From the NCBI RefSeq assembly GCF_000003815.2, contig NC_049981.1:22858255-22922254 (forward strand): DNA of 64,000 bases. Direction: 5' to 3'. Every line of letters starts with the position of its first letter. Position 1 is the stretch's first letter. The notes under the pieces are model-generated. The model ran no database searches and was not told the DNA's origin. It saw nothing but the letters and a program-made list of their open reading frames with translations. The translations under genes were made by a program, and so were the position numbers. Positions 1-64,000 of the stretch are shown here, in pieces. The DNA comes from Branchiostoma floridae (Eukaryota > Chordata > Leptocardii > Amphioxiformes > Branchiostomatidae).

Positions 1-2625
1 TATAAGTCGTTTCTCAATAGTTGAGCAAAAATACAGCAATATGAAACACAATGAAGTCATTTAGTTTTTTGCAGCGAGCAACAAACGAACAAATGGCAGT
101 TTCTAAGAAGAGTTAAAGTTTGCTACGAAGTCTAGTCGGAAAATTGACCAGAAACCACAAATCAATTATATAGCATTTCTCTAATTGACAATCCAAGAAA
201 AAGAAAGATGCATTACCTTTGGTACAGTACTTTTGTAGTAGCGACAACAGAATACTATGCACTGTGTCCAAACCAAACTGTATTTCCGATGTATTCACCT
301 CAGTAGATGAAATATCACACATGTAGGCATCGGGGACGTAACATATATGCACATGTATCAAGCTACAGCGGTAAGGCGCCCAAACAAGGTTCAATGTCTA
401 TGGAATCAAGTCTCTGCTTAAAGGATGAACTCCACAAGTACATAATCATTAAGGACTAAGACTACTGTGGGGACTGAGGCTTTATGGTATCGAGGAGTAG
501 ATAATTTCTGTCTTATTGAAATATTGTAGAAGACACCGGACGGTTCGTACCAATTATGCCGATAGTTTTGTCGTTTTTATGTAACTAACCACGAATGAAA
601 AAAAAATCATATGCCTTTTGTGTGCATTTTTCATTTGTTGGAGGTAACGTGTTACATACCTAATATCACACCAAGAGCTCTTCGTAGTACTTACTTTAAC
701 CAAAGAAGATAGTGCGCAAATAAATGAGGCAATACAAGAACTTATGGCCTCGACTGTTGTCTATATTGCGATCTCCATACTCGCACTAAAACTCGCTTAA
801 TATAGGACCACAGTGTCCTATCTGATCGCAGATGTTCAAGATGTCAATAATGACTTATGAATTTGGCACAGTGTTCTGATATTCTGCTGGAAACAAGTTC
901 ATATCAATCATACATACATCCCCTCGCAGTTTGTCATATTGTCATATACACGTGGCTCGCGGCGAAACTCTATACGCGTGTTCATACATGCATGACTTCA
1001 TTTTGCGTGGCGTCCGTTAGTAATCATAATCAATGACCTTGTCTTATTAAAATCTGCATTTATTAATGTGCAAGTTTATTGCATACAAGGCCAACGAGAA
1101 ACAAAACACGCCCACCAAGTTTTTTTTTTGTATTGTGTAATTTGTATTATACAAAGTGGATATAACACGTGGATTATATGAACCATTGTGTATTTTGACG
1201 TCTGACAAGCCGACCGTCAAATTCAATATCTAATTGTAACCGCAGGTGTTCTGACCGAGGACTCTAGACAACCTGTCATCCTAGAGTGATTAATCATTTT
1301 AATAATACAATATCGGCGTTGCAAAAATGCTTGGCTTGATACGATCAGTGTACGTATTAGAGAGTGGGTGTGACAAGCCGTTTTCTGGCTAAGCCACCGC
1401 AGCCAAAAGTATCATAGTGACTTAACCCGCGCGCGTGGATCGCTGGGAGTCAACATGGCGGAAGCTCCGGCTTCTTTTGTCCGAACATTGTTTCGTAAAT
1501 CTCAGTCAACACGACTTAAGCTTTTAGCATCATTGATTAATCCCACCGACACGACTTCTACCCCGGACCTCATTTGTCACTGTCAACTCGTTCGCCCTGG
1601 CTTGGTTCGCATCCAAACCCCAAGGTCAAGTGCGTCACGTGACAACAGATGTTCGGAAGTAGTGTCAGATTGCGCCTCACGGACATTCACATCTCTCAAG
1701 GACTCTCCACTTAGAGTGGAATCCGTCCCAGTCTTACCCCATATGCATAACAAACAATGAGTCACTTTTTTTCTCTCTCTCTTTCCCATTTTGATCCTGT
1801 AAACGACCACCTACTTGAAGTGCTAACTCCAGAATTCAATTTTGGAATCAACGGGGTTCCTCGCTAAATCTCGCGAGGCACAGTCCCCTTATCCACTTGC
1901 GCAATTTTCTGCTACTTTCTCTTACGGGTCATCAATCAAGATCAGAGTCGTCTTGTCAGACGGGCTTACTCACACAATGCACAGAATGTTGTTCGTTTAC
2001 AGAAGTGTTGAAACGTACTGTGTCCAGTGGGCTCTTCACCCCGGCCCTCTCCGCAGTTGTTAGTGTTGTTATATCTCGGGCCATAGGCGCAGAGTGCTCC
2101 CCAGCTGGGCCCGGAACTACAAAGCTCCAACCGGCTCGCTAACTCTCAACAGTACCCCGGTCAATACTACCCAATATAACGGACTATTACACCTTCCTAA
2201 CTGGGGAGTCAAGATGGCAACTGACAAAGCTTATAATATCAGGACGTTTATTTTGTTCTTGAGGAGGTCTTAAACGGCCCTGACAGCTTTACAAATGACG
2301 TGTACTTTCGGGCGTGCATTTTTGCACACTCTTAGTACATAAATCTCTTTTACCGTGAATTCTTTCCACACAATATGTTGAATCTTACGATTTTAATGTC
2401 TGTTTGACAGTACACTTATAATGTAGGCACCTTGCACGTATTCTCGTGAGAAATCATGGTATTCTCGTGATAAGAGAGAACGTGACTTGAAGTAACGAAA
2501 CCGGCGCTGATTCTCCAGGTCGGTTAGAGCAAGTAGTGTATAAGAACACAGGCGATATTTTCTTCTGACCACAGCTGCAGCGTCTAATTTGTTTTAAATG
2601 GACTTTACCAGTGTTTGTTTCTTCA

Positions 2626-2649
2626 GTTGCTTGTTTGTTTGTTTGTTTA
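2626..2649 (+). repeat. (GTTT)n microsatellite
   Basis: Short uninterrupted run of GTTT units. Confidence 0.8.
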
Positions 2650-5600
2650 AGAAGCGGACATACAGTAAAACATACCGCGCTGCGTTATATATAATAGTTA
2701 ATATATATATAGTTATTCTGACGTAAACATGATTGCGGCCTAGCGCCTAAAAATTCTGAAAAGTTGGGAAATATCATATAACCTAGTGTAAGGTGAAGTA
2801 TGCTGTCATGGTTATTAAGTTTGTTGTCCGTATCCATGGTAACGATGACACCTGGTTTGAAAATGCCACGCCCCCGCCATCCTTCTTTTTTCCACATATT
2901 TCTGGCGTTGACTAAAAGATAGCTTTTGATGAATGCTTCTAGGGATTTCCAAGTTTCAAAGCTTCTCCCGTTACGATGCCTCGTATCTGATACACTGTTG
3001 TGATACCTGTTCTCTTTGTATCGCTCTGAGTTGGGACCATGTTCGATCTCGGTGTAACATCTGATTTGGGACTCCGATAAGCTAAGGCCCAGAAAATTGT
3101 TTCCGCGTCGTGTAAAGTGGTGTTTGATTGCGAAATGGTCCGCCGACCCCCCGCGGTGTCCACGGCACACCTGTTGACAGACAGGCAGCCCAGGTGACTA
3201 CTACTGCCGCGTACATGGAACACAGCCACACATTCACAAACACACATTCAAACCAATCTGTGTGTCACCAGAGACAGCTAGCCCATTATTCGGGTCAACT
3301 AGATTCTTTCATGCATACACTTTCAAAGAATCGCCTTTCATGCCAAAGATACAATCTAGCATGCTCCCTTTTCAAGCATTTAGATAGCGACTTCTGTGCG
3401 CTATACTTTGTTGAGGGGCACTGGAAATGTGGATTTGGACACATCTTACGAAGGGGAGGGGGTGCTAGGAATTTCTTAAGTGGCCGAAAGACAATAGAAA
3501 GTAGTAATTACCCAGTCAGGAGGTGAGAACAATGCTATTGTTTCGGACGTAATTATAGTTAATTGATTAACGTTCCGAGCACCTGTGTTTCTGATGCGAA
3601 CACTGCTAGTTCTCCATCCGACGCGCCCATTTTTGTAACCCAGGCCCCGCACTCTTTACTTCAGTTGGAGAAGGGCGACCTCTCTCTGCACACTACTGAG
3701 AGACGAATTACCGCTTATAGGGGCGCAGTTTGTCTTCCAGATACCATCTCGCACACGGGACGGATATTCGTTCGTTTCGCCCAGGGCGCGGACTAACTAG
3801 TCTGCTAGCGACGCCTTCTCTGCACTCGCACCCGCACATATCTTGTCCGATAGCGAATGACGAATGGCACTTCGGAACTACATATTCGTACGTCGGGGGT
3901 AAAAGCGCGGGTTATGTATCTGGCAGAACCACCCACTGTCTAAACAGCGTTGGGAAGATACCGTACCCGTTTTTTTTTCCTCGTCCCATTGTGTTTCAAA
4001 TTCACTCAGATAAAAGGTATATTTTCTCGCAAACCATCACATTAAAAGACATGGGTATTAACTCGATCCATAGTCTCAAAATCCCGTATAAATGCCGTTG
4101 GAATCAATTACTTACATCCAGTCAAGAATATGTCAAGACCTCTCTAAGGGTATGAGGCCACAAGCTTTACATATACATCATAAAGATATTGACCAGTGTG
4201 TTTCAGAGACACTGTTGAACCATTATTGAAACATAAAGACCATCTATCAAAGAGCATATGCATTTCTGTAGATTTTAAACTATGTGTATTTTCAGATTTG
4301 CGAGTTCCAAATCATGATTATCTAAGTATTGATGTTAATATACGACTTCGAAGTGTTGACGCCTGAAAATTACTCTTCATATCTATTGATAACTTATGTT
4401 TCCAAATTGTGTACAGCAAAAACAAAATCATACATGAAGTGAACCCGACTTAACAAAGCAGCTCGTTTACAAGTTGATTGAAACTCTGTTAACTTCCAGA
4501 GGTTAACATAAAAACGAACTTTTTCAATGGTAGTTAAAAAGTTGAGTGAAAGGTTCGGTTCCCAGTACAGAGCAGCACCTGCACGTTCGGAGCGGCGTTC
4601 TTCAGGTAATTGATGTCTTCCGAGGCTGACGTTGCGCGGGGGATTACTTCGCCATTAAGGCGCGACCCGAGCTCTGTATCAGACTTCTACACTCGCTCAG
4701 TACTGCACGGTTAATGGCCCACTAATGGCACCCTACACCTTCCAATTTCACCACGCCCACTTGGATCTAGCGTCGTGAATGTTACTGTGGGTTCTCTCCG
4801 GAGCTAATGCTCCGCCGAGAGATATCTGGAACGGAATTCTTTTTTTTAACGTTTGCTGCGGTACCGGTCATTCCCTGCGTACATGTATCACCTCAGGTGG
4901 CGCCAAAAAACTCCGACACTTGTCCAGCTGTCAACAAAGCATGCTGGGTAAAGTGTAAAGACATGGCTGCTTTGGATCCCCCATCATCATGGTAACGAAC
5001 TATCGCTTGGAATTTGATCTCGTTCGTTTGGCATGACAGGATTTTTTCCTCACAGCTGTTGCTACTCCGTTCCGTGGTACAGACGACAGTGTACTTCATG
5101 CCTCTCTTAAGCCGTTTCTGACAACAATTAAAGGCTCGGAATGCTCTAAACAGATAATAGCAAACTAGAAACACGTCAGGATGAACACAACTTCGTGATG
5201 AAGGGTACTGCTACGACATTCTTCATATCAAATTTCACAGCATCTCGCGTTGTCCGAATTCTCGTACAGCGCGAGAGTTCCCCCGAGACTAACGCTTATT
5301 GGGAAACTCGCTACCAATCTCCAAATGTTGTACAACGAACTGGGTCTCTAGAAACAAATTTGTTGGCTGACGCGTTTCTTCCTGTTGATTTAACCTCGTT
5401 GAGTAATCTACATTATCTACAGCCTTCTGTGGAGACTTTAGAGGCTTGACTTATTAAGCTGTTGTGATACGGTACATATGGTGGAACGGCTGGAGTTTTT
5501 GCATCTTCCAGTATTATCTTACACGTGGGGCAGCTTGCGAACTAGTCTTCGGTAGCCTAGACATTAAAAAAAACAGTATTTTGCACAGCATCCTTCTTTT

Positions 5601-5930
5601 TTTTTCATGGTCTTCACACAATTGATCTGGTTGGTTGCATGCATGTATGTATGTAAAGATTTCTCAAAACGCAAATCTAAGAGTGAAATACTATCGTTTA
5701 CACTAGTTAAGAAAGCAGGATCAAGCAAATGTAACCTTGAAGACCTTCGAAAGGCGATTGATACCCGTGTAATTTTCTTGGCGTTGAGCTTGTTTTTGTT
5801 GTGTATTAAAGCATTAAAAACGCTTGTGTAAACAGACTAGCTTTGCACCTATATCTCAATGGAAGACGTTCAGAAAAAAACTCTATTAGAAGACTGAGGC
5901 AATAGAGAACACTCCACCAGGCCTTCCTCA

Positions 5931-5952
5931 AGAGTGGATATATCTCCACTCT
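5931..5952. other. Hairpin-forming inverted repeat
   Basis: AGAGTGGA and TCCACTCT form an 8-bp perfect stem around a TATATC loop. Outer TCCT/AGGA pairing extends it. No RNA family was recognised. Confidence 0.4.
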
Positions 5953-6439
5953 CAGGAGGACTCTAGAAAATTGCTTTCGAATACGAATTCCGGTTGACCA
6001 GGCGTGCAGTTAGCCGGTTTGATTGCCCAGAAATCAGTCTCAGCGCTCGCTCCCGACGCTGCAGTATTTACCACTGGTTATTGCTGTCTGCCTCTAAAAG
6101 GGTAAAGGACGACAAGGTTCTCCTATACGTCTCCATCAGCCAATGGGCAATTCTCCTTCCAACTGTGAGACGTCGGACGCCCGCTGAATTTCGCGCCAAT
6201 TTTGCGGAAGAACTCTAGACTCGGAGAACGCTCCGATGGGCAGAGGCAGACGAGTTATTAAAAATCTTTCACATTTGAGTTGAGAAGCCCCCTGTTGGCC
6301 TGGGTATCCCGTAACAGGTCAGGAGTAGGGCAACTGTGGGGGAAGTTGGGCCTGAACCGGCTAACAAACCGGACAGGGCACGGCTTTCGGACTGAGCAAA
6401 GTTTGAGAAGGGAGAGAAACTTAGAATGAATACGACATC

Positions 6440-6563
6440 ATTTGGTTGGTTAGTTGGTTGGTTTGCTTCTCTTATTTCTTAGTTGCTTCGTTGGTTGATA
6501 AATTGCTTGGTTAGTTGGTTGGTTGATTAGAGATTGCTTCGTTGCTTATATGGTTGCTTCGTA
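6440..6563. repeat. TTGGTTG-rich low-complexity array (left part)
   Basis: Irregular repeats of TTGGTTGG, TTAGTTGG and TTGCTTCG. A matching array resumes at about 6817-6900 on the other side of MITE copy 1, so the element probably inserted into an older array. Confidence 0.7.
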
Positions 6564-6799
6564 GGGACCCTTTCCACTGGACAGCGATCGCGCCGCGCTC
6601 TCACTGCGACCTCAAAAGGATGTGTGTATGACCTTCAATTTCATGTTGGGTATATAAAATAAAATGTAAAAGTGTGATAGAAAAAAGAAATAAAACACGC
6701 GTTGCGTAAAAAGATTCTAACTGTAATTCGTTGAGCGATCTGTCAGATTTAAAACTCGAGTAGAGAGCGCGGCGAGAGCTCCGTCCTTTAGTGGAAATG
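6564..6799 (-). mobile_element. MITE-like element, copy 1
   Basis: A non-coding element of about 236 bp. One end reads CCCTTTCCACTGGACAGCGA, with GC-rich subterminal blocks CGATCGCGCCGCGCTC and CTGCGACCT. The other end is a diverged inverted version (GAGCGCGGCGAGAGC..TTAGTGGAAA). Its reverse complement aligns over its whole length with the element at 60850-61089. The shared interior includes GACAGATCG-TCAACGAATT and GAATCTTTTTACG. It lies inside a TTGGTTG-rich array. It encodes no protein, so it would depend on a transposase supplied elsewhere. Confidence 0.8.
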
Positions 6800-6816
6800 A
6801 AGTATAACTTGGTCGT

Positions 6817-6905
6817 TTGTTGTTTCGTTCCTTAATAGGTTAGTTGGTTGTTTAATTGTTTGGGTAGTTGGTTGTTAACTACTGGTTTGCTTGCTTAGTT
6901 CGTTG
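6817..6905. repeat. TTGGTTG-rich low-complexity array (right part)
   Basis: Continuation of the TTAGTTGG/TTGTTT-type array on the right side of MITE copy 1. Confidence 0.6.
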
Positions 6906-9900
6906 AGTATCTATATGTTTAGTTGACGTGTCATTTTTTCTTGTCTTGCTTTTTTTTAATTTGGAAGGTCCCTTTGATTGTTGACTAGTTGTTGCATGAT
7001 TTATGCCCGACCTGTATCCGACGCACAGGTTGATTACGTGGCTAATCGTTCCCATTTTCCTTTGATTGATGGAGGTCAAACAAATCAATTGCCACTTCAT
7101 TACCCCATGTATAACGATAGTTGACGAAGAAATTGTGTTGGAGTGTAGATGGCAAGTCTCTATAGCAGGGAGGTATTGTGAATGGCAAATGCCTTGACTT
7201 CCAGGCACCATATGAATACCTCAGATTTCGTTTGTACAATTTAACAAAATTGTAGAACTCTAAGGAAGCATTAGAATCACTACGGAAAGCTTTATTTGTG
7301 ATATTTTCAGCTTTATATCGTCCTTTTTGAGAGGCAATGCTAAACATCACAGATGCGCCCTCTATCGCCTTCACTGCAAACGTGCAAGAAGCAGCAACGC
7401 GGCCCGGATGCAGTCACGTCCATTCCTGTCACACCACGAGATAAAAACCCGAGAATTTCAACTTTCTCACCTGACGCTCGTCATTTGACCGCGGTTTTTC
7501 ATTAAAAAGATTAATTGTCATTCTAATATATGTACGAATACCGGTGTGGCTACGTGGGCTAAAAGATGGTTCCGCAAAATTGCGCGATCAACTGTCAGAA
7601 AGATCGACTCCAAAATCGATTTTAAGCGGGCATTCCGACAGTTTCACCCTGATCACATGCGTACCGCCTAACAACGGGAGCATCTTGTCTTCCCACATCC
7701 AGCCAACATCGGATTTTAATTCTAATTTCATGGGAAATTTATCACTGTTAAAATTGATGATTTAATTTTTAGTTGTGAACAACGCTTGGGTTGCTACAAA
7801 AGTTAATCTCTCTGAACACCGACAAAGAACATCGATTATACTTTTGTAAAGACGTTGACAAAACTGTGCTAATCTCCCCACACCTTTTTGTGTGATCAGC
7901 TAATGATCTGTTTATTGCAAAATCCTGTATCATAAATAGATCACACGGCTGTGACCACGCTTTCACACATGTTGTGTGCTGTAGGATATAGCATGGCATA
8001 GCGCTAGGTATGGGGCGCGGTTTGTACAAGGGCTGTCGTGTACGGTTGAGGTTCGGTGACAGGTGTCACAATTTCATCCCCAAAACGACAGTCGCTCGTT
8101 CTGTGAGCTACATAAATAAATCAGCGGCTCTTAATTTGGCATCGCATCTAACAGGGTAACGTGAAATGTCAGAATGGTTGTGCAATGTGCAGAAATAAAA
8201 GTCCACGGTGGAAGCTAAAATCTGATCCTTTGAGCGATTTTTTTTTCTCTCAGAATGAAAAACGGTTGATTTTTTGTGACTTTGAAAGACATGTGATATG
8301 CAAACGTGGGAAAGTTGCCCACAGGGTGTCTGCAAAGGAAAATTGAGCTACGATTTGTGGGTCAACCGCACTTAAGGAATGTGGCAGCTTGGAGTATCAG
8401 TTTTGTTGTGGTAGTTTCTGTTTCTAGTTTTGTGGACGAGGTGACAATGTCGCCGGGCAGGTCGCCAACACTTCCAGTCACCAGTGAGCGGGAATGAAGG
8501 ATGTCCTCCCTAACCCTTCTTCATCCAGGGTCGCTTTAAAACATATCCGCCCTAAGTCGAACTTAATCCATTTAGTGCTTTCGGGATAAATTCTCCATCA
8601 ATCACCCTTTGGCACTTCGGCTATTTAAGTTGTTGTAGCAGCAGTTGTTATACGTTTAACCACTCCTTCGCGACTTATTCACATACTAGCGCTTGTTAGT
8701 GAAGATAGCATCTGGAGATAGAGATCTTAACTTTTATTTCTTTATTACATTATCAAATTCTCAACAAGTTGGGCTACACATGTCGCCATGTTGGAAGGGT
8801 TCCATGTCACTGTCATGGCGGCCGGGTCGGCGGCCATGTTGGATTAAGTCTGAAGTGGCAGCCCACTGAGATAATAACTAGGCTCGTACCTCTCAGCATG
8901 TTTCCCTCACGAACTGAACTCTCGCCACGCCGGGATGAAACCGCGCTGCAGCCCGTACAGACATCGCCTGACCTCTCCCGACTCACGGGTCAAGTTTTCA
9001 TCAAGATTTCTCAAGTCAGTGAACGGAGAAAGTAGAGAGGGAGTCACAAGATCCGGGAAGGTCTCAACCCCCAATTGTATCTGTACCACGGATCACATGC
9101 AGTCAACTAGAGCGTACCCCCTACTCTTCATTTAGACCGTCTCTCAGCAGCACAACTCTGGACAGTTCTCTGAGCTTCTCAATGATCAAACCTGACAGAA
9201 AGTTTTTGCTAAAAGCTTTTTGCTGGGCCTCTTGATGAACGGTGGGATTCAGAAGAGGGAAAATGTTTTCCATCCAGATTGGCGCCCTGCACAGAAAGTT
9301 TCCTTTGGCCTTGTGACCCCAACCATGTATTATACCGGACTTTTGACAGAAAACAACCGTCTGTACGGACTAGAGTGCTGAGAAGGAGCATTCAGGTCAC
9401 GTTCTTACCGTACCGTCCAGAGGTCGCCCTTCGGACGGGAGTGGACGAGCAGCCGTATAAATCGCCCGCCTTTTCCGCTAAGTTACAGCATGACAGAAAA
9501 CAGCACGATTTCTCTCATAACGGTGTGGCGGGAAGAATTCTGGCGGGGAAAAAGTTGGACCTCAAGTTCGCGTGCGTCATCCCTTCCTGCCACCCACCGT
9601 CTCAACCCGTATCAGATACTCCTGGGTTAAAACTCAAACCTCAATTTAATTAAAGACCCTCCCCGAATGGTCTTTGAAGTGTGGAGCTGTTTTCTGTTGG
9701 AATTTGACGGCAGACTCGGACATGACGACTTGTGAGCGAGCAGGCGGATGTAGCAGCCATCACAGCACAGTCACGGATGACTAAGTACCCGTCAGTCCTC
9801 TCCCTCTAGCCGGTTTGTCTACAGAATAAATGTCGTGCACTTGGAAAAAAGCCTTTCGGGCTGTTTACATTAAGCTTCAATAGTGTGTTTTTATGGAGCC

Positions 9901-12900
9901 GCTTCATAAATCTTGGTTTATAGGGTCAAAACTTCAGTCTGGATCCAAACAGGTGCTCCTGCGGGACTATAGGAGGAAACGGAGATGGTTGGCGAGATAC
10001 GTTATCAATGGGAGGAATAGTCCCCTTCAAAACGGCAGCCTCTGGCTGCGTCATATTTCATTTCTTTGTCAGGCCCAGAGCTAAAAGAAATAGAAGCAGG
10101 AGAAATATGACGGACTCCCTGTCCCCTCCAACCAGATTACATCCCGACTGAAAGGCCCATTTTGCAGCCAGGGAGAGGTTTTACTTTAATGTGAGCGGTG
10201 ATAACTTTTGGGTAAAACTTCAGATCCGAATCTGCTGTCTGCTGATGTTGCGCTACTGTCAGCATTAGTTCTTCTTTCTGTTGAGCGTTTTGTAGAAGTG
10301 GACTTGAAGAGGGCGGGTGCCGACTTAGGAATACAAGGAAATCTACCATCCACCTTGTGCTCTGAGGATTTCAAGTGCCGCCATTTATTAAAACTGGGAT
10401 TAGGGTTTGAGTAGATTTATAAATAGGGCAGGAATCGACAGATATCGCGGCGGTTAGAGGTCGCAAGCCCACCAAGCCTTCCCCCCACTAATCACGGCTT
10501 AGACCGAGTAGGCCTTTCAATACAGGCGAATCCTCGCATCAAATCAGTTGTCTATCACCGTTTACATCAGCGTTCAAGGTGCTCCTGCTTTTCAGCGCCA
10601 AAAGGCTGAATTTTGATAAGAGACATGTGAGAATTCGTTGCGATTTACCCGCTATTTAGACAGAGGAAGCAATTTGTAAGCGTCCCACTAGGGCTTCCTT
10701 ATCTTGGTGGTAAAAACTTCAGCGGCTGTCTTGAGTGTTATCTGTCTTTTCTAGAATAACGGCTTTACTCAGGGCTTGATGCGACTTCTATAGCCTGTCC
10801 TAAGTTCTCAAGAGCGTTGGTCAATTTTTCACCTTTGCAAAGATTTCGTTAGAAGATATTTCAAGTTAAGCCGCGTGTTGTGGCAGGGACGGTTCCACAT
10901 TGTGTACACTATGACATAAAATGTTTCCGGATATTTCACAGAACGGACATAGATACATCTTTATGTGCCCCAAGCTTAGAAAACGGTTGTAAACATTAAC
11001 TTTAAAGTCAGGTTTGTTGAAAACCAGATGTTTTGATATATAAAAGACAGTTTCAAGACATTCTTGAAGAAAACTTAAACAGCGGTAATATCTCAAAGAC
11101 GGCCAATTCTACTGGCTACTTCAAAAGTACATGTATTAATATAACGCCATACAGGCTGGCGTATCAGTCACATATATCCTTTCTCGAGCGAGAAATATGT
11201 ATTTCTCTTTTCTGAAGCAGGTCTGATGTAATATTTTGCCGCGAACCGTTAGGACGTGGGCTGTGAAGGTGTCTTGTAGTAAGTGCAGATTTCAGCCATC
11301 ATTCATTCTGTCCAGATCACGACATTCAACCCATTTGTCATGCCCGGCTTCTCTCACGATCTCTGCTATCTAGGTCACGGAAGACCAAGTGACATGTGTG
11401 TCCGCCCACAAGGCTTTTCCCGTACCGTGCATTCGGAAGAACCCCGGCGGGGTATAGCCCGACTAAAGCCGCCACGCCACTTGTTGCTTCCCCTTCCCTT
11501 TTATCCTAGTATAAACGACATCGTAATCACAGGCGCATTCAAATGAAGTTTAGAGGATTTATTTCAACGGATAAACATTAACTATAGTAGTCGATAAACG
11601 TATCAGTCGATTCCATAATTAAGTCGCTTACGAACGTACAAAAGTATATGCAACTTGCGCCTTTCTCAGTTACTGAAAAAACGCACTTTTAAGAGTATAA
11701 GAGGCATATTCCGTGGGCACAGACATTCAATAACTCTAAATGAAATAACAAGGAATCAATGTAAACGGCTACATACGATATGGAGGAACGGATTCCGTTT
11801 TGTAAAACGAACCGAAAAGCTTGTCGCATGGCTCGATTCCAGTAAAAATAAAACGCTTTATGATGTTGTAGTTTTCACGGCAAGTATAACACAATCAAGT
11901 TTACAATGTGGACTTACTCCTCTAACCTTCTCCGTGATCAAGGCGTTTTAACAAGTCGGACGGAGTCAACTTTTCTGGGATGATCGCCAAGCTGTAGATT
12001 GTTTTGGAACTGGATCTCTGGCCACAACCTTGGCAAGTAGTCGAAATGTCCGACACCATGATGTCTTTATTAGTTGTTCTTCATTCTGGAAAATAAGGAA
12101 GAACAAAAAATCCATAAGGTAATGTTTTAAAACTTCTACAATGCACAAACAAGCTGCAGAAATTAGATTCAAGAATCATGGCAAGAAAAAATCAAATAAA
12201 TATATAAATCGTTCTCAATAAAACACTTTGAAAGTTTAGGTATCCGTCATTTTGGGGTCTGATCCTTATTTGAAAACCTGCCGAGGTGAAAATAATCAAC
12301 CGTGCATTATCAGAGGAGATCAGGAATGTGGCGTTATTGAAGAATAATCTTCACTCCAGGAAGTTCCCAAGAGGGCCAGGCGTAACTGTGGAGGGGACGT
12401 CTTTGCTGGACATGAAAAATATGACTCTTAATCCTGTATGTTTTTATTCTCAAATGAAAATACACTAGAGAGGTGTTAATTCTCTTATAAAACTCTTAAA
12501 TTGATGATCTGGATAGAAAAAGGGGAGCAACAGAGAGGGGTGTAACGGATTAGCTCTGCTCGTAAAATAAGATCACATCCTAGTACAAGTCAACTGGTGC
12601 ACACAACAATGGAGAACCTATTGCAAGGACTTCATTTACTGGAAATAAATCAGGCACGAACAGAGGGGTAATTGGTACTGTGTACACACACTCAGGAATC
12701 TCTTCTGATATTGATAATACCAATTATACTGTTGTGTTGTGTGCTTCGCACCACTGGATTTGTTCGTGGGGAATTTGCCTGTCAACTGTAGAATTTTATC
12801 ATAACATGACTGCGGCTAGTGGCAACACGCCCGGGCCCGGCGCTGCCGGGTTCCCGGAGTGTAGTGAACTCTGGCCTAGTCGCGGTGCACAGATCGTTTC

Positions 12901-15900
12901 TTTTCCACACATTTCAGCGGGAGAGCCGAGTTTCTTGGGACTTTAACCTGTCGTGAGGAGAACGCGTGTGCCAGCATCCGTGTTGTGGCGGCCCTGGCGG
13001 GGCGGGTTAGGTCGGTAAACCTGACACCCCATCCATCCATCATGCCGGGAGCGTGTAGCGCCCTGACAGCGGATAGCTCCGTTGTCCTCCCGATCCTCGA
13101 CAACGGTTCCCTATCTGGCTATGCGGATTTGTAATCAGTGTCGTCCGACGCAGAACAAACGCAAGGTACATAACAGCACGGCTATGTGACAAAGCGAGGG
13201 CTAAGCCGATGGCCCTCGACATACAGCTATTGCTTCTTGTTGTCGCATCTTTCCCCTCACGAGGGTGATTTGAGAAAACACCGGGCGAGAAGAGAGATAA
13301 GGTCCAAATCGAAATGCCCGCCAGAGGTATTTGGCTCCTTCGTAATCTAAACTGTAGTCGTAAAGTCCTGGTGCCAAAGGCAAATTTGAATAACTACAGA
13401 CGAAGCAATGCCACTCAGAGATGGACGCTACCGTTGGGCACAAGCAGCAACGCCTCCGGACTGTCTCAAAACTTTCAGAAACAATTTCCAACCGAATCGA
13501 TCAAAGAAATGGAGGGAGTCCGAACTCTCCCGGAAGTAATCGCATCAAACGGTGCACCTTTGAGAATTGGCACACAGAAGGCGATGTTCACTAGATTTAC
13601 ACCAATTATGCTCCTATAATCAAGTTAGAACTGACAGTAGTGTTGGGCGAGAACTTTCGTCTCTTTCTCGTTACGTATGACGGACGACTGTCTTGGATGA
13701 TGGCGCTCTGCTGTTTCGCTCCGGCCTTTTGCAGACATTAGAAGTCTCACCGGGGGGCGGCCGTAATAAGACAAGAACGGTACATTTCTCAGTGGGCGCG
13801 AAATCCCCATAAGAAATCAGCTAACCAGCCGTTTTTGTACGGTACAAGAAATGTGCGACCCCGTACAACGTTGTACCATTTACATTTCAATGGGAAATCC
13901 ACGTTAATGTGTATGAAATAAAGATTGCGACATGTAAGAAAAATATCTATTCTGCAAACAACATTTAAGTGCAATATAACTTGCAAATAAAATTCTATAT
14001 ATATCATTTGATGAAAAAAATAAGATCCAGCAACTTGGATAACGAAATGATGATTTGTTCTAAAATGTAACGTTACTGCAATAAACAGATCTATATAACA
14101 ATTTGTTTATCTAATAACTTGGAAATTTGCCCTTTTCTCTTTGCATGAAAATAAGCGGAAATAGGTTTAATGATTTCCAACCAAACTCGAGGCGCTAAGG
14201 TGTTTTCAATTGCTGGAAGGCGCAAGAAAACTGTAAGTGTCCGCTATTCCCGGCGCCTCGTGTAAGGAGGAAGGTTATCGTTCAGCGTCAGGAACGGTTA
14301 CTGTCATTTACAAGTCACAAGGTGAACCTGACACATGCAAAACGACTGGAGAGGCTGGGGGAATAGACGCTTTTTGAAAAATCTCCAAAATAGGACTTTT
14401 TTTGGAAACGCAACTAGAATTCTTGTATTTGTCCAGCAGCATGGGATGCCGAATTGATGCAATGTAATTGTCTCAACATTCACATTTCAAAACTAAAAAC
14501 GCACGACGAAACACATTGTAAGGTATGTTAAAACGAAATTTCATCAAGAAATCAATTGCAGTTTCCTTGATCTATAAGTCTAAATGACAGAATGCTACAA
14601 AAGCTAACTTAGTAGAATATTTACAATTCAGTACTCAAAATAGGAGAACAAACATCAACGAAAACTCAGATAAATTGCTTTGAAACGAATTTACACAAAA
14701 CATAGTTAAGATTCGATTTAAAGTTTTAATACAAGTCTTAACTGTAGAATGTAACGAAATCGAACTTATTGTGTACAATGATGCAAATCCAACCTAACTT
14801 GCATACCATAGTAACCATTTGTACACTCAAACAAAGCTATGTTTATTATAACAACATAAGCCAAGCGAAGGAAGAATTGAAATTTTGATCAATCTGTTGT
14901 ATCCCGATACTCGGTCCAACGTTTCAGTCTCCCGGCTTTCTGCACCCCGTGCGTGTAGTTTGCCCCTACCAAAATGTGTGAAAAGTAAATATATTCTTCT
15001 AATCTATTAACTGTTCGAATAATCTATTAAGGCATTTGTCTACAGAAACTGACGAAACAGGCATCTCGCAATCACTCAAACATGGATAGATGAGTTTGTT
15101 TCCCAAACACGAGAAATCAGCTGGTAGTGGCACGGCGTGTCCGCCCCCAGCGCGCCAGTACTACAAGGGGAAAGGTTTTCATTTTCCCGCCAAGCTCACC
15201 CCGTAAACTCGGGGATTGTTGTATCGATCAACTTTTAATGTATGATGCTGGGGGATAAACTGAACACACGGACGACTTGATTCCCCGGCTCTACTGGGGG
15301 ACAACTTTGCGGCGATTACGCTGAAAGCGCGTGCCTTGACAAGAGCGGGAACAGAAAAGATACGAATCGAAACAAATTGTTCTATTAGTCACTCGCTTAA
15401 CAAATGAATCTGAAGTTTACTAGAGTTGTCCCTATTCTCACAGCTTGGCCGTATCATCAACACACTTTTAACAATAATCTTGTTAGCTCGACCAGAGTAG
15501 AACTAGCTGTCAGTGATACTGGGACTCTTGATAATGTAATTATACATTCTGGTCACGTAGGCTGACTAACTAGTACTCGCTTTGGCTCATCAGGGTTCAA
15601 ACCCCAGGGTTCTATATCAGATCGGTCAAGGCTAGAGCAAAAAAACTTCCTTAAACGATCATCAAAGAACAAAAGATGAATTGATAGCTGACAATAACAG
15701 GAATTGTTTGTGAAATGGAGTCAGGAAATCTATTGTTTGCAGTGCCTACCTGTTGAAGAATACGATTTTCTGTTATATGTGATATTTTAGAAAAAGTATA
15801 AGCTTTATCTCTCATATCTGTAGCTTCCATTTCTGTCCAAGAATTCAAACGCAAAAAGCCGGCACGAATCAAAGAAACAGAATATAGTGAACCCTCCTTT

Positions 15901-17700
15901 TGGCGCAAAACATTTGCGTTAACCCGATGCGAATCTGCGGCTCCAAATTAGGCGCTACTGCCAAGAGTCTTCTCAGGTCAACCCAGCGTGAGGTAGAGTA
16001 GAGTAGAAATATATATTTTTCCTGGCTTCGATAAAAAGAAAATAAACAAACGGCAAAACAGACATCAAACCGTTTGATATCTTCTGAATCTCCTCGTGTG
16101 ATTTTAACCGTTAAATATGGTTATTGATTTTTATCCCTTGGTGGCACAGATAAGCAAAGGAAACGTTTTTGGTGACCTTATGTTCTGTTTTGGAGACACA
16201 AATTCTGGACGATCTCTATCATATAAACACACACTTTGATGCAGACTCCAGATAACGCTCGTGTGACACTTTAAGATGTTGCAACATTCATAGTTGCAGG
16301 GGACACACGTACAATGGATGGAAGAAAATCATATTTCCTGTCCAATTTTCTCCTACAAAGCTCGTCCTGGTTCTATCTGGGAGTTCATATTAAGATCGAT
16401 ATGATATTTTGAATGTCCAGTGTGTCCATCTAGTGGGGGAGGGTCAGTGGCCTTGTCGGCATTTTGATGAGAAAAGTCATGACCGTTTCCGCGGTAGCTA
16501 GGTCAGCTGTTGGCGGACGCCCGTCTGTCCCCTACTCCTTCATTCAGAGAAATCGAAAAATCGTTTAAATCAATTCAGATGTGCCTCAGCTTCAGATATA
16601 AATAGAGCTATGTTGGCAACACACACTTTCTGACATTAAATTCTGCTTACAGGTGTAAAGTAAAGTCATAATTAACACGTGTAAAAAGGTAAATACTACC
16701 ACGCGGAAGAGCGAGATTGATCAGTGATAGAATTAAACTTAACGAGTCCTGCGGAACAGTGATGTGTTTGTGATCTAAACACCGCTAACAAAATGCCTGG
16801 AAACCTAAGCTAGGCTACACTGGTTCTGACACAATTGTCGGTGACAGGGCTAGAAGAGGATATGCTCTCAATACGTGCGAAGAGACCCTTTGCTACACAA
16901 AATATCCCGCCTCTGAAGTGTGCACTTACAAAGAGACCGGGAACATGCGGCATTGTCTTATACCATAGTGTCGCTTCATTTTACAGCTTCTGTTTGCTTA
17001 CATTTCTGTGTCACAACCGAACAGATCGGAGGTAAAAAAAAGAGCGTATTCGTTCCAAACGCCAATAATCTGCCGGTCATAGCTCGTTGTGTAAGCACAA
17101 GTAAACAAAACGTTTATGGCAATTTGCGAGCAACGAATTCTTTTTTTCTAGAACGGTGAAGTAAATTATTACACGCTGTGGTGTCATGTTTGTGCTTGTT
17201 CTTGACTCTGTGACAGTCGGATATCGTAGTGTGTTGTCGGTAAATTGTTAATGGTACAATTAAGTCCTTGTACAGATGGTGTGAGCTAATATACGGGGTC
17301 ATGTCAAGGGTAGCCCGCACACATAACCACATGTGCTCGGGATGTTACTGCGCTGTAAGTGCACGCTTGGTCTAACCTAGCTCGGCTATGTCATGCAAAA
17401 CACGCTACAAACGCCACATCTAATTTATAATGAGACATTCTGTGTACTATTGAGAGGGAGAGGGGGTTGTTTTGTAAACGTTAGAATCAGTATTGAAACG
17501 GACTTGCAAAAGGCAAAGACTATCCGCCGGTGCACTCAACGGTAAAAATTGCTATTATCCCTCAAGAGGCCGCCTAATGTGGTCAAGAGGTTCTACTACT
17601 GAGGACAAATGTTTGACTTCCCAGAGTGACAGAGGAGGGGAGCTTCGGTACAATAGGTTGGAGTTTTTGTCATGTCAGTGGGGACAATGGGACGATGGAG
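6901..17700. other. Intergenic DNA with no supported gene
   Basis: This 10.8-kb stretch alternates AT-rich and moderately GC-rich DNA. I found no domain-bearing ORF, RNA gene or transposon ends. The only motif of note is a T-box-like palindrome at 8056-8069. Longest frames (9279-9653, 13314-13619) have no recognisable family features. Confidence 0.55.
8056..8069. promoter_or_regulatory. T-box-like inverted half-site
   Basis: GTGACAGGTGTCAC has 6-bp inverted arms and contains AGGTGTCA, close to the T-box half-site AGGTGTGA. Confidence 0.25.
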
Positions 17701-19407
17701 AGCCGAGCAAACCTGACAACTGTTCCTGTACACTGAACACGCATGTCCATTAGATCTAATACACATCCCTACTTCCCGGGACGCTATTCTGTGTTCCGTG
17801 GGGGCGACATCGTACCACTTAACTCTACCCAGGTTTGTGGGTCAAGAGTCTTTCCAAGTGTCTGCAAACTTAAGACCAAAAATTGATCAATTCAGACACA
17901 GAAGTTTTTCAACAGCTGTTCTATACCAGGAGGAAAGAGTGGCGCAAAAACGACACCTACATACACGCCTTTACCCTCCACTGCAAGCCTTCACCTCACC
18001 CTGTCAACCAGGGGAGCTCAGTTTTGCCACAAACAAATTTAGCGTTATACGGTAAATTATTTACTTCTTTAACATATGATAATTGTACTTTGATTCTTGG
18101 GTCTACTGTAGCAGGAAAATAATTTAGAGCGCATAATTTTTCAACTGTAAACAAAGCTTAAACTGAGAGGTCACCCAAACGAGTAAACAAACTGGCCCTG
18201 AGAAAAATACTCTACATTCTGCGGTAGTTTTCTGTAAAGTTAAATAGGTTTAGATCACAAATACAAACTCTATGTCTTCTATGATACATGTTCTTTAAAA
18301 CTGTACACTAAAAGCGTGAAAGTATGTACAGCTGAGTGTTAATTTGTTTCAGGCGATTGGGTAGGTTTTTCATGTCGGTTGCGCCCGGCCGCCATTTTGT
18401 TCCGACCCAAGGAGCCCGTGACATATCGGAAACTGACAGCGCGGAATGGGATAAAACAGACCGAAATATTACACCGTAAACGTTTCCTTATGACCTTTCC
18501 GTCTCCCAGACATCACCGCTTATTAAAATCCAGGCAAAAACATGCCAACAATAGCTAGAATGTGTACCTCTCCGTACCCTTATCGCTCCAGAAATACTTG
18601 CTTCACACGAACGTAAACAAATGGCTGTAGGTATAACGTCACCTTGTAAAAAATCACTGTATTGGAATACGTTCGTGTAAAACACACCGTCAGGGTCAAA
18701 CTAAAAGCTTCCCGTGGTGATAATTGTGTCTTACTTGTCATTTCTACTCGCCTGTAGTCGTTAGATATAGGAATTATTCAACCGACTGGAAAAAGAGGGT
18801 GCATATTACAGAGGTATCAAAGTGAACATTCCTATACGCAACATGGCACCAACGAAAACTCGGTCATTAGTCCGTTGATGTGGAAAGACTGATATGAGAA
18901 AATTGAGGTACGGCTCGTACCATAACATGATAGCCTGTTTATGATTTGTAAGTCATAATTTCACTGACATTTTGAGGAACAAAACATGCAGGATAAAATG
19001 GACCAGAACAAATGTGAGCGGGATCTGTGTCTGAATTCTGGGAGCACCCTAGTACCCAAAACTATTGCCTAACGAACACAGGAAACTTGTCAACTAAACA
19101 CGATAATACTTCTTAAGAAGCACAACTTCTTTTAGCTCGAAATAAATTATCTTTGAATTGGAAATATTTCTCCTAAACACAGCAGGATTTGTCGGGAATA
19201 CCAGACAGTTTTGGGACAACAGAATGCGAGAAATTAACTGTGGAGCACCGAAAAGGACCTAAAACGCCGCCGCGTTTAAAGAATTCGTTGCGAAGGAAAT
19301 ACAGGAAGTTATAGTAAACCACATGAGAAGCTGGATAGAATTGTATGTATGATTTGCCCGGGGAGACTTCGGTATCTTATCACAGACAGGAAAGGGTTGA
19401 ATGAGGC

Positions 19408-19689
19408 AATACACATCTGGCACTGCCGCCGTTCACACCAATACACACCCAATACACACACGGCTTTTGAATAACAATCGACAGAAATTCGCCAAATGAA
19501 CTACCCCGTTTCTTTGTAAAAATCCGCACTAAAATCGACCTAATTTTACAAAAATGTGTAGACCACAAAACAGTGCTATAAAGAGTGAGATTTGTTGTGA
19601 AAACTCTACAAGGTAGAACACAAAGTTAGGCAAATAGAAACGGCCGCGGCGCGAGGCCGTGTTTTGGCGGTACCGAGAGCCAATACACA
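19408..19689 (-). promoter_or_regulatory. FoxH1-site cluster A downstream of Pitx
   Basis: Four exact AATACACA octamers at 19408, 19440, 19451 and 19682 lie within 282 bp, all in the same orientation. A CAGAC Smad box is at 19383. The block is about 7 kb past the Pitx stop codon. It looks like a second candidate FoxH1/Smad-responsive element. No alternative explanation such as a microsatellite fits, because the sites sit in unrelated flanking sequence. Confidence 0.5.
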
Positions 19690-21107
19690 CCGCAAACTCG
19701 CCGACATACGCCGTCGTCTGGCCTCTAATTTTCACGATAACGAGATAAATATTTCCCACATCTTACAATTACTTTGTAAATATACTGGCAATGAAAGGAA
19801 ATAAATTTTGGGGACGTTTGAAGGCATTTAATTGTGAAAGAATCGTAGTTATTGTTGATGAGTTGTGTATATTCGAGTACCGGCTTTGTTGTATCTATTT
19901 CTGCGACTGAAAATAGGGATACACGATGTTTAGTCAACATTTCCGCAACAATACAGGAGTTTTTCACACTCAAACGTCACAGCACGGCAGCGACAATAGA
20001 TTCACAGGGTTCTGAAAGTCAAAACGCGGGTCAGCCGGTCAGGGATTTTTGGAATTCGTGCCATTTCAATGCCAACTGACCTCAACTTTTGCCACAGCCG
20101 TATTGTGTATGTCAAGTTATAGTGGAGTCAAAAATAGCGGTCTATACTTCAAAATATTAACAGAACTTTCTGTTTTTTATTTGAGGTGAAACCAAGAACA
20201 CTCTGAATACACTTTTAGTGATGAGGCAAGTTTGTGGTTTACAAATAGTGGAGTTCTAGAATTTTTGGGGTCATGTTAGAAAGCCTGAGTCTGTATTTCA
20301 CTATTTGACATTACTACCAAACTCTTTTTTTTTAATTGCTACTCAAACTAGACATTTCTGAGGCCAGTTTTTACACATGTGGGTTTAGGGGAATACGGAC
20401 AATATACAAATACTCTAGCTAGGGAAAAACAACTTAGAAATCTTTCAATAAATGATGATTTGAGACCCACTAACCTTACATTTTTGGTTTCCAAAATGGC
20501 GGGCCGTGAGGCTGTTGAGTTTTCAAACAAAACCATGCCATACTACAAACGGTACATATCCCCGCATATTCCGCTTACCTTCTGATTCAAACACGAGAAA
20601 TTATTCCAAGGTTTCTTTCCATTCCATCCCACCATTATAGAACGGAACGGCTGAAATTTGGTCAGGCTGGCACAGGGCATGTACCCGGAATGACCGGGCT
20701 TTGACTGGATTAACAGAAATGAATTCACCAACTCGATTTCGACCCCATAAATCTTACTTACTTTTGTATACAGGTAGACTGACTGGGTCCGACGAATCCG
20801 ACGTGCCACGGTGTCTTGCACATCTCTTGGTCCTTACAACAACATCCACACACATCCAAGGAATTCATATCAAGAGGATTTGGTGTGTGAAAACAATAAG
20901 AAGTTTTCGCACTCTACAAAAACTGCACTAGTCACAACAAGGCGGCGGTACTACAACTGTAAGACTGTGGGCGGGTGGTAAAAGCGGTGTTTACCCAGCC
21001 CAGGTCTCTGCGATAATAAAGCGAATTGTCGACGAATAATCATGATAATCGTTTGTCTACCGTTCTGGGGGCACATTATAACATGAATGGCGGGTAGACG
21101 GCGTGGA

Positions 21108-21245
21108 TGTGTATTACGTTTTGCGGGACGGCTGTCTGTGTTTTGATAACCAGTCGCACACCCGTGGAAAAGAGCCGGTTTAGTCGTGGCCGCGCCAGAC
21201 GCATAAATACATATGATCAAGCGGTCTTACCTGCGGATGTGTATT
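21108..21245 (+). promoter_or_regulatory. FoxH1-site pair B
   Basis: TGTGTATT occurs at 21108-21115 and 21238-21245, 130 bp apart. Both are preceded by GGA (GGATGTGTATT), and a GTCTG Smad-type box lies between them near 21133. The extended shared flank suggests a duplicated or selected site. Confidence 0.35.
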
Positions 21246-23833
21246 CCCCCTGCTAGGAAAATTAGCTCGCTAACTGCCTCTAGAAACGGGGTGCAAATTG
21301 TGAAACAAAAAACGGAAGGACAACACTTGCGAACTGGGCGCTGTAGGAAGCCTGTGTGAATGGATGAGTACCAACCGGAGACAACCTTATCTGCCAGACC
21401 CGCCATGGTGAAGGCACTTCACTTCAAAATCAAACACTTCAAACCAACAAACCTAGCCAAACTTTTCTCGTCTTTCGTCTCCCGTTTCAGGAAATAGAAT
21501 AGTCTTACGTTTTCCCATGACCAATTGGTAAGTATCTGGTGGAAGGATCTTCGCTGTAACTGTGGACAGGAATGAAGACAAGCGGGTCATGTTATTTGGT
21601 AAGTGTGTCCAGGAGAGGGGTAGAGAAATAAAAAATGGCCGTTATCGGGCGAGAACACCAAGCTATCATACGTTCAATTGGTTGTACTTTGTCTGTTATA
21701 TCTCAACAACACCTTAATGGCGCAAATATGTGCTTCTCTGACCTAGACACGCTTTCTGTTGGTCTCTGGCTCAAACTAGAGCCGAGTTTGGGTCTACATT
21801 CGTTGCTTAAATTTTGTGAGCGCCAATTGAAGCCATACAAGTGCGGCGAAAACATGTCAACAACATGGTGTAAAAACCTTACCTTTCTTCAACAGACCTG
21901 CCCTACGTGAGCCTTAAAAATGTCTTAAGTCACAGGCCAGACCACGGCTTGTCTTAGGATGTACAGCTAAGCCCAATTTACTCCTTACATCGTCCCTGCA
22001 GAAGAACTTAAGGACGATAATAAAATGCCCGCCTCCAGAAACTATCCCGAGCTGAGCGTTTACAATAAATCACAGTGGGTCCTGTAATCTCACCAATTCT
22101 CGTCCTTACATCCCTCGCTTTAAACAGCTAGTTCCTCCCGAATTTACGGCAAATCTTCGCCTGCAAAGTTGTCTTAACTCTGAACCATTTCAATAGACAC
22201 GGGGATACAAGCGGTAAGGGTGGGGGGCAAGCGGACTTACCTACAAAACGGCCGAGACACAACTCCTAAGTCTACCAGTGATCCTGTAAATACTGGAGCG
22301 CCGACAGTATTTTGTACCAGGCAACCTTTCTGAATGCTAAATCCATCCATTTAATTCCGATTTCTAAGAGATTGTACGAATGACAAAACATCGTTTGTTT
22401 CTAGTTTAACATAACATACAGTAATATGAATGTATCGATGATTATTTTTCTAACAAAACACGAGTTAGAAATGAACTGTACGCGGTATAGCTAGTCATTT
22501 ATTTGTAGCCTGAAAAAACTACGTTATAGAAATCCACTAGCATTAAAAGACTGCATGTTTTATTTAATACTTGTATTAACTGTGGATTTCTGAGTGGAAT
22601 GGTAGGGTTTAGACCTGGCTTTATATCGTTTTTGAAGGGATTTCGAAACCCATTATCGGCAAAAGTGAACCCATGAAATATTGACACCTTGTGTTAAACA
22701 TACAATTATCAACAGTAACATGGAATAGTTCTGTCCCGTTTTTAAAAGAAACAAAGTATTTTGGAAATAAAACTTATTTTCAATACAAGCGAAATTTAAG
22801 AGATAGATGTTGGTAAATTTGGGACATGATATTATGACGTAATAATGGTAATCAGTATGGGGCAATAATCATACATGTTTTGTCTGTAGCTCGCGCAGAG
22901 AAGCGAGCATTCGCAGGTTCCAAACATGAAAGATTCAGAGCAGAAAATGGCGGCTCCACTACCTCAGGAATCCGACATTTGTACCACATAATCAGGGCAA
23001 ATCGTGCTTAATGGTGTCGGTGATAGTGCGAGACATTTAGAGATGGGAGGGCTAATAGAAACCAATTTGGTGGAATTAAAGCCGAAGAATCTCTTCCCCC
23101 CTCGCCTCCCAGTTCAAAAGGCGGGAAAATCCCGCCGTCTTTACAGATTTGAGAGAGTTAAAAGGTTGTATTTTGTATGATGGCGGTGTAAGGTACGTAC
23201 CTGGTGTTGTAGGCGGTTCTTTTCGGCGTTGGTTCGGTCTCCGCGGTTCTGTGATGTTGGCGGCTAGCTCTGGGCTGTGTACAAAGCATACGCTCCCGGA
23301 CGGGTCACGAAAACAAAATGGCGTCGTCCTCAATGATATGCTATCTAATGGTATAATCTTATTGTCGTCTTTAATTAGCCAGAAAGAATCGAACTTGGCC
23401 GACCGGACGACGACACAGCTGTGGGCGTTTCCCGTTACATCAACAAATTTCCTCCGCTGTTCCGTAAAAGAATATTACTTATCATCTTCTGATTTTTTTC
23501 TTGAATAATTTATCAAGACAATTTACAAACTTGTAAAAATTCAGCTTTCTGTTCATTCGACATCTGCCGATGGCTTAATGGGAGTGTAATACTTATCAAG
23601 TACCCGTGAAAAAGGTATTTGCGTGCCAAAACAAAACCCGGGAATTATAAAACTCAAACTCGATTTTTTTTCTCCCTTTCTTGTGTATGTGACGTGATTT
23701 GGGGGGATTGTTTCCCCTAGGTTCTTGATTTGCATATGAGATAAGCTCTCTGTAGACACGAGAGGTGTACCACACAACATCATTTACCCAGGGCCGCAGC
23801 AATTGTCTCCGTGATAAAGTAGCTGCCCGTGGA

Positions 23834-24340
23834 TGTGTATTGGGGGATTTGAGACGGGATACTGCCTGACAGGGGGAGTCCTCAAGGGGTAAACAGGACT
23901 CCCCTCTTTTTAAAGTGGCGGGGTTAGCGATGAAAACAAACTTTCTGACCCCGACAATATGGCGGCAGTCTGACCAGAGAAAAAAAAGTCGTCTGATTTT
24001 TTTTAACCTCAGTAGTGTCTGACATTTTCTTAAATGGATTTGTAACAATTTTGATTTTTATGTGATATTTCAGAAATTATGGAGAAAGTTTTTTTTTAAT
24101 GCAAACGCGTAACAGGTTACTCTTGAAGGTCAAAAGAGGGGTGGTCTGAAACCGAAGTCGACTGGGTGGGTTGGTACTTTAGAGCGGAGGTCACCGGTAT
24201 TATGACCTTTCGAAAAGTTTATAAAATGTCAGGTGCCAGTTTTTTCCCAAGTACCTGTCATGACGGCTTCTGGATCTTCTTCTCATTTGCCTAATTGTTG
24301 TGTTTTTCTTTCACGCGGCCAGTATCTGGATATGTGTATT
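23834..24340 (+). promoter_or_regulatory. FoxH1-site pair C
   Basis: TGTGTATT occurs at 23834-23841 (in GTGGATGTGTATTGG) and 24333-24340 (in TGGATATGTGTATTGGAGG), about 500 bp apart and 2-3 kb downstream of the predicted Pitx 3' end. CAGAC boxes lie close to the second site. The pair is weaker than clusters A and D. Confidence 0.3.
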
Positions 24341-25410
24341 GGAGGATTAACTGTAAATAGTCTTCAATAGTCCCCGTGTCGTAAATCATGTGCGCTGCAG
24401 ACAGGTCCCACGCGCGACAAGTGGGAAATTGGCGCCTTCCAGACGAACATTTCCACCTCAACGCTACTTCCAAGTGGCCGGGGTTGTACCGTAAAAAAGA
24501 GCACGGTCGTGGCGGCAAGCCCGCGTCCTTGCCTTTGGCCCTCACACGCGCCTGTGTTTCTCCAGGCGAAGCGACCCTTGCCGCCGGTGTTGAATAGAAG
24601 AGGGGTGATCTTTTCAATCACTGCAGCGGAGAGGTCAGACCTCGACACGACTTGTAAACTTGTTTCTGATGTCTGACCCAAAGATAAAAATCCGACGAGA
24701 CTCTTTACACAACAATCCGGGCATAATTCTCAGCCACTGCGACCGCCCAACTATTTAGATAACGTTCAAGTCGGCAAACAATACAGAGTAATTATTGTAG
24801 CGTAGTTTCAGCCACAGAATAGAGGCGGCTACCCAATCCGAGCTTTTGGCAAGACCGCCATGTGAACGTTTTTGTTTGCCCTTAAACCCAGGGTATATCC
24901 ACAAACAGTCGGCGTTTCCGATATTCTCTTCCGCCAGCCTAGCTCGAACAGGTGCCTCCTTCCTTGACACGACTTGATTATACCAGCACAGCGCTTCGGT
25001 TTTTTTCGCCACGGATTGTTGAAAATTGGCAAGTCACCCATCCCGAAAGTTACTGTTCTCCGCATGCTTGTGTGCGAGCCGGTGTTGTTCAGGGCTTAAC
25101 CCTACGGTCATTTGTCATGATAGTATGACGAGAAAACAACAAGAGATCACTTCGAAACTGGTTGTAAGGATTAGTGTATAATTATGGAGGCAGGGGTTGG
25201 CCTCTTCTAGCGAAACAATCAGCGACGGTGAATGGAGAAGGGTGAACGGAAGGAGTACAAGTACGGGCCGGGAAGGGGGAGGGTCGGATAGCAGGGTCCG
25301 GGGGGAGGGAAGGGAAAATCTTTCGGCCATTTTGACTTGGGGAGAACCTCTACCATACCGAAATGTATTGTCTTGTAAACTCTGTATAAACCAACTTATC
25401 CAAACTCACG

Positions 25411-25423
25411 ATGTGTGTATGTA

Positions 25424-25454
<31 letters not shown>

Positions 25455-25485
25455 GTGTAGTAGCAGTAGCAGTAGTAGTAGTAGA
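25411..25485 (+). repeat. (GTATGT)n and (AGT)n microsatellites
   Basis: A GTGTAT-type hexamer run to about 25459 passes directly into an AGT/AGC trinucleotide run. It creates an artificial Tyr-Val repeat frame that is not a gene. Confidence 0.9.
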
Positions 25486-25580
25486 GGCAAAAGTCTGCTT
25501 TATCCGTCCAGAAATTAACGATCTTTTAAAGACCACTTTGCGCCTTCTAAAACAAATCTTGGGGTCCTGACAAACTCATT

Positions 25581-25620
25581 GTGCGTTGCAGTGTGTGTGT
25601 GTGCGTTGCAGTGTGTGTGT
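25581..25620 (+). repeat. Perfect 20-bp tandem duplication
   Basis: Two identical 20-bp units (GTGCGTTGCAGTGTGTGTGT) are adjacent at 25581-25600 and 25601-25620. Confidence 0.9.
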
Positions 25621-25702
25621 GCGAAGTCAGTGACTTTTCTACACGCTCTGCTGGGACAGGGGGGGGGGTGGTATGTTGGTGACCCGATTGGCTTGTTCAG
25701 GG

Positions 25703-25758
25703 TCTACATACATACATAAGTTACATACATACAGCACATACATACATGCATACATAGT
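25703..25758 (+). repeat. (CATA)n microsatellite, interrupted
   Basis: CATACATA units in three blocks. Confidence 0.85.
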
Positions 25759-26002
25759 ATTACATTCATGCACAGAAACAGGATGTCTACCGTGTCCGTC
25801 TCGGACCAGAGAGGGGACAAATCCTGCATATTTGGCTAACTACCTGACGTTTTGCTCTGTTGGCATTTCAGAGATGTGGCATACTCTGTAGCTGTATTAT
25901 GTATATATTCCCTAGAGCTAGAAGCACAAGGGTTGTCCCAGTTAGCGGGCAGAGGTTGCCAGCATTGACAACAACTACAATCGTGTGACAGGCGTTAATG
26001 GG

Positions 26003-26157
26003 TAGCCTCTACCAGGCTTCGTGGATCGGTGGTCTAATTGTAGAAATTGGACAAATAGAATCTATAGTACGCTAGGGGAGTTAGCCGGCCAGAGTACGTT
26101 TCCTCACCTCGTGGTGAGGATAATGATCTACCGATCCACGGAGCCTGGTAGAGGCTA
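26003..26157. mobile_element. MITE with 28-bp inverted ends and target duplication
   Basis: The ends TAGCCTCTACCAGGCTTCGT and its inverted partner match over about 28 bp with one mismatch. They are flanked by TAATGGG on both sides (25996-26002 and 26159-26165). An eighth flanking position differs (T versus G), so the target site was probably 7-8 bp, as in hAT-type elements. The interior includes a perfect hairpin TCCTCACC-TCGT-GGTGAGGA at 26101-26120. It sits about 100 bp beyond the predicted Pitx poly(A) site. Confidence 0.85.
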
Positions 26158-26207
26158 GTAATGGGTGGCCTGTACGGGAAAGGTTATTCAGTTGGACATC
26201 ATATGAA

Positions 26208-26276
26208 CCCACACTCACACAGGCGCCCACACATAACCACTGCACAAGCAAGATAGATTTTAAACCCTCTTTTAAT
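26208..26276 (-). terminator. Candidate Pitx poly(A) signal (ATTAAA) with GT-rich downstream element
   Basis: On the minus strand ATTAAA occurs at 26276-26271. About 35-60 nt later comes a GT-rich run (TATGTGTGGGCGCCTGTGTGAGTGTGGG is its general form, 26235-26208). The hexamer is the commonest variant of AATAAA, and the spacing fits cleavage near 26250. No cDNA evidence is available here. Confidence 0.45.
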
Positions 26277-27039
26277 GTACAGAGATTTTTTTCGTCCATT
26301 GAGCGAGGATGTCTCTCTGCGAAACAAATACGGAACATCTATACACAAGGAGTTTTACTTTCTGTAGGCACAATAGAAGATATACAAGCGACGATTGGAT
26401 GCACTCTGGAATCAATAAGCATTGAACAACAAGGGAAAAGAAAATAACAACAACATCTACTGAACGTACAGCTCCAACTACGCAGCGAAAGCGTGGATTG
26501 TTGTGCTTTAAATATCGACAGCTGACACCACATAAATAGAATGATCTCTTACAATACGTGTGATAAAATATATAAAATCTAAGAACAAGCTACATCTGTT
26601 ATGTGTTATACTCTATTTTCGATACAAAACATCGATAAAATGTTGAATACTGGAATCGACGAACTCTGAACAGCTGAATACTCTTTAGGAATTCCTTTTT
26701 TCCGTGCAGGAAAAAAAACAGAGAACATTTCCTTCAACTTTGAAGTGCGTGAAACAAGGAGTGTATCTACTGAACTATTACTTTGTTCTAACTTAAAATA
26801 ATTTGTCTTCATTTCATTTCTTTAGCAAACAAATCCCATACGCCAACGTTTAAATAAAGAGTCCATTCTCTTTGTTTTCTCTGATGATATTTACATGATT
26901 TCTCCACGAAAAATCGAGTCGATTCAGCGGTATAGTCTCAGAGTTTGTAGATAGAGGAGAATGTGTGCAGAGTCTTTTTTCTGTCTGCGGGGAAATGTCC
27001 TACGAACGGTTGATGAAGTAGGGGGGTCGGGAAGGACAG
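26250..27039 (-). other. Pitx: Pitx 3' UTR (predicted extent)
   Basis: This is AT-rich non-coding sequence running from the Pitx stop codon to the best downstream poly(A) site on the minus strand, about 790 nt. No ORF, splice signal or repeat interrupts it. The 3' boundary is inferred only from the ATTAAA plus GT-rich pair near 26.27-26.21 kb. A canonical AATAAA on the minus strand was not seen in this interval. Confidence 0.45.
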
Positions 27040-27585
27040 TCAGACGGGCCGGTCGACGGCGTACTGGCAGGCGGAGAGGGTTTGTTGGCGGACGGGGCTC
27101 GGGTAGGAGAAGCTGGACGCGACCGACGTGGAGTGTTGCTTGGCCTTCAGTCGCAGGGCCGCGATACTGGAATTGCACTGCTCACGGTAAGCGTAAGGCT
27201 GCCCGGGGGAGGCGTAGGGGCACGGCGCGACCGTCGGGTTCTGCAGGCTGCTCAGGGAATTCAAGCCGTTGCCGACGTTCATGCTCGGCACCATGGTGGT
27301 GGCGGTGCCGATGGTGGTCGGCGGGGTGAAGCACATGGCCTGAGACGACAGCGGGTTGACGTTGGGCACGCCGCTGGAGTTGAGTCCCCACGGGAAGGAC
27401 TTGGCGGTGAGCGGGCTCGGCACCTTCGCCGCCCAGTTGTTGTAGGCCGGCGAGTAGCCGGAGTACAGTCCGTCGTCGAACGGTTGCATCAACCCGTTGA
27501 AGTGAGGACCGAAGCCGTTCTTGAATTCTCCCAGCTGATTTCGCTCGCGCTTCCGCCACTTGGCCCGCCGGTTCTTGAACCAGAC
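27040..27585 (-). CDS. Pitx: Pitx last coding exon (end of homeodomain, OAR, stop)
   Basis: This exon encodes the last 181 residues of a Pitx paired-class homeodomain transcription factor, a nuclear DNA-binding regulator of left-right, oral and pituitary development in chordates. It opens after a strong acceptor (T-rich tract, then GCCGACAG) with [17 protein letters not shown], which is homeodomain residues 47-60 plus flank. The lysine after WF is position 50, giving bicoid-class specificity for TAATCC. Next come the Pitx-typical stretches [16 protein letters not shown] and YNNWAAK. An OAR motif ([14 protein letters not shown]) is at exon residues 139-152, about 27130-27171. The protein ends [11 protein letters not shown], as in vertebrate Pitx proteins, and TGA is at 27042-27040. 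The exon is GC-rich, unlike the introns, which creates long antisense frames that are only shadows. The intron before it falls between homeodomain residues 46 and 47 in phase 0, the usual paired-class position. Pitx identity is nearly certain; the species is inferred. Confidence 0.97.
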
Positions 27586-30433
<2,848 letters not shown>

Positions 30434-30638
30434 CTCCGGAGCCGTGAGTGGAGTCCATGCTGCTATCTGTCCCGGCCATGCTGGTGTGAGCTCCCGCTAC
30501 CGCCGTGCTGTCCAATGCGCTGCCCGTACTTGTGCCACTGTTGTTGATCGGCGCCATCCCGGCCATAGTCAGTTGGCTTCTCCGTGGGCTTACGCTCACA
30601 AGCTGCTCTAAGCTCAGCGAGTCGTTCAAGGTGTCCAT
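30434..30638 (-). CDS. Pitx: Pitx proximal alternative first coding exon (PITX1-like N-terminus)
   Basis: An ATG at 30638 opens 68 codons plus one leftover G before a donor (GGAG|GTACAG). It splices in phase 1 to the homeobox exon 1.0 kb downstream and would give a protein of about 332 residues. The start MDTLNDSLSLEQL resembles the vertebrate PITX1 start (MD-hydrophobic..SLERL), which supports the frame. The remainder is low-complexity Ser/Thr/Gly/Ala/Met sequence. Two in-frame stops (TGATGA) abut the ATG on its 5' side, so this exon must initiate translation and cannot be read through from an upstream exon. An out-of-frame ATG overlaps the start (ATGAATGG). The upstream DNA is GC-rich with a CRE and a CCAAT box, consistent with its own promoter. 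I see the ORF, the donor and the phase; expression is inferred. Confidence 0.85.
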
Positions 30639-30639
30639 T

Positions 30640-31000
30640 CATCAATTATTATGGATTAAGTTTTTAGCTCGGTTAACGATGGGAACGGTGCACTGTGCTG
30701 CGATGTCAGGAATGCCAGGTCTTTCCCCGTACGGCGTCCGACACGAGCTGGCGGAGCGGCCGATCTGTCGACGAACGATAAATCAAGAACGACGAAGCGA
30801 CGGGAACGACATACTCGCACTGCACGATGTCCTCCTTAGATATGTTTGTAATCGGCTTATGGTCGCTTAGCCCGAGATCTATGCGCGGGATGTGCAACTC
30901 CCCTGTCTATTTGAGCATGTTGGTGATGACGTCACGACACCAACCTCCCCATCCCAGCTTGCACCGCGCGCGCCGCCATGAACCAATCACTGCGCGTCCC
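30640..31000 (-). promoter_or_regulatory. Candidate promoter of the proximal Pitx transcript
   Basis: Upstream of the proximal ATG the DNA turns CpG-rich. It carries a perfect CRE palindrome TGACGTCA at 30927-30934 and a CCAAT box at 30983-30987, about 290-350 bp before the start codon, followed by a GCGCGC-rich block. No TATA box is visible. The arrangement resembles a TATA-less CpG promoter for the proximal isoform. Confidence 0.5.
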
Positions 31001-31450
31001 CAAATCTCTTCCTAATTTGATTTCCCTCACTCCGACTGGAATGACCGGACAGATAGCGATGCAAAACTTACTATTTTGCCGCTCTAATTGCGCTGGGAAC
31101 ACAAGACAAACCCTCAACAAAATTGTCGGACAGCGAGAGAACATAAACAAGACTGTTTACATCGGGTTTGGCGAACACACCCGAGGTATGATCAAAATGT
31201 CGTCTGCAGATTTGCGGAGTTAGTCAGAAGTCGGCGCGCTCGGACCCCGAACGGTCTGGTAACGCCACCATGGCGTCGGTACTGCATCGACAGGCTGCGG
31301 CTTCCACCTCCACCCGTCAAACCACGCCGCCTATGGTGAACCTACCGCTATACAGCTTATACTACACAGCACCCCACACGCTAACTTTTATTCTTAGTTT
31401 TTTCCTTCTCCGAGTCGTGCTGATTTTTTTTAGCTCGAGTCAAGTACCGA

Positions 31451-31488
31451 CACCTGTCAGTTTTTCTCTGTACTTAACTTGACAGGTG
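31451..31488. promoter_or_regulatory. Inverted pair of CACCTGTCA motifs
   Basis: CACCTGTCA (31451-31459) and its exact reverse complement TGACAGGTG (31480-31488) form a 9-bp inverted repeat with a 20-bp spacer. Each half joins a Snail/ZEB E-box (CACCTG) to a TGIF/Meis core (CTGTCA). It adjoins FoxH1 cluster D. Confidence 0.4.
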
Positions 31489-31543
31489 CAACAAACAGGT
31501 AAACACTTGTGCTCGGGAAAAACTCCTCCCCTGTCCCACACGG

Positions 31544-32294
31544 AATACACAACAGCTCCCCGGGACTTAACCCCAGTCTGAATAGACAACACACCTTGAA
31601 GTATGGGGGATAAACACTTTTAAAGAACACTGATTAACATTATATTAAAACGAAACGAGCGAGGAGGGGCACACAATAAGTCCCCCATGGAGAATATTAT
31701 CTCTGGGCTTTATCTTTTCTTCCCATCAATACACAAACTGACCTGTCTGATGTGGGAAGAAGTTTCGCGCCGAAATAATTTCCATGTCTACAGTTTCTTA
31801 TCTCTGGGTTTTATGACAGAAAATTAACGGGTTTTCTCCCGTTTTCAAGTGGTGTTTGAGAGAATCTAGTCCGGATATTTCGGGCATGTTGTTAGAACAG
31901 TAATAACACCTGCGCGGATGGCCAGTGGGCTTACTTAACTCAACAATACTGACCTAACCCTACTTAACAAACCAAGATTTCCTTATCTGCCACGTTTCCA
32001 CCGGACGGTATCCATAAGAGATGCCTGGCCCGAGGGCCCGACGTGTCAATCATTTTAGTCATAACAAAGACTGGGGCCGAGATGGAAAATCCCAACACCA
32101 GACGGACTTCATAACTTCGAAATAACTGTCTATTATCTCTAACGAGATGTTTCCTATTACACCACACACGCAGACATGAACAAATTAGCGTGGAAACGCG
32201 GAGAGAAGTGGCGGAGAGGATGTACGCTTTTGACTTTGGAGAACCCGTACCGGCTACGGTCAATACACATGGTAATACACATCTCCAATACACA
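31544..32294 (-). promoter_or_regulatory. FoxH1-site cluster D: candidate Nodal-responsive left-side enhancer
   Basis: Five exact AATACACA octamers (TGTGTATT on the gene strand) lie at 31544, 31728, 32262, 32274 and 32287. The last three are spaced only 12-13 bp apart, and all have the same orientation. TGT(G/T)(G/T)ATT is the FoxH1 consensus. Smad-type CAGAC/GTCTG boxes are at 31745, 32099, 32171 and 32359, and an Nkx2-type TCAAGTGG is at 31845-31852. Known vertebrate Pitx2 left-side enhancers (ASE) combine FoxH1 and Nkx2 sites. The cluster sits about 1-1.7 kb upstream of the proximal start codon, inside the intron of the longer transcripts. Function is inferred. Confidence 0.6.
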
Positions 32295-35200
32295 CCCCGG
32301 GCGCATACCGACTGTAGCGGGCGGGGCCACAAACAACTTAAACAAAGGCTAAAGCAAACAGACCAGAGAGAAAAAGCTTCACACCCACTCAATAATACCC
32401 ATAAAACCACTGTATTTGCCCAAGAATGAAATCGGCTAAATAACCTCAAATACTAGTAATTGGCGACCGATTTGATTGTGTTATGGTGATTTCCTCATAG
32501 AATGAATTAAATGTTTTCAACACTATCCCACCTCCCTACTTTCTGCTAGTTTAATTGTTGTTTTAATGGATTCTTAAAACTTTATGTCGCACAAAAATGG
32601 CCAGCTACTAGTAGTTTATAAATGAAAGTTACCATGAACTGTGCAACAGACAAGTTTCGTGGTGTAGGTACAAATTAGTTTGATATGAGAAAAATGTGGA
32701 AAAAAAAGAGCAAGACAAGTTTGACTATCTGATCAGCTTGAGCCGGTAACTATAACAAGCCCTCATAAATGTGTATGGTTATTTTCTAGTGTCCCCAATG
32801 GCGGAGTCATCGCTGTAATTAGCCTGGGTTGGGATTGATTGGGAGGGGCTAGGGTTTGTTCCGTATCTAACCAAATATCTCATAACATAAGCGCGGCGGA
32901 CAATTGAATTACGGCCTCCAATTTTCCCAACAGAAAATCACGTTAGGGTTGAAAGATTAGATTTGCGCTCGTGAAAAGGTCTCCTTCAGTGTCCCATCCA
33001 TTGCCCTATTCTCTGCCAGACGAAATCGCATTTCCCCTATACCTTGTGGTGGAAACCCAGGCGGGGGTTTAGGAAACACACACACACGCCAGGCGCTCGG
33101 AAACATGAAACGAATCCTCCGCGCCACCTCTTCCCCTCTCCGACTTTACAGGTACACCAATTACTAGCTTAAGACCTCCTTCAATTAAGCTGATATGTCT
33201 CGTTAGTTGACTTCCGGAGAAGGGAGGGGGCTTGAACCCTGGGTCCTGTCAAAATTAAGAAGCTTGGTGCTATTTAGGGCGCTGGTGAAGATATCTGTCC
33301 GTAGCGACAGCTGGCTGAGGCTTGTTCGATTACATCTTCTCCTCTTCCCAATATGTTCCACATGGTCCCCTCCCCACCACTAGCCTCTCTCCCGATCAGA
33401 GCACATTGGGATCAACCCATAATCCTTGTGAGAAGCTATCCAGTTACATTTCCTCATCAATAATAAGCAAGGCAGAGAAAAATGACTAAGTTGGTGGTCC
33501 CTCCGACAGAAACACTGCCCCGACCAGAATGCAATTGGGAGACAAAGTAAAAAGAAAGCCGCCAGATTGACGTTTTATTTTTCTTTCTAAACTAGGAAGG
33601 GAGGAACTTAAGGGGTCAGGCCGAGGGGTTGAAAACGACCCTTGGATGTTTAGAAGGGAATAAACACGGCACTTGGGTTAATACAGAGGAGGCATCTTTA
33701 TTTGTATACATAGCTGCGAGACCAGGATTAGAGTGTTATTCCTACACAGCCTGAATCAAGCTATGGAAATTCAAACGGGAGGTTTAAGAAAAGTCAACAG
33801 TTGGGAACTTCGGTAATGCACACCGCGGGGATGGTGCTCCCATGAAATCTCACTAGACGAAAACAAGACGAGTAAGCCAATTTCCGGGCAAATGCTTTAA
33901 GATGAAATCGACGTGTGAAATTGACAGGTATGTTCGTTTGTAGAAACCTGCGGTGACATCAGGGCGACAAGAATCGGGACTAGTACTAGTGGGACGGGCT
34001 TTGCTGACAGAGAAGGCTCTCTAATTCGAAGAAGCTGTACAAATCTGTCGGTAAATAGCCTTCTACACAAGCGAAAACTTTCCATTAATCCACGTGAAAT
34101 CCAGACGATTTTATCCAATTTGAGTTTAATAAGTTTTGTCTGGGTCGGACCCGAGTTTCGCGGTTTAGACAGACCCTCCGAATTACCCCGTGTCAAGTAC
34201 GGGACCACGCCAAGTCTGCTCCACCCTCATTACATTCTCCATCACCGCAAACGAAATCTATCAAGTCCTTCATCCTAAACGAAACGGATTGGCTATTTTC
34301 GTTTTCTGAGTGTGATAGCGAACGGGCAAAATCATCGGGCTTTGCAGCAAAGTCGCCAGTAAGTCCGACTAAGGCAGAGATATTATTTATTTTATTTAGT
34401 ATATCCCCGCGTATATTCGAGGGAGATAGAGAGACAAGCCTCTTGCGGTCTTTGCCAATCTAGATGAATAAGGGCACTAAACCGGGCACAAGATTGTTTT
34501 TATCTTTGATAGAAAGGTGGAACAGTTTACTTCTGCGTTTGTTGGAAAGCCGGGCTCATTTGTGGAGTAACTGTCTGGGGTTTGTGTTGAAGAGCCTCTG
34601 AACAAGGTATTGCATTGTGGAAATGTACAAACAGTGATTGTAAGAAAAACCCCTAACGAGCGGCGGTGAGCCCCGTGAATTACCGAGGCCGGGTTAAAGT
34701 CTTACCGTGCAGTATGCTCGTGCTGAGAGCCCGGACTGCCGGCCTGTTTGGCCAGGGATTTAGGCGCGCGAAGCCGGGGATATCCAACTGTCGGGCCGGT
34801 GCAGCGCCCAGGGATTCCCGGGGATGTTTGCCTGCATTACAAACCCATCAGGGTGCCCATTAACTGCTATTTTTCTTGCAAATGGTAACGCTAATGAGAA
34901 ATAAAGGTGCTCTAATCCGTTTAAAACTACCTGATAGTTGCCGTGTTTGTGAAAACGAACTTAACGCCCCCTTGCTATTTATCTTGACCGGAAAATGCAT
35001 GAGAGAAGATTCTTTATTTCTCTTTTTATCTGTTCACGTCTTTCCTCTTTTCGCTGTTCCTTTCTTCACTGTGTCAGAGAAAGCCCGACCAAAAAGCGGA
35101 CTGATACTGCAGCAGATGGAGAGAGAGCGCGATGGCAGGCCACGGTAAGCTCCCTTCATAAATATTTCTCTCAACTTGACAGTGGGGGGTAGAAAACGAA

Positions 35201-38200
35201 GTGCCTAGTTAGCGCCAGGGCGGATGATCAGGCAGTGTGTCTCCATCAATTTTGGACGAACAGTCGATTTGTGCGCGCCCGAAATTTCCCAATACCCGCA
35301 TCTTCAAATCAGCCCATCACTCGGCACCGGGCTAGTCTGATGGCGTGAACAGGGATGCGGTCCCCTCCTCCTCCTCCCTCATGCGTGGATGTTCCCGACA
35401 GACGAGCAGTGTCCTGAAGTGTGCCTCTCTTTGCGGAGGGATTTAGCCGAGCACTCTCTCAGTAAGCTTGCTTGGAATGCTCGCCGTTTTGAGGGACCGC
35501 CTTTTTACCGCCCTGCGCATGAGGGCAGCCCGATAGTCGTGGATTACACACCCGAGCGGCGAGGACTCGGTAAACAGTTCCACAGGAAGTACACTTCCAC
35601 GGTTTACATCTTCATTCCCACCCACAAACCCCGAAAAAATCATGAGTAAACGCTTTGTTTCATCATTGGGGTCGCCTCGCTTGTTTACACTTTTAAGGAT
35701 GATCTCTAAGGGTGGGCTCAAGCGTGGGGCGGCGGAAAGATTCGTGCCGAACGCCGCCCCACTTCTACAAGATTACACACTCCCAGGCCATCGAGGATTT
35801 CACCAAGGCGTGGGCAAAGGTATCGTCTGAAGACTTACAAGTCACGAAAGACAAAGCCGCAGAAAGTGTGCCGCATTGTGCCCGGCACAGACAGGTGAAT
35901 GCACGCCCCACGTGATTCCAACTAACTGTGAAAACTTCAAGCGAACAGCGGCGACGATTCCCGCATGGGCTAGCTTACACCTCCCGGCCCCCATACCGTC
36001 TTACAAAGTATCTTAAAGAAAAACCGCGGAAGTGCTAAGACTCTGGCGTGTGCTGGCTTCCTTTTCAGAACCGACACAGTCACAGAAAAGGGCTTCAAAC
36101 TCACGGAAAGTTGTTCTTGTTGATGTTTTTGTTTTTATACCGCGGTAGATTGATATGGTAGACATTACACCCTAAAACACCAACGCTACTTGGCAACACA
36201 TTTTCAAAGTAACTTTAAACATATACAGGGAAAAAAGATATCATCGTAACTGTCAGAATAAAGACTAAACAGTTAGGTAACGTCTGTATACTGACAGCGG
36301 AGACGGTGTTTTTAATGAGGAGATTTTTCGGTGCGATACAGAGGGATCGCACAACGGAAGCTTTTCTACATTTCTTTCAACACCGTATTTTTATCCCTCA
36401 ATATCATATACGGTCTATACCAGTTTAATTGTTCTAAAACGGATACTTTCGTGCTAACTTGAGGTGTTTGAAGAGGGCAATGCGAAATCTGCCATTTTTT
36501 TTTCAATTACCCGCTGTGAGCAGTTAAAGTGCCCAGCAGTATCACAGAACAGTATCATGGTCTGTGACTGTCATCAAGTGACATGACGTAAATATCAGAC
36601 GACATGAACCTAATGTGAATGTATCGTAATCTTCAATCGGCGATGATGTGATCCACAATGCTGCAAACGATCCCTGAACACTTAACATGAGAGGACGGTC
36701 CCATTAAATTTTACCATATAAGCCCTTTCTTACGTAGCAAGGACTCTGATTGCCCCCCAATTACGTTGGTAAAAGAAATACATATCCAAAGCATTTCGCT
36801 TTTAAAACGGTCACCTTTTAAAAAAACTACGACAGTACGTGTACTACAATCCTCCAAAAATCTGGCATATACAATGATATAGCAAGCGCCCATGTTTGTT
36901 TTTTGCGTGCAAGTGCAGTCTGTACACAATGCGTGCGCACTAAGGTTAACGTGTTCTGTCATGAATGCGGCCGCAAGGGAACGCACTGAAGAATATGACA
37001 GCCATTTTTCCTGGCAGAAATGTGCCTCCGTTTTTCGTCCGCACAAGTCCACGATCAAACATAGCGTAGGTGGCGTGCCGTCACCGTGCCGGGGCAAACC
37101 GGGAGAAATACTGGGCGTCCCAGGCTAGCTGTACGGCTCCTAGGTTATCGTCTACCTTTTGGAGGTCCTCAGCATGTGCGATGAGCTTTAGACAATGCTA
37201 GGACGAATCTTATACCTCTTAGCTTGACATTGAACCAGAGAATGGCTACAACAGGGCACGGACACAAACTCTTCAGACAAAGAACACTGTTATAAGCGTT
37301 CTAGTTCCGCGAGTATTACTGTAGTTTCAGCAAGGGCAGGACCTCGAATGCCACGGACTGCCCTTAGGGGACCCCCGAAGCCACTTGCTAGGTCGTCCCG
37401 GTACAAGTCTACACAAGGTCCCGCCTTCAGCCCGTAATGCTACCCGCAATCTCACAAAATACGAGAACAGAGGGCGTCTTTGAAAGATTCCTACAAAGTC
37501 GTGGCTAAAGGGTGTGTGCTCGCATGTGTGTGACTTCTAGCTCTGTATCTATAAGCATTTATTAAGTCCTCTTCCCTCGACCGTGTAATGACCAAGCACT
37601 GATAAATTATTATTGTAGCCCTCATAAAAAGAGAAAGAACGTAGCCGTAAAAAGGCCTTGTCATAAAAGTGTTAGTGAGCAGTCCGGTTTATGGGGCGAA
37701 CGGAAAACTGTCGGGGATATTACCGGGGTATGAATATTAGAGCAGAACTGTGTTGGAGCTAAAATAAAATCACAGCCTGCCCGCCACGGTTGTGTATTGA
37801 ATATTATCTCTCTACGAGATCTACCAACATTTCAATAGCATAGCTGGACCTCCCATATCGATATATACACTCATCATAGGTGGGTGGAAACAAACCAATA
37901 GCCCAAACAAAGGGACATATTTCTGTACCTGGATGACTCAGCTCATGTCGTGATGGATTGTGAAAGGACGGATTTATTTAGAGATATTTGCGTTTTCTTT
38001 TACAACAAACAGCTGCACGAAGGAAACACCTGCATAAACCACAAATACTGGCAACACCTGCCGACTTCAGAAATATGCACATACTTCATTCTAATTGGAT
38101 CGAAGAACTGAGACTATTGCGAGGGAAACGTTTGGTATGGCGACTGTTTCCAATCGCGATGAATGAAACATCAGTTGGAAACATTTGTGTTGGTGCCTAT

Positions 38201-38276
38201 CTGTGAGTACATAGGAAATGGAGTTCTCTTCGAAATTTGTAGAGAAGAAAATACAATTATCCTATCCAGCGTTAGA

Positions 38277-38367
38277 GTGTGAGTGAGTGAGAGGGAGAGA
38301 GAGAGAGAGAGAGAGAGGGAGTGAGTGAGTGAGTGAATGTGTGTGTGTGAGAGAGAGAGAGAGAGAA
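38277..38367 (+). repeat. (GTGA)n/(GA)n microsatellite
   Basis: Alternating GTGA and GA blocks over about 90 bp. It produces a Ser-Leu repeat frame on the minus strand that is not a gene. Confidence 0.9.
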
Positions 38368-38633
38368 TAGCATAAAACAATGAGAATTTTTTATGATAGA
38401 TGCTAGAAAACCTGTATTTGTATCGTTAGTATATAAGTGCAAAATGCCGACATATCAGCTAAGTTACATTCAGGGGACCATACGCCACTTAAGGCCTGTC
38501 AACAAACACACTAAGTATGTATTTGGTACACGTCGTTGACATATTCTATGATTAACACCTTCTTCAAATACTTTAATACTTGTTGTTCCTTCTGCGATTA
38601 TTGTCTCCTAAAAATATAGGACGAAGATCTAAG

Positions 38634-38753
38634 AAAATACAAAATCACGTCTCAGAATCTTATACCGTGGACGAAAAAGTGATATTTTCCGAATCGTTCA
38701 TATTCAATTTTTTTTCTGTAATAACAATCGGTAGTCTGGAGTTTCTGAAACAA
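38634..38753 (+). repeat. Diverged local duplication, copy a
   Basis: This shares ordered blocks with 39184-39284: AAAATCACGTYTCAGAAT, GTTCATATT, a T-rich tract and TAGTYTGGAGTTTCT. Copies are direct and about 545 bp apart. Confidence 0.65.
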
Positions 38754-39183
38754 AATCTTCAAAGACTCCTTGTTTCTTCTGATCTTCGGTAGGTATTATA
38801 TTTCTGGGCCACGTCTTTGCGAAGTGTATTAAACTCACTGCCTGTTGTCTGAGCCCAAAAGAACCGAGATGGACTAGTTTCTAGAAGAAAACAAAGCAAC
38901 ATTTGGATCGATCTAGACTGGATCGAATCGTGTCTTCTTGGTGGGACATTTGGACATAGAAATCGTGAAATGATGTGGCGGTTTCCGCGGCCAGGTATCG
39001 TGTAATTAATAAAAAGAAATTGCACAAGCTGTTTCCAGTTGTTTTTGCATTAATAAAAGCGTGAAAGAGGGTGGATTTAGAGTGAATTTACCGCAGTAGT
39101 CACACCTGCTATGAAGCCAACCGGCTGGCGCTTAGCCGAGTCAGCAAACTGCCGTGCCACCAAATACAAAAATCAAAATGATG

Positions 39184-39284
39184 TAAAATCACGTTTCAGA
39201 ATACTCACAGCCTGATATGTTGTCCGGATGGTTCATATTAAGTTTTTGTTTTGTAGTGATAGATAGTTTGGAGTTTCTAAAAAT
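39184..39284 (+). repeat. Diverged local duplication, copy b
   Basis: Partner of 38634-38753, with the same ordered blocks and small indels between them. It may be a tandem duplication or two members of an unrecognised interspersed family. Confidence 0.65.
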
Positions 39285-42162
39285 ATTTCATGAACAGAAA
39301 TTAGCAACAACTATGTCACCGTACAACTCTCCTATCCATGTATTACACATCTTAATTTCTCTTCATACTATTGCTTTCATGTACAGGTAGAGCTCAGTGT
39401 CGAAACACATCTTAAAATCTTCACCAACTTAAGAATATATAGAAAACAAAGAGTGTGCAGGCCTCGTAAACATCCGCATTTGCGGGCAAAAACATGACCG
39501 CATATTGGTTAGTTATGCAAAAATGTGTCAATGATAGGGCTAATAAAATCCTAACATGTCAATCTTCTGTCAGTAACTTTTATATTTTTCAGTGATATGA
39601 AAATAAAGCAAACTTTGTTCTATTCTATTTTATTTTTAGACAGAGCGAAAGCTATTTCATCCTGTTTGAAATGTTAACTTAATTAGCGGACAGATGTTAA
39701 ATTCAAACGACGACAGCAGTGTTTTGAAAAAAAAATGGTACACGCAATTTTAGAACTATTGAATAGATTCATACAATACCGGTAACGATTGTGCGATGTA
39801 CCCTTATAATTCTGAAGTCTTGTCATATCAATATCACATTGACTGTACCCGTCAATTTGACACGAACACAAAGTACCTTACATGTAGGTAACGTCTGCTG
39901 TGTAACAGTTTGCTACCATGTTTTATCACCTGTGGTTATAAACATATGTTCGAACAGACACGAGTATGCAATCTTATACCACCACAATTATGGCAAGTTA
40001 GCACTTTAATGTATGGAAACATTTGATAATAAACATAATATCTAACATGTGAATGTCCTCTAGATTCGAACCTACACATAAAAGAAGGCGAATGAGAAAA
40101 AATGCCCTTTTCGGGGCTGAGAATTCCACAAAATAATTATTTCAATTTTGTCGCATTTGTAAAATGTGGTCGAACAAGACACATTTCTACATTAGTCTTC
40201 CGTTTCCTGTTATAAATCAAACGACTATTTACTTATAATTCGAGAAGACTCTAACTGTTAGCCTGTTATATAATATAGTATTATGTCATTCTATGTAACT
40301 ACAACCTTCAAAGTTGAAAGTTCGGGGTTAAATTTCTGAACGGTTGCCCATGTTGTTTTTATTTTGCTGTTCGTTCGCTGCTAGTTTGTTTGTCGTCTGC
40401 TCCGTGCCTTAACTTAAGTATCTCCGTAACACAACTAACACCAGCAGATCTAAACACTTAAGTAAATTCATCCTAGCCCTTAACATTTTGGCTCAGCAAA
40501 TTAGATGTGACGGATTAAAATTAAGGTGGTCAGTCCACATGCGAGAAGGCGAAAGGGTCTTAGCCGTCTAAATTTGGGGTTACCTGAATTTAGATAAACT
40601 GAGCGCTCTTCGCCACTGTGAAAAATCGGTAATTTGACTATTGACAGACAGCTAACAAGATATTGAACATATGTAAACATATGGTAGATATGATATTTCA
40701 CGGCTGCTGACGCTGTGAGGGGATAGTTTAATCATGTTGTACTGACGACAGTGTGTTTAGTAATAAGTTATCTGGACCCCCTGCCCAAAACACATAGAGA
40801 TTTTCAAACGGCGATTACAGCGAATAGGTGGAAATGCAAGCTTGAAAAAATTATAGATTTTCCAGAATATGAAGTTTGCACTTTGCGATTTTGTGATATT
40901 AAATCTTTAGTCTAGCCGCGATTTTTCTACTCTAGCCGCGATACACATCCGAACATCTGTTGAGCCCGATTTATCTCCGGGTGCTATCACCGAGGAATTA
41001 TTTCATTTCCATTTATATGGTCTCTCCTTTATCTGGGAGATCAAGACTTCATGGGTAGGGCGGACCTGGTTTCTTTAAGGCCGCGGCTTGGAGGTTGGCC
41101 CGAAAGTCTTCTCAAAAACTCCCCTATCATTGAAGGGCTTGAGATTACAACACTGTCAAATGCCTGCCGCGACGCCTCACTAGCCATAATTGACCATAAA
41201 ACGACAAAATTGGCCCAAAATAACCTGTCAGAAAGACGGATCTCCCGCGCGAGCTCACGTTAGTCGCTTCAGTTCAGTCGCTGATAGGATTTTTGTCTCC
41301 CATACTCGTATGTCTTCTAGTACGCCTGTTGTAGCAAGAGTCTCTCTCTTAAAATCACGGTCAAATGACTTCCCCAACGCTTGGATGGGTTTAATAGAGT
41401 CGCGGAAACGTTCATAAACAAGATACGTTACCCTGAACTGCAGATAAACTGACATATTTCCATATCTTCCCGCCTGAATTCCAGCGTGTTGCTCACACGA
41501 GCACCACGAACGGATTAGTAAGGTGTCACTCACGGATCTCTGCTGTCAGTCCTGTTCCGTATACACAATCATTAACATCCATACTTCTACAACTCGCGAC
41601 CAAACTTGAGGATTTTCTAGACAAACACACGGAGAACACGCTACACGGACATCAACAGTACTTTGACCGGCTTTGGAAAAGAAGAAAACACATGACAAGC
41701 GTTTCCTTATAACGCTCATACAAACAAATTTTCTTCTGAAATTGACGAGGAGTAGTTGTAACCCACAACCCGAATTCAGGTGAACATTACAGTACTATAA
41801 TACTTGAATATGTAACTTTTTTGTCAAATTCCCTATTCAAATTGTAATGTTATTTACGCAAGAAAATAAAATGCAAATATGTATAAATTTCTGCATTAGT
41901 TGTAAAAGATTTTAGTTTTCAAGAGTTTTTGAATATTTAAAAAAGATAATGTCTATCTAGTGCAAAAGAAAATACATGTTGACAGCCGTATCTTTATAAC
42001 ATGTAAACTTTCATTCACCGCACGCGCGAAATAGCGCAGTAGACTAAATAAACAAGACAATAGAGATATAGAAGGTCCAGAAAGTAGAATACACATGTCA
42101 AACAAGCGATGGTTACTAGAAAACCCGGTCGGACGCGGGTTACCGTGCGGCGCGCGGCTCAC

Positions 42163-42265
42163 CTTCGGGGCAGTCCTCGCTACCGTCCCCGCCGGCGGCC
42201 CCAGCGGCAGCCCGGGCGGCACCGTAATTGTTCAAATCCTGAAAATTGTCGGAGAAGTGCGCCAT
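42163..42265 (-). CDS. Pitx: Pitx middle alternative first coding exon
   Basis: An ATG at 42265 opens 34 codons beginning MAHFSDNFQDLNNYG. An Ala/Gly-rich stretch and an acidic end (GSEDCPE) follow, then one leftover G before a consensus donor (GAAG|GTGAGC). Phase 1 matches the homeobox exon acceptor, so the predicted protein is about 298 residues. An in-frame TGA lies 7 codons upstream of the ATG, which fits a genuine start. A TATA box sits about 270 bp upstream. I do not recognise this N-terminus in any vertebrate Pitx. A weak AG (CACTAG|GCGAG) just before the ATG would also keep frame if the exon were used as an internal cassette after the distal exon. It has no good pyrimidine tract, so first-exon use seems likelier. 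The exon is short and GC-rich and shows as a coding island in an AT-rich intron. Confidence 0.75.
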
Positions 42266-42535
42266 ATCTCGCCTAGTGCAAATCCTCTTCAGCTTCTGGA
42301 GATCCGGGGATGGTTAGGCCAGATCAACCGCCAGTCTCAGCGAACATTTGATCTATGGGTAGTCCCAAAAATCCGATATTCCATCTTCGGCACTAAATGG
42401 CCCCCGTTAATTTCTATCTATTACACTCTCGCTTCCACTTAAGGGGTGGCGCACTCGATATCGTAAAATAAATGACTTCAATTTTTTGGGGAAACTTCCA
42501 TCGAAATTTTCTAAATGGACTTGGAAGCGGGTGCG

Positions 42536-42541
42536 TTTATA
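42536..42541 (-). promoter_or_regulatory. Candidate TATA box for the middle Pitx transcript
   Basis: GGCTTATAAACGC on the minus strand lies about 270 bp upstream of the middle-exon ATG. It predicts a start site near 42506 and a 5' UTR of about 240 nt. It is the best TATA match in the segment flanking that exon. A second, weaker AT-rich match lies near 42595. Confidence 0.45.
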
Positions 42542-44787
42542 AGCCAGCCGTCACACTGATATGGATGGCGGGGCCTAAATAGCAGATATGAAGTTATAAA
42601 GGCCTATCAAGTCTTGATGGCTTGAGTCCATGAATTCGCTAACCGCTCACGAGTGTCAAAAGTCAGATAGCTATATACCCCTTGTCCGCTCTGAAAAATG
42701 ATGGGCCGGGTACTCATATGATCTATCGCCGTCAGGATAGAAATTATGATACGTTCAGATAGCGGGGAAGAGAAATTGGGACGGTGTAATTGCATACAAT
42801 CCCTCAAATTCGCGCTCACGCTGTGTTCTATTTGCTCTCAGATCTCAAACTAGCCATAAAAAATCCCCATGTTTTTATTATCAGTACTACATAATCTCTG
42901 CCCCGTACTCTTTTCTTGTTTATATTTTTTTTCTCTCCTAAATTTGAAAGTCTGGGTTTCTCAGCGAGGGTTGAGAGAAATAGTCCGTACTTGTCTGCGG
43001 CTCTATCCCCAAGACGTTAAATTGATGGCGGTCGCGCAGAGACGAGTCAAAGCTCAATTCCTCGACTAAAGCCCCCAGCTCAGATAGGGTGGAGGAAAAC
43101 GTTAGAAGCTCGATAACACAGCCATAACGCGCGGGCCGGCACCACTCTGTACACCTCCAAAGCTTTCCCTCATGAATAAACATTTCCTCCCGAACCCATT
43201 TCCTACCTGTCCCGGTGAAAAATCTACCAGTGTGGCGACATTTCCGACCCAAGTCGTAGCTATCAAGTAGCAAGTGACACGAAAACGTAGTTTTAACAAG
43301 ATTAATGTCGGTACTTGCCTGGAATGGGCAATGGGGGATCTCGGGGTAGAATACTGGTGTCCCGCATGGCGTCCCGTGCTAGGATCTCGGCTTCGCTCGG
43401 CAAGTGGTCCATCTTTCCGGGGTGGGCGACGAAAAAAAAAAGTCGGACGAAGCGCTGCTTTTTGGGGAAACTGTTTACCTTAAAGAGCCGGGTGACAATG
43501 TTCTGTCTTGATACGCGGCGCGGGCGGTTTGAGGGGATTTTCTCTGCCAGATGCAAGAGGCGAAAGGTCAAAACGGGCTGTGTCACAGGTGAAGCGGGTT
43601 CAGTTCCGGGGGTCTTACCAAATGGGAGGAGACTTGCGTGCGACCGTGTCTCATGCGCGGTCGGACAGCGGATTGACCCCAGAAGACGGTATGCGCCAAT
43701 TAGTCCCACTAAAAGGCATCTTAATTTAACTCAGTCAATGCATTCGTTTGGGTGAAAAGAGACATAATCCTACCCATTATATCTCAGTTCCTGAACGACT
43801 GACGAAAAAAAACCCACACCACTTGATTACGTCCCGACTTAGGAAGGTGGAAAATAATTTGCCCAGAATCCCGACGTTAAGAGCCTAGTGTCACCCCGCA
43901 ACTTTATTGGGCTTATTCTATCCAGGATCGCTTTAATTTAGTAAGACCGGGATATGACCAAATACGCAACCGTCGAAAGTGATAACGTCAGGACAGACTC
44001 TACCTACTTTTCTTTCATTGATTTTATTTTTGCTACTTTGAAAAAACACAGTCGCACCTGACAAGTTGGCGACTGTAAAATCATATTTTTCTGTTTAGTG
44101 AATGAAGTTTAATAGAAAAGACGTTTACCAAAGTGCGTGTGCGTGATGTTTTCAACTCGCTGAGTCATTGAAGTTACTACGACTGCGCGAGTGTCTGTGC
44201 GTACCCTGCTAGTGCAACATCCAAGATGGCTGCTCGGAGACAGGTCCATCCGACTATAGAACGTTCTTAATCTTAACTTCGTGTTCATTAAGTCAACAAA
44301 CACAGCGTGTCCATTTCAAGGCGTCATTGTCACTCATCCCGACTTTTGGTCAATTGGGCCCAATTTTAATTTCCGACGCCTTTTGTTGGGAGTATTGTTG
44401 TACATCGTGAGCCCTGACTACGCCGAAGGGGATGTCTCACAGGGAAGGGACGGTGGAGACTATCGTTCATCCACCGCAAGCGTCCTTACCGACTTCCTAA
44501 CCACCCTAAAACGTGAAATATGTTATATATGCTCCGATTTTGTCGCAGGTATCCCATTGTCTGCAATACCCTAGGCTAAATGAGTTAATGACATTAACAT
44601 TTGCGTGTTCAATGTGATAATGGGCAGGTATACTGTGAGGATTTTCAGTAAAAGCGATACTGTGCAGAGCCCCAAATGCCAATTGACAGTCATTGAAACT
44701 GGCAGGTATGACTACAAGAAAAGACGAAACAAATCGAACTGAATATTTTGTTTCATTGAGAAACATAGAATAATGTAAGATTTGAGT

Positions 44788-44803
44788 GGTTAACCGGTTA
44801 ACC
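44788..44803. promoter_or_regulatory. Perfect 16-bp palindrome containing a Grainyhead-type site
   Basis: GGTTAACCGGTTAACC is a perfect palindrome around AACCGGTT, the Grainyhead/Grhl consensus. The same octamer recurs at 52220-52227 and 59664-59671, all within the first Pitx intron. Confidence 0.4.
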
Positions 44804-45721
44804 CCCTTTGTAACCCCACGTTATGACATCAAAAGCAATATAACATTAGTAACTTCTTTTGCCGGATCTATGATTGAATACAACGCTTTAACTCTTTACA
44901 ATGTTTTGAAGTTTGGCTTGAAATTCAAACAATAATTTTCACGTCCTTTGCTTCACTAGTGTCATGGGACAGTTAGAACTAGATAACAGGTGTGGTGATA
45001 GGTGAATTGATGTCTCCGGTTACTTACTATATATTTCTATAAAGGATAAAGTTTAATTCTTTAGATTGGGCAGAACTGTAGGTATAGATATAAATGGCAA
45101 ATGTGGTAGAGAAAAGGTGTGAAACGTGAGACGGAGTTAGCTGTAGTGTGGTGGCTTTGTCCTATCTTTTCCTCTGGCGATACAATTATAGGCTTTACTC
45201 CCTGCCAATCAAACCTACCCCATAGAGGTGGAAACACGAGCGACAAAAATTGCGTCTTTTCATGGGCTTTAATTCTTAATCATTATCTTAATTAGAGAAG
45301 CGAGAACAAATGCGAATCTGGAAATAACTTCCGATCCCTATATTGTCCTAACCGCGTCGTATATATTGTGGGATTTTGAAGAGTTGATGGGTCGGTGTGG
45401 TGTGCGGTTGTGCAGAGTTCCAACAGCGTGGTAGGTCACACTCACATTTCATGTGTCCACCTGAAAATGTACGCAATACAATTAAACGCACACGACGGCC
45501 ATTCGGAAACAAATGACGAGCCATGATAACCTATAATAGTAACGCTTATTAAGCACACAAATTACAGACAAAGATATGTGTGCCTATATTCCTTTGGCTT
45601 TGGTACATTCCGGACAACTTTTCCTTAAGTCTGCGGCCCTCCCACAACTGATGGGCAGTCGCCGCACACGAGAGGACTTAGGGTGCTGTTTTGGGTGTTG
45701 AGAGTAGACATCTTCATTAGA

Positions 45722-45740
45722 CCCCCCCCCCCCCCCCCCC
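45722..45740 (+). repeat. Poly-C run of 19
   Basis: An uninterrupted C homopolymer, which could form i-motif or G-rich structures. Its length may be imprecise in assembly. Confidence 0.9.
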
Positions 45741-48700
45741 TTCGCCTCATCCCTCCTGGCATCCTCGTGTAACACAATGAGCAAATTGCAAGAGAAATTA
45801 CAGACAAGTTTGGCAACGCGTCAGAATGATCAGAATTCTGCACATTCTTGCCGGGTCCCGGCGGTGGGGTCGGGTTGTGTTGAGGCGGAAGCTTACAGGA
45901 GATAAGTGGAGAAATGTTTGGGACCGACACACTTTCCTCCTCCTTACAGCAACAGCTGGAGAAAACCTGTCCGGCGTCTGTCAATCAACTCATCAAACAG
46001 ATTGACAAACGAGTATCGCACACCTCTCAACCATCTCTTGTTGACTGGTACTAAACAAGACAACCCTTTTACAACAACTAGAAGCTTCGTGCACCAATTT
46101 TAAACGTCCCGTAGCGACTTGTCTATTGTTTCAAGTGAAAAAATAAAACAATGGATAATTTTTGTGAACATGATACGTAAATAAAGGACAACAGAGTGTA
46201 AAATTACAGTATCACTTCAAGCTGACATACCGACGTTGTTGCCAAAACATGACGACTAGTTTGTAGTATGTGGTGTTCCCGCATTCTGTCATCACGCTGG
46301 GACAAGCGCACGTTTGTATTATACATTTTCCTTCAGGTAAATATTGCTGCTTAACTTGATCTGTTTTCCCCCAAGTTTCTGTACTTGATTAAAATATTGT
46401 AGTACCTTAGTATAATTCATCTAGAATATGGTTGTCTGGTGTCCTTTTCTATAAACTTCATTTTCTTTGTCCCCGTTTCAAAACAGTACTCCTCTGCTAA
46501 AAGCCGGGACATATTCTCTAGTATTTTCATTCCCTAGCGATAGAAAAAAAACACACCGCATATCAGCTTTGTAAGTACATCTGTAGGTATTTGTAATGAC
46601 CTGTCAACACCTCTGGTTCCATAATCGTCTGTTTGTTTCTTACTGATAGCTGGGGAGAGCGAAGTCAAACTACAGAAATACTGTAGCTTCAACGCTTTTT
46701 CTGTATGTTACATCAGTAGTATACAGGTAGGATTCCAGCCATTCAGATAGCGAGTGTTGTTGTCGCACTGCGGTGGATCAAAGAACAGAAACACCTGCCC
46801 CCAGACTAGGTGCTCTCTGGACAGGTGATACAAGAACACAAACACACGCGCGCGAGGTTTGTAACCGGAGTTTCTATCTAAGCACACCAAACATGGCTGG
46901 AGTGTCAGCCGGGCTAATCTGGGAGACAGCCCGTACCGTGTGCCGAGTCTTACAGCAGACTTACCACTCACTTTAGAAAACACGGCCGTTCTAACCATCA
47001 TTATGTAAACACGGCGCCGACACTTCCCTCACAGACAGCCACCGAACGTTCCCTCTCAAGTGCAGGGATTTGTACTACAATTGAGCAGAAGTCGCCTGCT
47101 CTACGAGGGCGCGCGTTTTTTTTATCTCGACATTTCCAGCCCGCCGTCTGTTGAGATAACGCCCGCTCTACAAATCAGCCATTGCATCTGCTCATACATC
47201 ATAAGTATGTTTGCGATGCGCCTCGACGTTTCATCAAAATCTCAATCAGCAAAACACGTTTTGTGTTTACAAATTTGAACGCAGAAATCTTTTCATAACG
47301 AAGAACATACACATTGCAAAGCTGTGGCCTTATTTATTTTTAAACTGAAAATGCTATCGCGGAAAATAAAATTGAGACACTGTGGGTTTATCACAGAAAA
47401 CGCTTGAGCCATATATATATGCGCCATTCTGTTCAGTCTATACTAGCATTCCTCGCGCCATCTTTCTATGGAAGATCTTATCCTGGGCCTCTCGGTGTCA
47501 AAATGAACATCTGGATCACAATTTGTTTTCGCCAAGCGGGAACTGATAAATTGTTGTGTGCGTTGAAGTCGCGAAGCGTTACTTCCAAACTAAGCTTTCT
47601 GTTGATATGCGAGTTTATCGTTAAATACCGGCAACCCTTTCTGCGCTTTCGACAACACTACACAAGCCAAAAGAATTAAGCATGGGTCGGTTTCTCCAAG
47701 CTCTTTACACTTTTATTCTTACTTTGGTGAGTTTCCAGTGCGGCTTTTGTCGCGTGTGCGTGTGGGTTAAGGGTGGATTATGCGCACAACTAGAACAACA
47801 TTTCAGCAAAGTCCCTTTTTTTACGTGACTGAATAGCTTTAAACTTGAGCCGTGTAAATATTGGAACTCGTCTACAGAATTTCAAGGGTTTTGAACAGGG
47901 CCACACTTGACTTAAGAAATCCTTTCAGGAGGGTTTTCTTGGTAACATCTTGTTATCTAAGAACATAAGACGAGCCTGACATTGTCTTATCGTTAGCAGT
48001 GATCAAGTTGTAGATGGGATAGGGGTACTTTCCAACTAATGCAGCATGAATATTCGCCCAAATCCCCGAGTCCAACTGACGGAATCGGCAAGGTTATTGT
48101 CACATCGCTTCCACAAACAACAGCCCTGAGTCAGGTATTAGGGTACCAAAGCTCAAACGGGTTCAAAATAGTGCAGTCAGCGTGTCAGGTCGGCCACTTT
48201 AGCGGGGAGAGACGAGAGAGTGGGGAGACGGGAAAACCTGGATAGACGGCGGCAACCGATTTTCGGGTCTGCGATAACGCGCGTGGATGGGAGATGGTTC
48301 GGGATCTGACAGACACTGGGAAATGTACTCGGCTACAATAAGACTCGAAGAGGACGCGATTATGCGCGTTTGCATCGGGATCGGAATACAGTATATCTTT
48401 TGTGCTTCAAACAAGAGACGGCTGCTGGATGGAGGTTCCGAAGTGTCCGTGTCGGAAGAAATTCAACGTACGAAGAGAAAATAGACGCCTTCAACGGTGG
48501 GTCCCACTGCATTGATGGGTTTCAGCAGGAACCAAAAATAACTTTCACCCAAGAAATCTAAATTTTGTTGTAACTTAAGATTTTTTTGTACTTCGACTGT
48601 TCATTTCTTGAAATTACATTTCAATTTAGACGACATTCTCGGATTCTTTTCCTTTCTTTGAAGTTATGTTAGAGTAATCATAAAAAAAAGAAATTCAATA

Positions 48701-51700
48701 GTTAAGTAGTATTGTACATGCTCTTTTCAAACAGCTGTTCAGTTGTTCAATCAAGAATTACAAATTGGTACAAGGTTTTCTTTCCGTTGTCACGCCACTT
48801 CAGTTTGCTCTTTTGTGCTGTGAAAATTAGTTTGGCATCAAAAATTAGGATCTAATTTCTGCGCCCGCTAAATTGAAACGCGCACACAGAATTCTCACGA
48901 ATATGTAGTATTCATTTCCACAATTATGTTGAGCGTCATTAGTTCTAATAAGAATATTCCATCGCACAAATAGTATTATATAATAGACGCTACATTCTAT
49001 ACAATACAGATTTTTATTTCATATTTCAGTCGTTCTTTTTCGACCTTTCCAAGTTTCCAAGGACAGTAGTTTTTTTTCGCTGATGCATTACACAAGGAGA
49101 GTGTTTGTTTAGTAAATATTTGATGCCATCCCATTTTAGAGGGCTCAAGCTCGCATGAACGAAAAGTAAAAAGAAACCTGCGCATCCGTCCGCTTGAAAA
49201 GAACACCACGCCCTGTCAGGCTGAAATAGACACATAACGGCTCGGTTTCACCCCAGTTTCCTGAAAAATACATGACTCTCCGGTGACAGTGTTTGATTGC
49301 TTCCATTCTGGAGCTATAATTGTGTCCATTTTGGGCCAAATCCTCGAGTAAATATTCATTGGGTCCGTGCAAATAGCGATGAAAGATGTATACACGCATT
49401 TATAATTCAACGGGACGAGGAAGAAATTTTGGGCGATCGAAAGTTCACTGAACACGATGATAAGTAATATGCGACCATCCCGGAGTCAAACCACGATGCA
49501 CTGAAAGTATAATCTACTTTACTGAAGAAAATGCCTGTGTACTGAATATAATTATAAAAAGCATTTTAATGGACACAATATTTGATATATTTAGTCATAA
49601 ACTGATGAAAATATTTTTCATAACATAGTTTTGAGCTGAAAATAAATTCGCCTGTCTACTTTCCTAGAGCAAATTCAGGATGAATGTATAAAATTCATTA
49701 AATAAATGATAAGGACTGGAAAACAACTTTTCATTATTTTCTTTTACTCAAAGTTGTAATGAATAAAATTGTCTACATTTTGTCGTTATCCTTACGTTCG
49801 TATTCTTTTCACCAGAATGTTTTGCTACAAAGATGGAGAAATTCTACATTGATGTCGTTCTTAAAATGCTAAGTGGCACAAGAATGAGAATATCTAGGTT
49901 TTAACGTCAGCATTAGTGAGATAGAAATATTGGAGGGAACGTCAGTGAGACGTGTCCATCCGCTTTGTTGCCAAGACGCCTCCGAAGTGCGTCAGCGTGC
50001 GGCTTGCACCGTCGCGATAAAACGTTTTCAGCGGAAACATACTCCACCCAAATCCGCCCGATATTTGCTGGGATTACACCCATCCACGCAGGGTATGTTC
50101 CATCCTTCATTACGAAAGGATATACAGAAAAAAATTGTCTATTTTAGCGGCAGAACCCAGGTGCAGGTACCCACCAGAAATGTTTACCTACGTCTTTATT
50201 TCTCAGCGAAATCGGCGCCGCCATCTTTCTGTCGGGACGTATTGGCTAGGGTTATTCCCTTGAAATTTGCTCCAAACATATTCTTGTTTAAGTGCGGGTC
50301 TCTAGCATTGCTGAAATGATTATTCCACCGGGAATTGTTGACGAGAAATGTTCCCAAAACGGCAAAAATCTCACACATTCCGAAACTCCTGTGCATAATG
50401 CATATATTCCCCCACAACCATTCGGTGCTCTCCCTGGAAAGCACAATTGCGCGAAGATTCTACATATTACAACGCAAACGACTACATAACTGTAATGTGT
50501 CGCTTTGCCTTTGTACCGCTAATCTATATAATTTGACCAAATGATGCTTCGACATAATTTCATCTTCAAAAGGACTGGCCAATTACACTCCAATTGGAAC
50601 ATTAAAAAGCAACGTAATTTAGCCGTACGCGGTCCCATTACAGATCACCCTCTTGTGTCATGTCACCCCCAAGGCACTTTACGACATGAACAAATATGCA
50701 TTTAGTTTTAACGACCTAACTTCATGTCGAGTATTAGGCAGCATAGAAAATGTGCTATTAGGAAAGGATTAATGCTGGGAAATTGAGATCATATGGGGTG
50801 CGAGGAAGGGGGTTTAAAACGGGAGTGCCAACTTTCTCGACACAACAACAGAATATATCATTCTGAAACAAGTTTGGGGAAGGTAAACTCATTTTTCAGA
50901 CTTGGATCTTTTTGTAAAAGAATCAAACCTATGTTAAACACAAAACTACAATGTATTGAAGAGTAAGACAAGTACCAAAAGCAGTAAAATGCTTTTTAAA
51001 AGCCGAAATTTCGGAGCTCCAATTCCCTCACATAGTACTGAATGCGACGTACATAACTTCGTTGAAAAACTGAGCTGTGCACCTTTTGTTGTAGTATTCT
51101 TGTAAAACTGTAATATAAACGAAGTGCAGCAATAAAATATCATGATGAACTCTCATGATTATGTAAAAGGCGTCCAAACTACAGGTATGATTTCAAACTG
51201 CTCATGCAATTCGATATGGTGACGAAAAAATCCGTTTCCAAATTTGAAACACTGAAATACATGAACATGTATTTTCTTTATATAGTTCTTAAAACATGTG
51301 TGAATGGAGACATGTCGAGTCCCTGTTCTTAAGGGTGTTACCTGGGTAGTTAAGAAGTCAAAAAAGGTAAGTAGCATCTCAACAAAGGTGTTGTGAGGCT
51401 GGATAAGGGGAGCTAGGCTGCGCACAAACAATGTCGGGTGCACAAATCTGGGGGATACGGTGCGTCATGTTCAGCACGGGGTGTAACCAAGGCTTGCAGA
51501 GAGATTTGCTCTGTTGACTAACCGTGATGGGGGAGCTCAGAGAAAAACAGCACTTTTACTAGTATTTTACCGTACATCAGGTGGTGGGAATTACAGAGCG
51601 TACATTACCGTGTTTAACAGAGACTTTAGGAGAAAGCCGTAGGCTAAAACATCAGCGCCCTGCTTGTGTGTGCGCTTAACGTCGCACCTCTCCAAAGGTT

Positions 51701-53754
51701 CGCCGCTTTGGTCTGCACATCATGGCCTACAGGTCTGACATTTAAAATCTAACGGATAGAAATCAAACACCCAGACAAACAGACAAGTTTTAGGTAGGAA
51801 AGATTTGGGCACTTCTTTTCAAGGCGAAGCAGAAATAGGAGATACAAGAATAAGAATTTGTGTGCACGAAAATGCTCCCTCGATGTCTTCTGAAAAACAC
51901 TACATATTTGAAGCACACAATGATTATTTCTCTTTTTTTACATGACAATATAGGTTTTGTTTGCATTTCTTAGAGGCCTTAAGGCACTTGTATAATGCGT
52001 TAATAATGCTATATGCAGGTAAAGAAGAGGTTCGTGTTCCTTATAGCCACTCATGTAGACTTCTGTTAAACCGCGTGCAAACACGCGTATTTCTAAATAT
52101 ACCTGGATGACGCCTTAGAACGAAATTTAAAAAAATAAGGGCGAAATCTATTCACCACTCGTTTCGCTTAGTTGGCAGGTATGTTTGGGTTTGTAAAGAT
52201 GACATTGTTGTATGGGAGGAACCGGTTTGTCCGGAGTTGCACTTAAAGAGTGCATATTTCTGCGGTGACATAAGCGTGCTCAAGCATGGTGCGTAACAGT
52301 GGCTCTTCTTTTTTTTCTCACCCGCTGGTATGGTGACATCTACCTTTATCCTTTACGTTCTTTCCTCTTGTGTAATCCTCTCCATAACGGAACCAATTCG
52401 TCCGCAAAAACACATAAACTACACCCGTTGTTTAACATAGTCATAGCTAACGATGAAAGAAACGCCGCCCGGAACCGTGCAAACTCCATGTCAAATACTC
52501 CCATCTCGTATTCTGTGTACCCTAGGACTCGGAAAGGCTCGCTTGGGGAAATATTTAAGCCGCAAGCCGAACTAAAACCCAAGCCGATTTGGGCGCCATC
52601 CTTTTCTGATCAAGTGACGAATTTAAGGTAGACAGTGGAAACAGTCATGGGGGTTGTAGTCCCCTTTTCTTTCTTGCCGTGCGGAATTCGCGCCTCACTA
52701 CTCTCGTGAAATTCCCTGCCCTCCCTGACCCGCGCTGCGCACAGAACGGCATCCCCGCAATCCATGCACCACTTAAACATCCAGCGGGAAAAACACACTC
52801 CGTACTTTTTACCCTGTAGAAATGTAAAATTCAGAGATTCCCCGCTAGGAAGGCGTGCTCTCAACTCCCCTGGAAAATGTGGAAGGAAATGGAAAATGTC
52901 TTACCCGCGGGTGATTCGGGTTCCGACTCCATCAGTGAGGAATGGATGCAGTGACAGACAGAGGGGAGGGAGAGAGCGGGTCGCAGTATTTGAATTAGGC
53001 CTCTTAAGCCCCCATAAAAGTGGCTGATTCTTTATGTATGTTTCATATGTCGCACTCACAGACAAGGCCATGTCTCCGTCCTACCGACGGGAATTATTTT
53101 TGAACGCTTTTGACGGCGACGTGCCATTTTTTCGTTTGCTAGTTTATTAATGGAAAACTGAAGTCGCATTTCCTCTAAACCTACCTTAATAAAACATATA
53201 AGTAACCCATTTAAATGACATTTCAATCTTGATACGTGAATAATCTGCTATAATACCTTCTTTATTAAAACATTTCTTTTAAACTTGAAATTTGAAGCAA
53301 AATTCAAATTTTATAAGACCAAACACCTAACTTCTTTTGATAATGTTGTACATATACCCGGGCGTGTGTATGTACCAATATGGAGCAGGTGGGTTTTAAA
53401 ACGAACAAAGTATCTAATTATCAACTTACAAGTATGCAAGATAAGTCCTGGGTGATATGATTGATATAATTCTTGATTTTGAGTTATTTGTGGATCTTTA
53501 ATAGAGGGGCGTTTCGGCGGTTTGCGAGCGGAGTCATCCACATTATAGAATGGATAGCTGCCTATCATGGCCGCTAAACCTGCAGGGATATCTGCCCATC
53601 TCTTCATTCTACAATCCGCCAGTACAAAGATATCCCTCGGATCAAAATTATCAATCTCTCGGATCAACATTTTTTCCACAATTACAGTTTGGCGTGTCTC
53701 TATCTTTTATAACTCGATGTGATAGAAAACATTGTAACACGTGGTGGGAATGGT

Positions 53755-53780
53755 AGAGAGAGAGAGAGAGACAGAGAAAA
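53755..53780 (+). repeat. (GA)n microsatellite
   Basis: Short AG dinucleotide run. Confidence 0.8.
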
Positions 53781-56700
53781 ATAAATGGGGCAAGGGAAAA
53801 TTGGTTTGAAAAGCACTTTGACGTGAGAATCACTACACATACAAGACACTGTGATGGATTTCTTAGCTGAGTGCCAAAGGAAATATTTTTCCTGGAGGAC
53901 GGAACGGTACAAGGAGCGGTGAGTGTGTGTGGGTGAGTGAGTGCTTGTGGTGTTTCAAAGGGGGTTCTTTTTTTCACGCAAGGGGATTTGAGCAGGGTGG
54001 ATGTGGAAGTGGTAAGTCTCAGTCACGTTTAGGAAATAGCTCGGGACATGAAGTCACGCAAGGGTTAGGACACAGACGGAAGGACGCTCTGCACGGTACA
54101 GGGGTGACTCTGGTGAAACGGCACACATCCACAAACTCATCATAAATTCAAAAAGGTCTGTAAAGTTTGGAGATCCGGTCTTGAACCTGGATGAAGTCGG
54201 TCGATGCGGCCCGAAACACGGACTTACGAACCCTGTAATAATGGAAATCCCGCGACATGAAACGAATATCCTCGCTACAGCGTTTGTCAGAAAGTGGGTA
54301 ATATCAGATAATATACACGTGCAGTTTCGCAAAGCAGCGGGATGATGTACTTGGAGGATGCTTGGCCCCTCGGGTCACCCTGATATCCCGTTCCATCGAC
54401 GGTAATTCTTGCTGAAATTCGCGGCAAAGCTCGGCCCTTTCCCGGGGCACTTGTGCTAGCGGGAAAAGGTGACCCCGGAGGGGGAACACTAATGGAGATA
54501 TTAACAGCGAAACGTGTACTCCAAATTGAATCAGACATGATTTGATTGATGTAATTTTTAAATGGACTGCTCATCTCCGCTGTATGAATAATTTAAGGCG
54601 ACCCTAAGTGACAGAAATATTGTTCTGAATATTTCAACACCGGGGAAGTAAGTGTTTCGGGTCATAGAGCGCGCCCTAGCCTAAAGTTGGCGCTCAAACT
54701 TTTTTCTCCGCGCTCCATCAAGAAACCGTCGCACAGTGTGCCAAGGGGGAACAGGGATTCTCTCCCTGAAGCGAAGGGGTAAAAAAAGAGAAGCGAAGCG
54801 ATCGATAACTTGACACACTCGCGCAGCTTGTGAGAAATTTTCCCGGCGAAAACTCCATCCATCACACAAATCCTTCTGTACAAACTCTAATTGAAATTAA
54901 CAAGAAATCTGGAGCGAAATTAGCGCGCCGCTTGGTGACACAGGAGGCTGGAATCGACATTAAGAAAGGTACATCGATCAAGTGTGCTATAATATGCAAA
55001 TTGACGAGTCGGGATGGGTGAGGATCAGTGTGTCCATTTCCCGCGTCCAAACGTCACCCCGAGGAATTGTCGAAAAGGGGGTATTTAGACGAAGTGGTCA
55101 ATCTAGGCGAAAGGAAGATGCGCTTTTAAGTAACGAGAGAGATGGATGGATGATTCGGAGGCGGGAGGGATCAGGCAGTCCATCTTCTCTGAAATAGAGT
55201 CCCGGTTTAATCCTACTCACGGCGAAGTGGAAAGAACGGCTCCGGACAACTTAGTGTCACCAGGTCACAAATACCACCTAGATGGACAGCCGGGGAGACC
55301 ACACAAAACAACTAGGACGTGGAAAGTCCCCTCATATGTCCCCCCGATGGCTATCTACCTGTCGTCTTTGTTCTGAAGTCTTTGATTGACAGAGGAAGAT
55401 TTCTAAGTTCCATTATGGTGAGACCCGAGCCTGTCACCCGGCGAGATTCCCCTCCCAACCCGTTTATTCCTTCCCCCCGCCCTGAATACAGGCTTTAAGT
55501 CCTTATCGACGGCGGTGATTTCAGTCTGTTGCCATCAGTGTTTTTTATCTGGTCTCACAAATTGGGTGGGCCGTAACGCGCATTCATAGTCAGGTGAGAT
55601 GGCCTGGTGTGATAAAGCCAGCGGTGTAATGGACCCCGCGACCTCCTGCCGTCGAAAGGGCCGCAAGTGGCGCATCTTCCGGGGATGAGGAGGCCTAATC
55701 ATATATTCCACGTCTATGGTTTAATCATGGACCTTGTTAGCGGGGTCTGTGGACCGTAGAGGACACAAGGCAGGACGCCCTTGACAGAAGGGCAACTTGT
55801 TTTATGAAATGATTCGGCTGTGATCGCGAGTGTGCTAACTTTTGATAGAACTCACGCCAAACCTCGCGAGAGTTCAATCGCCTCTTTCAACTTGGACTAT
55901 AAAAAAAAAACACGTTCGTTTGACAAATACACCGCCATAAAATCTGGAAAATTTAAGAAATAAACAAATTTAGCGATGATACTACCACGATATAAAAAAG
56001 TTTTCAGTCTGTTTAACTATTTCAGGACGTCCCCTCGCAAATATCGATCTAACCATTTCCATTATGTTCTCTGGGGCGATTTTACGACTACTTTCCCGAT
56101 AAAGTTATGTGCAGCCGTTTTCCCTGACACCTTGTCGACCCTGGCCAGCTCAATCAAACGTAGGAGTTTAACTCCTTTCACGAGTTTTACTATCGGAGTG
56201 ACCTCTCGTGCCAAGTTTTGCTGATTCAACCTAAACAATTCCTGCCTCCGTACTTATAATGACACTGTGTGATCGTATCGTAGCACTAGAGTTTGGGAAC
56301 TTGAACCGCTGCCGGGTTCAGTGTCAATTAGGCGTTAGAGGGACTGCATAGCAAGCCCTGACCCCAACTTCAACAGGGCAAGCGGGATTTTCCTCTGTCT
56401 ATAACTGACTGTCGACCTTCTGAAAGTTGCTGGTGGGGCCTGGAAGTGTCTTGCCGCCTGGGGGAGGGGGGTTAGTAGCGGATGTGAATCTTAGCTCCTT
56501 GACAATGAGTTTCTCTTAAGACACGGAAGGTGGTGTGCGTGGTGTTAACTTATCTTAAAAGACCAAAGAATACTTAAAAAGGAAATGCTGTCCAAGGACA
56601 CAGTGTCTTGTATGGAGGACGGAATGAGAGAGGGAGGGCGACAGAATTTTTTTTTTAAATAAGAGAACAAGTCAACTATTAGCTGTGTTGAGAATGAACG

Positions 56701-56859
56701 GTACAGCTTAGTCTGGAGCGGCGGAAATTGGTTTGTGACAGATAGTGGTTGTGGTGCGATGTCGTTTCCACCTGCTGGTGTTAATGTTTGCGAGTTGAGG
56801 AGCTCAAGGCGTCAGGTACTCCTGCAAAATGGGCAGCAGAGCGCCCATCGAGTCGACTC

Positions 56860-57010
56860 CCTCCTCCTCCTCCTACCAGTCTTAATTACACCAGCGGAGG
56901 AGCGATCGAAGCTTGTCCTGCCTCCCAGAGATATCGACCGCTCTCTCCCTCTCCTCCTCCCCGCCCTCTCTCCGTTTTGATAGCGCCCACTTTCCGCGGC
57001 TTGCCCCGGC
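56860..57010 (+). repeat. CT-rich (polypyrimidine) block
   Basis: Dense CTCCTC/CTCTCC sequence, GAGGAG on the gene strand, followed by a GC-rich CGGCGGCGCC segment. It could be a GAGA-factor-like or open-chromatin element, but no exon or transcription start is evident. Confidence 0.5.
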
Positions 57011-60000
57011 GGCGCCTCCCTCGCATCCCGCCGAAGTCCTGTCAGTAGAGCGAGCGTCGCTCGTCCATCATTCCTTATCAGGGCTTCTCGTGTAAGATAG
57101 GAAATTGGACTATAGTCTAACCTAGCATAAGCGTCGTTAGAACCCGAGGATTTTAGCGGATCCAGTCGTTGATACCGAAAATTATTTTCCTCCCGAGCCG
57201 AGGAAAACCCCCGTCACATTCTAGCTTACAGAACTCGCCCGACTGAAAGTAAATAAACGTTAGCCCGACTTTATTTGCCGCCTGTTTATATCTTAGCCGT
57301 CACTGTTTCAAAGTCGAGCTAAGACCTGATAGGGGACAATTTAGGCGTCTAATACTCCAGCCTTCTACACCCTTAGTCTCTATAAGGTACTACGGCTATT
57401 GGGTATATCCAAGTAGCTTAAAATCTGAGGAACTTTCATCCGACTGTATGCATAGTGCGGTTGCCTATAGCTCAATATAGTCTCGGTAGTCTCTCCCTAA
57501 TTCCAAAGTTCTTTATCGCGAAACTCGCGATCACTGTATCATTACCGTACCCTAATGCCGGGTTTTGCCTCTAATTTGGGGCTTTGTTAATTTTTCCCGC
57601 GTCGTTCGTTTTGTGATGAGCTTAGCTCCAAATTCAATCTATCTTTATTTGCCACCTCTTGCCGTTCAGCGCCCGACATCTCTTCACTCGATTGTTTTCC
57701 GAGATTTGGCCCGGGGAAAATTAAAGAAAATCGCTGATGCGGGCTGGAATTGACATATGGCGTAGAGCCGGCCTTGTCTCTCTTCCGAAATCGTCAACTG
57801 TCAATTTACGGGCATTCCCATCAAAATGAAATAGATACGCTCGTGTAATATCCGCAATATCCAGCATTTTGCAGGCGGTAATCGAAATCGGTAAAACGAT
57901 ACTTCAATTTGGAAAAGCGGCTCATGCATCGCAGAGTAACCCTCCTAAATCTCTTGAATAATACAATCAATTTCGGCGACAAGAAAAGCGGCGCAGTCCC
58001 AGATATCAAAAGAAAGGAATCGTTGAGAATCAAACGAAGTTCGGAAAATGAGTGGTGGTGAAAGATTCATGCGGAGTGATGTGAAGGCCCCCCGTCAGAC
58101 TTATTTTCGGTGACTGCAAACCGCTCTTCACCTTCATGTATGGTTCGCGCCGCCAACTTGAGGAGGCAGGACACGTTTGTTGTGCAAAAATGGTAATTTC
58201 AACCTAATCCTCTCATTTCGCTGGCTCCTGAAAGGGCTAACGTAGTGCTCTCTAGAGAACGTTATGGCCATAATGGTTTTCTCTTATTTTATGTGCTCAT
58301 TTGCAAGGTTAGTTATCTTTCTAAAATAGCGCAACCGCATTTATTGGAGCGCGCGGGGCCTGTCCCGAATCGCGCGGCGGGGAGGGTAGGCTTGACGCAG
58401 GTGCCCTTCTGTTCTTTGAAGCGCCGCGCGGATTTCTGGGTAGATTCTCGCTAGCTTGGTTACCCTCTTTGTAATAAACCGTGGCAGCTTTCACGAATGA
58501 ATATTCCTGTGGACTTCAAACGCGTCCAGATCTGTACCTACACCGAGAAGGAAACAAGGCAAGAGGAAAAGACTTTAAATGCGGGTGGTGGCGCGGGGCC
58601 CTCTTTGAGCCCGCCGCGCGCTTCGCAATTAAAATGGACGCTTATTGGGTTAAGCGCAGAAGAACTCGTCCAAAACCCCCAAATCGAAGTCTTGCTCCCG
58701 GCAAAATTTCCTGTTTAGCGCCCAGGAAATGCGTGCAGAAAAGCCGTATCGCTTTGCCGTGTAAGCCCTCCTAAGACTTGGCAAGAGCTTAGCTTGATCC
58801 GGCGACCTACTCGAAGAAAGACGCCGCAGACGACGTGAAAGAGTCGACATTAAAAGTGGTATACACGACGCACCTGACCCCCTCCCCACCCCACCCAAAC
58901 TCTTCCAGATCCGTTACATTGGAAAAGTTCGGCGTGGCCCCGTCCCCCGACCGTGTGTGGAGCCCCGGAACCATGTGGTTGTGGGGAGAGTGATTCTAAA
59001 TGTAAACACAGGGATTGAGAGATGTTGCCTCAGTTCGGATGAAAGCAAACGTCCCCTCTTAATCCTAATACCTCATTCCTAGAAGCTACTCCGTAAGAGA
59101 CACTAATATCCCCGTTTGAGAATGCATTAGTCGGAAAGGCCATCCCACCACTGTGGTAATACCAGTAGAGTCGAAAGCGTACGTAGAGCGTTAATACATA
59201 AAGTATCCTGCTAAGACAGAAAATCCTTAAAAAGCATGCTACCGTTAGACCTTCCTCTGTCAGAATCACAGAGTCAGAATTTGCTAAGCGTCATACGTAG
59301 CGACGGGAATTAAGAAGAAAAATCTCCACAAAACCCCCATTATTTTCTTTGCTCTCACACGCCGAGTTTCACCACGGTTACCCAAACACGTCATGCTGAG
59401 ACTCTAAAGTGTTTTTCCGAAGTCAGAACTCTTTGACTCAAGCCCTGCTATTTTCCAAGAAAGCTGAACAACAGTCTGACCGGGTTATGCAAAGAAAACA
59501 ACGTTTTCTTACACAACAGTTCAAGTTGGGAGGTTGGGGCTTGTGGGTATAACGAAAAATCATCTGCGAAGCACACAAAACGAATACAGTATCCACAAAA
59601 TCATAAAACAAACATTTGAAAACAAGAAATACTGTAAACTACCTCGCTGCTTTTATCATAAATAACCGGTTAAACAAGGCTTTCCTAAACATACTTACTA
59701 CAATTCCGGAATTTTATCCTCTCATCTCATCACTAAGTAGCTATTATATTATTCACTACAAATAAAGCCATACATACTCTCCCTATATATGCTAATGTTA
59801 TACAAATATTGGCAAAGGGATTTGCCAGATAAAACACACAGACGTATACGTATATATATATAATATATTCAACTGCCCGGAAATAAGATTACATAGCCTA
59901 ATTTGAATTCTTTGAAAACTTTCTAAATGTGTAAAATGAATTGTTTTGAAATCATTCATAACGGGGAAATTTCAGTCAAAATGCATTTTATTTAAAATGG

Positions 60001-60849
60001 TGAAAGGGTAATTAAAATACTATTTTAATGTTTAAGACCGATCGTGTTTCCTGTTTGCCGTCATAACATAAAACAACCTACCGACCATGGTCTCTTTTTT
60101 GGGTGGGCAGTGGAGTCATAGTGTCCAGTTAGAATTTTTATTCAGCCTGCTTCCTATTGAAGTAAAAACACTGCTTGTCCTATCTAATGAAGGATGAATG
60201 TATCTAACGATTTGTAACCATTATGCACAAAAGTAAAATTTGGCCTTGAAAATGTGAGTGTACTGTTGTATTTCAGTTACACTTTGCTTGCTTGTATTGT
60301 ATCACTTAGATCTTTGCCAAAGTCTGGAAAAGAAATTAAAACAGATAATCCTTACCTTCCGACCCTAATTTTTTTCAGGACTGAAACAGGAAACACAACA
60401 TTTTTCCCTAAACCTAATAATTTTGTCACCTTTCTTTTGCTCCCAGCAGCACAGATAATTTAAGAAACGATATATTAAAAAAAACTGTTGTCATTTCAAC
60501 ACAAAAAGCCAACATTTCTTTCATTATTACATCAGCACCAAACATGAATTTTCATGTGTGATTCAATGACGTAGCTTAGAGTTAAAAAAAGAAACAGTAA
60601 TAAAATTCAAATTAAATGTGGTAGTCTAAATGAAAGGTATCCAGACATTTACATTCTTGTTGAATTGAATTTTGGCAAACATCATTGTCATAACAAACAA
60701 TGCAAGAAAATGAATTATAAACTGTATGCAAGTTCATTGTTTTTATTTGACAACTTTTGTCGTGGGGAGGGCGGCGTGGTGCACTCCAGAACTAATTGTA
60801 CCTACGACATTGTATCTGTGCCTATTTTGTGTTTGATTGCCAGTAATAC

Positions 60850-61089
60850 CTCCCTTTTCTCTAGGACGGCGCTCTCGCGGCGCTCTCTCTGCGACCTAAA
60901 ATATGACAGATCGGTCAACGAATTGTATAGAAAAGAAACGAATCTTTTTACGATTAGTGTGGGTTTTTTCCCTTTCAGTCACATTTTCACATTTTGTATG
61001 ATATACCTAGTATGGAATTGAAAGTTACACAAATTGTTTTTAGGTCGCAGAACGAGCGCAGCGCGATCGCCGTCTAGTGGAAAGGGAGC
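60850..61089 (+). mobile_element. MITE-like element, copy 2
   Basis: This is the second copy of the family at 6564-6799, in opposite orientation. It is about 240 bp with imperfect inverted ends: CTCCCTTTTCTCTAGGACGG at the left, CGTCTAGTGGAAAGGGAGCC at the right. GC-rich subterminal repeats flank an AT-rich, non-coding core. Target duplications are not clear. It lies in the first Pitx intron. Confidence 0.8.
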
Positions 61090-62033
61090 CTTACCGATAT
61101 ACGTTAAGTTGTGCTAATGATATTAGTCATATAACTTGAGTGCAATGCGATTTTGGTCTTGTCTATTTCTTTGGTCATGTTTCATTCTATTGTACAAAAC
61201 ATGTATAAGTTACATGCCACAAAGTCCGTCAACTTGCGCATGGTGAGTACTAATGGCCTTGTATGAAATTATATGAAATGCAGCTTTGTTCAGCAACAAC
61301 AACAACCTACGAAATAATTGTTTTCAAGTGGCGGGCACATTCTTTACCGCAACTTAAAACTGACTCGATTTCTTTGGAGGAATTCTCGGTAAACGTGGCG
61401 AAGGTAATTTTAAAGGGTAGGGTGACCAGCCGAGCATATCTCACATCCTGGAACAACCTTTTATTTCAGCTAATTACCCAGACTATGAAACTGGCACCCT
61501 TTGTTGTTGAAATGTAATGGTACGAAAACAATTTCAGATATTCTACACGAAGCCGATTGCCTGTTTGTTTGTCAAATTCTAGCAGCAAAAAAAATGTCAT
61601 TGTCGTTTTTTTCTTGCGTTCTTTCATATTTGTTTACAACTATGACCTGAGTGTTGCTTTACGGCAATTATTGATAACTCATTGTGCATTTTGTTGCAGC
61701 ATTTATAAACATAGTTTCTAAAGTGACTGGTGGCGAAATATTTTCAGTCCTGTAAATCTGTATTTTTAGATACTATGACTACACTGTTTACAGAACTATT
61801 TGAATGTGAGCAGGCGTAGGGATATTACCGGTAAACAGATACTTTGTCTGACAATAAACCGGGTCATCCTTATCAGTGTTCTTTCATTCCCTTATCCTCG
61901 GAAGTCTTCAAGAATGTTGACGTGTGTATGTGTGTGTTTGTAGGGACCACCTAAGAACATTTCCTCTGTATTTCTAGAAATATCGCAACATTGCAACCAT
62001 TTCTGGCATGTTCCCTTCTTATATACATATGAT

Positions 62034-62055
62034 AATATATACATATGTATATATT
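62034..62055. repeat. 22-bp AT palindrome
   Basis: A perfect palindrome centred on ACATATGT within TA-rich DNA, able to extrude a cruciform. Confidence 0.8.
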
Positions 62056-63577
62056 TATCATTTTGTATGCAACACGACGAAACAACACAGTTGTGAATTC
62101 TATACCATCATCGTTTGCATTCTTTCCTGTCATGCGAATTTGAGACTTTTATACCACAAACATAGCCGTGGGGAACAAAGACAAATATTTCACCTTTAGG
62201 CAGACAGCATACATCTATGTAGTCCCCCTCCCACCTACTTCAATAGGGTTTATGTTTTCTCAAATTCCATATACCATACTTCGCATACAAGAAAACTTTC
62301 AAATAAGTGGTAAACAGCAATTCCACTGTATTGCATGCAAATTACCCCTGTTTGCTACCGTTTGGGGCATCGTTGGCTTGAGTAGAGAAACTGTAGACAG
62401 AGGAGAAAGTCAGCCCATTTCTTCCAGCAAATTTGACCCCAAAGAGGCGTGAACAATGTTCACATCTTAACCAATTCCTTGGTATATGTCCCAAATGAAA
62501 AAAATCATCTGTACCAAACAAAACACTATTTTATTTTGTTGATAGTAGCGATTATTTCTTTGTGGGCCATATTCTTCTTTCAAGTCTGTAAATGTACGTA
62601 TTTTAATCTTGTCACAAACAATACTTTTCTATACCTAAAAAAAGTTAAAATTAGGCACCGCAACGAAACGTAATCCCAAAAAAATAGCGGGGACGCTGTC
62701 TACCTCACAGGTCATCGGGGCAATACGGGTTCTTAAACTAACCAAACCCCCCTTTCTTAAGGAACTTAAGATGCGGCTAGTTGAGGCTAGGAAGGCGTGC
62801 AATGTAAACCATTATCTCTGCGGTCAGACTTCAGGGACAGCCAATGCCCTGACCATGCGTCCACCTGTCAGTATTTCCTCGTGGTTCAAACTTTAGGAAA
62901 TGTCTCCTCTCTCAGGGTTAATCCGTCCACACAACGAACGGCCGAACTCCCGGTCCGGTCCTCTCTTTGATGTCCAGACTGTGTGTGCGGTCCTGTGTTC
63001 GGCCAGACCTGATTCAATTTGGTGGGTGAAGGCGCAGGGACTTCGGGGGAAAATTCGTCTTCTTAACACCCAACGAGGGAGTGGAGAGTCAAAAACAACA
63101 GGGGGATCATTGGCAGGCTTGGAGAGGAATTAACTCCGGACAAAGCAACTTCGCCCCACAATAGTGGAAGAAATTAAAACTGCGCGGCCCAGAAGAAAAG
63201 ATGGATATTTTTCCTTGCTTACAAAGGATAGGGGTGTGACTTAAAACTGAAGCCACACTCATGCGGGTAGAGGTGTGCATGTAAGGTAAAGGCACGGGGA
63301 GGGCGCGCGGGATTGCGTTTGAGGTGCTAGTACATACTGATATACAACGTGCGGTAACATTCGGATAGTTCGCCCCACTTATACATCGGCTCGCTATGCA
63401 ATATAACAATGTCATGTCAACATTTGACAAGTGTATATAATATCAGTAAAAGACAAAAGTATACACACTTGTTGAGTTGTATTTGTACGTGTTACACGGA
63501 AACGAGAAGAACACCTCGGGCAAACATTTTTGAAGGAGACACAAACCAGGTGTGCTAGAAAGGTAAGGTCGTCTCAC

Positions 63578-63806
63578 CTGGCGTGATATCGTCGGTGCGG
63601 GGGACGCAGGGGGACTCGGCTCCGCCTTCCAGCGAGGTTGGCCCGAGGGAGTCTTCGTCCGAAGCGCTGGGGGTGATCGGGCGGGCGGTGCCGTCGGTGG
63701 TCCCGCCGAGCCCTGTTGCTGCGGCCGCGGCCATCCCGAGCGCTGCCGGGTGCGGCTTCACGTCACTGCTAGACGCCATCCAGTCCTGGGGCTGAGACAG
63801 AAACAT
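63578..63806 (-). CDS. Pitx: Pitx distal 5' coding exon
   Basis: This exon encodes up to 76 residues (MFLSQPQDWMASSSDVKP, an Ala/Gly stretch, ITPSASDEDSLGP, then PRTDDITP). It leaves one G before a consensus donor (CCAG|GTGAGA), so it splices in phase 1 to the homeobox exon 34 kb away. The Ser/Asp/Glu-rich acidic end resembles the region before the homeodomain in vertebrate Pitx proteins. The 5' boundary is ambiguous. The first ATG (63806) has an in-frame TGA three codons upstream and a good -3 A, so the exon may begin in the 5' UTR. Alternatively TTTCTGTCTCAG|CCCC is a plausible acceptor at 63792/63791, with a branch-like CTGAC upstream. In that case translation would start at the inner ATG (63779, MASSSDVKP) or in an exon outside the window. 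Predicted proteins are about 340 or 331 residues. Confidence 0.82.
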
Positions 63807-64000
63807 CTTGTGTCAGTTCTAACAGATAAATAACCTTCTTACAAACCAGCAGGTAAAACTATACTTATTGACAGTTCCGCTCTGTTAGTGCTTCTGCCGG
63901 ATACTAACATCCAAACATATGGAGAACAACACGGGCCGCTTAAGTTAATAACCTGTGTGGCGTAATTCAAGATATTACTAACAAAGGAAAGTAGGCGGTT

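Follow-up and report, generated by a model that had tools for sequence, protein, structure and literature searches.

A cluster of FoxH-type sites beside the amphioxus Pitxc promoter as a candidate Nodal-responsive enhancer

Introduction

The amphioxus Pitx locus raises the question of which piece of DNA links Nodal signaling to the left-sided expression of Pitx in an early-branching chordate. Two amphioxus isoforms are described, of which Pitxc is left-sided from N1 and Pitxa/b is not asymmetric (PMC8377849). In amniotes, the known asymmetric enhancers (ASEs) are reported in intron 1 of Nodal, upstream of Lefty, and in intron 2 of Pitx2 (PMC9634164). The original prediction for the 64-kb window analyzed here (the whole stretch of DNA, in which positions without a contig name are counted) proposed one short segment as a candidate left-side Pitx enhancer with FoxH1, Smad, and Nkx2 sites. 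Our analysis bears out the Pitx gene, the FoxH1-type sites, a FoxH gene in the genome, an enrichment of the same site at Nodal and Lefty, and the adjoining Pitxc promoter, but not the Smad and Nkx2 components. On the evidence of sequence, we regard the cluster as probably an ASE-like, Nodal/FoxH-responsive candidate enhancer of the Pitxc promoter, although we hold this view with some reserve. The result is a concrete piece of 750 bp with five defined sites as a candidate link from Nodal to left-sided Pitx in amphioxus; if the enhancer works, the logic of the vertebrate asymmetric enhancers predates the vertebrates. The literature searched, with most subscription papers and all supplements beyond reach, describes no FoxH-site element at amphioxus Pitx.

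Results and Discussion

The cluster adjoins the promoter of the left-sided isoform

We take the homeodomain encoded by the exons at 29149-29396 and 27040-27585 to be that of Pitx. Together with the match to the published TALEN restriction sites (SacI, AatII, and TatI), it identifies the gene in the window as Pitx, transcribed from the minus strand, as had been predicted. The splice ends of the exons listed in Table 1 were set from consensus and phase. Among the Pitx coding exons of the window, SacI cuts only at 30488, in the proximal exon, and the distal exon is without a SacI site. Because this site identifies the adjoining first exon as that of Pitxc, the cluster lies at the left-sided promoter, 0.9-1.7 kb upstream of the Pitxc ATG and beside the unit from which the asymmetric isoform is transcribed. 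That the position of the cluster hints at which isoform is asymmetric was therefore a correct suggestion, the left-sidedness of Pitxc being already known from expression data. If our reading is true, the sites help explain why left-sidedness is confined to Pitxc and does not extend to Pitxa/b. Mutants of Pitxc are reported to have no left-right defect, for which a hypomorph is one explanation offered by the authors (PMC8377849).

Table 1. Features of the Pitx window, in positions of the window
Feature	Position	Strand	Basis or remark
Last shared Pitx coding exon, homeobox end	27040..27585	-	TatI at 27462 as TALEN3
Shared Pitx exon, first part of homeobox	29149..29396	-	AatII at 29323 as TALEN2
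First coding exon of Pitxc, proximal (ATG at 30638)	30434..30638	-	Consensus and phase; SacI at 30488 as TALEN1
Distal coding exon, taken as Pitxa/b	63578..63806	-	Without SacI; donor phase fits shared exon
Candidate FoxH-responsive enhancer of Pitxc	31544..32294	.	Site clustering and single genome match
FoxH-type site AATACACA	31544..31551	+	Word search
FoxH-type site AATACACA, preceded by C	31728..31735	+	GTCTG from 31745, 9 bases between
Cluster core, three AATACACA (32262, 32274, 32287)	32262..32294	+	Word search; non-repeat triple genome-wide
GGCGC	32300..32304	+	5 bases beyond last FoxH-type site
TCAAGTGG, Nkx2-like	31845..31852	+	Not above chance
Five GATA-type AGATAA (TTATCT on +), 31697, 31710, 31798, 31983, 32133	31697..32138	-	Motif count
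Second cluster, four AATACACA (19408, 19440, 19451, 19682)	19408..19689	+	≈7.4 kb beyond the last Pitx coding exon
AATACACATCCACG, exact 14-mer, three copies	29973..29986; 21102..21115; 23828..23841	+; -; -	Exact search

Five FoxH-type sites are clustered beyond chance

Five identical copies of AATACACA lie in the segment, as predicted, at 31544, 31728, 32262, 32274, and 32287, all on the plus strand, and the starts of the last three are 12 and 13 bp apart in one orientation. The word is a match to the FoxH1 site in its GT form. It occurs 20 times in the window against 3.16 expected, a number that 0 of 100 dinucleotide shuffles reach; under Markov orders 1-5, the expectation ranges from 2.8 to 9.3, and the observed count exceeds the expectation under all backgrounds tried. 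When the 20 window sites are placed at random, five fall within 751 bp with P = 0.0013 and three within 33 bp with P = 0.00075, and two or more FoxH1-type sites thus stand close together at Pitx beyond chance. In the stretch upstream of the Pitxc ATG (30640-34600), whose bounds were picked after the sites were known, AATACACA ranks 2nd among 3,658 8-mers, with five sites against an expectation of 0.31 per ≈4 kb. Across the whole 64-kb window, it is only 30th among 13,871 enriched 8-mers. These and all later 8-mer rankings use a background of 108 kb from which the forkhead stretches are excluded.

Such a cluster could also be a functionless by-product of repeats or base composition, an origin that we consider very unlikely. 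A genome-wide search for three AATACACA words with gaps of 0-30 gave 166 overlapping matches, compared with 62 for the reversed control. Forty rows were chosen by eye among the matches listed, at one or two per distinct place, and the 28 that were measured comprise 16 with alike spacers (tandem arrays), 6 that are CA-rich, and 6, from 5 places, that are neither. Arrays of these two kinds thus make up 22 of the 28 measured rows, which favors the by-product reading, as does the occurrence of a longer form of the site, the 13-mer CCAATACACATCC, within an apparent dispersed element. The cluster at Pitxc differs from such arrays, however. Its spacers are unequal and Tandem Repeats Finder has no entry inside it, and we reject a tandem-repeat origin on both counts; a query of 31300-32500 against its own genome (513 Mb in 431 contigs) matches solely itself, and with one genome match only, a dispersed repeat or a second haplotype copy is likewise rejected as the source. 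The enrichment also holds across loci of one pathway, as described below.

Two of the five non-repeat places among the 28 rows measured are at Pitx (32262-32294 and 19408-19458), 13 kb apart. Open frames read around the triples at C2:16036244 and C5:23338586 (contig:position) revealed no neighbor gene linkable to Nodal, and the non-repeat triple at C5:10814589 adjoins a CA array. The triple at C9:5201293 was set aside because by eye it resembles a degenerate repeat.

The 13-mer CCAATACACATCC is found 70 times in the genome, compared with 13 times for the reversed control; three copies lie in 288 bp beside Lefty and one lies at Pitx, and the five-site cluster contains none. It also occurs 2.6 and 3.4 kb from two homeobox exons without obvious Nodal link, one presumably divergent and one Emx-like. 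Because it is found at these exons and in the apparent dispersed element as well, CCAATACACATCC is not specific, and we discarded it as a marker of Nodal targets across the genome. At seven places, two copies stand in opposite orientation 23-38 kb apart, as if near the two ends of a large dispersed element (C5:14123996/14154078, C6:8439983/8478111, C8:8659291/8686872, C9:20053641/20082310, C10:9558991/9587136, C11:9654755/9678830, and C239:52/23327).

The genome encodes a FoxH protein with the key residue of helix 3

Cephalochordates are reported to have known FoxH1 orthologues (PMC7535936). A forkhead search of the genome listed 42 matches, and among the 20 places read, 17 had a readable forkhead stretch. 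At C6:12309593 (-), the second exon of the domain is closest to the FoxH1 chains of the PDB (E value of 1e-23; next forkhead, 1e-17). Helix 3 of this protein carries an Asp (GWKDSVRHNL), whereas an Asn occupies the position in 12 of the 12 other forkhead translations that cover it. Only FoxH1 is described as having this Asp, and the residue as key to the reading of both GG and GT sites (PMC9701222). In helix 2, the amphioxus protein has a His (KEIHEALK, by eye), which is neither the usual Tyr nor the Leu/Ile that takes its place in vertebrate FoxH1 (PMC9701222). According to the same source, the GT site TGTGTATT is highly represented in FoxH1 ChIP peaks, and FoxH1 prefers G-C at position 13, a preference that we match to a C preceding AATACACA.

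A plausible mechanism follows the vertebrate scheme. On the left side, Nodal would activate Smad2/3, FoxH at the AATACACA sites would bring in the Smads, and Pitxc would be switched on; the three core sites, about one helical turn apart, could make binding cooperative and threshold-like. Binding of FoxH, recruitment of Smads, and enhancer activity at the cluster are each what the sites lead us to predict.

The same site marks Lefty and, less strongly, Nodal

A stronger point, absent from the original prediction, is that the FoxH-type word found at Pitx also marks Lefty and, less strongly, Nodal in this genome. In a TGF-beta search, Nodal was taken as C3:20995940 (-), whose best PDB match is a Nodal/BMP2 chimera (3e-40; next match, 6e-30); a comparison of the Nodal domain with NCBIfam yielded no family. 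A divergent TGF-beta domain at C279:85044 (-), with weak and mixed PDB matches, we take to be Lefty, a name based on its pairing. It stands head to head with a ligand at C279:92083 (+), and the two start codons are ≈3.96 kb apart. We take the two as Lefty and Gdf1/3-like because a head-to-head pair of these genes ≈4 kb apart is described in amphioxus (PMC10794066).

AATACACA occurs 20 times in 64 kb at Pitx, 7 times in 20 kb at Nodal, and 11 times in 20 kb at Lefty/Gdf1/3-like. Taken together, the three loci hold 38 sites in 104 kb, ≈4.7 times the rate of a background with 10 sites in 128,157 bases, which consists of stretches picked by us or by gene family rather than a random sample of the genome. 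This background leaves out target genes, stretches that overlap other loci, loci selected by motif, and small pieces, and one fetched locus stretch is two thirds N; the 20 kb upstream of four forkhead genes (4 × 5 kb) hold no site. In Nodal and Lefty combined, AATACACA ranks 2nd among 12,989 enriched 8-mers, with 18 observed in 40 kb against 3.9 expected, and AAAATATT ranks 1st. Taken singly, the loci place it 12th of 10,557 8-mers at Lefty and only 285th of 10,565 at Nodal, and the enrichment of the site at the two genes therefore comes mainly through Lefty.

In a stable line, the ≈4 kb between Lefty and Gdf1/3-like are reported to give expression that is asymmetric both dorsoventrally and from left to right. 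At the gastrula, the region is reported to depend on Nodal signaling, SB505124 lowering Lefty-Gdf1/3-like reporters at the G1 stage (PMC10794066). The corresponding stretch here, with bounds taken from that publication, holds five AATACACA between the two start codons, where 0.31 would be expected per 4 kb, and in the 4,844 bases around the intergenic region (C279:86001-90845) the word ranks 11th of 4,311 8-mers. Unlike the Pitxc cluster with its three sites in 33 bp, the Lefty-Gdf1/3-like sites are spread over ≈4 kb. The main text of PMC10794066, as searched, contains no FoxH1 or Smad term.

Just beyond the last Lefty coding exon, C279:84577-84878 carries four AATACACA, three of them as CCAATACACATCC, and the last two of the four form an inverted pair 11 bp apart. 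Nodal also has an inverted pair, at 20999838/20999860 (C3:20999838-20999867), between the first two coding exons as read; the same stretch carries an open frame that is retroelement-like by eye.

The bases beside the site may differ between the target loci and the background as well. A C precedes AATACACA in 21 of 38 cases at the three loci, compared with 2 of 10 in the background (p = 0.05), and TCC follows it in 11 of 38 compared with 0 of 10. With borderline significance, these flank preferences fit the longer FoxH1 footprint reported in PMC9701222. A single FoxH code, with a GT-type core and preferred flanks (approximately GGATGTGTATTGG), might be common to Nodal, Lefty/Gdf1/3-like, and Pitx at places like those of the vertebrate ASEs (intron 1 of Nodal, the stretch from Lefty to its neighbor, and, within Pitx, upstream of the asymmetric promoter); we advance this proposal tentatively and judge it somewhat more apt to fail than to hold.

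Other FoxH-type sites in the Pitx locus

Fifteen of the 20 AATACACA in the window lie outside the cluster, and other parts of the locus may therefore carry activity. The left-side signal could accordingly be spread over the 3' half, with the cluster at 19.4 kb, single extended sites at 17.8-24.3 kb, and the cluster at Pitxc acting jointly or redundantly, so that the last alone would not be the enhancer; we think this arrangement unlikely. Fifteen of the 20 sites fall within 17.7-32.3 kb (binomial P of 1e-6, for an interval chosen post hoc), and the 19.4 kb cluster, three of whose sites (19408-19458) also fit the genome-wide triple pattern, counts itself among the small number of measured triples that are not repeats. 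Outside the Pitxc cluster, the window has 5 copies of the extended form AATACACATCC, and the cluster has none; the flank extended by TCC is likewise present at Lefty and in other parts of the Pitx locus and not in the cluster. The densest array, however, is the one that adjoins the Pitxc promoter. We infer that the cluster at Pitxc, rather than the 3' cluster, would carry the left-side signal.

The three copies of AATACACATCCACG elsewhere in the locus (Table 1), a 14-mer that extends the FoxH-type site, have unrelated flanks.

Comparison with known asymmetric enhancers

In amphioxus, as in the ASEs described for vertebrate Pitx2, Nodal, and Lefty, FoxH1-type sites are clustered at Pitx, Nodal, and Lefty. 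Their places in amphioxus are between coding exons 1 and 2 of Nodal, from Lefty to Gdf1/3-like, and, at Pitx, between the distal exon and the shared ones. By place, the amphioxus cluster differs from the vertebrate Pitx2 ASE in being located upstream of the Pitxc exon. Yoshida and Saiga are reported to have described, in 2008, an intronic left-right enhancer of Ciona Pitx through which asymmetric Nodal signaling acts on the gene. The form of the site differs as well: the amphioxus word is of the GT form, whereas the figure legend for the amniote ASEs marks AATCCACA first (PMC9634164). This GG form is at the chance level in the window (2 against ≈3 expected), with none in the cluster.

Other motifs in and beside the cluster

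An Nkx2-type site had been claimed among the FoxH-type sites, and TCAAGTGG is indeed present at 31845. Its three occurrences in the window are nevertheless at the chance level (2.15 expected; at least three in 41 of 100 shuffles), and they lend no support to the Nkx2 maintenance part of the reading. In this respect, the amphioxus cluster may be unlike the vertebrate Pitx2 ASE, a site for maintenance by Nkx2 being unsupported in it.

The claimed Smad boxes are in place too, with CAGAC/GTCTG at 31576, 31745, 32099, and 32171, a weak excess over the 1.6 expected from the rate of the window, but Smad boxes within 25 bp of FoxH-type sites are not found beyond chance. CAGAC/GTCTG lies within this distance of AATACACA in 4 of 20 cases at Pitx, compared with 8% at random places, and in 0 of 7 at Nodal and 1 of 11 at Lefty; for GC-type Smad boxes, the values are 3 of 20 at Pitx (10% at random places), 0 of 7, and 0 of 11. 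At Nodal and Lefty such pairs do not exceed chance, and we did not adopt Smad-FoxH pairing as a signature. The GGCGC at 32300 is presumably a possible Smad 5GC box.

The cluster also contains five AGATAA in 751 bp, where 0.66 would be expected at the rate of the window. This excess suggests that the cluster might serve Pitxc as an enhancer or a promoter-proximal element for other factors (GATA, other forkheads) instead of as a Nodal response element, which we consider improbable. In animals without foxh, Foxh1-type sites are, in the view of the authors of PMC12292651, occupied by other Fox proteins. A neurula ATAC-seq study, with amphioxus data at 15, 21, and 36 hpf, also assayed amphioxus Pitx regions in zebrafish, and one of them drove expression in the hatching gland (PMC11136973); this region could already bear on the cluster. 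Binding data for other forkheads argue the other way, with FoxA2 described as weak on the GG site and FoxC2 as having a lower affinity for GT than for TT (PMC9701222), and action by such factors would leave the enrichment at Nodal and Lefty unexplained. We retain the Nodal/FoxH reading of the cluster as a supported candidate.

Two copies of TTATCTCTGGGYTTTAT stand among the GATA-type sites, at 31697 and 31798. Directly upstream of the cluster, at 31451-31488, lies an inverted repeat (CACCTGTCA ... TGACAGGTG), which we take to contain E-box and TGIF/Meis-like cores.
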